Source: Lunularia cruciata (taxonomy: Eukaryota > Streptophyta > Marchantiopsida > Lunulariales > Lunulariaceae). Taken from it: DNA of 64,000 nucleotides. The notes under the pieces were generated by a model, which searched no databases, had not been told where the DNA came from, and saw only the letters and a program-made list of their open reading frames with translations. Position numbers and translations under genes: made by a program. This document shows, piece after piece, positions 1-64,000 of the stretch (its first letter is position 1; each line of letters opens with the position of its first letter). The stretch is from the NCBI GenBank assembly GCA_948567375.1, contig OX419758.1:64385965-64449964 (forward strand). The letters run 5' to 3'.

Positions 1-2
1 TC

Positions 3-170
3 CAAAAGCGCATGCGTGGTACTCGCCATCCGTGGGTGGAATATCCAGTACAATGGAAAGGTTACCCCCTCTGTGAAGCAACCTGGGAACCCGTTGCCAA
101 TTTGGCACATGCACCGGTGTTGGTGCAAGCATTTGAGCAACAATTGCACAACGAGGACGTTGCGTCTTAA
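3..170 (+). CDS. Chromodomain C-terminus of a Ty3/gypsy polyprotein (5' part outside window)
   Basis: Frame 3 is open from the window edge to a TAA at 168-170, giving 55 residues that end a chromovirus integrase. The key signature is YPVQWKGYPLCEATWEP, the chromodomain core (Y-x-V-x-W-K-G-Y ... A-T-W-E-P), followed by a short tail ending NEDVAS. In chromoviruses this domain guides integration, often to heterochromatin. A purine-rich tract and an LTR follow directly, so this is the 3' end of a plus-strand element whose body lies to the left. The same tail recurs at 16,099-16,296, which places both in one family (family 1). No disabling change is visible in this short piece, but most related copies here are dead. 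Confidence 0.88.
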   Translation, partial: QKRMRGTRHPWVEYPVQWKGYPLCEATWEPVANLAHAPVLVQAFEQQLHNEDVAS

Positions 171-183
171 AAGGAGGGAGGTC
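171..183 (+). other. Polypurine tract of the family 1A chromovirus
   Basis: The purine run AAGGAGGGAGG sits between the polyprotein stop codon and the TG that opens the LTR. This is the expected place and composition for the plus-strand primer of reverse transcription. Confidence 0.7.
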
Positions 184-875
184 TGTAATACCAAGGGTTA
201 GCCATATGATCTAGATGTGAAATTTGGTTTGGTAACATCTAGAATGATGTTATACATGATGATCAAAATAGATCAGATAGAAGTATCACCAAAAGAGTAC
301 TTCTATTAATAGGGCAAAAACCAAAATAGACTTGAGAACCTTAGAACCAATAACTAGACATATGATTTAAAGGTGAGAATTGGTTTGGTAACATCTGGAA
401 GGATGTTACACATGATGGACTAAACAGATCCAAAAGAGGTATCACCAAAAGGGGACTTCTACTAATAGAGTAGGAACCGAAATATGCCTGAAATCTTTGA
501 AGGCAATTTTGGAAGCCTAAACGGATGAATTAGGCCTCGAAAATGTGCAGAATTTCCCCCACCAAAGGAAGGCTAGCCTTCCCTCCCCCTTGCTTTGTCT
601 CGTCAAGAACTTTCCAATGGTACCTTACTCATGTGATCCTGAGATTCCTACAGGAAGATTCCCTAAAAGATTCCCTCCAGTCAAAGCTTGTTTGACCAAC
701 CAGAAAGGACCTAGACTAGACAGGTCACCCATCCAAGTAAGTAATCCTATGGTGGAGCTTCCTTGGAGGAGATCCTCTTTATCTATATAATAAAGAGAAG
801 GTGCTCCCTTGGGGCATCGAATGTTTGAGTGTGCAATCTGTGTTTTCTTTCTTCTCTTGTCCTCGGAGTATTACA
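184..875 (+). mobile_element. 3' LTR of a Ty3/gypsy chromovirus (family 1A)
   Basis: This 692-bp LTR starts TGTAATACC and ends GTATTACA, so its ends are short inverted repeats. It contains an internal tandem duplication with a period near 156 bp: the segment CATATGATCT...GGTAACATCT...TATCACCAAAAG...TACTTCT occurs from about 203 and again from about 359. A TATATAATAAAG promoter-like box lies near 784-795. The LTR directly abuts the minus-strand methyltransferase element, so this chromovirus inserted into or beside it. The other end and the target duplication are outside the window. Confidence 0.85.
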
Positions 876-1811
876 GCTGTCCAACTAGGTTCACCATTGC
901 CATGGATGACCTATCAACCACTACCATTGTTTGAGAGTGACGCCCAACATCCAAGATGTCATCGATGAGGATGTGGTCAAGTCGTTGAATCCCATCATAA
1001 GCATGATGTAAAACCTCTCTAGGTAAGAGGTTTGTCTACCAAAGATGAAGACGATGAGCCCGTGATCCCACTCTTGCTGCATCTAACAATACAATCGGTC
1101 CCATCCAAGAATGGACCTGATGTGTACTTGCCATCACTCTGGTGTGAGAATCACCCATCAAAGGCATGTTCTCCAAAAGGTAAGCTTGAGAAACAGATTG
1201 ATGAACCTAGAGATGTCATAGTATCTGTAACAACTCCCAAAATACACCAAAATGAGGATCCTAAAGATCCAAACTGTGGCCCATGCGTGTATATCCCTAA
1301 CATGGCCATCCAAAAATCACCAAGTGAATAGGCCCATGTATTTCTAGATCATGCGCCCCTAGTAAGGAAATGTCTGCTGGTAGGACCTTCTGGTAACCCT
1401 TGATTGCTGACATCGATAATAACTCCGGATATCGATAGGCCAAGTGTGGCACATGATGTAGAGAGACTTGCCTAGCAGTCTCATCTCTCTTTACATACAA
1501 GTACCTTTGTGCTCGTATACCCACTTGTAATAACGTAGCTAGTCCCGTGCTAATCCAACCAAACAACTCCAATAGACATATCCTCTCTACTGGATACTGC
1601 CAAGCAATGAGTGTGGTATCCAAAGGTGTCAAAGCAATCGACTCTACATGCTCATCCTCAATGGTACAAAGGCTCCACACCAAGCCTATTGCACCAACTA
1701 ATCTGCATGCTACAACAATGCCTCCTCAAAACTCCACAATGGAACAATCCCACTTGTACTCCAAGTCCAAGTGATCTCCTATGGTACTAGAGTATCCTCT
1801 GCATGGGCGTT
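876..1811 (-). pseudogene. Cytosine-5 DNA methyltransferase domain carried by a retrotransposon (pseudogene)
   Basis: One continuous minus-strand frame (codon low ends at 1 mod 3) carries C5-methyltransferase landmarks in the correct order. Motif I is LLELFGWISTGL (1540-1575), the SAM-binding loop. Motif IV is GPIHLVIFGWPC (1300-1335), the catalytic PC. Motif VI is AYLLENMPLMGD (1150-1185), the ENV-type glutamate. A motif VIII-like stretch, GSRAHRLHLW then TNL, lies at 1027-1068. The LFxGIxTGL, GPIxLVI and AHRxxxxWxN wording resembles DNMT3-type enzymes more than DNMT1. Six stops (TGA 1726, TAG 1297, TAG 1261, TGA 1216, TAG 1207, TAG 1036) break it without a frameshift; the one at 1297 replaces the Gln expected after PC. 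The C-terminal part is cut off at the LTR junction. It is clearly dead; its ancestor would have methylated cytosines. Confidence 0.8.
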
Positions 1812-1829
1812 CCCCCCCCCCCCCCCCCC
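1812..1829. repeat. 18-base poly-C (poly-G on coding strand)
   Basis: Eighteen consecutive C residues. On the coding (minus) strand this G-run lies where the protease/linker frame gives way to the methyltransferase frame, so homopolymer slippage could account for the frame change. Its length may also be unreliable in an assembly. Confidence 0.9.
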
Positions 1830-2905
1830 AACAAATCACCAGGCCAAGTAATTGCACCATTGAAAGCTAAAACTGATGTTCCCATCGTCCCAAGTTGTAG
1901 TAAGCCAAGACTACCACTACTAAAGCATATCGGTAGGCAACATACCCGTCCCTCACCAAACTGCCAACTAGGTCTATAGGAGACTATCTCCTCCCAATAG
2001 TCAATGCTGAAACCCATGGGGTATAACACTACTCCCCCAACTAGCACATCATATGACTCAACTATTGTCGCAATAGCCTAAGCTCTCACCACCGAGCTAT
2101 CAATCGGATGACTAGGCTGAATCTGGACAACAAGCTCCCCACGTGTGATGTACTATGTTGAACCACCACCTAGAGATGTCTGGATCTGAAATGGACACCT
2201 CTCCACATCGGTCTTTTATAACTCCAAATCGACCACTACAGCCTTTCCCAACATAAGGGGCTACGCACCAGAGTCTAACAAGACTCTTTGTGGTGTATAG
2301 ACATTCCCTGAAGGTCCTACCAAATGGAAAATCCTCCTCTGGTTATCCAATAGGACAACACCAAGTGTGAACCACGCTCTCTCAAAGGCCGGTCTAGTTG
2401 GCAACTTCTCCAGTCTAGCTGCTACTGCCTGCCATAAACCAATAGTCGCTGAACGGATCCCATGCTCTTCAACCAAGTTAGCTCCACTACCAACCACCTC
2501 TACTCTAGTAGTAGGAAATGCATCATCCCTACTCTCACAAATCGTGGTAGCCAACCAGAACACTAGGGTTGGGTCAACTCCCAATCTAAACATGTCACTG
2601 GCTAAAAACAAAGGATGCCACATAATCAGTAGAGCCGCCCCCAACATCATGCTAGACTCAATTTGTGTAGTAGCAGGTGGCTGACTAGCAAGTAGTCCAT
2701 CATGCAATCCATCACCACCTACCACACCTACACTAGGATGTCTAGGAGCCATGGATGTTGTCTGCAATGCCTCGGATAGCATGAAAGATTGGGGAAGTCT
2801 GACCTGTCTCCATACCTCTCCTCTCTGTAGGTCCAACTCCATTGATGCTCCTCTGGGCTTTGGAGCACATACTGCACTCCTAGTAACTACTATAGATGCA
2901 TCCAC
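1830..2905 (-). pseudogene. Retropepsin and flanking linker of the methyltransferase-bearing retrotransposon
   Basis: The minus frame 2905-2261 ends RVLLDSGA followed by a stop. DSGA is the retropepsin active-site motif, normally followed by a glutamine in this kind of element, so CAG to TAG is the simple explanation. The same frame resumes downstream with PLMLGKA, then a second protease-like half, SYDVLVGGVVLYPMGF, near 2000-2060, and runs open to 1787. This enzyme would cleave the Gag-Pol polyprotein. The upstream part (2905-2300) is low in recognisable motifs and probably joins nucleocapsid to protease. Several nonsense codons show that it is not functional. Confidence 0.65.
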
Positions 2906-4458
2906 CTATGTTGCTCCGCACATGAAATCCAAAGTATCTCTATCACCAACATATAAGGTGGAAGCCTCAGCACCCGAATCTAATCTCCTCTGAGCAATAG
3001 CCATACTAGCTAATCTCTGCTCCAACTGCTCAATCCGAGTAGCCATAGTTATATCAAAAGTAAGGGTAGGTATTGCACTCCTACTAGGTGTAGATCCTCT
3101 ACCACCACCTTTACCACCTTGTCCTCCATGAACTTGAGCTCCTCTACTACCTGCCATAACAACGCTACCACTTTGTAACTCCAGGTGTAGGTCAAAACAT
3201 CGGTCACTAATGTGACCAAATCTATGGCAATGCTCATACTGCCTCTGTGTTGGCTGTGATGCACTAGAGGTATCCGGTCCACTGCCTTGAGTACACTCTC
3301 TCCTATGGTGAGGTCCACCACAAGTCCAACAAACAACACTACCACTCATTGGCTGCTACTGACCCAAAAATGAAGGTAAGGGTCTAGCTCCACTAGGCCC
3401 TCCACTCGCTCCATAGGATCTAGGTTGTCTACCCTATCCTTGAAAACCAACTGGGCATGGTGCACTCTACTGCACTCTAGAAGAAGTCACAGCCGTGGAT
3501 GAGGTCTCCCTACCAAATCCAGATGTCACCACTCTCTCCTCCACCATGTTGAGCTCAATACGCTCAGCCAAACCAAAGACCATAGGCAAAGTAGGCAAAG
3601 TAGCCTATAACAAAGTAGCATCACAAACTCTATGTCGCAACTCCATTTCCAAATCCCATACCAAAATTGGACTACCTAGGCCTTAGTAGCTCCTTGAGTG
3701 AAACTGATCAGCCACCTCATGTGAGTGTATGCCTTGCGTAGGCTCTCTCTAGCCTTCCGTTGGAACTCCTACAAGCTCCTTAGCTTGTTAGTTTGCACTC
3801 CTTGGTAGTTCTACGTCAAACACTGGAAGAACTCTACCATGGGGTTAAACCCCGATACCACACCACCTCTTGTAGTGGCACCTCCACTCGTGGTAACACT
3901 ATCTCCAGCTAGTGCACCTTCACTAGCTCCACCAACACTACTCAAGCTAGAACTCGTAGGTACAGCCGATCTACTCTTGGCCACCGAGCCTAAAGTGATA
4001 GAGACATAGTTTGGAGACCAATACTATCTCCATAACTCAATCTCCTCCAAATGAGCTCTCCTGAACTCATGATAGTCATCCATTGGCGGACCCTCCAAAT
4101 GTTGAAACAACCTCTTCCATGCCATGAAGGGTGTGAACAAAGTCGGGTTTTGCATTTGCTACAGATCACACCAAGTATCAAACTCTTGGATGAAGTCATC
4201 CAACTCAATGGTACCCATTGTACTAGAGTAATGCCTAGGGCCTTTGGAGGCCCCATAAATCTTGTCCATGTCCCACAACAATGGTGCAGACACACCAAGT
4301 GCACTCTCAATTGAATCAGCTCCTATGTCAAACTCCAACTCAAAGTCAATCTCCTCCCTCACTAGGACCTGAGATATAGGCTGATACTGAGCGCCACTCT
4401 GAGTAAACCCATTGCGTATTGTAGGGCTAACTCCTCTAGAATCCTCGACAAACTCCAT
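2906..4458 (-). pseudogene. Gag of the methyltransferase-bearing retrotransposon, with two zinc knuckles
   Basis: A plausible gag start is the ATG at 4458-4456 (MEFVEDSRG). Downstream come FIQEFDTWCDL and then, broken by stops and frame changes, a Retrotrans_gag-like helical region (FQRKARESLRKAYTHMR, then VVQFWYG). Two nucleocapsid knuckles follow. The first, CWTCGGPHHRREC (3293-3331), is a CX2CX3HX4C form seen in plant Gag proteins. The second, at 3197-3238, reads YEHCHRFGHISDRC and has lost its first Cys. Gag packages the RNA genome. The serine/glycine/threonine-rich stretch around 3800-4000 looks like a linker. The frame is degraded throughout. Confidence 0.65.
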
Positions 4459-4881
4459 CGTGATAAAGTAACCGTAACTACAACCGCAAACCGGGACCAC
4501 AAACTGCAACCGCAAGTCACAACCGCAAGTACCCTACCAAGTGCTAACACCACCAAGTGCCAATACCAACTAAGCACCACCCACTAATGTAACTCTAACG
4601 GAGATAACTACACTAGGGGATATAGCAACATGTAACTTGCCATCACAACATGCACTCTCATGGTTTGAAGGTCATCACTTCTTGCCTCACTGGAGAGAAA
4701 CAAAGGTAGTCTTATTGGCCATCACTCTAGCCTCACTACCAAGAGCACACCAGAGCACCAACGCTAAAAAATTAGGGCACCTCACACAAACATGGTACAC
4801 AAATAGGAAGTAGAGAATGGAAGGGGTCCAATCACAAAAAATCTAAACAAAAACCCTCCATCTCCTAAAACAACATGGGAT

Positions 4882-4895
4882 TGACTCTGCTATCA
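4882..4895 (-). other. Primer binding site (initiator tRNA-Met type) of the minus-strand element
   Basis: The minus strand reads TGATAGCAGAGTCA, which differs at three positions (two of them transitions) from TGGTATCAGAGCCA, the common initiator tRNA-Met site of plant LTR elements. It lies just upstream of gag, as expected. Confidence 0.6.
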
Positions 4896-4897
4896 CT

Positions 4898-5951
4898 TGG
4901 CATTTGACATAAGAGAAGTTCGTATCTTAGTCCTAAGCTACCAGGATCATTAATAATAGGATCAAACTGCCTCTTCTAGCCAAAGCTACAAGTGTATAGA
5001 TAACAATGGCATAATCACTAGGACAACAAGTGAAGGTGTACCAGTTGGCTAGGGCACCAGTCTAGGAACAAGAGATCTAGGGGTCAAACCTTGTTGCGCA
5101 CAATCTGGTAGGATGGGCAGATTTTGCCAACCAATGACTAAGATCTACTTTAAACTAGCCAGCCTCACGCCAACAAGTTGGCTTTTTGGCCCTTCTAGGC
5201 CTTTGTAGCCGCTCATAGCCCATAGCCCATAGCCTATGCCTCAAAGCCTCTAAACGCCAAAGGAGACATTTCTTCTTGCCACTTCCAACCTCTTCCAAAA
5301 TTTGGCAAAACTCTTCCAAACTTGCAAAATTCCTCTAACTTGGTGAAAGTCTTCCAAATCTGGCCAAAATTTGATGTAAAATCCAACCAAAATCTGATGT
5401 AAAATTTGACATGAACCCTAAATTTGGCTGACCACCAAATCCCCTACTAACTCTTCACTCGAGCCAAATTGAAAACATGGGTTTCTCCAAATAACAAATT
5501 CCCAAGAATAGGTTCCTAACTCAACCTTTAATTTTACTTTGTGAGCCCAACTTGCAACAAATTTGTCTTGCCTTCACCTATTGAGCTCAAAATCACAACC
5601 AATGCTTGAAATTTTCTCCTTCTTTGCTCAAAAATTGGCCAGCACTTTCGCACACCATCTGCCTTATTGCCAAATCTACATCAATTGAAGAAGCTTTTAC
5701 ACACTAGGGAGAAACAAACTTGAATCGAGCTACCAATGATCCACCAAGCTTGGAGATACCACAAATATTCAAAGTTCCTACACCCGATTTCCCCCTAACT
5801 TCACTTCTTTGATGTTATCAAATTGTTTACCACTCTCAACTCAACTCAGATCAGTACTTGATTTGTCCCTCTATAAATTGCCAATAATTGGGCACTGATT
5901 ACAGTCAAGCCACACCCACTCCAGCATAGAGAATCTAGGTGACATTTGCCA
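4898..5951 (-). repeat. Probable 5' LTR of the methyltransferase-bearing element (boundaries uncertain)
   Basis: This non-coding stretch begins TGGCATTTGACAT immediately beyond the PBS and contains GACATTTGCCA near 5941-5951, which could be the other end. No second LTR copy is available in the window for comparison, so the boundaries rest only on position and weak end similarity. The tract is rich in CCAAA/TTGGC motifs and holds no coding sequence that I can support. From 5952 to 6239 I see nothing identifiable. Confidence 0.3.
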
Positions 5952-6249
5952 GCCTCTGTCTGCCATAGCCAAGAACTCAAAAGCTCAACATTAGAGAAGT
6001 GAGCTCTCTAGAGCTGCACTTTGAAATTATACCCCCTGGACTCAAGCTAGGTTTGAAACCTAGCGGTCCCACTAACTGCACACTTGACGGTGCAAGCAGT
6101 GCAAAGTGATGGTGGGCCCCACCGTGAAGTCAATACCCCAAACATGAAATTTGACTGTCGGAAAGTAGTCTTTGAGAAACTGTTGAAATAACTCTAATTA
6201 CTATCACTAGAACTCTAGTGTCTGAGCAATCTAGATGCAACACTACAAA

Positions 6250-6806
6250 TGACATGACAAATTCAAGTACAACACCAAGGTATGAATTACCAATTAGGTT
6301 ATATCTTGCACCTTTGAGTAAGACATCTAAGATTAGTCAGTCCCAAGATGTGAAGTTTGTCAATAAAGTAACCATAGAGCAAGCTTTGGATAAACTTATT
6401 GAAGATAAACTTATTTTTGCGGTTGCACATGGAAAAATTGATGAGGGCCAGAAGCCTCATCAAACAATGGTTGATCAAATAGTTCAAGAGTTTGCAAATA
6501 TGTTTCCAAGTGATTTTCCAAAGAGGTTACCCTCCAATCGTATTACACCCTTCAAGATTGAGTTATTGCCATGAATTACTCTAATGAGCAGACCAATCTA
6601 TTGGATCTCACCAAAGGAGTTGGACGAGCTCCAAACAACATTGAGAAAGCTATTGGAGAAGGATTTCATATACATAGTAAATCTCCTTGGGTAGCACCAA
6701 TATTATTTATGCCAAAGAAGGATGGAGGACATCACTTTTGTATTGATTATTGTGGCCTTAACAAACAAATAGTGAAGAATGCTTATCCCTTGCCTTGAAT
6801 TGATTA
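6250..6806 (+). pseudogene. RT N-terminal part of family 2 Pol, copy 1
   Basis: The piece encodes the linker before RT (VDQIVQEFANMFPSDFP, then FKIELLP) and the start of [22 protein letters not shown] followed by YPLP, the classic Ty3/gypsy fingers region (KKDGxxRxCxDYRxLN). A frameshift and a stop near 6572 break the frame. The sequence stops at the target site of the solo LTR and resumes at 7715. Confidence 0.8.
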
Positions 6807-6811
6807 TTTGT

Positions 6812-7709
6812 TATAATACCAATAGCTAGACATATTATCTAAAAGTAAAGATTTGCTTGATAACATCTAGAAGGATGTTATATATGATGGAATAAGTAGA
6901 TCAGATAGAGATATCACCAAAAGAGTACTTCTACTAATAGAGCAAAAGCCAAAAATAACCAAAAAACTTTAGAGCCAATTTTGGAGGCCTAAACAGATGA
7001 ATTAGGCCTCAAAAATGGATGTAGCCTTCACTCCTTAAGAAAAAGAGGCTTGTATTCTCCCCCCACTATTTTTCTCATCAAGAGCTTTCTAATGGGACCT
7101 CACCCATGTGATGTTGACCTTCCTACAAGAAGATTCCCTAAAGATTCACTTTGGTCAAATGTGTTTGACCAACTAGATAGGACAAGGATCAATATGTCAC
7201 CCACCCAAGTAACTAATGTAATGGTGGTGCTTGTATACATGTCACCCATTGTAACAACATGGGTTTTAGTGACAAAGTTAGTTATGGCTAATGAAGTAGC
7301 AAATAGGACAAATTAGCCTAAAATATTCCAAAAGCATTTAGGAAGCTTCCCAACTAGCTTAGCTTGCACGCCAAGTAAGCAACTTCTAGAAGGAAGCCTC
7401 TTGAGAAGCTTCTCAAGGCCTTGTATACTCCCTATAAATACCAAGCCAAAGCTCATGCTAGTCATTCAGAGTTTCTCACACTCAAGTGTCCTAATGTGAT
7501 CTTCCATTCTCCTATTGCTCTGCTCAATCTCGGTCTTTTACACCCATCCATGTATTTGATCCAAGGGTGGAGTTCCCTTTGAGAGGTTCCTCCTTTTGAC
7601 TATATAATAAAGTCAAGGTGCTCCTTTGGAGCATTGGAATATTGAGTGTGAAGCTTTGTCTTTCTTCCCTTGTGTTTCTCTCAAGGTCTCTTATCATTGG
7701 AAGTTTACA
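6812..7709 (+). mobile_element. Family 1B solo LTR inserted in the RT of the family 2 element
   Basis: It starts TATAATACC (from TGTAATACC) and ends TTTACA. The flanks are TTTGT (6807-6811) and CTTGC (7710-7714), a 5-bp target duplication differing by two C-to-T changes. The uninterrupted paralogue near 32,116 reads GATTACTTGCTTGATC, confirming the insertion point. Without the nested 298 bp it is about 600 bp, matching the LTR at 16309-16894. Unlike family 1A it has a single copy of the internal 156-bp unit. Confidence 0.85.
7250..7542 (+). mobile_element. Family 2 solo LTR nested inside the family 1B solo LTR
   Basis: The insert runs TGTAACAAC...TTTTACA and is flanked by perfect 5-bp duplications CCCAT at 7245-7249 and 7543-7547. 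It is 293 bp, the shortest family 2 LTR here, with one copy of the internal repeat unit (GCTTGCACGCCAAG). A TATAAATA box lies near 7433. It is the youngest of three nested insertions at this spot. Confidence 0.9.
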
Positions 7710-7714
7710 CTTGC

Positions 7715-10220
7715 TTGATCAATTGAGTGGAGCACAATAATTTTTCAAGTTGGATCTCGACTATCGGCAAATTCCCATCAACAAAGAAGATGTGCAAAAG
7801 ATTGCCTTTTGCACAAGGTATAGGTATTTTGAGTGGAGAGCTCTGCCTTTTGGGCTCACTAATGCTCAAGCAGTCTTCATAGATCAGATGCATTGGGTGT
7901 TTGATGGGCTATTAGATTGATACATGGTGGTGTTCTTGGATGATATTTTAATTGATAGTAGGACAAAGGTAGAACACACAAATCACATGTGAGAAGTCCT
8001 ATGATGACTACATTAATGGAAGTTATATTGCAAGAAGTCAAAGTGTGCCTTTTGGTAGAAAGAAGTTACCTTCTTGGGTCACAAGATCTCATTGGAGGGG
8101 GATCAAGATGGAAGAGGAGAAAATCAAGGCCATTATTAATTGGCTTACTTTGAAAGATTCTATAGAAATATGGGCATTTAATGGATTGGTAAGTTTTTAC
8201 TAACAATTCATCCACAACTATGCTCATGTGACTGCACCATTGACTAACCTCTTGGGGAAGAACTTGAGGTTTCAATGGACCACCAAGCACAAAGAAGCAT
8301 TCTAGAAGCTAAACATATGATTTCTTCAAGACCCATTCTTCAACCATATGACACTCCACTACCTTGTGTGGTTGATTTTGATATTTCTAACTTTGCAATT
8401 GGAGTTGTGTTGCATCAAGAATTCCTAGATGTGTTACATCCCATTGCCTTTGTGTCTCACCAACTAAACACTATAGAAAGGAGTTACTTTGCTTGAAACT
8501 AGGAACAAGTAACAATGGTATATGCCACCAAGGTATGGAGGCATTATCTCTTTGAGAAACAAATGATCATGTGAATTGATCATAAACCCTTGTTGCATAC
8601 ATTACATTTGGAACAAATGAAGAGTCAATATCATCAATGGGAGGAACAACTACAACTTTTTGACCTCACACTTGAGTACAAACCCAATAGGTTCTATGTC
8701 ATCCACAATGCCTTATCACAACGACTTGATTTGAAGTCTCTTCCTCTCATCACAATGGAAATTACAACACTATCAATTGACTAAAAGGTCCAAATTAAGT
8801 TTAGGATTGCTTTACAACAAGATCCCTTCTTCAAATGGTACAAGGTTGTCTTGCTACACATGACAATGAATACAATGCCTTCTCTTTTAAAGAAGGCCTT
8901 CTATTTTGGGAGAACCGGATCTATGTTCCAGCCAAGGGCGATCTATGATTTGTGCATCTTCAAGAAGCCCATGATTTACCAATCGCTGGTCACATGGGTA
9001 TAGACAAGACCTTGGATACCCTACAATGTCAATGGTGATGGCCCAAGATGGCACAAATGTCCTAGAGTTTGTTCAATCAATCTTGTGAGAGCTGCCAATA
9101 CAACAAAGCTAGCAACTAGAAACCAAGTGGACTCCTTCAACCGCTTCCCATCCCATATGCTTGATGGGAATATGTGAGCTTAGATCTCATCACATCCTTG
9201 CCCAAGACAACACAAGGTCACACAACAATCATGGTATTTGTGGATAAGCTTAGTAAGAAAATTCATTTGACATCAACCTTTGATACATTGGATGCTCCAA
9301 CATTGGTTTGGATCTACTTTGACAATATCTTCAACCGTGATCCTCATTTCATCGGAAAATTTTTGCAAGTACTCTCCTAGATACTTGGCACCAAGCTTGC
9401 TTTGTCCACGGCCTATCATCCTCAAATTGATGGACAAACCAAATATACAAATTGCACTTTGTAGGATATGCTTTGTGCTTGTGTCAACATTAATCATACC
9501 AATTGGGATGTGTATCTTGTAGCTAATGGAATTGCCTATAATAATTTCAAATAGATAAGCATCAAATTCTCTCCTTTCCTCCTTAATTTTGGTCAAGATC
9601 CACTTGTTCTAGATTCCCTTCTTGCTCCTCTTCCATCTCATGTCCCTCATATTTCCATCTTTTTGATCCCATATCTCAATCCCTACAACAAGCCAAATCT
9701 CATCTCCTTGTTGCTCAAAATTGTCAAAAACAACATGCAAACCAACATAATTCTGATCTCATTTTTCAAGTTGGTGATAAGGTCATGCTTTCTTCTAGTG
9801 ACCTACCTCTTCCACTTGATACCCAAGTCTATAAACTTGCTCTTAATTGGATATTTCTATTTGATATCACTCAAATCATTTCTCTTATTGCTTATCGACT
9901 TGCATTGCCTTCTCATATGCAAGTCCAACTTGTCTTTCACATTAGAAACCCTTTGTTTCTAATCCATCTTCCTTTTCCTCTTGTGTCCAACTCCCTCCTC
10001 CTCATGTGCTTATCAACAATCATGAGGAGTATGAAGTTGATTGTATCCTTGCACATTTGATGTAATTGCCAATAACATATTGAGTACACGGTCTTTTGGA
10101 AAGGGTATCCCCTTCATGATACCACTTGGGAGCCTCTTTCTCATCTCCAGAATGCACAAATAGCCATCCAAGAGTTTGAAGCTTCAATGGTAATAAGGAT
10201 GTCACCAACTAGCAGTGGGA
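7715..10220 (+). pseudogene. RT, RNase H, integrase and chromodomain of family 2 Pol, copy 1
   Basis: After the nested LTRs RT resumes (LPFGLTNAQAVF, then VVFLDDILI containing the catalytic DD). RNase H follows (FAIGVVLHQE and HPIAFVSHQLNTIE, 8275-8496), then the integrase core beginning SLDLITSLPKT and MVFVDKLSKKIH (9174-9380), and a chromodomain-like end (FWKGYPLHDTTWEP) near 10,090-10,140. Many stops and frame changes interrupt it. Together these would have synthesised cDNA and inserted it. Confidence 0.8.
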
Positions 10221-10225
10221 GAATA

Positions 10226-10693
10226 TGTAATAATATAGAGATTAACGACTAGTCAGTTAAGACTAATGAAGTAGCAAATATGCCAAATTAGCCTAGAATA
10301 TTCTAGAAGCATCTAAGAAACTACTTGGTATCTTCCAAGTATTGGCTAACGTGTATGCCAAGTGATGGCTTATAGGAGAAGCTTCTTGGGAAGCTTAGCT
10401 TGCATGCCAAGTAGGTGGCTTCTAGAAGAAAGCTTCTTGGGAAGCTTCCTAGCTAGTTTAGCTTGCATGCCAAGTAGGCAGTTTTGAGAAAGAAACTTCT
10501 TGAGAAACTTCTTGGTTAGCTTGATTTGCACTCTAAGAGAGCAACTTTGAGGAAGCTTCTCAAGAGCATTGTATGCTTTCCTATAAAAACTAAAGCCCAA
10601 GCTCATTCTAGGTATTTGGAGTCTCTCTTATTCAAGAGTCCCAATAAGATCTTTCACTTTCCATTCTCTTATTTCTCTCCTTGTTCGTTTACA
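10226..10693 (+). mobile_element. 3' LTR of family 2 copy 1
   Basis: This 468-bp LTR starts TGTAATAATATAG after the purine-rich GTGGGAGAATA and ends GTTTACA. It holds about four copies of a roughly 65-bp unit marked by GCTTGCATGCCAAG and AAGCTTCTTGGGAAGCTTCC. A TATAAAA box is near 10,580. The LINE RT sequence begins at once at 10,694. Confidence 0.85.
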
Positions 10694-11619
10694 ATATCCA
10701 TCGAGTGTGGGTAGCCCTATAGGTGGATGTTGAGAACACTTTTAATAACATCTCTTGAGCATCCATCTTTAGAGAGCTCTGGGAGGCTAGTAGATCCTTG
10801 GTGAGTCTCATGCCATTTGTTCAATCATTCTATGGCTCTCTTGTTTCTCTTTATTACTAGTATGGTTGGTCATAGGAAGGAGTCATTGTCTTGGATTCAA
10901 TATGTTGCTGCACAATAAGGAGATCCTTTAGGGGACCTTTGTTTGCCATGGCTTACATCAAAGCTCTCAGATCTACTCTTTAGCTCTTTTAGGTTGTGTA
11001 TTTTGTTTCTTGGTAGATGATATATACATTGTAGGCCCCATAAATCATATCAGGCAGGCCTTTGATCATTTGACTATTGAGCTATATCTTGCATGCTTGA
11101 GAGTGAAGATGTCAAAGTGCATAGCATATTCCTTTTCAAGTATCTCTTCCCACCTAGAGCTTCCAAAGGGGTGTGTGACGTCTATAAAATGGACTACATG
11201 TTCTTGAAATGCTAATAAGATTTGAGGATTTTGTCACATGCTTCTTAGATGTTGTCCTTGTAGAGGATATTCTATGTATGGATGACTTTCTTCTACTACA
11301 AGATCACCATGTGACATTTGGTATACCTTTTCTAGTATTGTATGTTGACCAACTTACCTTCTCTACATGGTTCATCCTTCCTTGACTTTCTTATCACGTT
11401 TTGAGAGCCTTTGATGAGAGGATTATGGAAGTTCACTAATATCATTGGACCAAGGATATTTGAGTGTGTGATGGGAGATTTGGCACATAAATAGACATCT
11501 CTACCAATCTTGTATAGAGAGGTAGGCCTATTATTGATGGAGGAGATGGAACCTATAGCATGGATAGTTTGGCTCTCTCAGCACTCCTACTTTCCTCTTG
11601 TTTGGTGGTTGTTGATAAG
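10694..11619 (+). pseudogene. LINE-like element, RT part (left half, split by a chromovirus)
   Basis: The translation shows the end of an RT core: FNNI-like start, GGPLFAMAYIKALRSTL, and FLVDDIYIVGP near 11,000-11,040 (the aligned copy at 63.8 kb reads LADDTHIV, the catalytic DD). It then continues LKVKMSKC-like and thumb-like sequence with several stops and frameshifts. The right half resumes at 16,895: the intact arrangement is visible in the minus-strand copy at 61.4-64.0 kb, which runs through this junction without the insert. This is a non-LTR retrotransposon RT of a type seen in plants and protists. It is dead. Confidence 0.75.
11615..11619. repeat. Left target duplication of the family 1B chromovirus
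   Basis: ATAAG here and ATAGG at 16895-16899 flank the chromovirus. The uninterrupted LINE copy at about 63.2 kb (minus) reads GTTGATAGGCCGG, so ATAGG is the ancestral target. Confidence 0.75.
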
Positions 11620-12172
11620 TGTAATATGATTGGCTAGATATATTATCTAGAGGTGGAAATTTGCTTGATAATATGTAGAAGGATGTTATATATGATGGTC
11701 TAAGTAGATTAGATAAAAGTGTCAGCAAAAGAGTATATCCACTAATAGGGCAAAGGTCAAAAACACCCAAAAAACTTGAGTCAATTTTGGAGACCTAAAC
11801 AAATGAATTAGGCCAAAAAATTGATAGATTCACCTCTTTGACCATAAGTGTTGCCTCCTCTTCCCTTTTTATCTCATCAAGAGCTTCCTAATGGTACCTC
11901 ACCCATACTAGTCCAAGCTTTTTACAACAAGATTTCCCAAAGTTTCTTTTTGATTAAACTTGTTTGAGATAGGACAAGGATTGATATGTCACCTATCCAT
12001 ACAACTAGTCTAAGGGTGGAGCTTGTTGACATATCACCAATCCATATATTTGATCCAGGGTAGAGCTCCCTCTAAGGGAACCCTCTTTGCTATATAATAA
12101 ATACAAGGTGCTCCTTTGGGGCATGAGTATTGAGAGTTGAAGAGTTGTGTTTCTGTTGGGAGGTTCTTGTGT
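11620..12172 (+). repeat. First of two tandem 5' LTR copies, 3' end lost
   Basis: Starts TGTAATATGATTGGCTAG and follows the family 1 LTR to the region of its TATATAATAAA box and downstream GGTTCTTG, but the usual TCCTC...ATTACA end is missing; the next LTR begins at once. Confidence 0.75.
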
Positions 12173-12781
12173 TATAATACCATTAGCTAGATATATTATC
12201 TAATAACGGTGAAATTTGGCCTGGTAATATCTGGAAAGATATTATATATGATGTACTAAGTAGGTTAGAGAGAGTTGTCACCAAAATAGTACTTCGTCTA
12301 ATAGGGTAAGAGTCAAAAACACCATGAAAACTTCAAAGCTAATTTTGGAGGTCTAAACGGATGAATTAGGCCTTGAAATGGAGAAATTCACCCTCTTTGA
12401 CTGAATAGGGTATACTTCTTCTCCCCCCACCCAGATTATTTCATCTCATTGAGAGCTTCCCAACAATATTTCACCCATGTGATTCTGAGCTTCTTACAAG
12501 AAGATTCTCTAAAGATTCCCTTTGGTCAAACTTGTTTGACCAACCAGATAAGGCAAGAATTGACATGTCACCCATCCATACAACTAATCTAAAGGTGGAG
12601 CTCACTAACATATCACCAATCCATATATCTGATCCAAGGGTAGAGCTTCCTTTGAGTGAATCCTCTTTGTTGTACAATAAAGATAAGGTGCTTCTTGGGG
12701 GCATTGGAGTATTGAGTGTGAAGCTTTGTATTTCTTCTCTTGTGTTTCTCTTGAAGGTTCTCTTGTCCTCAAAATATTACA
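12173..12781 (+). repeat. Second tandem 5' LTR copy, complete
   Basis: Starts TATAATACCATTAGC and ends AAATATTACA, about 609 bp. The primer binding site follows immediately, so this copy is the functional 5' LTR in structure. Confidence 0.82.
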
Positions 12782-12782
12782 A

Positions 12783-12796
12783 TGGTATTAGAGCTT
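12783..12796 (+). other. Primer binding site (initiator tRNA-Met) of the family 1B element
   Basis: TGGTATTAGAGCTT directly after the LTR end is one C-to-T change from TGGTATCAGAGC at the core, the usual plant tRNA-Met primer site. Confidence 0.8.
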
Positions 12797-13360
12797 GGAT
12801 TTCAATCCAAGAGAGTGGATCACCCCTCTTGGAGGAACATGGGTGATTGAGATTGAGTAATTTCAAGAAGAGGAACCGTAATGCAATCTATAGATTAGGA
12901 GTGTTTTAGAGAGAGGATGAGATGGAGACACATGGAGGACAATTTCCTACACATTGCATTATGTTTTTGTATCCATTCCATACCAATATTATGTATATAC
13001 AACGTGAGCAAGTGAAGGTATATCTTGTTTACCATTTCCTAGAAGAGTTCATGAATATAATGATGAATTCACCAAACTTGGTGATTCTACCTATGATGAT
13101 ATATGCTAGAAAATGAGATTTGACAATCTATATTCTATTATGATACAATAGATCTGAATATACTTAGTCATCTCTCTTTGAACACTCAAGTACAAATTAA
13201 TTATGTGGTTAGACCAATAGTGATGTTTAGAGATTTTGTAGTCTACAATTTTGGTGAAGAATATTATCAATGAATGGCAACCTCTAAAATCCCAATGGTA
13301 GTCCTAATAGTCTGTACTTCCTCTTGCGTGATCATACTAACCCTCTATTGAGAATTTGCC

Positions 13361-14120
13361 ATGTGTAAGAATCATGGATTTGTAGTTGCAAGATTTGATG
13401 CAAGGAATGCAAGGGATGCAAAACAAGTTTTGGGAGATCAAGATGACCATGGAGGAATTGCAAAGTCAAGTGTGTACCTTCATGAACAATTAGATAATGC
13501 AAGAAGGAAAACCGTCCCAAAACCCAATACTAGGGGCTCAAGTACCTAAAGAGTCACTCATGCCAATGACATCCCAATCAATAATGAAGCCATATTTGTT
13601 ATTATGGATGAAGAAGACTTGCAACATCAAGCCTTATAAGGGATAACATTTCATGGGAGTAGTGGAAAATTGGATGTCAAGAATGAATTAATACTTTTGA
13701 TCATTCATAAGATCATCATTACGTATGCATGTTTGCATGTGAGTACTTGACCAATAAAGCCCTCACATGGTATGACACTTGGGAACAATCAATGTTGGCA
13801 AAAGGAAGAGAGGTCACTTGGACGGCAATGCAAGAAGAGCTACTAAAGAATTTTCAATTTGTGGATTCCATGCAGATGGCCCAAACCCAACAATGGAGGT
13901 TGAAGCAAAAGAATAACATATAGGAGTATGTGGAGGCATTGCTCAATCTATAGGTTGCAATAATCAATATGAGTCTAGCGGAAGCTCTGGACAATTTCAA
14001 ATGAAGGTTAAAAGAGTAAATTTTCCAAGAAGTAATGGTACAAAACCCTTGCATTATTTTTTAAGCCATTACTAATGCTCAAAGAATAGCAAGGATGCTT
14101 GGAGGAGGTGAAAGGGTAGT
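13361..14120 (+). pseudogene. Gag remnant of the family 1B chromovirus
   Basis: Frames carry KNHGFVVARFDARNARDAK at the N-terminal side and then a Retrotrans_gag-like region: YLTNKALTWYDTWEQSM, VTWTAMQEELLKNFQFVDS and QRIARMLGG. Stop codons interrupt it (for instance in place of Q or W near 13,921). The knuckle region is not clearly preserved. Confidence 0.65.
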
Positions 14121-14559
14121 CCTTCAAAATTATTGGGCTAAAACACCACACTTTGGTGCACCAATTCCTATCAAATTAGGCAACATTTGGTTTTGAGATC
14201 AAGGAGCACAACCATTCCAAGGAGAAGGGAGACGGGTCAAAGTAAGGAAAGATGAAGTCCCACAAGGAGAAGGGACTTGAGTAGAACAACTTGAGTAGAA
14301 TATTGTTGTTACAATTTTTGTCAAGTTAGGCACATATCCATCAATTGTTGTGCTTGTCTTCTTAGAGGACCCTTGGCCTCCATACAAGCAATCTTTGAAC
14401 AACATGGAGAGACAAAGTAAAGGGAAGGAAGTAAGAATTACATTGGAAAACAAAGATCACCAGTTAGTGTATCTTGTGGCCTTACTAGCTCAATAAAGAA
14501 GAGAAAAAGTGGTTGGGAGGGAGGGAGAAGAGGACGAGTGTGTAAAGGTTGAGGAAGAC

Positions 14560-14983
14560 AATAACACAATTAATTGTCATGAATGGAGTCTTGGAAGGCA
14601 ATTAGGTGAAAGTATTGATAGACCCTAGAGCAATAGAATGTCTTGCTTTGTTACAATAAGGTTAAGGATGGATCTAGAGAAGGAGGAGAATGAAAAATTA
14701 GAGTTACTTAATGGTCAAACAAAGAGGATTGAGTTGTTACCTAGAAAGGTTACACTATTTATAGGAGAGTATTAGGAAGAGATTGAGTGGCAAGTGATAT
14801 GATTAGCTTGTTATGATGTGATCTTAGGCATACAATAGATGGAGCACTACAATCCCACCGTTGATTGGAGAAAGAAAGTAGTAAGAACTTGCCAATGGAA
14901 TATCATTGGGTTAAAGAAAGATCATATATGCAAGAACTACCTCTTTATGTTATAAGAACAATAACTATTTGTAAGGTGGATAG
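14560..14983 (+). pseudogene. Retropepsin C-terminal half of family 1B
   Basis: The motif YDVILGIQ near 14,813-14,836, followed by MEHYNPTVDW, is the conserved end of a Ty3/gypsy protease (YDVILGxxWLxxHxPxxDW). The DSG site upstream is not recognisable with confidence. The frame is cut by the antisense family 2 LTR at 14,984. Confidence 0.65.
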
Positions 14984-15425
14984 TGTAAAAGACCAAGGAG
15001 AGAAATAGGAGAATGGAAGATCACATTGGGACATTTGAATTAAGGAAACTCCAAATACCTTGCATGAGCTTGGTCTTTGGTATTTATAGAGAAGCATACA
15101 AGGCTCTTGAGAAGCTTCTCAAGAATCTTCTTCAAAGCTGCTTTCTTAGAGTGCAAGTCAAGTTATTCAAGAAGCTTCTTTCTAAAAGCCGCCTACATGC
15201 AGCTAAGCTAACTAGGAAGTTTTCCAAAAAGTCACCTGCTTGGTGTGCAAGCTAAGCTTCCCAAGAAGCTTCCTCTTATAAATCACCACTTGGCATGCAC
15301 GTTACCCAATACTGGGAAGGTACCAAGTAACTTCTTAGATACTTCTAGAATATTTTAGGCTAATTTTGCCTATTTGCTACTTTGTTAGTCTTGACTAACT
15401 CGTTGGTAAACACCATATTGTTAAA
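14984..15425 (-). mobile_element. Family 2 solo LTR in antisense orientation
   Basis: On the plus strand it reads TGTAAAAGACC...CCATATTGTTAAA, the reverse complement of the family 2 LTR. Perfect 5-bp duplications GATAG flank it at 14979-14983 and 15426-15430. It holds about four copies of the variable repeat unit. It interrupts the chromovirus between protease and RT and so is younger than that element. Confidence 0.88.
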
Positions 15426-15430
15426 GATAG

Positions 15431-15867
15431 ATGTTTCATGGGCCTAATAAGAGAAGTCCAAAGTGCAAAACTTGATGGAAAAATTCTTGAGAAATTGAAG
15501 ATGTGGTCAATGAGTTTCAAGATGTCTTCTTGGATGACTTACTCTCAAGATTACCACCAAAAAGGAGAGTAGATCATAGAATCAAGATACTTCTTGGGAA
15601 GACACCTCCTTGTAAAGCTCCATATTAATTATCACCTCATGAGTTGGAGAAGTGTAAGGCTCAAATTAAGGATACATTGTAGAAAAGGTTTATCCAACCC
15701 AACATATGGTCATATTTAGGGGTTCCTATCTTGTTTGTGAAGAAGAAGAACGTCATAATGCACATGTGCATTGACTACCAAGCCCAAATCAACAATCAAT
15801 GAAAACAAATATCCCTCACCCCGCATGGATAACCTATTTGATCAACTCAATGGGGCAATATCTCTAG
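15431..15867 (+). pseudogene. RT N-terminal part of family 1B Pol
   Basis: After the solo LTR the frame gives a plant Ty3/gypsy RT start with frame breaks: a KTPPCKAPY-like stretch, then GVPILFVKKKN (about 15,721-15,750), CIDYQA, NKYPSPRMDNLFDQLNGA (15,800-15,855). The catalytic palm should follow, but instead the sequence jumps to the integrase C-terminus, so an internal deletion joined them here. Confidence 0.75.
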
Positions 15868-16296
15868 TTGTCCACAACTAGCCTCATGTTAGTTGGCCCT
15901 TATAAGGTTAGACCTTGTTATATTGGGCCTTTCTCCATCCTTTGGCGAATCTGCACAATGGCTTATCACCTCGAGCTACCGCCACACATGAAGATCCATT
16001 TATTGTTCCATGTTTCCTTACTACATAGATATGCACTCCAACCACTCCACTTTCCTTCCATACAAGAAATTTGACCTTGTCCAATACTCATTGATGGCAT
16101 GAAGGAATATGAAGTAGAATGCATTCTCCAAAAACACATTTGTGGTACCTGCCATCCGCATGTAGAATATCTTGTACATTGGAAAGGGTACCCACTATAT
16201 GAGGCAACATGGGAGCCAACAGCCAACTTGATCCATGTATTGGTGTTAGTGAAATCTTTTGAGGAACAACTTTGCAACGAGGACATTATGTCTTAA
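15868..16296 (+). pseudogene. Integrase C-terminus and chromodomain of family 1B
   Basis: The first part (VGPYKVRPCYIGPFSIL, then AYHLELPPHMKIHLLFHVS) is the GPY/F module of Ty3/gypsy integrase. A stop at about 16,072 separates it from the chromodomain (VEYLVHWKGYPLYEATWEP, ending NEDIMS at 16,296). The tail is nearly the same as at the start of the window. The catalytic integrase core is missing. Confidence 0.85.
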
Positions 16297-16308
16297 AAGG
16301 TGAAGATT

Positions 16309-16894
16309 TGTAATACCATTAGTTAAACATACTATCTAGAGGTGAAATTTTGCTTGGTAGCATCCAGAAGGATATTATATATGATTTACTTACTAGATTA
16401 GATAGAGGTGTCACCAAAAGAGTACTTCCACTAATAATGCAAGAGTTGAAAACACTCAAAAAACTTTAGAGCCAATTTTGGAGGCCTAAATGAATGAATT
16501 AAGCCTTGAAAATAGAAAAATTCCTGCCTCTTGTAGAATAAGCTTACCTTCTCCTCCAACTATTTGTCTTATCAAGAGATTTCCAATGGTACCTCACCCA
16601 TTTGAGCTTCCTACAAGAATATTCTCTAAAGATTCCCTTTGGTCAAACTTGCTTGACCAACTAGTTAGGACAAGAATTAACATGTCACCCATCCATGCAA
16701 TTAATCTAAGGGTGGAGCTCATTGACATGTCACAAATCCATGTATATGGTCCAAGGATGCAGCCTTTGAGAGAATCCTCTTTGCTATATGATAAAGACAA
16801 GGTGTTCCTTTCGAACATTAGAGTATTGAGTGTGAAGCTTTGTGTTTCTTCTCTTGTGTTTCTCTTCAGGGTCTCATATCCTTGAAATATTACA
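16309..16894 (+). mobile_element. 3' LTR of the family 1B chromovirus
   Basis: This 586-bp LTR starts TGTAATACCATTAG and ends AATATTACA, preceded by an AAAAGGTGAAGATT purine tract. A TATATGATAAAG box near 16,784 is the mutated TATA region. It carries one copy of the internal unit, which defines subfamily 1B. Confidence 0.85.
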
Positions 16895-17990
16895 ATAGGT
16901 CAATTTGGAGACATATGCAACCGATGTGAAAGAAGGATTCTTTTCTCTCCAAGTGTTATTGCGATAGATGAGATGACCTTTCATCCTTTGCTTCACTACC
17001 ATCAGATTGGACCAAAGGTTTATAGTCTTCCTTGATGGAGCGACAATGTCAGCATACACTACATTCTCTCTTAGTTGACTTGTCCATTCTTTAGGCCACT
17101 AGAGCACATTCTCGCCCTTGCTCTGGCAAGGGTGCAAGCTCTTGGATCCTAGCTCAACTTAGCATGAGGACATTACGACTTGCACTAGCCACCTTCTCTA
17201 CAGCAATGAGGTTCCACCTAGGTTTGGTCCACCCATTTGCATCTTTGTTACTCACTTGTGAGAGTGGTTCTACACTAGATATAACAACGGTCCATGTGGC
17301 ATGATGTCTTTTTGAAGGACAAAGGAAGTTACACATGATGCCATCAAGGATATAGTTTTTGCTATGGCATGAGAGAGTGGATACCTTGCTTGGAGAGAGC
17401 ATTCATATGTTTTGCAGATGACACATGTCAGAGCAAACTTATACTTAGTTTGAGATGTAAATGATGATGGCGGATATTATGGTTATAGATCCTACATGTG
17501 ATGCAATTTTGGAAGGAATGATTACTCATCCTCCAGTATGGGTGGTGAGCGGAACAACAACAAGCAAGGTCTCCTGTATAGGGTTATGCAACAAGGTCAC
17601 CTCTTTGTTCCTCTAGCCTTGCAGTTATATGGAGCAATAGGCAAGATGTTAGACATAGTTGTCATGTAGTGCACCATAGCTTATCATATTAGATGTCAAG
17701 GGATACCACTTTCACTTTCATACTTTAGATAAACGGACATCCATTACTCTACACTGAGCATTGGTGGGTGTAATCCCAGGTGAGTAATCGCTCTAAATGA
17801 TGCTTCTTCACATTCTCCAACAAATTTAGACCTTGCAACTTGCATATCTCATATAGCTTAGGTGCGGTGGGGTACCTAAGATATATGAGATATGTTTCTT
17901 ATGTGGATATTGTACTATAGGGCCTGGCCCCATTTTACCTCTTTTGTCTGTCCCTCGTAAGGCTTGATTGGGGTTTATCTTCCGGTCCCG
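16895..17990 (+). pseudogene. LINE-like element, C-terminal part and 3' UTR (right half)
   Basis: The sequence continues the LINE from 11,619 and matches the minus-strand copies at 54.2-54.9 and 62.1-63.2 kb. Recognisable pieces are a Cys/His-bearing linker, AMRFHLGLVHPFAS, and the C-terminal domain HDAIKDIVFAMA then ESGYLAWREHSYVLQM (17,337-17,425). The shared 3' UTR block is GGCCTGGCCCCATTTTACC near 17,920-17,940. In related elements this domain shows a D...D..D and K..Y pattern that looks like a restriction-like nuclease fold; that is an inference. The copy ends about 1.1 kb upstream of BLISTER and could influence its promoter. Confidence 0.75.
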
Positions 17991-19102
17991 GTTTCTCCCT
18001 CTCCTCGGCCGGTTGAAATTACTCTGCTTGCCGGTCACTCCGGAGGGTTGCTAAGAGGGGCCCTTGACAAAGAAGCATTTCCAGGGTAAAACTTGGTATC
18101 GTAAATGATATTCAGTAAATTTGGCAGGAAGTGTCAATCGCCGGCAAAATCTCGGCTTTCACGCTATGCTGAGCTCTGCACGGCAGCAAGGATTGTTCGA
18201 TTCATCGAGTGAGACTAATGGCCGAAAGAGGAAGTTACAGTAAGTTTTGGTGAAAGAAGTGGACGCCGGTTGACTTCTATCGATCGATCCCTCGAGCAGA
18301 ACAGAAGTTGTTCTTCGTGTAGAAGGAGGAGAAATAAGTTCGGCGGAGCGACTTCTCTCCGCCTCTTCTCTTCCCTCCGTTGGTTAGTTTTTCGTGCGTC
18401 TTTGTGGTCCTTATTATTATGAGAGTTAACTTTGTCCCTTGTACACCTGTAAATCATGTCGGTCTGAATTGTCTGTTCTCGTCGTACTGCTGCTGCAGTT
18501 GTTGTCGCTGTTGTCTGATCTGTGAGTTTTCCTCTCAGCACAAAGAAATCCCGAAGCTTTACTACATCGAACTCGCGAGCGATTGCCTGATTGCAGTGTG
18601 GAGAGGAGGGGAGGGCTACGAATACAGTGGGAACGTGAAAGACGAGGAGGAGATTGCGAAAACTGTAGCGTTGGACTCAGGTCGAGAGTGTGCAGTGTTT
18701 CTTGGTGTAAAGGTGAAGGAGGTGTTGTGGCAGTAGAAGCAGGGGACGAGAGGAGGTGGGGTAAACGGGAAAGGAGGGAGGGTGAAGGGATTGGGGAGTG
18801 ACCATGAGGAGATCGAGGAGAAACAGGCGAAGCGTTGAGCTAGGAGGAAGAAGAGGAAGAGAATAGGAAGAGAGGAGATGCCCTAATTAATGGGAGTAGT
18901 AGTCTGTTGGTGCAGGGGAAGTCTTGTCCGGCTGAGGAGGATGGAGTTAGCTTTAGTGGATGTGGACGAAATTCGCGAGCGAGAATATGAAGGAGGAGCT
19001 GCTGCACGTAGTAGACTACGCAGGTTAAAAGGACGAGTGGAGCGAGAGAAAACTTCAGGCCATGCATGCTGATAGCCGTCGCAGTGCCGGGCCCTGTACG
19101 GC
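17991..19102 (+). promoter_or_regulatory. Upstream region and likely 5' leader of BLISTER
   Basis: Base composition changes sharply at about 17,990: CpG becomes frequent and long GA-rich and CT-rich runs appear (for instance 18,600-18,860), typical of plant 5' leaders. Open frames here have no recognisable content, and I treat them as chance. I cannot place the transcription start or a TATA box. Confidence 0.45.
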
Positions 19103-22100
19103 ATGGCTGCCCCTGCACCCCTTCCTCATCGATCTTTGTCACCTCCCTCTCTTGCTCCCAATGCAAGACCGTCATCCTCTTCGCCTGCTCCGTCCGCATA
19201 CAAAAAGGAGCAAGATGTAGCTGCAGGACGTCGTCGGGTACATCAGTCAACACTCCTTCCCGCACGAGCATTTTGTTGATCAGTCGTTGATGGATTTTGT
19301 CTGGCTTTGTACCCTGGAAGAATCATCCTGAAGTCACGATGCACTTGGATCTGCGCATATGAAGTTTTGAAATAAATTTTTTGTCAGATCCAATCATATA
19401 AAGCACTCAAATTCTTGTCCAGTGAAATGGATTGGAGCTGGTAGCAGAGTGGGCAGATGATCTTCTTACTATCGATCTCATAAATACTGCAAACTGGATC
19501 TCACCATATGTCAAGCTGCAATCCTGTGTCTCCGTAACGCACTTAAATGTCAATTGGAGAAAGTCTAGCTGAGTCTTGGCAATTTTCGGAGCAATTTAGT
19601 AATTCTTGCCTCATTGCCTCACTATGATTGACAATCATGCCCCTGAGCGATTGTTAATTTGCAGATAAAGATCCCTTTTGCAATTGTGAACCCAGCTTTA
19701 AGCTAAATTTTACTATTCTGGCTCCATTATTCACAGCCAAATAGATATCCTATCGAGGAAGTCAATCGTATCGAAACAAACTCCATGTGACACCTGCCGC
19801 GCTTCAGGATGTCCAATCCTGTTCCAATTGGACGTTGCCAAATTGCACAGTGCATTATTCAACTCTTGGGTATTGCACTGGAAAGAATGATATGTGCAAT
19901 CGTGACCCCAGAGAGATAAAGCGAACAGCAGTTTTTCATAGGAAAGAACAAGATGCAACTTCTCATCAGTCGCTTGAGCGTGTGTGTTCTCTGCTTGAGT
20001 TAATTCTTTAGCCGCTTTCACCAACAAACATTCTGCACCTTCTTTCCTTGTGTGTCTACATTATGTAGGACAGGGATAATATAATATGAGGTAGTTCGCA
20101 TGTTCAAAGACACTGATTGTTTACATCCAGCAAGCCAAGGAGCGCATATATACCTTAGCTTTGAAGTATGCAGTGATTGTGAAGCATGTCAGTCCTGAAC
20201 ATGTTGACTGCCTAAGCGATCACCTCTCACTGTGAAAGCATGTCACTTTGAATAGTGTTTTACCAGACGATGACGATTCGCTCTCTGCCTTTTCACACTT
20301 CTAATTGTTTCCACTGTCACTCTGCAGTATGAGGTATTCCTCAAGAATAAACAAAAAAAAACTGGAACTGGGAAGCCTCAGAAAACCTCAGGAGGAAAAA
20401 CGACTGATTTATCAGCTCCGAATGTTATCGAGGATGCTCAGCAATCAGCTGCCACTAGACCTTCACAGCAACCGAACACATCGGAGACCTCTAACGGACA
20501 TGTCTCTACGGAGAATCGTGAAGATGGAATCAACGGTGACTCCAAACACAGCCCGTCTACGGAGCTGGCCCTGGTTCCAGTTCCGGATAGGCAGCAGACG
20601 GGCAGTGTACCTTCTTCAGATGCAGAGATTCGACTTCTTGAAGCGGAACAGGATTTTGACTCAAAAATATATTCAAGCGGTATTAGTAGCAGTGCTGTTA
20701 ATGCAACCAGAGGATTGTCTATACAGGAAACTGATCAGCGAAATATTAGTTCCTCAGAGAGGATTGGTGATTCATTCAGGCAGGATGCAGCTGAAAGAAA
20801 CATGTTTGGCATGCCAACAGCTTCGCTCGGCGCCAGTGGTCCCTTAGTATATCCTGCGCATAAACCTCCATCGGTCTCCCAGCACCTTGGAACCCCCATT
20901 TCAGTAAGTGGACATGATAAGACAGAATTGAGTCGAACTCTTCCTGTGGTACGTCCTTCTCCTTTCGCTCAGTCATTCTCTTCAAGCCAGGGATTTCAAA
21001 ACGGTTCCTTCTCTACAAATCAGCGACCTGTTGGTGCAAGCTTGGTGCAGCTAGACAACAAGCTGTTCTCAAATAGGACTGAACGTCAAGAAGCTCGTCC
21101 TCCCAGTTCTATGGAGCCAGAGCAAGAACTGATATCTTCTGCGGGGTCAATGGGAACGTTAGTACCTGTGTCTACAACGGAGTGGATGACTTCCGACAGG
21201 CACCCTGGTGAGATCTCTATCTGCTCTGAGCACGATCTCTGACATGAGGGACTTCGTCTCCATGTGCTTACTTCGACGGATACCCTTGTGTCGTCGCTGG
21301 TTCTGACATGTCTTGCATCTGCATTTGTATTCCAGGTGGTAACACGTCAAGCGAAGGAATAACATCTCTATTTCCTAACAATGCAGAAAGTTGGAGAGCG
21401 CCAAACCCGGAAATGCTGAATGGACCATTTTCGTCAGTTGTGAATAATACGTTCAGCACATTACCCCCTCCTAGTAGGATAGAAAGTTTTGCTCCAGTGC
21501 GACCTCCCTTCTCGGATGCACCAGATCCCAAATATCTTCCATTTCCTCCCCCACGGTCTCATCCACCACTATATTCAAGTCTCCCTCATATGAGTAAGTC
21601 AGAACCTTCCCTGCCACCCAATATTAATAATGCCTCAGAATCCGGTTCCTCTTCATACACCTCGATACAAGCACCGCCCACTACCACTAGTGTCTTTGGT
21701 AGCACTTCTCTACTACCTACTCAATCATACACTACTCCGTTTGCTGCAACTAGTTCCTCTAATTCCACCATTTACGAGAATGGCATTCTCGAACCTACTT
21801 CGACTGTAAATCTTTCTACCCAGACGATGCGAGTTGGAGAACCTGGGGATCGGTTTTGGCAACCGCCGCCACCGAAGCCTGCACAAGACGACTTTTTGGA
21901 GCAGGTATTGATGAAAGCCCCTGTTTCATGGTGACAATATTGCCTGCGAAAGAATAGATCCTCACTCTCTGGACTTCATTATATTTGATGGATCATGTAG
22001 GATCTAGTCAGGTCCACTAACTAATTTTGCGACCTGCTTATGGTGTTTGAGTGCAGCACATTGAAGATTTGACTCAAGAGAAGTACTCACTGCAACGGGG

Positions 22101-25100
22101 TCTGGATGCTGCCAGAGCACTAGCAGAAACCTTAGCACAGGAGAATTCCGCTCTTACAGAAGATTACAACAAGCAGGTAAACTTGTGTTGTTGGTTTAAG
22201 CATTAATTCATTTTATTTTGGGTACAAGTTGCGTCCAATAAAATTTGGTTTATTTGAGTCCTAGGCACGATTCAATCAGCATCAGGCTGCTGTGCTCATA
22301 ATTTGGGCCATTATTTATAGTAGTAACCTTTTTTCAATCTACCAGGCCTGGAGACTATCACATGGTCAGTAAGTTTAATCGTTTAGCACTTTTGACAATC
22401 GCATAACCGTAAGTCTTGGTACTTAGTGCCCTTCAGTCCTGGGCTTTGTAAACCTCGTGAGTTGCATTTTATGGCTCTGCCACATCACTTGAAGATAGCT
22501 GATGCTTTTGTCAGATTAGACGTTTGACCCTGTACACTAAACGAGCAGCTGTCTGATGTGGAAGTATCTGGATGTTGAATTTGCTAGGGTGCGCTGGTTA
22601 ACGAGCTAAAAGAAGAGACAGAAAGACATAATGAAGAGATGCGTGCTCAAGTGGTACGTCTTCTCTTTCTTGCACGTTATCTCCGCACTGGGTTATTGAT
22701 ATCCAGGTCGTTTTATGGTATTTCGGGGACCCTATCTTTCGTGGTCAGTAGAGATGTAGTCTTTCGTACCCATTCTGTACCCAATAGAATGGTGAAGCTT
22801 TTCACTTGCGGAGACAATAGGAGTTGTTCACTCTATTCCTTCTGGAGCCGTCATAGAAGTTAAAATTATTGTTACCTGCGGAAACCATTCCGACAGGCCT
22901 ATGGTAGCTTGCCACTCTGGTAAAAGTTCCTATGCTAACTGCGCCGGCGCCTAACTGCTTACTGCCAACCTTCGATAGTTCAACCTAATCTCATCTGACG
23001 CAGGTCATACACTAAACCATGGTTCACATTATTTCAATGACTTATCTGTCAGTGAAGGTTGAACACAAACGCCAACGTCACTGTTCGTTGGGCCATATTC
23101 CATCTGCAGCCACTGAGAACATTTGGGCAGCACTGAATTCCTAGGCAAGTAGAAAAAGGGCATATATCGGACGAGATCAAAAGTTTCGGACTTACAAGCG
23201 CTTGTTCCTATCTTCCTTTCAGGCTGTGGTAAAAAATATGAGGTCCGAAAGGGACAAAGCTCTCCAGGAAGGGCAAGCAGCTGTGGGCCGAGCACAAGCT
23301 CTTGCAGCTGAGGTTATTGCACTTGAAGAGAAGGTACTGTCTTATTCAGCACTCTTATTAGCTTTCATTTGGATTCCTACTCCGTAAATAAACTTACAGG
23401 GTCAAGAACACTTGGGACAGTGAAGCTTGCTGGAATTAGTCACCGTTAGTGACGATTGTTGGAATTGACTATGTCCTAGTACCTGCTGGGTTTGTCAGCT
23501 GGTTCACCATTTGGACAGCCTTCACGAGGGCAGTCGAGCATAATCGACATGGAAAGGAAGCATAGATGTGACATACACGCAGGTTCTTATCCCGTTAAGT
23601 TACATTATAGTAGTAATTATATAGGGCTTCTTTTATAGTGGAGTAATACAGGTCGGAGTCTCAACGTCCTAGAAACTGAATCTGGGACCCCTCGATAAAG
23701 TGGAGATTGGTTATTCTGGTCCCTAAATTTGTGATTGCTTTGTTTTGATTTGAAGATTCTTTCTTGAGCTTCCAGGTTCTTAGATCGCGGTCTCAAGAGT
23801 TAAAGCTGCAACGAGAGATGGAGACGCTAGCGGCTGATACAGATTCTTACAGGTACTATTCATAAGCGTATTGTTGCACTTTAACATGGAGATGAATGAA
23901 AATCACGATGGTAAGTGGTGGTGCAAGAGTTTATGCTCTTATGGGGCTAAAATATTCACTCAAGATAATCTGGAGAACCTATTCCAATTTATAATTCAAA
24001 GTACAAGTGCTAACGTTTGGCACCCGTGCAGGCGACAAATCGCGTCACTGGAGAAGGATCGGGCGAATCTGCGGTCCCTCGTCGAAGCACTCCAAGAAGG
24101 TAGGAGTGTACTTGTTACAGTTGCTTTTTATCTAGCGAGTTTGTTGACCAGTACCGTCTGCTGTCTATTCATTACGTTTATATTTAGCTCTAATATTTCT
24201 GGGACCAGCTACATTTTCGTAGTTAACGTGAACAAATCTACTCATGTCTTGGTACGTGTACGGCACAATTTGGGTTTAATCGTAAGATTATATGTCAGCA
24301 CTTCATACTGTCATCTAACAGCTTTTAGTGCTTGCGGTATGCAGTTGTGACTGAAGTGAGCTCCACGATACCTTGAGTTGCATTCCAGAATCTTACTGGT
24401 TGGAGACCAAATGCGTTACAAGTAGATGCAAGCTCCAAGGAACACCAGCGTATTTTCTCAATAGATTGACTGAAATTGTTTTCTGTTCTGTCCTGCCAGA
24501 GAAAGCTCTTCTCCAAACACGGCTACGAATGGCTGCGAGTTTTCAGGACATGCGACTTGCTACTCATGATGCCTATGAGACGGCAACGTCGGGATCAAAT
24601 GCCAACAGCAAATCGGATGCTTGGACGTCCACAGGTGACCTGGGTATGAATAATTCCTCCGAATGTTATTTTATGTTTTGAAGTAAATAAGGAGATGTCC
24701 TAGAAGCTGGCGCCTGTCTGTCAACAAGATGACTTCTGGACGATGGGCTTTGCAATACTGGGTAGAGTTATGGTCAGCAGTCCTACTAGTGACTAAGACC
24801 TTCCGATTTGACGGGTAAGTATCGGAAGTAGTACTAATGAGCACGTTCTTTAGAAGTTTGATAGTTCTATTGTAGTCAAGGCGCTGTCTGTTCTAGGTTA
24901 TCAGTGTTGGTTTGAAGCAAATCCTGTTGTAGGACAGGTTGATGGAGACTAGAGTTCTAGCCTCCTTGAATGATCTATTCCTGTTCCAGTTGTTTGTGAT
25001 GTGTGTCTAGTACTTTGAAACGTTCATCTACAACGTGCATGGTAGCTTATTCAAGTGTGGAGGACATACATCTTTGGAATTATTGAGCAGATAAACGCTT

Positions 25101-26433
25101 TGCTGCTTATACGATTTGCCTTTCTATTCTTGCTATCTCCGTTATCGAAGAATAAGGTACTGAGACTATCTATTGCAATTTTCCCACGTGCAGAATTGGA
25201 AGTGTTTTTGACTGCAGGAACCGCGGTGTTACCTCCCTCATCCCACATTTCCCTGGAGCCAGCTCAACTTGCCGGCTTTCCGTCTTTTCAGCAACAGCAT
25301 GAGCAACCTGCGATCATGCCTGCCGTCCAAACAATGCCACTTCTGTCCCCTACCTGTGTCAGCCACCACTCGGACTCCTCTTCATCACATACTACAGCAA
25401 GAGGATCTTCCATTCAGCCTTCAACAGGATTAATGGGCATTGGTGGACGTAGCCTTCCCCGGAGTTTGGGAACCTCGATAATTCCCAGTGATCATGTAGC
25501 AATTGTTGAGAACATCAATATTCTTATCTCAGAGGTATTGTTTCTGGCTCACTTCCTCTATCCTTAGTTTACTACGTTCAGAGTTGAGAACCCTTTGAGC
25601 CCGAGTCGTTATGAAACTGGCATGACGTGGTTGTCGTTTTCAACATCTTGCGAGTAAGCATGCCGCTAGAATTTGCCAACTATATAGGTTCGTATCATCG
25701 CAAGTACTTGTAGATTCAATCGCTGAACTAAACTTTCTTGTCGTCTCTTGTTTTGCGTCAACAGTTGGCAGAAGAGAAGGAAGCTCTTTTGAAAACACTA
25801 AGAGCGGAATCTGTGGGAGCTTCAGAGTTGAGAGTAAGGCCCTCACTGGAGCTTTTGAGGTTCAAACATAATATTCATATAACGTTATTTGATGATTTCA
25901 TTAGTTTCCGATATGCACTCGTTGTTGAGTTCACATCCCTTATTCAGTGTTGCTAATTCAGCAATCTTCGGACCGTCACGCAGGCCTTGAATGCAGAGTT
26001 GTCCCATAAACTAGAAGTGCAGACACAGCGTTTAGAGTTGGCAGTCGCACAAAGCATGGCTCATGGTTCTACCCAACCGATGGAGAGTGCATATGAAACA
26101 TCTCGAATGGGAGCAATCTATGTTGATGAAGGAGATGAGGTACGCTTCTATTCGTCCCCACAACTCCGTTTTGAATTTTGAATTTTTCCATACGTTTCTT
26201 ACTACTTTCTCTAGGCAAGCTAAGGTTGTGATTCTCGAAATAGATTTGACATCTTTGTTGGTCATCGCGAAGTGAAAGGCCATGAATAAGATCACCTTTG
26301 TGCGAGAAGATGAGAGAAAGGAACTCGATGTTCCTAAACTGGATTGGTGGTTCGCTTGCAGGTGGTGGATAGAGTGCTAGGATGGATTATGCAGCTATTT
26401 CCAAGTGGTTCATCAAGGCGTAAGCGTCTCTGA
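19103..26433 (+). CDS. BLI: BLISTER-like coiled-coil protein, 13 exons, 927 residues, intact
   Basis: Exons: 19103-19237, 20328-21207, 21336-21904, 22057-22176, 22588-22653, 23223-23333, 23776-23852, 24032-24099, 24500-24643, 25218-25534, 25765-25833, 25984-26139, 26362-26433. All introns are GT-AG and the sum is 2,784 nt in one frame. The start ATGGCTGCC has good plant context, and exon 1 ends KKEQDVAAGRRR, the family's charged N-terminus. Exons 2-3 encode a Ser/Pro-rich disordered region. From about residue 525 comes the diagnostic coiled coil (HIEDLTQEKYSLQRGLDAAR, LEKDRANLRSLVEALQEEK). Exons 10-13 carry VENINILISE, ELSHKLEVQTQRLEL, and the C-terminus VVDRVLGWIMQLFPSGSSRR. In Arabidopsis BLI (about 714 residues) partners the Polycomb protein CLF and affects development, cold and ER-stress responses. 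The extra length is in the disordered part. No break is visible. Confidence 0.93.
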
Positions 26434-27520
26434 CAAAGAACAAGTGTCTAAACATCTATCCACGCAATCGCATGCCTGTTTTAGAACCCAATGTGGTGAA
26501 CTACACATGATGATGTTCAATTTGTTAGAGGTGTCAGTCAGATAAAGCAGCTCTTGTTGGAGCACCCTTCTTGGGGCCACCTCGTGTAATATGTTAGATT
26601 AAATTTAGGTCTCACCGCCTAAAATTCTTTGAATTAGAGTATACGCCCCAAAGTTGGCCCAGCCCACTCCTTTATCCAAAGCCGGACTGGACCCTGTCAA
26701 CGGTTTTCCATTGCAGCCATTTTGATTTCGTGATGAATTATTATTTGGTTTTTCATGACTAATGACCATGACATGTCAAGCTAAATCCTTCGCCATCTGC
26801 CCTGGCACAGTCATCACTTGATAGAAGAAGCAGTCTGGCTTCTAGTCTGAGACTGTTTAAAGTTCAACTGTCCAGACTGGAATTTCCACTTTCTATGTGT
26901 ACCCCAGTTAGCCTTGTGGCACAGGGTTGACTGGGAGAGCCAGAATTCTAGCTCCTTCGCCCACCAAAGCATGGATGAGGTAATCTTTGCCGTTGTAGTT
27001 TGTGTTCTATTCCAATTTTCCGACCATTATGTCAGCCAAAAAAGAATTCTGACTTTGCTCCTGTAGTAGGATTCCTTGACGCAGTTCGCCGTTTGCAACT
27101 GCATCAAGCCTCAAATATACTGAACATTCATGTGAGATCATTGTGATGAACTTATTTGAGGATTAATTCCGATCTCGTGTTGCACTGTATTGAAAGACAA
27201 ATGGGTGGGTTGTATATTCAGATATTTTGGACAATGCAGGTCATGTTCAAACGATATCCTTTTCCTCATGAGACCACTATTATATTTGATATTGTGCCTG
27301 CACAAAGTACGAGACCTTTTGTTTCCATATATTAGCAAAGTGAGTTGAAGAATGCGATGTGATGTCCAAGCCTAAATGGGTGAAAGTCATGTACTGTACA
27401 AGCATGTTGTTCAACGCGTCTTGAGCGAGGTTGCTCTTCGGAGAGCTTAGTTATTGACAGAGCACAAGTATTCCATCTGTGAGCAATTGCGGGGTGTTAC
27501 TCTTCCGGAGACATGTCAAT
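26434..27520. other. 3' flank of BLISTER, no gene seen
   Basis: This presumably holds the BLISTER 3' UTR followed by intergenic DNA. I find no conserved coding, no RNA gene and no repeat copy shared with the rest of the window. Confidence 0.5.
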
Positions 27521-27930
27521 CCTGTTTGGACTGCAAATATGGCTGTTGACATCGATTGGCTTACTGGCTTTATAGAGGCAGAAGATTCCTTCTTGTATAA
27601 TAGAGAGGGCAAACAATTGATCTCTATCGCGTTTGGCTGAACTCAAAATTTAGACAGGCCTTTATTAGAGGCTATAAGACGTAGGCTACAAAGACCAACA
27701 GGCTTTAAGCTGTGGCTTGAGAATGAAAAAGTCTATTAAACAACAACCGAGGGTAGCAGATTTGGTACTTCGCGGGTAAGAACTAGAGTGACCATTCCAG
27801 TACAAGAACAGCAGAGGACTCTCACGTGATATACAAAAATTTCCTACTTTCAAACAGAAGATAGACGATGGGATGGGGTCTTTCATCCTTATTTGTGAAG
27901 TCCATGAATTTAAGTTCCAAAGTGGGGGAT
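27521..27930 (+). pseudogene. LAGLIDADG homing endonuclease remnant (probable mitochondrial insertion)
   Basis: The plus frame reads NPVWTANMAVDIDW then LTGFIEAEDSF (about 27,540-27,590), a LAGLIDADG helix with the catalytic acidic end, then QLISIAFG, a stop, TQNLDRPLLEAIRRRL and KLWLENEKVY. After a frame change comes YKNSRGLSRDIQKF and HEFKF, matching the second half of the single-motif family (KNSR...II..F...GMKSLEFK). Such ORFs usually live in mitochondrial or plastid introns, so a nuclear copy suggests organelle DNA transfer. Stops and the frameshift make it non-functional. The similarity is from memory of the family pattern and could be coincidental over part of its length. Confidence 0.45.
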
Positions 27931-29522
27931 ACAATAGGTGTTTCAATATTTGATTAATGGATACTATACAAGGACTCCATTGAAAGTAAAGTTGGTTTAC
28001 AATGAGAATTTGACTAATATTATATGGGCATCACACGGAGAGTTCTTGAAATTATTATTGGGTCGTGCACTTAATATTGGGCAGCGATCCCATAGCTAAA
28101 ATTTAGGCCATTTCAATCATTTATAATCCTTTATGACAATGTAGTAAACTCTTATAATTTCACTAAAATTAAATTTTCAATCAAGATTATACCTTGGGAA
28201 CTAATAATCTCATGCGCTTGTAGCGTAAACTCATTGGAGGTAAATAGAACTATAGTGCCACTGAATATATGCACCCCTTATAGGAAGGGATAGGAAATTA
28301 TATGATATGAAAGTATTCTTCCTCTTTTTCTTCCAACCTTGGCACTTGCATCTTTTCTTGACTTGCTTCCTCTCTTTGTCTCTCTCCTTTGCTCGTTATA
28401 TTTCACACTTTGTTATGTCTGTCATTTCCTCAACTATCTCTCTCCTTTGCTTCTTGTATTTCACCCTTCGTTATGTCTCTCATTGCCTCAATTGTCTCTC
28501 TCCTTTGCTTGTTGTATTTCACACTTTGTTATGCCTCTCATTGCCTCAACATCCGCACACATTACTCAACCCTAGAAGAAGTTCATGTTGCTCTCTAAGC
28601 TCACACTCATTCTCTCTCTAATCATTTTGATACACTACTCAAGCCTAGAAGTTCATGTTGCTCTGTAAACTCACACTCATTCTCTCTAGTCACTTTGATA
28701 TGGATATCTCTTCTTGACTTGCTTCCTCTCTCTAGTCATACATTTGAAGATTTAGCTTGTATGAATAGATTTTAGTTTAATACATAAATGGAAGTGGATT
28801 TTCAATACTTGATTTTTGCATGTATTCATCTTTTTTCTTTAAATATAATCAAAAAAATATTTTAATTTTTGATAGAAAATTAAGATACCACTCTATTTTC
28901 ATAAAAATTATTTTTCTTGATTAAAATTTTTAGTATTCTCATAAATAGTTAGGTATTTAAATTTTTATCAAATTTAAGAGATGATATTTATATCAAAATA
29001 TATATCCATGGAATTATCTTTTATTTCTGAAATGAAAAAGATCTCTAATCCAAGCCCATGCTCATTTGTTTGAAGGGCTTTGTTATGAAATGTTGCATGT
29101 ATGCATACCATTTGCAAGAAACCAAAAGGTGACATAAAGTTTATGTCTTTGAGTTACTTACATGGAGAAATATACTAGGCCCAAATCCCATATCCACAAC
29201 ACTTCAACTTGGTGAATCAACTGGCCCTTCCGAGTCGTCTTACAAAAGGACAACTATGGGTGGAAGTCAAAGATCTTGGATAGCACTCACAACCATGACT
29301 TAGCAAGAAATCTTGCAGTGTACCTTCTTCACACTCTTCCAGAAGATGAAAGAAACACCATTGAAGAATTGTGTAGGGTTGGAACAATGTTGAGGCAAAT
29401 TATCAACATACTTCATGAGCATAATCAAGTCTACAAAGTCAATCTTTAAGTTATATGCAATTTCAAGAGTGCAACCAAAAGAAAGAGATTAGATGTGCAT
29501 TCTCCATTTGAACTACTTGATA

Positions 29523-29527
29523 CATTC
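29523..29527. repeat. Left target duplication CATTC of the complete family 2 element
   Basis: CATTC at 29523-29527 is repeated exactly at 35099-35103, on the two sides of the element. Five bases is the usual Ty3/gypsy duplication length. Confidence 0.88.
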
Positions 29528-29888
29528 TACAATATGGAGTTTGGCAACAAAGTTAGTTAGGGCTAACGAAGTAGCAAATAGAAAAATTAGTCTAGAATAT
29601 TCTAAAAGTATCTAGGAAGCTTCTTGGGAAGCTTCCCAACTAGCTTAGCTTGCATACCAAGTAAACAACTTCTAGAACAAAGTTTCTTGCAAAGCTTCCC
29701 GGTTAACTTGGCTTGCACTCCAAGAAAATCACTCAAGGAAACTTCTTGAGAAGCTTCTCAAGGCCTTGTATGCTCCTTATAAATACCAAAGCCAAAGCTC
29801 ATGCTAGGAATTTGAAGTTTCTCTAATTCAAGTGTCCCAATGTGAGCTTCCATTCTCCTATTTCTCTCTTTGGTCTCGATCTTTTACA
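29528..29888 (+). repeat. 5' LTR of the complete family 2 element
   Basis: 361 bp, ending TCTTTTACA. A TATAAATA box lies at 29778-29785 and two copies of the GCTTGCA..CCAAG repeat unit lie upstream of it. The 3' LTR of the same element has three, hence the length difference. Confidence 0.88.
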
Positions 29889-29889
29889 T

Positions 29890-29903
29890 TGGTATCATAG
29901 GAA
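29890..29903 (+). other. Primer binding site (initiator tRNA-Met) of the family 2 element
   Basis: TGGTATCATAGGAA begins two bases after the LTR end and matches TGGTATCA(G)AG at the core, the tRNA-Met primer site. Confidence 0.8.
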
Positions 29904-30239
29904 GAATGGGATGGACTGAATTTATGGACCACCAAATCCATTTCCACCAAACCATTGGAATTTTTGTGTCCGAGTACTACCCAAGCATCATTTCACAGAG
30001 TTCATCACCTCATGCTTTGGGTAAGATTTTCTAAATACAATCACCTTGTCCAAGGAACCCCCTTGGTACTTCTTTTTGTAACTTATGGAGAACAATGGAC
30101 GTGTTGCACCTATGTGTTAATGAATTATATAGATTGGGGGTGGTGTGATACAATAGTAACCATGGCAGCAATGCCCGAGGTTGTCATTGCTATGTAGCAA
30201 CAAATCAAGCACCTTATTCAATTTTGGATGAATGAGATC

Positions 30240-31000
30240 ATCAATGACAAGAGCATGTAGAGAGAGTACTAATTCAAGAAGGAGAGGACCAAATCCAATT
30301 TCCAAAACCCAAGGTTTTTGAAGGCAAGAGTCTTCTAGGTACAATAGAGAATTTTTTGTTTGACTACAAATGTTAATTCAAGGCTACCAATCTTCAAGAC
30401 AAACAGAAATAGATTCTCCTGGCTTCCAACCAATTTGATGGAGTAGCAAAGCTATGGTAGAAATTCCAAGTGAAGCGAGCTGAATGGCAAATTTTTGCAC
30501 TAATCTTGACATGGATAGAATTCAAGAGTGTTATGATTGGTCGATTTTAAGCTATAAATGCCACACAAGCTGCACAAGATAGGTTGGCAGAGTTGAAGCA
30601 AATTGGCTCTTTAAGAAGTTACATCACACAATTCTAGAACATCATCATGCAAATTCCATATATACTCAAAGGTGAAGCTCTAGATTGATTTGTGAGGGTC
30701 TTGAAGTCACAAACAAAATTAGAGGTAACTATGCAAGAGCCATAACACTTGGAGGAAGCCATGCCATTGGCTGAACGCTTTGATTCCTTGGTTGCAATAA
30801 CTTGGTTTGGAACTTGACCTCCACAAAACCTACCAATACACTACACACGAGTAGCGGAGCCGGCACCAATGGAGATTGATGCCATTCAAGGGAGACCACT
30901 TGGCACTTCAAATAGAGAATATGCAACAAAATGATGGTTGTTTCTAATGTTGCCAAATTAGATATCACATTGCTGAATGTCCACTCAAGAATGGGTAATC
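30240..31000 (+). pseudogene. Gag of the complete family 2 element
   Basis: In a broken frame one reads FKSVMIDRF, QAARDRLAELKQ, LRSYITQF, IPYILKGEAL and VRVLKSQTKLEV, a typical Retrotrans_gag module. A degraded zinc knuckle follows near 30,930-30,985 (C-x-C ... HIAECP). Several codons have become stops through C-to-T or G-to-A changes (for example CAG to TAG). Confidence 0.7.
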
Positions 31001-31149
31001 TTGACAAGTCACCCATATGGAGTTTGTGGAGCAGAATGATCAAGTAAATGAGGAATCCCAATAGAAGATTTTGAGTTGCCTGGTGGGAACTTGATTAGTT
31101 CCAATGGCATTGAAGGCTCAACCTATGCAAGTTTGTTTCACTTGTAAGG

Positions 31150-31456
31150 TATGATATCTAATTGTGGTTGTAGGATTTTGGTTGATTCAAGAAGTTCATA
31201 AGATTACTTGTCCATATAATTACCAAAGGAATTGCATATTCCTATTAAGCCAATAATTAGAAGTAGATTGATGATAGTGGATGGTACAGAATGTGAAACC
31301 CTCCTTGCATTCCGTACCTTGCATCTTATTACTTTCAAGAGTAGGAAGGAGTACTTAGAGTTTATGAGGTTTGTAGTGGCACCTTTATATTATGATGTCA
31401 TTCTAGGTCTACCTTGGCTTGAACATCATAAAGTTCAATTTGATAAGAACCGATGA
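31150..31456 (+). pseudogene. Retropepsin of the complete family 2 element
   Basis: The active-site region reads ILVDSRSS near 31,175-31,200 (DSG to DSR, a G-to-A change). The open stretch that follows runs LHIPIKPIIRSRLMIVDGTE and ends YDVILGLPWLEHHKVQFD, the canonical C-terminal signature of Ty3/gypsy proteases. Loss of the active-site glycine would abolish activity. Confidence 0.78.
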
Positions 31457-31779
31457 TAAATTCAAATACAACACCAAGATAAGAATTTCTGATTAGGTTG
31501 TCTAGCACCTTTTAGTAAGACACCTAAGAATAGTCAGTCCCAAGATGGGAAGTTTGTCGGGAAGGTAACCATAGAGTAAGCTTTGAAGGGAGATTAGTCC
31601 CAAGATGGGAAGTTTGTTAAGAAAGCAACCACAGAGCAAGCTTTGAAGGGAGATGAATCCCTAGATGGGAAGTTTGTTAGTGAAGTAGCCATAGCGCAAG
31701 CTTTGGAGGAAGATAAGTCTATTTTTGCGGTGTGGATCAAGCAGATTGCACAAGGAGAATTTGAGGGGAGTCATGAGCC

Positions 31780-33180
31780 TCTTCAAGCAATGGTTGATCA
31801 AATATTTAGGAGTTTGTGGATGATCTATCAGAGGGATTACCCCCCAATCGTGGTATGCCCTTCAAGATTGAGTTATTGCCAGGGAGTACTCTAATGAGTA
31901 GACCAATCCATTGGCTCTCACTAAACAAGTTGGAAGAGTTGCAAATAACACTTATGGAGTTGTTGGAGAAGGATTTCATAAAACATAGTACATCTCTTGG
32001 GGATCATTGGTACTATTTGTTCTAAAGAAGGATGGAGGACTTTGTTTCTATATTGATTATAGTGGACTCAATAAATAAACAATGAAGAGTGCATATCCCT
32101 TGCCTTGAATTGATTACTTGCTTGATCAGTTGAGTAGAGCACAATACTTCTCCATGTTGGATCTTTGCAATGCCTATTGGCAAATCCCCATTGATAGAGA
32201 AGATATGAAAAAGATTGCCTTTTAAACAAGGTATGGGCATTTTGAGTGGAGAGTTCTACCTTTTGGGCTCATTAATACTCTTCATGGATCAGATGCATCG
32301 GATGTTGGATGGACTATTGGATTGATACATGGTGGTGTTCTTGGATGATAGCTTAATCTATAGCAAGACAGAGTTAAAACACATGGATCATGTGCCAGAG
32401 TCCAAAGACGACAACAACAATGGAAATTTTCTCCCAAGAAGTTGAAGTGTGCCTTTTGGGAGAAGGAAGTTACCTTCTTGGGTCACAAGATCTCATCAAA
32501 GGAGATCAAGATGGAAGAGGAAAAAAGCAAGAGCATTACTGATTGGCCTACTCCAAAAGATGCTACAAAAGTATGAACATTTAATAGATTGACCAATTTT
32601 TATCAATGGTTCATCCACTATATGCCCATGTGACCGCACCATTGAATGATCTCTTGGAGAATAACTTGAGATTTTAGTGGACCACCAAGCACAGAGAAGC
32701 ATTCCAAAAGTTGAAACATATGGTGTCTTGAAGACCCATTCTTCAACCATATGATCCTCAACTACCTTGTGTGGTTGATTTTGATGCTTCTAACTTTGTA
32801 ATTGGAGCCATGTTGTAGTAGGAATTCCCAGATGGATTACATCTCATTGCCTTTGTGTCTTCCCAACTACATACAATTGAAAAGAATTAGTCTGCTTGAG
32901 ATTAGGAACAACTAGCAATGGTATATACCACCAAAATACATAGGCATTGTCTCTTGGGGAAACAAGTGATCATGCAAACTGATCATAAACTATTGTTGCA
33001 GACATTACACTTGGAACACATGAAGAGTTGACATCATTGATGGGATGAGCAACTCCAATTTTTTGACATCAAACTTGAGTACAAACCAAGTTGGTTGCAT
33101 GTCATCCTAATGCCAATCACAACGGCCTGATTTGACATCTCTTCCTCTCATCACAATAGCCATTACAACTGTGCCAATTG
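31780..33180 (+). pseudogene. RT and RNase H of the complete family 2 element
   Basis: RT begins [20 protein letters not shown] and LEELQITLMELLEKDFI (31,857-31,990). Fingers and palm follow in shifting frames, including VVFLDDSLIYSKTE (about 32,335-32,370), where the catalytic DD is kept. RNase H-like sequence (VVDFDASNF, then HPIAFVSxQL) is visible near 32,770-32,880 but is broken by stops. The target site used by the solo LTR in copy 1 is uninterrupted here at about 32,116. Confidence 0.8.
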
Positions 33181-33339
33181 ACTCTAAGGTCCAAAACAAG
33201 TTTAGGTTACCTCTGCAGCAAGATGCCTTCTTCTGGATGGTACATGGTCATCTTGCAACATGCAACAAGGAGTACAACACCTTCTCCTTCAAGGAAAGCC
33301 TTTTATTCCATGAGGACCAGATATATATTCCAGCCAAGG

Positions 33340-34660
33340 GATGATCTCCAACTTGTGCGCCTCCAAGAAGCCCATGACTTACCAATTGCTGGTCATGGGT
33401 GTAGACAAGACCTTGGGTACTCTCCAATGTCAATGGTGGTTGCCTAACATGACACAAGATGTTTGAGAGTTTGTCCAATCGTGTGAGAGTTGACAATGCA
33501 ACAAGACTAGCAACCAAAAACTGAGTGGACTCTTTCAGCCACCTCCATTCTATTTGCTTGATGGGAACACGTGAGCCTAGATCTCATTGTGTCTTTGCCC
33601 AAGACAAAGCAAGGTCCCACAAGGATCATGGTGTTTGTGGATAAGCTTAGTAAGAAAATCCATTTGGTACCAAACTTTGATACTGTGGATGCTCCAACAT
33701 TGGCACAGATCTACTTTGACACTATCTTCAAGCATCATGGGATGCCTTGTGTACTTATCTCTGATCATGATCCTTGATTCAATGAAAAATTTTGGCAAGC
33801 ATTCTTCCAAATACTCGGTAGCAAGCCTGCTTTGTCCACGGCTTGTCATCCTCAAACTGATGGACAAATTGAATATGAAAATCTAACCTTGGAAGATATG
33901 CTTCATGTCTTCAGCAACATCAACCATACCAATTGGGATGAATGTCTTATAGCTACAAAGTTTGCATACAACAATTCCAAATAAAATATCATTGGATTCT
34001 CTCCTTTCTTCCTCAATTTTGGCTAAGATCCACTTGTTCCAAATTTCCTTCTTACTCTTCCTCCATCTCATGTTCCTCATACTTCCACTTTCTTGACCAC
34101 TATATCCCAATGCTTCCAACAAGCCCAATCTCATCTCCTTGTTGGTCAGAATGGACAAAAAACAATATGCGGACCACCATTGTCATGATCTCACTTTTCA
34201 AGTTGGTGATAAGGTCATGCTCTCCTCTAGTAACTTAACCCTCCCACTTGATATCCAAGTTTGTAAACTCACCCTTTATTGGATAGGACTCTTTGATGTC
34301 ACCCAAATCATCTCTCCTATTGCTTATCGAATTGCCTTGCCTTGTCATATGCACATCCACCCTATCTTTCACATTTCCAAGTTGAAACCCTTTGTTCCTA
34401 AACCATCTTCTTTTTCCTCTTGAATGCAACCTCCTCCTCCTCCTCCCGTCCCTACCAATGATCATTAGGACTATGAAGTTGATCATATCCTTATACATCA
34501 CCACATTCAACAAGGCTGTCAACTACATACGGAGAACAAGGTCCTTTGGAAAGGGTACCCTTGCATGATGCCACATGGGAACCTCTTTCTCATCTCCAAA
34601 ATGCACAAACAGCTATCTAGAAGTTTGAAGCTTCAATGACGACAAGGACATCACTAACTA
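33340..34660 (+). pseudogene. Integrase and chromodomain of the complete family 2 element
   Basis: The core starts MSLDLIVSLPKTKQ (33,571). The catalytic triad is readable: Asp in MVFVDKLSKK, Asp in LISDHDP, and Glu in HPQTDGQIEYEN near 33,845-33,880. A stop at 33,775 lies between the second Asp and the Glu. The GPY-like region and then VLWKGYPLHDATWEP (about 34,530-34,585) give a chromodomain. This enzyme would have joined cDNA to chromatin targets. Confidence 0.82.
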
Positions 34661-34674
34661 GTGGTGGGGGAATA

Positions 34675-35098
34675 TTTAACAATATGGAGTTTAGCGACAA
34701 AGTTAACTAGGGCTAACAAAGAAGCAAATAGGACATATTAGCATAGAATCTTCTAGAAGTATCTAGGAAGCTTCTTGGAAGTTTTCTTCATAGCTTAGCT
34801 TGCACCCCAAGTAAGTAGATTCTAGAAAGAAGCTTCTAGAAGCTCCCAACTAGCTTAGCTTGCACGCCAAGTAAACAACTTCTAGAAAAAAACTTCTTGA
34901 GAAGCTTTCTAGTTAACTTGGCTTGCACTCCAAGAAATTGGCTCAAGGAAGATTCTTGAGAAGCTTCTCAAGACCTTGTATGCTCCCTATAAATACCAAA
35001 GCCTAAGCTCATGCTAGGCATTCGGAGTTTCTCTCATTCTAGTGTCCCAATGTGAGCTTCCATTCTCCTATTTCTCTCTTTGGTCTTGGTCTTTTACA
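34675..35098 (+). repeat. 3' LTR of the complete family 2 element, with a heat-shock-element-like motif
   Basis: 424 bp, starting TTTAACAATATGG (TG lost) and ending GTCTTTTACA. It has three copies of the variable unit. At 34820-34841 the sequence TTCTAGAAAGAAGCTTCTAG continues to AA, giving a perfect GAAnnTTCnnGAA array (34829-34841). TATAAATA lies at 34988-34995, about 150 bp downstream. Confidence 0.85.
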
Positions 35099-38000
35099 CA
35101 TTCATTGAGAGAAGGATCATTCACCAATTCCAACTCAATGCTGATGGGGTCTTAACACACTTGTTTGTCATACCAAAGACCATCAAAGAGATCACCAACA
35201 AAATTTACTCTTGGATTTGATGTACAAAACCTACCAATATCCTATGCCATTGCTTCATGGTATTGGTGTGACGAACACCATGTTCTTTTCTTCATAAGGA
35301 ATGAAACCGAAGCAGATTACACTTGGTCAATGTAAGAGATGAACAATTTTTTCTACAGTCTATAGATCAATCTTGAATGACACTTTTTTTGTCACCTTGA
35401 GAGAACTAGCCTTGATGAATGAAATTTCTTTGATCTTCTATAGATATTGGAATATTCTTTGTGTTTGGCTTATCAATAAGAATGTTCTCACCACATAGTG
35501 CATATCTTTTGAGTCAAATGAGTCTTGGCAAGGATTCAACAAATGCTAGAAAATTGTGATTGATTCATTGGTGAAAGAGTAGTACACAAATAATTGTCGG
35601 CATCTTGCCAAAGATGTTCCCAAGAGTATCTTCTCTTACTTGAAATCCACTCGGTTGATCTACAAAGAATTATTTGTGGTAACATGACTCAAAAGCATCT
35701 GCCATTATTATCACATTTCAATGTCATGTGTGTAGGATGCCCATACAACCTTTGGATCCATGTGTCAATTGGTGATTTTGGAGCAATCCATGATGCAATT
35801 TAGCTTGCCTACAACAATTAATGGTGTGAGTTCAACCAATGATACACCAAGGAAAGGAACCAACTAGCTTTGAAGCATAATCATCGTATTTAGATAAGTG
35901 TGGTACAAAAATATCAACTTTTGCCTTGAATGAGCATTCAAGGATTTCAATAAGGGCTTGTCAATGGATGAGAGTACAACACCATAGGAGGGTTTCAGAT
36001 TTAGGGACTTTTTTATGCAGGTACCCACAAAATTTTTTATGGATATTCATAAAAAATTTGATGGGTGCTACTTTTAAAGTTCAAAAGAAATTTATATGTA
36101 GAGTACTTGTAGCCGTAAAAATTTTATGGATGAAAAACCTGTAAAATATTCATGGGTAGTATGGTTTTATGGGTATCCTTAAATTTTAAATGCTCATCAA
36201 GGGATTTGAAATTTAAAAGTATCCATGTAAACCAAGTTGGACACTTCTGTCTTCCTCTATTCTACATTTTTGTCATCTTCTTCTCTCAAGCAAAGAGAGA
36301 ACATTTCAAAAACTTGATATTTCATTGACTTCCTTTCTTGTGTCCCCTTGTCATCATAGGCTTAGCTAAATGTCAAGTAATCCCTGACATCTCATCTAGT
36401 CTATAAGTGGTCATTACTAAATATTGGATTGTAAATGCCCCTAAAGCCTTCTACCCATGAAGCTTTTTCCTCTAATTTTAAATAGATTTACATGGTCATT
36501 CATTTCCAAAACCAAAATTTTATTGATACTTGATGCTCTACTGATAAAAAAAAATTTAAAATCTAAGACCAAAATCAAAATCCAAGACCAAAATTTTAAC
36601 TTATTGCAAAAAAACTCTATTGAATGTGGTTTGAGCATGAAATGTCCATTATTGATGTGAAAACACTATGACATTAGGGAGTTTCAGTTTTCAGAAAGTA
36701 AAGTCTTTTGTAGCCACCTGTGCAAAAACAACCTCCATCCTATTTTCCAACTTGAAATGATGCTACTAAAGCTAGAGCATCCTTCTCCTTTGTTGCTTCA
36801 TTTGGTCATATTGAGGAGAGGCTAGCTACAATGCAACCCAACCAACATCTTTTTGGAACAAAAAATTGCCCATCTTGAAACTCAAGAAATTAGCATTCAC
36901 TGATTTTAAGTCCCTGAGGCTACCATAAAACAAAAGCATAGGGCAAAATCTTGCAACATTTGAGTATGTCAATCAAAAATTTTCAGATCAACCTCAAAGC
37001 AACATCAACCAAAGGAGATGCATAATGTTGTTGTACTTTGCTTTTTTGCTCTCTAGGAACACATTGTTGTCTTTTTGTGGTTTGTGTAGCCCATGAAAAG
37101 GTAGTTTAGTGTTATTTATCTTTGCAATGTTAGAGTACATTGTACAATGAACCCCATTGTTGAGAAATTGACAGTAATCTCTGTACATCTAAGTGATTGG
37201 CCACATGGATTAGGATCTTGTTGTCTTTTAATGCTATGGTGTATAAGTGATGGAGACTTGATAGAAAAATGAGGTTTTTTAGTCTTAGGAGTCTTGAGTG
37301 GGGAGTAGAACGGTGAAGAGTGAGAATGGTAGCAAAGTGTGGGAGCTAGAGCATTTGAACAAGAGATGTTTTTCACTCTTGATCTACCACTCCCATATCC
37401 TTTTCTCATCAGACTTTAGATTTGCATTGTGACCACTTCTGAACTTGGATGGTAGCACATTTCAAGCTTGAGTTCATGGCTATGGTGATACAAAACTTTG
37501 ATCCTATTATCTTTCATATGTTTACTTATGGATAGGTTTGGGATTCAACCATTTATGTGCTTTTGTAGAAGGAGAGGGACTAAAAATTTTCTCAAGGCCG
37601 TCAAGGTAGAGTTGTGGGGTTAATGTGTCAAAATAAGAAGTGGTTAAGTGACAAAAGTGTAAATAATTGTGTCCTAACATGGTGTGAACACAAAAAAACA
37701 CAATATTTGAGCAAGTTATAAATAAGATTTTATCAATGGGAGCAAGGGGGTCAAATGCATACCCACATGCACAAATTGAGGATTTTGAGAATTCTTAAAT
37801 AGCTTTTCATAATATATCAGCAAGGTTGCAGAGAAAATAAAATGGTTTTCCGTGTTGAGCCTAAGAAATATCAATTTTGAGTTTATTCAAATTTGATTTG
37901 ATCAACTGAAGTTGGAGTATTGGATATCTAGGTTTTGAAAAGAAGATGATGATCAAGTTTGGGTTTTGGCCACTTTTTAAGTTTTGGTTTGAATCATCCT

Positions 38001-38992
38001 TTCACAACTTTTAGTATTATTTGTGGTTATGTCTTATATCTCTATGCAAAATTTTCATGTAAATTTCTTGATAGAAAATTCAAGGTATTGGATCAAGTAT
38101 ATTTGGGTATGTTGAGCTCAAAAGTTACCCTTGTTTGTGAATTGATCCATATCTAGAGATTGGGTTTTGATTCAACCATCAAATTTTCCAAAGGTTTAGA
38201 CGAGAGCAAGAGAAACTATTATGTAAAACTTGATTAGCTCAAGGCTTAAAGATAGGCAAATTTGGTGCAACAAATTTTATTGGAATAATTATCATAAGTT
38301 GAATAGAGTAATTTTATCTCCAAATGCAACTAATGTCCATTTTCTAATTTTAAGTCATGAATGAAAGGTTTATAGCTTTCTAAAGTGTTCACTACTATTA
38401 TATAAATAATTGGGTCAAAACTCAACAAAAAAGTTGTGCAAGAATCAAGACTAGAGCCTTACTTAGGGTTTTGAAATTAAAGTTTAAATTACAAAAATTA
38501 GATCAAGTTTGAGACCTTGTGGTCAAACTAGATCTTGTGGTCAAAATTAGATCAAGAGAACTTTGGTAGTCAAATTGATGCTCAATTGATATCACATGCT
38601 TATCTCACAAGCTTTCTAGAACATTTGAATCAAAGTTATAAAGAAAAAATCATCTCCATTTGAATCTTGTAAAGATTTCCACATCAAAAGGCATATAATT
38701 TCCTTATCTTGAATGAAATTTGGATGCAAACTTGGAATATAGATTGAGATTAGCTTCTTAATAAGAGCCTCTTTGCTCTCGGTGTATTGAGTATTTCCCC
38801 TTGGTAGCACTAGAAGTGATGACCACAAAACTAGGAGTGCATATTGTGATGATAGGTTAGGTTGCTTATTATTCTCATACCCTATAAAAGCACATAGGAA
38901 ACAAGTGTAGAAGGTTCTAACAATTACAAAAATAAGTGGATTCAAACTATAAGTGACAAGTCTACATGCTACCTCCTATCCATCAGCTCTAG

Positions 38993-39057
38993 AACTAGGC
39001 ACCTAGTGTATTCCTAAAGAGAGGAAAAGAAAGTATGATATTTGATGCTTTGTTGAA
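38993..39057. other. Centre of the giant palindrome
   Basis: About 65 bp between the inner ends of the two arms (CTCCTATCCATCAGCTCT on the left, AGAGCTTATGGATAGGAG on the right). No motif is recognised. Confidence 0.6.
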
Positions 39058-40892
39058 GAGCTTATGGATAGGAGGTTATATGTAAACTTGTCACTAATAG
39101 TTTGAGTCCATTTGTTTTCCCAACCATCAGAACCTTCTATTCTTATTTCCAATGTTCCTTCTAGTGGGTAGGGGAATAATGAGCAACCTAACATATCATC
39201 ACACCATACACTCTTGGTTTCTTGGTCATCACTTCCAATGCTACCAAAGAGAAATGCATAACACACCTAGAGAGAAGAAACCTAAGCGTAATGTTCGCAC
39301 ACCTATCCAAAGAACTGGATGTAAAATTAAAAATGCAAGCATGGATTGGATCCAAACACAAGAAATTTAGAAAAATTCTCCATAGTTTGTTTCTATAGAA
39401 CTTCCTTGCTCTATCTAAGATTTGCTCCAAATCTGTACTCTAAGTTTGTGTCCAACTGATACTCTAGATAGGGAAACTCTATGATTTTTTTTTTAAGAAA
39501 TCTTTCAAGATTAAGATGGGGATAACTTCTTTCCTATAACTCTGATTTAGATGTTCTAAGACTCAATGGAAAGTAGAAAATCTATGCAATAAAATTTCCA
39601 ATGATATAAATTCAACCTCAATTTTACAACTATAGCTCTTTTGACAATGTCTCAACCTTTCCCTAATTTTTTAGTTCAAACCTAATTTTGAAACTCTAGT
39701 CAAGACTCCAATCCTAATTCATGCATAGTTTTTACCAAACTTTTAGACTAAAGATTCATGTCAAAAATGGAGAAAATATAGAAAGCTACAATCCTTTCAC
39801 TCATGACTTTAAATTGGAGACTTTACATTCAATTTAGTTGGAGATAAGATTCCTCTATAATATAATCTCTTGTATAATTTGTTCCACCAAATCTCACTAT
39901 ATATAGTCCTTGAGCCAACTATATTTTACTAAATATTTGGTTGTAAAATTCTCTAAAATCTTGTAAAGTTTGAATGGTTGAATCTGAACACAATCTCTAT
40001 ATATGGATCAATCCTCAAGTTGGGTTAATTTTAAAGTCATACATACCCAAGTATACTTGATTCTAAAAAATTTAATCTTTCATTTAAGTATTCACATAAA
40101 AAAATTTCATAGAGGCATAAGACATAAGCACAAATAGTATTGGAAATTTTCATAGGCTGATTCAAACCAAAACTTGAGAAGTGACCAAAACACCAAACTT
40201 GATCATACATTTCTCTTGAAAACCTTGATTTCCAATACTCCAACTTCAATTGATTATGTAAGATTTGATATCAATTGAAAATCAAAATTAAAATTTCTTG
40301 GGCTTAGCACAACCAACATTTGTCAGATCCTATTGAAAAATCATGAAAAAATTTCATTAAGTCTCCAAGTTCCACAATTTGTGCTCTTGGGTATGAAATT
40401 GAACCCCTTGCTTCAATTGATAATTTATTGCTCATAAATTTCTCAAATCTCATAATGCTTAATTTTAGACCATAGTATATTTGCTCATTTTTCTAATTGT
40501 GGTCTTATCTTCCTAAATTCCCTTCACTAACTCCCTCAAACAAACAAAAAACATGACTTCACATGTTAGGACCTCAATTCTTGCACTTTTGTCGCTTAAC
40601 TTCTCCTTTTGATACATAGATCCCACAACTCCACCTTAGAAGCAAGTGAAATCTTATCCCTCTCCTTTTTCAAAAGCACATAAATAGTCAAGTCCCCAAC
40701 TTTTTTGTAAGTAAGCATAGAAAGGGTAATATGATCTAGGTTTTCCATCACCCAACACCATGAATACAAGCCTAAAATATGCTACCATCCAAACCCAAAG
40801 TGATCATGGGGCCAAATTTGAAGCATGATGAGAAAAGGATTTGAGAGCGGTAGATCAAAAGCAAGGAACAATTCTTGTTCAAACTCAACCTC

Positions 40893-41744
40893 TGTAATAC
40901 AAATAGCTAGACATATGATCTAGAGATGAAATTTGGTTTGGTAACATCTAAGAGGATGTTATACATGATGGAAGTCCATTCCTATTCAACATAGACATGC
41001 ATCATCTAGATGTAATCATGATTGATCTCAAAAAAAAACATCAGGTGCCCTTGGAAAAAATACCCAATAAGGTCTAAGTAGATCAGACAAAGGTACCACC
41101 ATAAGAGTACTTCTACTAATAGACTAGAAATTAAAACATGCTTGAAGACTTAAGAATCAATAGCTAGATATATGATCTAAAGGTAGAATTTGGGTTGGTG
41201 ATATCTAGAAGGATGGTACATGTAATGGAAAAAGTAGATTAGGTAGAGGTATCACCAAAAGAGCACTTATGCAAATAGAGCAGAAACCAAAATAGGCCTG
41301 AAAACTTCAAAGGCAATTTTGGAGGCCTAAATAGATGAATTAGACCTCAAAAATGTGTACATCTCCCTCCCCTCCCTAGTGGGGGAAAACCTGGCCTTCC
41401 CTCCCCTTTGGTTTGACTCACCGAGAGCTTTCCAACGGTACCTCACCCATGTGATTATGAGATTCCTATAGGAAGATTCCCTAAAATATTCCTTCTAGTC
41501 AAAGCCTATTTGACCAACCAGATGGGACCAAGATCGACATGTCACCCATCCAAGCAAGTAATCTAAGGGTGGAGCTCACTTACATGTCACCTATCCATGT
41601 ACCTAATCCTATGGTGGAGTATCCTTGGAGGAGATCCTCTTTGGCTATATAATAAAGAGAAGGTGCTCCCTTGGGGCACCAAAGTTTGAGAGTGAAACCT
41701 GTGTTTTCTCTTTTGTGTATCTTTGCTATCCTCAGAATATTACA
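40893..41744 (+). mobile_element. Family 1A solo LTR in the right palindrome arm
   Basis: 852 bp, starting TGTAATACAAATAGC and ending ATATTACA. Flanks are ACCTC (40888-40892) and CCCTC (41745-41749), a 5-bp duplication with one mismatch. The left arm near 37,350 lacks the insert and shows the continuous sequence. It has the internal tandem duplication of subfamily 1A, and a foreign block of about 95 bp (near 40,977-41,070) interrupts the first copy. Confidence 0.85.
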
Positions 41745-42236
41745 CCCTCTAACACTTTAGCTCACATAGTTTGTTACAACTCTCACCTTCGGCATTCTCC
41801 TTCCATTGGAGACTCCTAAGACTAAAAATCTCCCCGATCTATCAAGTCTACACTGTCTATATACATCACAGCCCTAAAAGCAAACAAGATTATAATCCAC
41901 ATAGACAATCACTTGAATGTACATAGATTGCTCACAAGGAAATTGCTCAACTATAGAATCCATTGTACAACCTACTCTAACATTACGAAGATAAATAACA
42001 CTAAATTACTTTTTATTGGCTACACACACCACAACATGACAAAATGTCACTAAGTTGAACACAATTCTACAATAGGACCTACAACAAGCATCATAATGCT
42101 AATGATGAAAATCTGCTACTATTTTTGGTGGTATTTGCATTGGTTGCATTTGCTGCCAAACATTGGAAAAACTATTACCTTTATCATACAATATGCTATT
42201 AGTATGATCCATTTTTTAGGCCAATTTCATACCTTA

Positions 42237-42361
42237 TAGTTGGCAAGCTAACAAGGAATAAAATGAGTTTACCAAAAGAATTATATTAAGGTTTTTGGCT
42301 CTCAATAACCTCACCATAGCATTTTTGGTAAACTTACCATACCTTGTTAGCTTGCCAACTA
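42237..42361. repeat. 125-bp hairpin with 20-bp perfect inverted ends
   Basis: TAGTTGGCAAGCTAACAAGG (42237-42256) is the exact reverse complement of 42342-42361. A second inner stem, GTTTACCAAAA (42267-42277), pairs with 42323-42333. It could be a small foldback element or a hairpin RNA source. It lies in the block absent from the left arm. Confidence 0.75.
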
Positions 42362-43933
42362 AAGTGCATGTGGTTGCCCCAAATGATAGATCATGTTGAT
42401 AGCATATCATAAAATATAAAGCAATAGATTTTCCAACATGTGGTGGAAAATACAACCAATACCAATGTATGCATTTTTTGCAATATGTTTCTATAAAGGA
42501 GGAGAACCATTGGAAAATTCAAGCAATGAACTATCAATAAAATGTAGTGGAGGAAGAGTTAGTGGAGCTTGGAATGGTTGAAAGGGAAAGTGGTGATGGA
42601 AGTGGCAGCACATTTTCATGATTGGTATTATGTCATCTACCATAGGTCTTAGATTATGCACAACTTTGTGATATGTTCCGCATCTCCTTTGGATGGTGTT
42701 GCTTTGAGGCTTACCTGAAAATTCCTAATCAAATGTAATTTGCTTAAGTTTCATTCTTCATGAAGTAGGAAACTTGGTGTCTATCTGATTTGTGGAGGTG
42801 ACACCAATGCCATGAATCAATGGCATATGACATTGGTTGGTTTTGTGCATCAAATCCAATAGTAAAATTCTATTTGCTGAATTTGGCCATCTCTTCTATT
42901 GTCTTTGGTATGACAAAAGAGTGTGTTAAGACTCCATCATCTTTGTGTTAGAATTGGTGAATGGTCCCTTTCTTAATGAATGCATCCAGTAGTGCTTTTA
43001 TTAGACAATGCCCATCCAATCTCTTTTGGTTTCACACTTGAAATTACAATTATCTTAAAGATTGATTCTACATGCTTGATTTTGTTCATTAAATGTGCTA
43101 ATAATTTGCCTCAACACTATTCCAACCTTACACAATTACTCAACAATGATTCTCTTGTAAGAGTGCATGAGGAAGGGTATGTTGCAAGATTTTTTGTTGG
43201 TTCATGGTTGTGGATGCTATCCAAGAGCTTTGACTTCCAACCACAATTTTCGTTTTGTAAGACCACTAGGAAAAGCTAGTTAATTCGCAAAGTTGAAGTG
43301 TTTTGAATGTGGGTTTTGGACCCAATGTAGTTCCCCCATATGTATGCAGCTCAAAGACATAAACTTGATGTTTCCTTTTGGTTTTTTGGCAATGGTATGC
43401 ATGGATGCAACTTTCACAACAAAGCCATCTAGACAAGCATGGGCTTAGAGAGTAGACTTAGCCTCTTCCAAGTTTGAGTAGCATGTAAGAGACATAACAA
43501 TGTCCAGAGTTAGCAAGCAAAGGAGAGGCAAAGAGAGGAAGCAAGTCAAGAAGAGATGTACCAAAGTTGTGAGGAGAGAGAAGAAATAAATAAACCAGCA
43601 AATGAGACAGAATATACATGGGCTTAAAGAGCAGCTTCTTCCAAGGTTGAGTAGCATATGACAGTTGGGGCAATGAGAGACATAATGAATTTTAGAATTC
43701 AACAAGCAAAAGAGAGAGAATGAGTGTAAGCTTGGAGAGCAACTTCTTCAAGGGTTGAGTAGCAAGCAATAGTCGGAGCAATGAGAGACATGACAAAGTC
43801 CAAAGTATAACAAGTAGACAAGATACAAAGAGAGGAAGAAATTCCAAAAGAGATGTAGGTGTCAAAGTTGCAAGGAGAGAAAAAGAGTGATACTTTTGTA
43901 TCATATAGTGTACCATCCCTTTCTAAAGGCTAT

Positions 43934-43989
43934 CATTAGCCTTCCAAATGGCACTATAATTAGAAGGCACTATAATTGGAAGGCTAATG
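43934..43989. repeat. 56-bp hairpin at the outer edge of the right palindrome arm
   Basis: CATTAGCCTTCCAA (43934-43947) is the exact reverse complement of 43976-43989. Between them are two short copies of GCACTATAATT. The matching left edge near 28,250 keeps only CTATAGTGCCAC. Confidence 0.65.
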
Positions 43990-43990
43990 C

Positions 43991-46900
43991 GGTGTGTAGT
44001 GAGATTACCAAAAGCTACATTGAGGTTATTGGCTCCCATGCTCCCATTTAGAGATATATGCAAATGAAAGATATCATTATTATTTTCTAGATACACAATA
44101 TTAATTTGAAGTCCAAATTTATAAAACTTAAGCATCAAAGCTTTCATATACAATGTATTTTAACCTCTATCACTTAACCTTATTTTGATTGAAGAATTCA
44201 TTCAACTTTTGCGTACTTAAAAGTCTCCAAATATAAGACTTTAAAAATTCTTAACCATACCTACTTACTTCCAAATTTGTAGACTTTTAATTTCTAAATT
44301 GACAAGTATGAGTGTAAGACCTTGTTGTTCTTTCCTAGTTCTTGTGCCATCTTCCTACATTTTGATACCTATAACATGGTTTTTAATATTTCATTTCATT
44401 AGCAAAGTCATCAAATACATCTTTGCAATTAAAACTTATTTAACTTGGATGTAGATTCATTCATAAAAACATGTAAGAGCTTGTTGAATCTTAATATACT
44501 CTTTGAGTTCATTTAACAATCAAAAGTTGGTTATAAGAAGTGTCCTCATTATTCTTGAGAAGTCATTCATATCAATTCTAAAAAATTATATAAATATAAT
44601 CACCTTGGGTATTCCTTTTTTATTAATAGAGGTTTCACTTCATAATAACTTTCAGCTTAGTCATGTTTTCAAGGTAGCTAGACCTATCTCTCAACTTACA
44701 AATACATTAATGAGAGGTATGATAGGTATCTTATATTCAAAATAAAGAGGTACCATCAAAGAAAGCAACCTCTAAGGTAATACTCTTTGTTATTACTCTA
44801 TTCACTCCTCTTGTTGCTTTACTTCTAGATAATATGAAAAAAACCAAAGGTTCATCTTTTTGTTATTTGTAAAGAAAGGCTTCACCAAAGTTAATATTGA
44901 TAGGTTTCATAGAGTTTATCTAGTGTTGGAAATGCACCTAACATCTAAACTCATTTAGTGCTACTCCAAAGAAGAAAATAGTTACTTGAGAGATTTATTT
45001 AATACACAGAATTTCATTCCCCTACCTCACTCTACATTCTAAGCACAATAAGAAATGAACGATTTCCGTCCATAGCATTTCTTTATATCTTTATCATGCT
45101 AAATTGATTCCAAAATTATCATAATAAATTGATACTTCAACTAAATTACTATAGCTAAAGTAATTTTTAGAACAAAGAATTAGCAATATTTTGGTATTGA
45201 CTTACAATTATTTACTTTTGTACCAAAACAATCTTTGTTTTACATAACTTTACACTATCTTTCCATATATCTTTAGGATCTAACTATTTAAGTCATTATC
45301 ATATCTCTTGAAATACATATAATATTATAATATTTTTGGTCTTTTCAGAACTATTTCAATGAGACCTTCCTTATAAAAACCAATTGAAAATAGGCATTAA
45401 AATTGATTAGAAAATAGGGATTGCTTCTCATATCTTAAGATTCTTTGGTTCTTGTTAGTACGTATAGCCTTAAGATTCTTGTTAGTAGGTCTAGTATGAT
45501 GATCATGAAATTTTTACTTGGATTCCATAAATAAATTTATTTTTTACATAATAATATTACTATAATAAGCTAGAAACACTGATCAAGCTCATGGTTGCTT
45601 TGTTACCTATGGTTCATCTATGATTTGACCTGACCTAAGCATTTTATTCACAAATACTCACTTTGGATCAAATCATTCAATATTAGATTCTTAAGCATAA
45701 ACTTTATCTCTATCCATAAGAAAATTTGACATATTAGAAGGCCTTGCTTACTCCTAAGTTATGCTCAAGCATAAGCATTTTCTATGTGTAATCTATTTTC
45801 TAAATCTAACAAAGTTTCAAGGTTAATTGCAATTAATTACTACACCTAAAATTTGAAGAGAATCTTGACCATCTAATCTTTGTATGCTTAATATATTTAA
45901 CAAATCTATTATAGGTCATCATTATCAATTAAGATTTGAACAAACATTTATTTTTCAGAAGAAATGAGACGTTTGAAGAAGATTTTAAAATAACGATAAT
46001 TTAAAATCTTACTGTATGCAAACAATCCTAGTTGGGATGTGGTATATATATATAGAAAGAGAGGGGTAAAATACAAGATTGATTTTTAAGTTTTGATTAG
46101 ATTGACGTATAGTAAGAAGATATTGGAGGAAAGCATACATAGATGATTAGATCTAGACATGTAAATTAGAGAAGGCCAACTTTCTCTGATTTAGAGTAAG
46201 TCAAGAAGACTTCTTACGTGTTTACTTATTCTTTTCTTAATATAATTTTGGGCCATTGATATGCAAGCCTTTAAAAGAGAACAGAATCGTTCAAAAACAC
46301 TCTATATCACCCCAAGTTCAATAATTAATCCTAAAAAGTATAGATTAAAACGACTTTTAATGGAAAATTGATAATTTATAGATTTTTCTTTTCTTTTGGA
46401 GAGTTAAACGAATGTATTTCAACTACAACAATGAAAAGGTATTGAAAGTATGGGTGACATGGTGATTTAAAATGCTTATGCGAATGCAGTTTAGCAACGA
46501 TTTCTAGAATGTATGGGAAACCTTGAATTTTTCATGCTTTTGCAAGTGCGGAGTAAATAGACCCTCAAATGATTTTCTTCACCTTTGTGGAATCCAAATT
46601 TAATTCCAAAGTAGCCAAGCTACATAAGTATCGTCGAAATGAATGCATAAATGAGGTGTTTCCCTTCTCCTACACATGACATTTAACTTGCGGTGAATCT
46701 TCTTGAATTTAAACATGACATTTGACATGTAAGATTAACCAAATCAGTGCGATCACGCCATGTTATAACCCACACTAAACTTGAACTTACTTCAGCTAAA
46801 GATGAACAGTGCACCGTGGACAGATTAACATTGCAGAAAGCTAACCACAGTACAATATTAAAGGCCACTGCAGTTACAATGAGCCACAGTTGGTAGTCTC

Positions 46901-47221
46901 GGGTAAAGTGTCCTGCCTGGATGAGGAAACATTCCATTCCGAAGGGAGGGGACAGGGTTTATCGACTTCCTTCGAAGCGAGAGATCTGAAGAATTCTATT
47001 GAATTCGATTGACAGTAGAGTGTGGATTGATTTCTGCTTGTTTCGTTCTGCGCCTGACCGACGAATTTGTGTTGAAGTGCGTTTTCGGGCCGACTGATTT
47101 TGCGGTTGGGAACGGGATATATGGTGGGATGTGAACTGTAATCGTTCTCGTGCTCGTGGCTATGGTGCTGTCGTTGGCTTAGTGTATCTGGTGATGCGAG
47201 CTTGTGGGTTGCATCTCTAAA
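43991..47221. other. AT-rich intergenic DNA and pTAC13 upstream region
   Basis: From 43,991 to about 46,600 the sequence is AT-rich with no long frame, RNA gene or repeat copy that I can identify. From about 46,900 composition rises toward that of genes. 46,950-47,221 is the likely promoter and 5' leader of pTAC13, though no start site can be placed. Confidence 0.45.
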
Positions 47222-49299
47222 ATGGATTTAATGGCGTGCAAAGCGCCTCGCGATTCCATGTTTTCCTCTGGTCTCCGCTCGTTCAGCCTTTCTTCAAATG
47301 CTTGTTTGCAGAATTTTCACTCGTCGAGAACAATGCAGCAGTTTGAAAGATTTTTTTTTAATAATTCTAGGTTAAGTACTACTCGCCGAAACCTGCCCGC
47401 TACAGGCTCAAGATCGTCCTCCTGGTTGATTGCTTGCCGTGGCTCTTCTCAACCCCCGAAATTTTCCTCATTTTCTAATTCGATTCCCGATACGGAGAAA
47501 CCGGGAAATGAGGGCTTATCCGCCAAAGAGAGGAGGAAACTGAGGAATGAGAGAAGAGAGGAGCAAAAGGCCGCGCAAGAGAAACCGTGGAAGGAGATGG
47601 TGGAGAACAAATGGCTGACAAAGCCAAAGAAAGCAAAAGGTTGGGAAGCGGACGCGGATGTAAATCAACTCATAAGCAAGGGCATGCAGTGGTGGATGAT
47701 ACAAACGACGCGAAAGTATGAAAATCAAGTGGCCGAACAGCTAGAAATTGTTTTTGCCGAGACGTTTCCTGATAGGGAATTCGAGGTAAATATGCAGCCT
47801 TGGTAATGTTGGTGAGGAAATCTTTATTTGCACTTTCAATACACTGTGTTAGTAAGCTACGCACTCTGTTACAGAGCAGCTAGTGTGGTCTATGTAGACA
47901 GAAAGCATGAACTTCACTTTTCTTGCCTTATATATGGAATGAATACTCATGTATCTTTCTTCAAAGTTGGAGTCAAGTAATGCCATTAAGACTGCGTTCT
48001 CAAGGGTAATGTACAGTGAGTGGAAGTTTAATAGATCTCCAGTACTGCATAAACTTTGGATAGAATTTGCTTTGTGCTTAAGGTACATTTGGTTTTCTTG
48101 GTGTGGGAGGGTGTTGCTGCGCACATTCTCTTGTTGAAACTGAGATATCTTGCACACATGACTGTGTCATTCATAGTATGTCTGACAGTCACCGAAATGT
48201 AAGCTTGATGATTCCTGCGTGCTGAATATTCAGCCCAGCGATTTCAGCATACCATCATTATTGATATATCTGAAGAGTTTCTGTACTCTGCAGGTTCTTT
48301 TGCCAACGCTACCCACGTTGACCAAGTTGAAAGATGGATCAGTGTCTGATGCAAGGCGGAAAATCTTTCAAGGCATCGTTCTGCTTCGTTGTGTCTTGGA
48401 TAGGGATGTGTATGATCTTGTAAGGCGTATACCTCGAGCTTACGATTTCTTTGGAAATAAAGCTGGTGTCAGGTAATTCGATTACCAGCTGACTGTTAAT
48501 CCTAGCTTTGATTCATCTGTCACTTAGCCAATTGTGTTGACTTTTCATTCATTTCTGCATACTTTGCTGAGGACTTGGAGAAGCTTGTTCTTATTATTCT
48601 TAGTTTAAGGAGAGATTGGTTAGGTTAGTCGAAATTCGGGGAACGTTCTTTCGTTCACCATATAACAGTCTGCTTATTTTGCACCTGCTTTTAGGCATGA
48701 AAGACATCCCAGGAAACGACTCAGTGCACATTCCTTCTCTTGCTCTAGGCAGGTTCCCATACCTCCGTAGCCTGACCTAAGTCTTTGATTCTCAATTTGG
48801 TCGGCTTATGCAGTTATCAACCAATGATAATGCCGGCCCCAGTGGCGCATTTGAACATGGAGAACTTGTTTAGGCAAATCAGGGAAGAGGAAGAAGCGTT
48901 TGAGAAATTTAAGGAGCAGTGCAAGATAGAAGTGGAGGAAGAAAGGAAGAAGGCCGAGGAAAAGGAGATACTGGAAGCACAGGCTCTTCAACTGGAAGTA
49001 GGTGCCACAATACGCGTTTTGTCTGGCCCATTCACGGAATTCACTGGCGTCGTCACCGAGCTTCTCCCCGAAGTGAACAAGGTTCGCCACTCATGTCACA
49101 GAGGGATCAAGTTGCATTCCAGTCACCTCCATACCTTTTACTTGTTTGTTCTTGTTTCTGAGATTAGGAGTGTGAGAATGACTGATTTTGACATTTTGGT
49201 GCATCTCAGGTAAAAGCCCTCGTCACAGTATTTGGGAAAGACACACCAATCATTCTGGATGTGGACCAGATTGTTGTTCAAGCTGCTGCAGCAAACTGA
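47222..49299 (+). CDS. PTAC13: Plastid NusG-like protein pTAC13, 4 exons, 366 residues, intact
   Basis: Exons: 47222-47785, 48294-48472, 48814-49081, 49210-49299; introns are GT-AG and the total is 1,101 nt. The N-terminus (MDLMACKAPRDSMFSSGLRS) is Ser/Arg-rich and acid-poor, as a chloroplast transit peptide is. A charged linker (KERRKLRNERREEQKAAQEK) follows. A NusG N-terminal-like domain starts near residue 154 (QWWMIQTTRKYENQVAEQLE) and runs through exon 2. A charged helix (EEEEAFEKFKEQCKIEVEEE) and a KOW motif near residues 309-336 (GATIRVLSGPFTEFTGVVTE) end the protein. In Arabidopsis pTAC13 is a component of plastid transcriptionally active chromosome and its length is similar. Its role is likely in plastid transcription elongation or its coupling to translation; that is inferred from the fold. 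Confidence 0.92.
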
Positions 49300-49828
49300 A
49301 TTTTATGGACCAAACATCTTGGAGGGGAAATCTCTTACAAGCATGCAACAAAGCGTAGTCCGAAAGAGAGCTCATTAGGCTTTGAAATAGAGCAACGCAG
49401 TGCTGTTTAGGCTAGCACCCATATATATATTGGACCTTATTGTAGCTAAAACTTAGAGAAACCTATCCCGCGGCATTAATTCACAATTGGCTCGTCTTAA
49501 AAGATACAATATCCAGCGAGATACAGCATTAGCCTAGGACAACATCGCCGTTTGGTTCAAGTTGGATGTGCCATTCATTGCCACTCTTGTGATACTGCTC
49601 ATTCCTATCGTTGAGGGCACACGAAACCGCACTTTCCAAATACATGTCCATGTTAAGGTGAACTATGCAGTTCAAGGGGGGTATGAGCCCATAATATTTC
49701 TGTGGGTCAATACGATTATCACGTTTAGCATTAAGGCGTATGCCTGCCATGTAGAATGCAGAGACTAGGCTTCAAGCCATGGCGAGAGATACACAAGTTA
49801 CTTTGTTGAGGTTTCCGGGTTTCTCATC
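49300..49828. other. pTAC13 3' flank
   Basis: This is presumably the 3' UTR and spacer. I see no further gene or repeat. Confidence 0.4.
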
Positions 49829-50222
49829 AATAGTAACAGAGATCGACTCAACAGTAACCCAAAGTTGGCACCTAGGATTAACGGCACCCAAAGTTGGCAC
49901 AAGACTTAACAGTACCCTTCTTGACGTCGCGCAGGTGTCGTAACTAGCACCCAAATTCATGACCAGCTATACATCCTTCTATCACCTTAATAGACAGGAT
50001 TAAAATCTTGATAGAACATCATCACAAGCCATGTACCGAATGTCAAAACTCTTGACAGGAAACTCTTTGCCACGTCAGAGCTATGACTGCCAGCTACGAC
50101 ACACGGTCGACACGCTGGGCCACCTGGCAGCAGGGGCACTAGGTGTTTTAGCTGCCAACTTGCGTACCGCTAAGTGTTAGTGCCAAGTTTGGGGTACTGT
50201 TATATACATTTCTGTTACTATT
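49829..50222. mobile_element. MITE-like element, about 394 bp, with about 45-bp terminal inverted repeats
   Basis: The left end AATAGTAACAGAGAT...CAAAGTTGGCAC and the reverse complement of the right end AATAGTAACAGAAAT...CAAACTTGGCAC agree over about 45 bp. If the element proper begins at GTAACAG and ends at CTGTTAC, both sides carry TA, as for Tc1/mariner-type insertion. The left end holds a tandem copy of CCCAAAGTTGGCA. The interior is CpG-rich and has no transposase. I saw no second copy in the window. Confidence 0.7.
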
Positions 50223-51728
50223 CGGCTGTAGTTCAGTTAGACCGGTGGATGCGTACTGGTGGTCTTGGATAGAGTCAGTGTTTGAGAACGCCCAGCACTC
50301 TTAAGATCTCCTGAATTACATTGGATTGCATGATTGGCCGTTCTCAGTGGGTTTCACCGTTACTAAAAGAATGTTTTGCGTTGAGACTGGCACGGCGAGT
50401 ATAGCGCTGAACTGAAAGACAACCTCCATATATTTCCTTCCAGACAATTGTCCGAACAATTTGCATATTGTCTCACCCTAACCATTGGATGACAAGACCG
50501 GGATGCACGATCTACCGAACTTCATCTCTTCACGCTCGCATTGCCAAATCGCAAGAAATTTGGTCTTGGGCGTTCTTGAGGTCCAATACGTGTAGTTGAG
50601 CGCATGGTCCCTGGTGATGAAACGATCATCTTCTGGCAAGGACGCGCAATGATACAAAGGCATGCATGCCGTGATTGCTGCTCTTGTTCCCACCGGTTTC
50701 CCACAATTTTGCAGAGGTTATTCAGGCTTCGTACAGTATATTCAGACACGAGAGCAGAAGCCGTTCGAAGAACGGGGGATCCAGAACTCATTACGTGCAA
50801 ATGGTGTGCATATGAAATGTAAACATGATATGTGCAAATCGAGATGAGCAATGAAACCCTAAATAAGGTAAAAGAATCTAACAGATTAAATGCGAGGTTA
50901 AGCACAAACGAAATATCACTATATCCTGGTAGAGAACAGACATACATCAGCGCTAAGTAAGGCATGTAGTGAAATAAACAAGATGTAATTTAAGACACAC
51001 AAGTCAAAACTAAACTATTCAAGAGAACTGAAGTTGACAGACTGAACACAACACATGTAAGGGAACCATGAAGCCAAACAACAAATGTGAGTTCGAGCGA
51101 AGGGGGAAGAAAGTGGATGGTCTCTAGGCTGAGAAGGGGCAAAGCGTCAAAGGACTGGATAGAGTATATCACCACAAGCGCTATGGACGCTTGAGTCCTG
51201 AGAAACTAAACAAATTGAGGGAAGCAGAAGGTAGAGTATATATAGAACTTGCCAAGATTCAGTGATCCACATCTGTAGCTCCCAAGTATAAACACTTAGA
51301 CGGTCAGACATTGGGCCCTGGTCATGCTGGTAGATGAAACAGGACTAATTTGACTCAGTACGATGCGGTTCCAGCACTAGTATCTCGAGTCGTAAGATGT
51401 CGAAGACCTAGGCGTGAGTTAGTGCCGAGATCGGCAACAGTGGAAGTAAGAAATATTTAACTGTCCGGTGTAAGGATACACTAGCAGAAGATTGAGATGA
51501 TACATCATCATATTGATTGCGAGGAACATGCACAAATACGCCACCCGAGCGTGTAGAAACGTGAGCTAAAGTTGAATTTCACTAAATTTCAGAATGTTGA
51601 TGAACCTGCTGAACGTCGACGGAAGAACTATTCTAACTATTGTAGCTAAGAGCTATTCTTACTACTTATGCACATGCTAACTGAGTCGAACACAGACCAA
51701 TTCAGTATACTGTAATTCTCTCATTATC
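50223..51728. other. Spacer between MITE and BTB gene, no gene supported
   Basis: Minus-strand frames at 50,478-50,965 are open for up to 147 codons but show no family signature and start weakly. I treat them as unproven. The remainder probably includes the 3' UTR of the BTB gene. Confidence 0.4.
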
Positions 51729-53062
51729 TCATTCGGACTCATCACAGGACAAGGCTTCAAACAGATCGTCTTCAGGATCAGAGCAGAATTCTTGAACGTC
51801 TCTTGAACTGCTACTTTCAGGCCAGCGTGGAGGAGGCGACTGAGTTGTGTCCTCTTCGTCGTACACCTTACCAGGGCCATGATTGTAAGGAGGCTCTGTC
51901 AACAAACAGTACAAGTTTCTGAGCAACGGTGAAAGGCCCGTTTCTCCAGTTTCCTCCCATGTTACAATCGACCGAAGTTGGAAGGAACTATAAACATGTC
52001 ATTACAGTACAGTGACTGCGGTCGGTTCTGAGGATGAACTGCTACAGTAAAATTTAAATGGATGGAACTTTGACTTACTGGGAGTTTCATTGCCCTTGGT
52101 GCTTTTGGACCGTGGTAGGGACTTCACGGCAGCAGCTTGATAGGTTTTGAACAGTTGTGACACATCTGTCAACTGATCTGAGTCTCCCTTCCTCGAATCC
52201 TCCTCGAAAGTCAGAAGCTGGTGTATCTTGGGCAAAACAATTTTGAGGGCAGCCTCCATGAGCGGTTTAGAGCCAGACTTGTATGCAACCTCTAACGCCC
52301 AGTCCAGGTTCCTGACAATGAGCTTGCTCTTCGCATGGCTTTCGCAGAACGTTAGTAAGGCTGTGGATCCCGCTTCCTTGCCCAATTGGAGTGCCCAGAT
52401 CAAGTTTTTTCTGTTCCATGTAGCTCTGTCTTTGACGTATTTCTCACAGAGACCCTGCAAGTACTTAACTTCGAACTTGACGGCAGCGCACAGAAGAGAT
52501 GGCGCATGCTTTTTCATCACATCCTGTTGCACTGCACCTGAATAGAAAAACTGCACGAATCCCAGTAATGCTTCATACGTCATATCCGGAAAGTTAATAA
52601 CCATTGTGCTCTTTTGTTTATCAGCCTCTTTCTGCTTCTCGTCCTCGCGGTCTCCGAAAGCAAATAAAGCTTGAAACACTTGGGATCTTCCTGCCTGCAC
52701 ATTACTCCGGTATACATGATATTAAAAACGTGATTAACTGTCTATTCTAAAGGCAAATCTCATAGTAACTCTCTATTTGAGGAGAATTTGTACAAGGGTG
52801 CGAGACTTGGGAGTACCAGAATGGCTTTGTGAGAAGGAACTGGTTGCCCATGCTTGGCGATGAGCTTCACGTCTGAAAAGAGTCCCGCACTAACTGAGCT
52901 CCATGTTGTGAGAAAACTCTGTTTCTCCACTCCCTCTTCCAGTAAAAACTCAACATGCTTCATTCGACATTGTTTGCAGTATTTATGCTTGGCTGATTCA
53001 TCCACTTGCTGGCTGTAGACCGCATCCTTGTCCGGATAACCACCACACACAGGACACAACAT
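51729..53062 (-). CDS. BTB/POZ domain protein with N-terminal zinc ribbon, 3 exons, 342 residues
   Basis: Exons on the minus strand: 53062-52817, 52694-52079, 51895-51729. Introns are GT-AG and the sum is 1,029 nt in one frame. The start ATG gives MLCPVCGG; Cys3, Cys6, Cys29 and Cys32 form a CX2C-X22-CX2C zinc ribbon. The BTB fold begins FSDVKLIAKHGQPVPSHKAI across the first intron into GRSQVFQALF, with FPDMTYEALLGFVQFFYSG following. Beyond is a BACK-like helical region (LLCAAVKFEVKYLQGLCEKY). The C-terminus is acidic (DPEDDLFEALSCDESE). If intron 2 is retained, the frame stops at 52,002 and gives a 312-residue form. Plant BTB proteins of this kind are thought to serve as CUL3 adaptors; the target is unknown. 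The donor GTAAGT at 52,078 supports splicing. Confidence 0.82.
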
Positions 53063-54171
53063 TTTATCTATTTCCTATTGATCTATCAAGCGTGGAGTAG
53101 CCCAAATTGTATTCACATTCTATTCTAATCCGCACCACTGGCCAGCCAGCTCCCGAGCGGCTAATTAATACATGCGCTCTCTCAGCTATACGAACTACTT
53201 CTGGAAACGGCTGTCTATTCTATTCTAGTTCACTCTTTTCTGCTTAAGATTCAAATCGCTACGTTCATAACTCGTTGATTTGAAAATTGCTAGCTAGAAG
53301 CTCCGGTTGTCTCCTTTCCTCACTCAGTTCCTCGGTACCAGCAGACCATGCCCGCTAACGTGTACCTGAACGCCTTCGCGTCGTGATATTGTACAACAGC
53401 TCAAGTCACAAAATCTGCGGAGCGGGCAGAAACAGCTCTCTTCTATCTCCTTGGACAAATATGATAATCGTCTTGTCGGTGAAGTGGGTTTTGAACGCCT
53501 ACAAGTTCCAAAAGCGTCTGTTGAAGAAGAAAGAAAGTGAGAACTACGTGAACGAAGACAGAGAAGGAGTGCAGGCAGAAACGCGCTGATCTGATCTTCA
53601 CGAGCAGCAGCCGCAGCAGAGTGGGGTGCGGGGGGAGGAGCAGTTGCCAGGGGCAGATGAATCAAGAGTACATTGGACCATCTCTGTCTGCCAATCGATC
53701 CGTCAGTGTCAGGAAGGAAGATAGACGTTGTCATCATTAATGAACTCACCTCCCCTCTCGTACCTCCGAGTAATTTTAGTAGCAGCAGCCGCCGCCTCTC
53801 GTGCATGAAACGAACGATGATTCCCCGACAGGAGCAGCAAAACAACAGTTTCACAAACGTAACTAACCAGTAAATTCTAATCCACTTCCGCTACGGTTAA
53901 ATCCTTTTACCCATCTACTACGGTCGAGAACGCTTCCCCCACCCGCGCACATGGGGTACTTCTAGTACGTTATTACTTTCTCGGGCACTCCAGATAATAA
54001 ATTAAAATTTTGTTGCTTTTTTCAGAATGTGTTGAATACATGAAATTATCTAAACGATTTTATGGCTTACTGATCAGAAGTGGTCAAAACATCCTTTATG
54101 TAGCGATAGATTTCTTCGTTTCTAAGTCAAGTATTATTTACGTTTATGGCATCCCGTGCTTGAAAGGTAGT
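53063..54171. other. Upstream region of the BTB gene and spacer
   Basis: Gene-like composition continues to about 53,870, consistent with a promoter and leader on the minus strand. From about 54,005 a short open plus frame continues through the LINE target site but has no recognised family. Nothing else is supported. Confidence 0.4.
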
Positions 54172-54185
54172 GTTCTTGTACTAGG
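54172..54185. repeat. Left 14-bp target duplication of a LINE copy
   Basis: GTTCTTGTACTAGG here is repeated exactly at 54854-54867. Confidence 0.88.
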
Positions 54186-54853
54186 AAAAAAGCTACTGCG
54201 TAGAGAACAAGAAGGATGGAAGACCCCATCAAGCCCGTACAAAAGAGAGACCAAAAAGGTAAAATGGGGCTAGGCTCCAATAGAGTCCATATGAGAAATC
54301 TGCTCTCCTGCACCCTAAAATATTCAAACTATGCAAAGTTGTATGGTCTACAAACACCTAGAGCATTCAAAAAAGCATCACCTAGTGTGATTGTTCACCT
54401 GTAGATTGCACCAGCCACTGCCCTTTTGTAGAGTAATCGACACATGCAACCTAAAATATGCTACAAAGTATGAGAGTGAAAGTGGTACCCATGGCGCCTA
54501 ACATGGTAACCTCTCGTGCACTCCTTGACAATTGTATAGAATGTCGTGTCCATCGCTCCATATAACTCCAAGGCTAGAGGGACAAAGAGGTGACCTCACT
54601 GCATGCCCCTGTACTTGGAGACCTTGTGACATGTTGTTGCACTCGCCGACCATCATGGGGGATGGGTAATCACTCCCTCCGAAACTGTATCTTGCATAGG
54701 GTCCGTAACCACGACATCCGCTACTGTCACCTAATCATCTCAAACCAAGTATAATCGGCCCTAATGTGTGTCGTCTGCAAAACATATAAACGCTCCCTCC
54801 AAGCCAAGTATCCACTCTCTCGTGCCACAGCAAACACTATGTCCCTAATAGCA
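54186..54853 (-). mobile_element. 5'-truncated LINE copy, C-terminal domain and 3' UTR only
   Basis: The 668-bp insert lies between two exact copies of GTTCTTGTACTAGG. On the minus strand it reads IRDIVFAVARESGYLAWRER at its 5' side, then the rest of the C-terminal domain with stops (homologous to 62,180-62,740), and the 3' UTR block ending CTACGCAGTAGCTTTTTT. The 5' truncation, the variable-length target duplication and the shared 3' end are the marks of target-primed reverse transcription. The tail ends in T rather than A. Confidence 0.85.
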
Positions 54854-54867
54854 GTTCTTGTACTAGG
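54854..54867. repeat. Right 14-bp target duplication of the LINE copy
   Basis: Exact copy of 54172-54185. Confidence 0.88.
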
Positions 54868-57800
54868 GATGAAGGACTTTTCTAAGCCCTTTCTTATTGC
54901 GAGCATGGTAGACATTACAATTTATAAGCAAAACAGCATATCCTAAATCAAAGGTATTTAGCTCTTACGAGCTCGATGCCATTGCTTTTAAATCTCATTT
55001 CATATATATACTTGAAATGTTATATATTCTTGAAAATAAGGGACTAAGATTCAAGAAAAAAAGAAAATTACTCTAAATTAATTTAGAATATAAGTAAATT
55101 AATTTTAGATCATCATATCCAAGTCTAGTACATCATATTAGACTCCATATTTTTTGTTATTTTAGCAGTTTAATCATTTGACCAAGGAAACCTACATGTA
55201 GATCTTATTCATGGATTCTTTTGCTTCTATCTTTTGAAATATTTATGTTCTACTCTTACATTTAGTTTGGAAATTTTATTATTCATTCATGAACTACCCA
55301 TGTAAAAGATAACATAACTATCAAGAATAAATACACATATAGTATGATGTTTAAGATCACATACAGGATTAAATTTACGCAGATACACTTCATTATCTTC
55401 AAAATGTATTAAGGTACTATGATTATTTAGATATTATTTTGTAAATTTTCCATCAATATATAGATTTTATGTAGGATTTATATAATTTATATCTTTATCT
55501 AAGGTATTCAAAAAAATGTTGCATTTAGATAGAAATATCTTCACTTATCTAAATTTGAAAATAAGGATTTTTATTACTAGTAAAAGAATACTCGAATAAT
55601 TTTACCTCTATTTGTAAAGAATTTATATTAGCTACTTCATTACTTGTGTGGTCTTCAGCATTAAAGAGTTTTACTTCCAGATATTTTCTGAAGTATTATT
55701 TTCAGAGGTCGTCATTATAAAAATTCAGGAGACTTTTCATAGGAACCATAGGTTCTTATGAAAATGAAAATGAAGAAGGCACATTTCCAAGAAAAAAAGA
55801 GAGAATAGTTAACATAGCGATGTGACTAAATGATGGGTAGACTTTCTTCATAGGCTGTTTTACTATAGAATTATAAAGAGTATTAGTTGCAGGATAAAGA
55901 CAGATTAACAACAAGTTCCCTAAAATTGTCAATAAGACAAGAGACACAAAACTTGAAATCGTGCAATTGTAAAGTTGTAAAGTTGAAACAAAATGATTCC
56001 TCTATCACTTAAGTTCCGTCTCATATAAAATTCAATTCCTTCATTCTTTCATCGACAATTGATTTTCCTTCCTTCTCGTATTGAGAATTGAATTCTCTAC
56101 TTATTGTACCAAGATTAATCTATAACCATAGATCTCTTCTTTGTCATAGCTTCCTCTATAGAGTACATCCTCTCACTTCCATTCCGTCTGTAGTAGGAAT
56201 CGGAAGATACTCTTAGTGGGAATCGGAGGATTTCAGAGCATGTATTATCCACTCCTTCTATTTACTCAAAGAACATAGCGAAAGTAAAGATGGGGAGGAT
56301 AGAGTTAAGATGAGTTCGCGTCATTATGTTCGAATTTTGTATTATTTAGATAAACTAAAGAATTTAAATAAATTAAAAAGTACATAAAATGTGTATAAAG
56401 AAAAATGCTTTCAACTATGCCCGGAAATGATTCCTTGAGTTGATGCGTGAAGAGAAATCATACGAAATGAATTGGATATATAAAATCATACACATAAACA
56501 AGAAAGAAGAAAGACAAATACATTGAGGCCTCGTTACAAGAGAACTTAAACACGGATGGATGGAGAGCCAATATAAAAAAATTTAAATGATCTATGTCTT
56601 CATCTTATTAAATGGAAAATACATTTCAAAGTTGAATTAACATTTTTTTACATAACTTATGTAAATAAAAGGTTTGAAGATGAGTTAGATATCATTGTAT
56701 CAACGGGGCACGATGAAGAAGGCGGGTTCAAATCCAAAGGCAGAGTTCAAGTTTGAGAGATCAAGAATAATGTAAAAAATGGACGTAGCGGTATCAAGAA
56801 CGACACAATCTTTTCCATTCTCAAGTGCCTAATATATTGGGGTTATAAGAGGGAGTCAATTTCCTCACTATAAATGATTTAGGGTCAAGTGTGAAATCTT
56901 CCTCTAGTCCTCTAGCGATAAAGAAAATGATATTTTCGGAGTGTGAAATCTAATAGGATTGAGAGCGTAAGGAAGAAATTGAAGGAAAACTAAAGAAATA
57001 GAAATTTCAAGGTCTCTTCCAAAGTAGCACTCACTACTGAAACTTTCTCTGATGATATTGCTAAACAATTAGAGGAATCTAGTCACGTAATGAAAGCTAA
57101 GTAGAGTTATAAATAAACTAAGATTAAAGCTCAAAAAATGGCACAGATGGAGAAGTAGAAACCAAAAGTGGAAGCTAGAAAATAATGCTCTTGGAGAAAC
57201 AAACAAAAAAAGCTTGAGAAAAGAAAATTAAAAGAAAGGAAAGCTAAGTCAAAGAGGTTCCATTCATTGACTCTAGAATTAGCTAAAGTTAGGAAATCTT
57301 GCAAGGAGATAAATAGTATTATAAGTATACTTTCCAAGATGGATATTTAGTCTCTTAGATGGATATTTAATAGTGGGCTAGAATTCTGGTTGTAAATTAC
57401 ACCACATGCAAGTTAGGTGCAAACGATAGCAAGGACTAATTTAAACCTGGTTTCGAAGTGTAGGTCTCAATTTCTATAAATAAAGTGTTTTTCATTGTCC
57501 AATTTGCACTCAAATATATTTCCCTCTTGTATCCGATCATAGGTGCTTATATGCTCCGGGATCTTTTCTTTTACATTGGAGTATACTGGTAGGCGCTTAA
57601 GTACACCTAAGTTTGCTAAAAGTCACGCCAAAGTGCATGGAATATGTTTGCATGTGTTGGTGGATGCTTCAAGGTGAGATAATATGCGTTTGTATTTGTT
57701 GGATCTTTTATGTAGTTGTGTTTGTATTTCGGAGTTCTGATGATCTATACTGCACCCAAAATATTGGTGAAATATAAAACAATAATCATGCCTGTTAAGA

Positions 57801-58701
57801 AGGATATGTTATGCACAGAACATTCTTAAAATTCTGCAGGACTCCATATCAATAAATTGGATAGCACATCCATGCTATATTATGCACACGATATAACATT
57901 TCAATGCCATTTCAACCTAGCACCATTTTTAGCAGCTACCACCTCTCTATATCTTCCTCGGCGTAATTGCTCAATCAGTTATACGGAAAGAAATTACAGA
58001 CCGATTTAATCCACGTTTAGATAAAAAGTTTCAAGGAAACAAATAATCAAGATCCTCTAGACAAGGTATCATTAATGTATTCTTACTTTGTTCGAAATAA
58101 TCACGTGTGTTAAGGTCATCTGCATAGCGTCATCTCCATATTTTCAGTTCTAACCAAGTAAAGCACTCGGGGGATGATTATCTATTTCCATACGATTGTC
58201 TTTTCAAAAAGAAGGACAACCACGTATTACATATACTAGAGGTTGCAAGTCAATGGAAGGAACTCCTGAATTCCGAGTACTATATGCTTTTCCTTGAGTC
58301 CCAGATGTACATGCACTTGTGATGTACGTGGGCATCCTCTACCATCAGTGGTGATAAGACGATAGTACCAGCGTCCAAACATTCATGGGTCAGTAATTGT
58401 TGTGACTGATTACGAACCGAATATCTGAGGTACCATGTAGAACAACTTACATCACATTATCATTCACGAACACCGAAAGGCACCAAATTGACCGAAGAAC
58501 ACACACAAGTCAAGCAACGTCATGAAACAGGAGGAAGAAGGTTTCAAGGACAGCAACTAACTTCATGAAGCATCGATACAGCACTCGCGTGTGAGATTTG
58601 AAATAGTAATCAGGTGGAGACCAAGGATTTCGTTGACGTCTTAATAGTATTCTTCTGGCCCTGTGCAGTACTACTGCAGTTTAATTCCTCCCCCGTAAGT
58701 A
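54868..58701. other. AT-rich intergenic DNA with a coding-like lysine-rich remnant
   Basis: Mostly AT-rich sequence without a recognised gene. Around 57,010-57,350 the plus strand reads as a lysine/glutamate-rich, coiled-coil-like frame (IAKQLEESSHVMKAK, KKLEKRKLKERKAK) broken by stops. It may be a dead gene or retroelement piece; the family is unknown. Confidence 0.35.
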
Positions 58702-58731
58702 GTGGACTACTTTGAATCGAAAGTAGTCCAC
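58702..58731. repeat. Perfect 12-bp stem hairpin
   Basis: GTGGACTACTTT (58702-58713), a 6-base loop GAATCG, then AAAGTAGTCCAC (58720-58731). It may be chance, a small foldback or an RNA hairpin. Confidence 0.6.
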
Positions 58732-59705
58732 ATTACTCCAGAATTATGTCCCTAGCAGTTTGGTGGATGTTTCAGCTGAACGTACCCAGATAATCGCAAC
58801 TTACATAAAGACCTTGCCTGTGAATTTATGCTGGAAACCGGCTCCTCTGCAGCCACGGTATGTTCCGCGTAATGATGTACCATTTCTTTTATCTTTTTGG
58901 TACAGTATACAGTTTCAAGGACAACAGCGCCTCACTCACTGGAAGCAGAGGAGGAAGAAGGTCTCAAAGTTTAATTACTCCTCATTGATGCAAGTTCAGA
59001 TGCGGAGGTGTACGAAAGTGATAAACTTTGAATCGATTTCACACCGGATTGATGTTGGAGTGGCATGTCACTGTTCTGCTTTTGCTGGAGTGGCATTTCA
59101 CCACTGAAAGCTTTAACCTCGGCAGAACAATATCCAGGTGTCCATCACCTCAACTATCCTGTGGATCTACGCGCTAACTTTCAGATATCTTAGTTACATC
59201 CATCGTTAAACAAAGTCTCTCACGTTTCTCGTTGCACAATGGATCGAGAACGCGGAAAGGAGAGATTTGAACAATTAGGGCCCAGTCACACGGATCCCTT
59301 TTAAGTCTTTTCAAACCCAACTATAGATCTATCAAGTTTGGATCAAATAAATTGCGGCAGATTCTATTGACAAATTACTAGGATGGTTCAGTATTTGTTT
59401 CTATACACTAATACATGGTGTCTATATTGTAGTCGGCTTGAGATATCGATTACATCAGGTGTACTTTGAGTCACAAAACAATTGAAGTTCTCTTCTTATT
59501 AGACTTATTAGAGGTGGATGGAGATTAGCAAGAAGACAGTGTGTCATAAAACTTTTGGACTGGCGAAATCATTCTACTTGTCACGTACGTACTTGTAACT
59601 GATATCTTTGAAAGGAGATTAGAACAACCGAAAGTCCAGTCATCCTTATACACTCGATTCCATTGAGCAACATGTGGGTACACTTAAGTGGTTTCGCAAA
59701 TTCTT
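58732..59705. other. Non-repetitive sequence with one short open frame
   Basis: An open plus-strand frame of 115 codons (58,760-59,107) has no recognised domain and starts weakly. I do not call it a gene. Confidence 0.3.
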
Positions 59706-59966
59706 GAGTGGTAACAAGTAGGTTTGCAATGGGGTCTCCGTGCCTATTCTGCTTGCACTCGGTGGTCGGGATATTATTTCTGCTTCTGCACTCGAGTGGT
59801 AACAAGTATGTTTGCAATGTTGAACTCCGTGTCTTTTCTGCTTGCACTCGGTGGTCGGGATATTTCTGCTTCTGCACTCGAGTGGTAGCAAGTATGTTTG
59901 CAATGTTGAACTCCGAGTCTATTCTGCTTGCACTCGGTGGTCGGGGATATTTCTGCTTCTGCACTC
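59706..59966. repeat. Minisatellite: three tandem copies of an 86-88-bp unit
   Basis: Units start at 59706 (88 bp), 59794 (86 bp) and 59880 (87 bp), each beginning GAGTGGTA(A/G)CAAGTA and ending GCTTCTGCACTC. A partial fourth copy (GGAGGTGGTGATATTTCTGC) follows. The array stays open in a minus-strand frame, but only because of its period and composition. Confidence 0.88.
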
Positions 59967-60765
59967 GGAGGTGGTGATATTTCTGCACCTCACCTCTTAA
60001 TGTGGCTGTCCATTTCCTTTATTGCCGGACATGTTTGAACGGAACGACTCTAGGAAGTGAGAACATTTTCAACTGAACTATAGTTATATCTGTATCCATC
60101 CATACTTAAGATGAGTATACTCTACATATCTATTCTACATACTGCAGATGGGCGTCGTTACGGTTATCACCAGTCATGAGATATCCAATTTGAGTCCTCT
60201 CCTTGCGGTTTGATTTATTCTAAATTCACTCTTTTATTTTTTATCTTGTTTCATTGTTAATTCTTCATATACCAAACGATGGAGTGTGGTATTCCTTGCC
60301 TGAAAGATGCTTACGTTTATTTTCAATTTCGTTTTTTAATAGTTTTTGGTTTCATTTTTTTTCCTTCAAGTACCAATGATGCATGGTGGTGATGTTCTTT
60401 TCTTGAAACATGCTTAACAGCGTTTCTTTATCGTGTTTTACTATTTATTTGATTGATTTTACTGATTCTCTTACTTGTGGTGTAAAAATAAATTTTCATT
60501 ATAATTATGTGATTTATTTTATATTGCTATTAATATGTAGACTGCATACGAAAAGTTCTGGATAAAATTTAAATTTAAATGATCGAGTAAGTTTATATAA
60601 GTACCATCGTGATCCAAGGACGGATGATGTGTTATATATATTCTATTATACATTTATGAACCATTTTAATCTATACTAATGTTATGAATTAAAAACCTGT
60701 ACCATACATAATTATATGTATGAGATCAAAATAAATGATTATATAGAGAAATTTTTTATTTGAAA

Positions 60766-60797
<32 letters not shown>

Positions 60798-61394
60798 TCA
60801 CTCCTTTTATACTTATAGACTAAAACAATACACTAGATAGATTTAAAAGGGAAATTATTGTCCTAATAATAAATTATATCTATAAACTTGTTCTCTTATA
60901 CATTTATTTGTTATCTAATATCATGCTATACATATTTGCTAATGACCATATTGTTCCGGCCAAAAATTTGCTCTAATGATCTTCATTTTCTTTGCAAGTA
61001 CATATTGATGATGAACCATTAGTTTTCTTTAGTTACTTTGAAACTAAACCGAAAGTATAAAAAATTTAATTTAAAAAATTATATAATTATATAATTAATA
61101 TTATATTAGAATAAAAATTTACTCCTTTTTACACTCTTGTATAATCATATTAAAAATATATGCTATCAAGTGTATAAAATAATTATGAAATAGTGTGAAG
61201 TACTTTTCTGGTTTTATTCAAAAAATTCATAAATTTTTTAATGGAATTATTATTGATATTCTCCTAAATTGGATTTTAATTTCTTCACAAATCTTTTCGC
61301 TAAACTACCATATAGTGTATAAGTATGCTACATGGATTTCTTTTATGTATATGTAATTATAATCAATGTTCATAACTATAATGATTTCAATAAG
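59967..61394. other. AT-rich DNA with a microsatellite
   Basis: No gene seen. A CT run (60766-60781) passes into a TA run (60781-60797). Confidence 0.5.
60766..60797. repeat. (CT)n(TA)n microsatellite
   Basis: About eight CT units followed by about eight TA units. Confidence 0.9.
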
Positions 61395-64000
61395 AAAAAG
61401 GCGACCGCGTAGAGAACACAAAGGATGGGTGTAATACCAATTAGTAGAAGTATCACCAAAAGAGTACTTCTACTAATAGGGCAAAAACCGAAATAGACTT
61501 GAGAACCTTAGAATCAATAGCTAGACATATGATTTAAAGATGAGAATTGGTTTGGTAACATCTAGAAGTATGTTACACATGATGGACTTAACAGATCAGA
61601 AAGAGGTATCACCAAAAGGGGACTTCTACTAATAGAGTAGGAACCAAAATATGCTTGAAATCTTTGAAGGCAATTTCGGAGGCCTAAACGGATGAATTAG
61701 ACCTCGAAAATATGCAAATGTCCCCCAACAAAGGAAAGGCTGGCCTTCTCTTTCCCTGCTTTGTCTCGTCAAGAGCTTTCCAACAGTACCTTACTCACGT
61801 GATTTTGAGATTCCTACATGAAGATTCCCTAAAAGATTCCCTCTGGTCAAAGCTTGTTTGACCAACCAGATAGGACCTAGACCAAACATGTCACCCATCC
61901 AAGTAAGTAATATAGGGGTGGAGCTTGCTGACATGTCACCTATCTGTGTCCCTAATCCTATGGTGGAGCTTCCTTGCCGGAGATCCTCTTTGTCTATATA
62001 ATAAAGAGAAGGTGCTCCCTTGAGACATCAATTGTTTGAGTGTGCAATCTGTGTTTTCTCTCTTCTCTTGTCCTCAGAGTATTACAATCGGAAAATACCA
62101 TCAAGCCATACAAAGGAGAGACCAAAAAGGTAAAATAGGGCTAGGCCCCAATAGAGTCTATATGAGAAATTTGCCCTACTGCACCTAAGATATCTGAGCT
62201 ATGCAAGTTGTATGGTCTACAAACAACTGAAGCATCCGAAGAAGCATCAACTAGTGTAATTACTCTCTTATGGATTGCACCAGCCATTGCTCTCTATAGA
62301 GCAATGGACACACACTGCCTAAAATATGCTACAAAGTATGAGAGTGAGAGTGTTACCACATGGCGCCTAACATGATAAGCTCTCATGCACTCCTTGACAA
62401 ATGTGTTGAACACCGTGTCCATCGCTCCATATAACTCCAAGGCTAGAAGAACAAAGAGGTGACCTCGCTACATGCCCCTATACTTGGAGACCTTACGACC
62501 TGCTATTGCACTTGCCACCCATCCAGGGGGACGAGTAATCACTCCCTCTGAAATTATATCCCGCATAAGGTCCGTAACCACGACATCCGCTACTATCACC
62601 TGATCATCTTGGACCAAGTATAAATTTACCCTGACTTGCGTCATTTGCAAAGCATACAAATGCTCCCTCCAAGCCAAATATCCACTCTCTCGTGCTATAG
62701 CAAACACTATGTCCTTAATAGCATCATGGGTAACTATCCTCTCCTCCAAAAGGACACTGTGTCATATGGACCACTGCTGCATCTAGTGTGGAACCTCACT
62801 CCCAAGTGAGTAGTTAAGATGCAGATGGGTGGACCAAACCTAGGTGAAACCTCATTGCTATAGAGAAAGTAGTTGGTGCAAGTTGGAACACCTCAATGCA
62901 CAATCGAGCTAGGATCCAAGAGCCTGCACCCTTGCAGGAGCAAGAGCAAAGATGTACTCTAGTAGCTGGAGGAATGGACGAGTCAACTAAGAGAGAATGT
63001 AGTGTATGCTCACACTGGCACTCCATCAAGGAAGACTGTAAACCTCTAGTCCAATCAGATGATAGTGATGCAAACAATGGAAAGTCCTCTCATGCCCATG
63101 TGGATAGACTATCTCTTGTTTGTCTTAATAACATCTAGAGAGAATAGGATCCCTCTTCCACCTTTGCCACATAAGTCTCCATAACCGGCCTATCAACAAC
63201 CAAAAAATGAGAGGAAAGTATGGGGTGTCAAGAGAGCTCAACTACCCAAAAATGCTATAGGTGCCGTCTCCTCCATAGATAGCAAGCCAACAACTCTACA
63301 TGAGATCGGCAAAGCCGTCTATCTAGGTGCCAAATCCCCTATCATACATTCAAAAGTCTTTGGTCCAATAATATCACAAGAGACTCCTATAATCCTCCTA
63401 TCAAAGGCTCTCAAACGTGATACGAAGGATGAGGAGGGAGGAACTGTGCACATGAGGTAAGTTGGTTTGCAAGCAATACTAGAGGAGAGTATACCAAATG
63501 CCACTTACGGATCTCCTAATAACAAAAGGTCATCCACATGGAGAACATCCTTTACAAGGGCAACATAAACTAAGAAGCATGTGACAAAATCCTTGAATCC
63601 TACTGGCAGTCCAAGAACACGTAGTCCATCTGTAGATGTGATACACCCCTCTAAAAACTCCAAGTGGCGAGTGATACCTAAAGGGGACCATGCCTTACAC
63701 TTTGACACCTTGACTCTCAAACCTACTAGATATAGCTTGGTAGTCAAGTGGTCAAAGGCCTGCCTATAAGGCTCACAATGTGTGTATCATCTGCCAAGGA
63801 GGGAAATACACAATTGGGCATGGCCAAAGTAGTAGATGGGAGAGCTCTAAAGTGAGCCATGGCAAATAAGGGTCCCCCTAACGGATCTCCTTGATGTATA
63901 CTAACAGTTGACTCCAAGACAATGACTCCCTCATGTGAACAATCGTGCTGGTAGTAAAGGGAAGCAAGAGAGCCATAAAAGATCGCATAAAAGTAACAAG
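61395..64000 (-). mobile_element. Longer LINE copy: RT, C-terminal domain and 3' UTR (continues past window), split by a solo LTR
   Basis: On the minus strand from the right edge: a GDPLGGPLFAMAHFRAL motif (about 63,845-63,895), the catalytic SLADDTHIV (about 63,775-63,805), GLRVKVSKCKAWSPLGITRH (ORF 63,747-63,505), GLPVGFKDFVTCFL and a thumb region. A linker (AMRFHLGLVHPSAS, 62,814-62,860) follows, then the C-terminal domain (ORF 62,749-62,468: IKDIVFAIARESGYLAWREH, VIVADVVVTDLMRD, RKVSKYRGM), then the 3' UTR. The VDI/ADVVVxD plus K-x-x-Y pattern suggests a PD-(D/E)xK-like nuclease, as in restriction-like-endonuclease LINEs; this is inferred by eye. It is the best-preserved copy here, although frame breaks exist, and the 5' part lies beyond the window. 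Confidence 0.8.
61430..62086 (+). mobile_element. Family 1A solo LTR inserted in the 3' UTR of the LINE copy
   Basis: 657 bp, starting TGTAATACCAATTAG and ending AGTATTACA. Flanks are ATGGG (61425-61429) and ATCGG (62087-62091), a duplication with one mismatch. The paralogous LINE at 54.2 kb shows the empty site (AAGGATGGAAGACCCC). The first of the two internal tandem units has lost about its first 100 bp. Confidence 0.88.

What the first reader, a model, noticed from the sequence alone, without database searches (positions are those of the whole stretch)
876..1811. Cytosine DNA methyltransferase captured inside a land-plant LTR retrotransposon
The minus strand carries gag knuckles, a retropepsin site and then, in one frame, methyltransferase motifs I (LLELFGWISTGL), IV (GWPC), VI (LLENMP) and VIII-like (SRAHRLHLW). 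Motif wording is closer to DNMT3 than to DNMT1. Retrotransposon-borne DNMTs were reported in dinoflagellates and charophyte algae (established); a copy in a plant genome with BLISTER and pTAC13 may extend that to land plants. The idea that the element methylated its own copies to limit host damage is inference.
Basis: partly seen in the sequence, partly recalled or inferred. Interest (0 to 1): 0.9.

Follow-up and report, generated by a model that had tools for sequence, protein, structure and literature searches.

The report
Liverwort retrotransposon carrying a DNA methyltransferase
The window holds a decayed copy of a jumping gene that carries its own DNA-methylating enzyme; better-preserved and more recent relatives sit elsewhere in the same plant genome, and similar proteins are annotated in liverworts, a peat moss and green algae, which extends to land plants something previously described in an alga.

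Summary
Confirmed. Window 876-6260 (minus) is the left part of an old, degraded Ty3/Gypsy-type element: A repeat, gag, protease, then a DNMT3-type methyltransferase. A chromodomain Gypsy splits it at 876; the rest of DNMT, RT, RNase H, integrase and PHD finger continue left of the window. The window piece alone misses Pfam; better-preserved copies pass PF00145, and their DNMT model fits DNMT3A/3B best. The search scored 150 places in this genome, a capped list; 11 dated copies are young. Complete B-A-B right ends (11 of 19 examined) and 4-bp target duplications (6 of 7) match the repeat layout reported for Klebsormidium KnitGypsy-Dnmt3. Named relatives are Marchantia, Calypogeia, Sphagnum and chlorophytes, the latter with DNMT between RNase H and integrase. 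So: a land-plant member of a known kind, probably an old green-lineage family, against a published statement that land plants lack such elements. Mode (inferred): the Pol-borne enzyme methylates the element's own cDNA or target. Ten literature searches listed no liverwort report.

The parts
876..6260 (-). Left ~5.4 kb of a degraded DNMT-carrying Gypsy element, homologous along its length to better-preserved copies elsewhere in the genome
   Evidence: blastn 83-88% to the four copies compared (L010, L012, L016, L018); all four alignments stop at 876
5817..6259 (-). A1, the left terminal direct repeat (~446 bp in other copies); the element begins TGTCA at 6259
6260..6263 (-). AATT, left copy of the 4-bp target site duplication of this copy; the right copy lies outside the window
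   Evidence: read by eye; the script misplaced the right end of this copy and scored it as no duplication
3347..4155 (-). gag, degraded
   Evidence: tblastn 82%, E 2.2e-113
3197..3331 (-). two zinc-knuckle-like motifs (3293-3331 CWTCGGPHHRREC; 3197-3238, first Cys changed)
   Evidence: motif type recalled
1970..2386 (-). retropepsin-like protease, LLDSGA at 2264-2281, 4 in-frame stops
   Evidence: tblastn 86%, E 1.9e-75; some relatives carry PF13650 or PF13975
877..1596 (-). DNMT3-type methyltransferase, first 240 of 328 aa, motifs I, IV, VI, VIII; 5 in-frame stops
   Evidence: tblastn 81%, E 8.5e-126; the remaining 88 aa match at window coordinates -6332 to -6596
1..875 (+). 3' end of a nested Gypsy element: chromodomain (3-167) and 3' LTR ~184-875; its 5' LTR is at -6327 to -5635, 95.6% identical; 5-bp flanks GCTAT/GCTGT
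   Evidence: PF00385 E 1.6e-10

Best explanation
Shown: a DNMT3-type cytosine-5 methyltransferase domain is part of the Gag-Pol coding region of a Ty3/Gypsy-type element in order gag-knuckles-protease-DNMT-RT-RNaseH-integrase-PHD, with repeats A-coding-B-A-B, ends TG..CA and 4-bp target duplications; the window copy is old, broken and split by a nested element, while other copies are recent and keep the catalytic residues. Inferred from the shared layout: the family is the land-plant branch of an old green-lineage line that includes Klebsormidium KnitGypsy-Dnmt3. Inferred mechanism (my own probability about 0.5): the enzyme is translated in Gag-Pol, cut or left beside RT and integrase in the particle, and methylates CG sites of the element's cDNA or of chromatin at the insertion site, while the PHD finger on the integrase guides insertion by reading a histone H3 tail; the benefit to the element is entry into tolerated, already methylated chromatin or avoidance of being seen as foreign DNA.
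Against: The window pieces give no PF00145 hit. Of five relatives scanned, Haematococcus P0101 and P0102 and Sphagnum P0037 list no PF00145, C. eustigma P0115 is below the cut-off (16.1 of 22), only metagenome P0041 passes; they were found by similarity to the liverwort domain. dN/dS of DNMT (0.39) is weaker than that of RT (0.21), and 0.55 against 0.40 in the class dS under 0.05. The DNMT sits between RT/RNase H and integrase in 77 of 149 proteins, which allows more than one capture; Glu replaces the motif-IV Pro in 48 of 65 of that order. Against algal P0102 the DNMT3A fragment is not among the eight best, viral-contig enzymes are. Two right ends, L074 and L076, have one B and no A. De Mendoza et al. 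detected no activity of the Klebsormidium domain in yeast, which they call inconclusive (PMC5890265 section 10). Decay by context does not differ in order from one control pair. Nothing here shows activity, expression or methylation.
Confidence: 0.75

Rival explanations
1. Separate captures: bryophyte-type elements (protease-DNMT-RT) and chlorophyte-type elements (RNase H-DNMT-integrase) each took up a DNMT, perhaps from hosts or from viruses.
For: Two positions in Pol; 24 of 27 order-A domains form one clade, support 0.88, midpoint-rooted tree of 102; motif IV is EC in 48 of 65 order-B but 2 of 27 order-A domains; algal P0102 scores best with viral-contig enzymes; chlorophyte P0101 and P0102 list no PF00145.
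Against: PHD follows integrase in 88 of 97 proteins that have integrase, in both orders; DNMT and RT distances correlate over 48 elements (r 0.59, 0 of 2000 permutations), but L011 is the only bryophyte among them, so this shows co-inheritance mainly within order B.
Confidence: 0.33
2. The domain is kept for a role other than DNA methylation: RNA methylation, nucleic-acid binding or a structural part of Pol.
For: Weaker constraint than RT; the Klebsormidium domain gave no methylation in yeast; Glu for the motif-IV Pro in 54% of 102 domains.
Against: Catalytic Cys, E-N and R..R nearly invariant over 102 domains; 24 of 27 order-A domains keep PC; fold matches enzymes solved with CpG DNA.
Confidence: 0.2
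3. The DNMT favours the host: self-methylation silences new copies and limits damage.
For: Also listed as a possibility by de Mendoza et al. (PMC5890265 discussion). Repeats show methylation-type decay.
Against: The family is abundant and partly recent here (150 scored places), which fits poorly with self-restraint; the control element decays in the same order.
Confidence: 0.12
4. Chance motif resemblance or a frame that encodes something else.
For: No PF00145 hit for the window pieces.
Against: 81% identity over 240 aa, E 8.5e-126, to a copy whose domain passes PF00145 and folds as DNMT3; reversed-window control empty.
Confidence: 0.01

Closest known systems
KnitGypsy-Dnmt3 of the charophyte Klebsormidium nitens (de Mendoza et al. 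2018, PMC5890265)
   Same: Gypsy domain set, DNMT3 domain inside Pol, several copies, purifying selection, and the DIRS-like repeat layout named in its Fig. 4 legend
   Different: Land-plant host; PHD is not mentioned there (0 occurrences in the main text); its domain order is in a figure that I could not see; no hit or 89 is named Klebsormidium, so sequence homology was not tested
SymbioDIRS-Dnmt3 of Symbiodinium (same paper, passages)
   Same: A-coding-B-A-B repeats, DNMT3 in Pol, two domain orders
   Different: Those use a tyrosine recombinase; this element has a DDE integrase and 4-bp target duplications
Cellular DNMT3A/DNMT3B catalytic domain
   Same: Fold and motifs
   Different: Only 19-27% identity; here part of Gag-Pol, with no PWWP or ADD domain listed in the ORFs scanned
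Chromoviruses (Ty3/Gypsy with integrase chromodomain)
   Same: Chromatin-reader-type domain after the integrase
   Different: PHD finger and no chromodomain listed in L009 and L011; C. eustigma P0115 has a PHD finger and a sub-threshold chromodomain

Membership tests
C5-cytosine methyltransferase (PF00145) | Match above the curated cut-off | tested here: met
   Met by L009, L010, L011 ORFs, 29.9-31.2 bits, cut-off 22; not met by the window pieces, by P0037, P0101, P0102 (none listed) or P0115 (16.1)
C5-cytosine methyltransferase (PF00145) | Catalytic Cys, motif VI EN, motif VIII R.R | tested here: met
   (102 domains); seen in the window copy too, between stops
DNMT3 subfamily | Best sequence and fold match is DNMT3 | tested here: met
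   for the domain of L010 only
DNMT3 subfamily | Groups with cellular DNMT3 in a rooted tree | not tested
   no set of cellular DNMTs could be fetched; the own-genome PF00145 search did not complete (and later)
DNMT3 subfamily | De novo CG methylation activity | not testable with these tools
   -
Ty3/Gypsy LTR retrotransposon | RT - RNase H - DDE integrase order | tested here: met
   L011:107-3217 and the L013 ORF
Ty3/Gypsy LTR retrotransposon | Simple pair of identical LTRs | tested here: not met
   B-A-B right ends complete in 11 of 19 loci examined; of the rest L009, L010, L012 and L017 are cut by the fetched stretch, L011 and L013 do not reach the right end, L074 and L076 have one B and no A
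Ty3/Gypsy LTR retrotransposon | TG..CA ends and short target duplication | tested here: met
   6 of 7 evaluable by script, the 7th by eye; 3 of 10 not evaluable
DIRS order | Split direct repeats A-B-A-B | tested here: met
DIRS order | Tyrosine recombinase instead of integrase, no target duplication | tested here: not met
   rve integrase, and no tyrosine recombinase listed among the eight ORFs scanned; 4-bp duplications
KnitGypsy-Dnmt3 kind | Gypsy domains + DNMT3 in Pol + DIRS-like repeats | tested here: met
   against the text of PMC5890265
KnitGypsy-Dnmt3 kind | Sequence homology to the Klebsormidium element itself | not tested
   no hit bears that name; length limits of the search apply

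The most novel reading that the evidence does not exclude
A DNMT3-type enzyme was taken up once by a Gypsy line before chlorophytes and streptophytes split, moved within Pol, and has been kept ever since beside a PHD-bearing integrase: a long-lived selfish 'write and read' module that marks its own cDNA or target chromatin with CG methylation and reads histone H3, and that expanded recently in a large liverwort genome.
Probability: 0.28. Interest if true: 0.85.

Novelty: new member of a known kind. Interest (0 to 1): 0.62.

Why it matters
It shows that elements carrying a DNMT3-type DNA methyltransferase are not confined to algae and dinoflagellates: they live in land plants, including a model species (Marchantia), so the open question of why a transposon would carry a silencing enzyme becomes testable there. 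[quoted passage not shown] It also warns that DNMT counts in bryophyte gene sets may include transposon ORFs: the Marchantia records are named 'hypothetical protein', and one (P0009) also carries a UniRef name beginning 'DNA (cytosine-5'.

Tried and rejected
Single-sequence AF2 model was useless (pLDDT 31). PF00145 on window pieces: none. The IMG/VR scan with A2 kept 80 of 87 confirmed loci; all 80 had the methylase profile only and none RT, RNase H, integrase, protease or PHD, so they are free viral-contig enzymes, used only for comparison (there the family profile gave the DNMT3A fragment 73.1 bits against 63.1 for the best viral-contig ORF). My first motif regexes were too strict and were replaced by an alignment (102 of 120 domains, those 296-400 aa long). 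Context of decay as a sign of self-methylation: same order in the one control pair, so dropped as evidence. Strand asymmetry of CpA/TpG is confounded by coding bias and was dropped. Copy number beyond the 150 scored and host DNMT genes could not be obtained (genome search did not complete). Of nine repeat pairs fetched, three lacked a usable repeat and were left out of dating; five partly covered pairs from whole loci were added. Three of ten copies could not be evaluated for target duplications. The ten loci of the '10 of 10' count printed had been picked because one search showed the arrangement; the fair count is 11 of 19. Literature: the listings of ten searches showed no title or abstract start on such elements in liverworts or other land plants; opened were PMC5890265 (outline, sections 9, 10, 11, passages), PMC6338049 (part 2 of section 1, passages), and passages only of PMC9985172, PMC12344493, PMC8226279, PMC9033089, PMC6453930. 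The library lacks most subscription journals and preprints.

Full report
WHAT IS IN THE WINDOW. The window is G000:C7:64385965-64449964 of a 566-Mb assembly of 74 contigs. On the minus strand, 877-1596 reads 240 codons in one frame, 5 of them stops, and holds methyltransferase motifs I, IV, VI and VIII. Upstream lie a protease (1970-2386, LLDSGA) and gag (3347-4155, zinc knuckles at 3293-3331 and 3197-3238). blastn to four better-preserved copies runs from 876 to 6260 at 83-88%. A reversed-window control gives no match. None of eight window pieces hits PF00145, which I put down to stops and decay.

WHY IT ENDS AT 876. A plus-strand Gypsy element is inserted there; its end carries a chromodomain (PF00385, E 1.6e-10). 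Its 3' LTR ends at 875, its 5' LTR lies at window coordinates -6327 to -5635 and is 95.6% identical, and the broken element resumes at -6330 and runs to about -10.7 kb. The 5-bp flanks are GCTAT and GCTGT; copy L010, without the insertion, reads GGCTGTCC there on that strand. Beyond the insertion the DNMT end (aa 241-328), RT, RNase H, integrase and PHD finger follow in order, 78-88% identical to other copies apart from one 41-aa RT piece at 56%. The window copy is therefore a long but dead and split element; its A repeats differ by K2P 0.159.

THE FAMILY IN THIS GENOME. The best 150 of 11311 first-look candidates were scored, the window's own place among them; the worst has E 1.1e-62, identities of the others are 73-86%, and many lie in open frames of 500-1432 aa. 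The list is cut at 150, so the true number is unknown. The long ORFs of L009, L010 and L011 pass PF00145; downstream ORFs carry RVT_1 and RNase H, integrase in L009, L011 and L013, and a PHD finger in L009 and L011. A-repeat pairs of 11 other copies, five of them only partly covered, differ by K2P 0.0045-0.038, with 73 transitions and 4 transversions. Decay is 39/390 at CG, 23/518 at CHG and 11/1238 at CHH sites; the one control pair, the nested element, shows the same order, 4/18, 3/27, 11/238. Methylation-type decay is present but cannot be credited to the element's own enzyme.

REPEATS AND ENDS. Copies do not have a plain LTR pair. A ~446-bp repeat A lies at the left; at the right the order is B (~105 bp), A, B. 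Of 19 loci examined, 11 including the window copy show the complete B-A-B; L009, L010, L012 and L017 are cut by the fetched stretch, L011 and L013 do not reach the right end, and L074 and L076 have one B and no A. The ends are TGTCA... and ...ACGACA. 4-bp direct duplications flank 6 of 7 evaluable copies by script; the seventh, the window copy (AATT), I read by eye because the script misplaced its end; three of ten were not evaluable. This is the layout that de Mendoza et al. [quoted passage not shown] 4 legend; sections 9, 10, 11 and passages read). It is not a DIRS element: it has a DDE integrase and makes target duplications.

SELECTION. Of 50 loci, 37 gave a full-length DNMT match and 13 were stop-free; median dN/dS is 0.39 in 33 pairs at dS 0.05-0.1 and 0.55 in 45 pairs below 0.05, against 0.21 (149 pairs) and 0.40 (67 pairs) for RT and, for gag, 0.32 (13 pairs) at dS 0.05-0.1. 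Only stop-free copies were compared, and they are close relatives, so this is a weak test. Against Marchantia P0006 the DNMT is 73% identical, gag 60%, protease 60%; against P0010 DNMT 70, RT 67, RNase H 80; against P0019 66, 79, 80. So the enzyme is constrained: more than gag, roughly like RT over long times, less than RT among recent copies.

RELATIVES. Marchantia, Calypogeia, Sphagnum and Haematococcus hits include contigs of 8.8-29.6 Mb, which argues against contamination; C. eustigma (369 kb) and Monoraphidium (16 kb) are less safe. A second search with P0031 gave 48 hits, 29 of them new. Over 149 proteins (two are ORFs of this genome), DNMT lies between RT/RNase H and integrase in 77 and after protease in 49, of which 10 run on into RT; 23 are incomplete or other. 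The Haematococcus and C. eustigma proteins are of the first kind, Marchantia and Sphagnum of the second. P0130 has the bryophyte order in one frame. PHD follows integrase in 88 of 97. DNMT and RT distances correlate over 48 elements (r 0.59, 0 of 2000 permutations), but only L011 among them is a bryophyte; 24 of 27 order-A domains form a clade (support 0.88), the other three being elsewhere in the midpoint-rooted tree. One old acquisition with a shift of position is my preferred reading; two captures remain quite possible.

HOST. The closest named relatives are liverworts. Eight contigs of 60-85 Mb and the total size fit a liverwort; Lunularia cruciata (581 Mb estimate, bursts of Ty3/Gypsy; PMC9985172, passages) fits, but I did not prove the species. 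That the DNMT family is one of those bursts is inference.

MECHANISM. Shown: domain order, conserved catalytic residues, recent copies. From the literature: DNMT3s of Symbiodinium DIRS elements methylate CG de novo in yeast, while the Klebsormidium domain gave no signal, which the authors call inconclusive. Inferred: in both positions the DNMT is in Pol, so it would share the particle with RT and integrase and could methylate cDNA before or at insertion; the PHD finger, whose best PDB matches include CHD4 and KDM5 PHD fingers (their role as H3-tail readers is recalled), may aim integration.

NOVELTY. [quoted passage not shown] The listings of ten searches showed no report in liverworts. It is a new member of a known kind, with a new host group, a PHD finger after the integrase and a second DNMT position as added facts.

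Noticed in passing
window 6814-7673 (+): Second, diverged copy (76-80%) of the plus-strand Gypsy LTR, with an RT-like fragment just before it (ORF 6562-6798, by eye); the DNMT element lies next to or in this older element.
   Followed up: partly
102 DNMT domains: Motif IV reads EC instead of PC in 48 of 65 domains of the algal-type order; unusual for C5-methyltransferases (rarity recalled).
   Followed up: partly
L074 and L076 (right ends of two copies): Only one B and no A repeat at the right end, although L073/L074 keeps a matching 4-bp duplication: perhaps recombination between the two B copies.
   Followed up: no
window 52005-52721 (-): ORF of 239 aa with a BTB/POZ domain (PF00651, E 1.1e-8), a likely host gene exon.
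   Followed up: no
L010, L012, L016 (element strand): CpA is enriched (1.5-1.6 observed/expected) and TpG hardly (1.1) on the element's plus strand; could be coding bias or strand-specific deamination of cDNA.
   Followed up: no
window 7711-8685 and 32055-32555 (+): Weak RT (28-36%) and RNase H (27%) matches to other Gypsy-like remains in the window.
   Followed up: no
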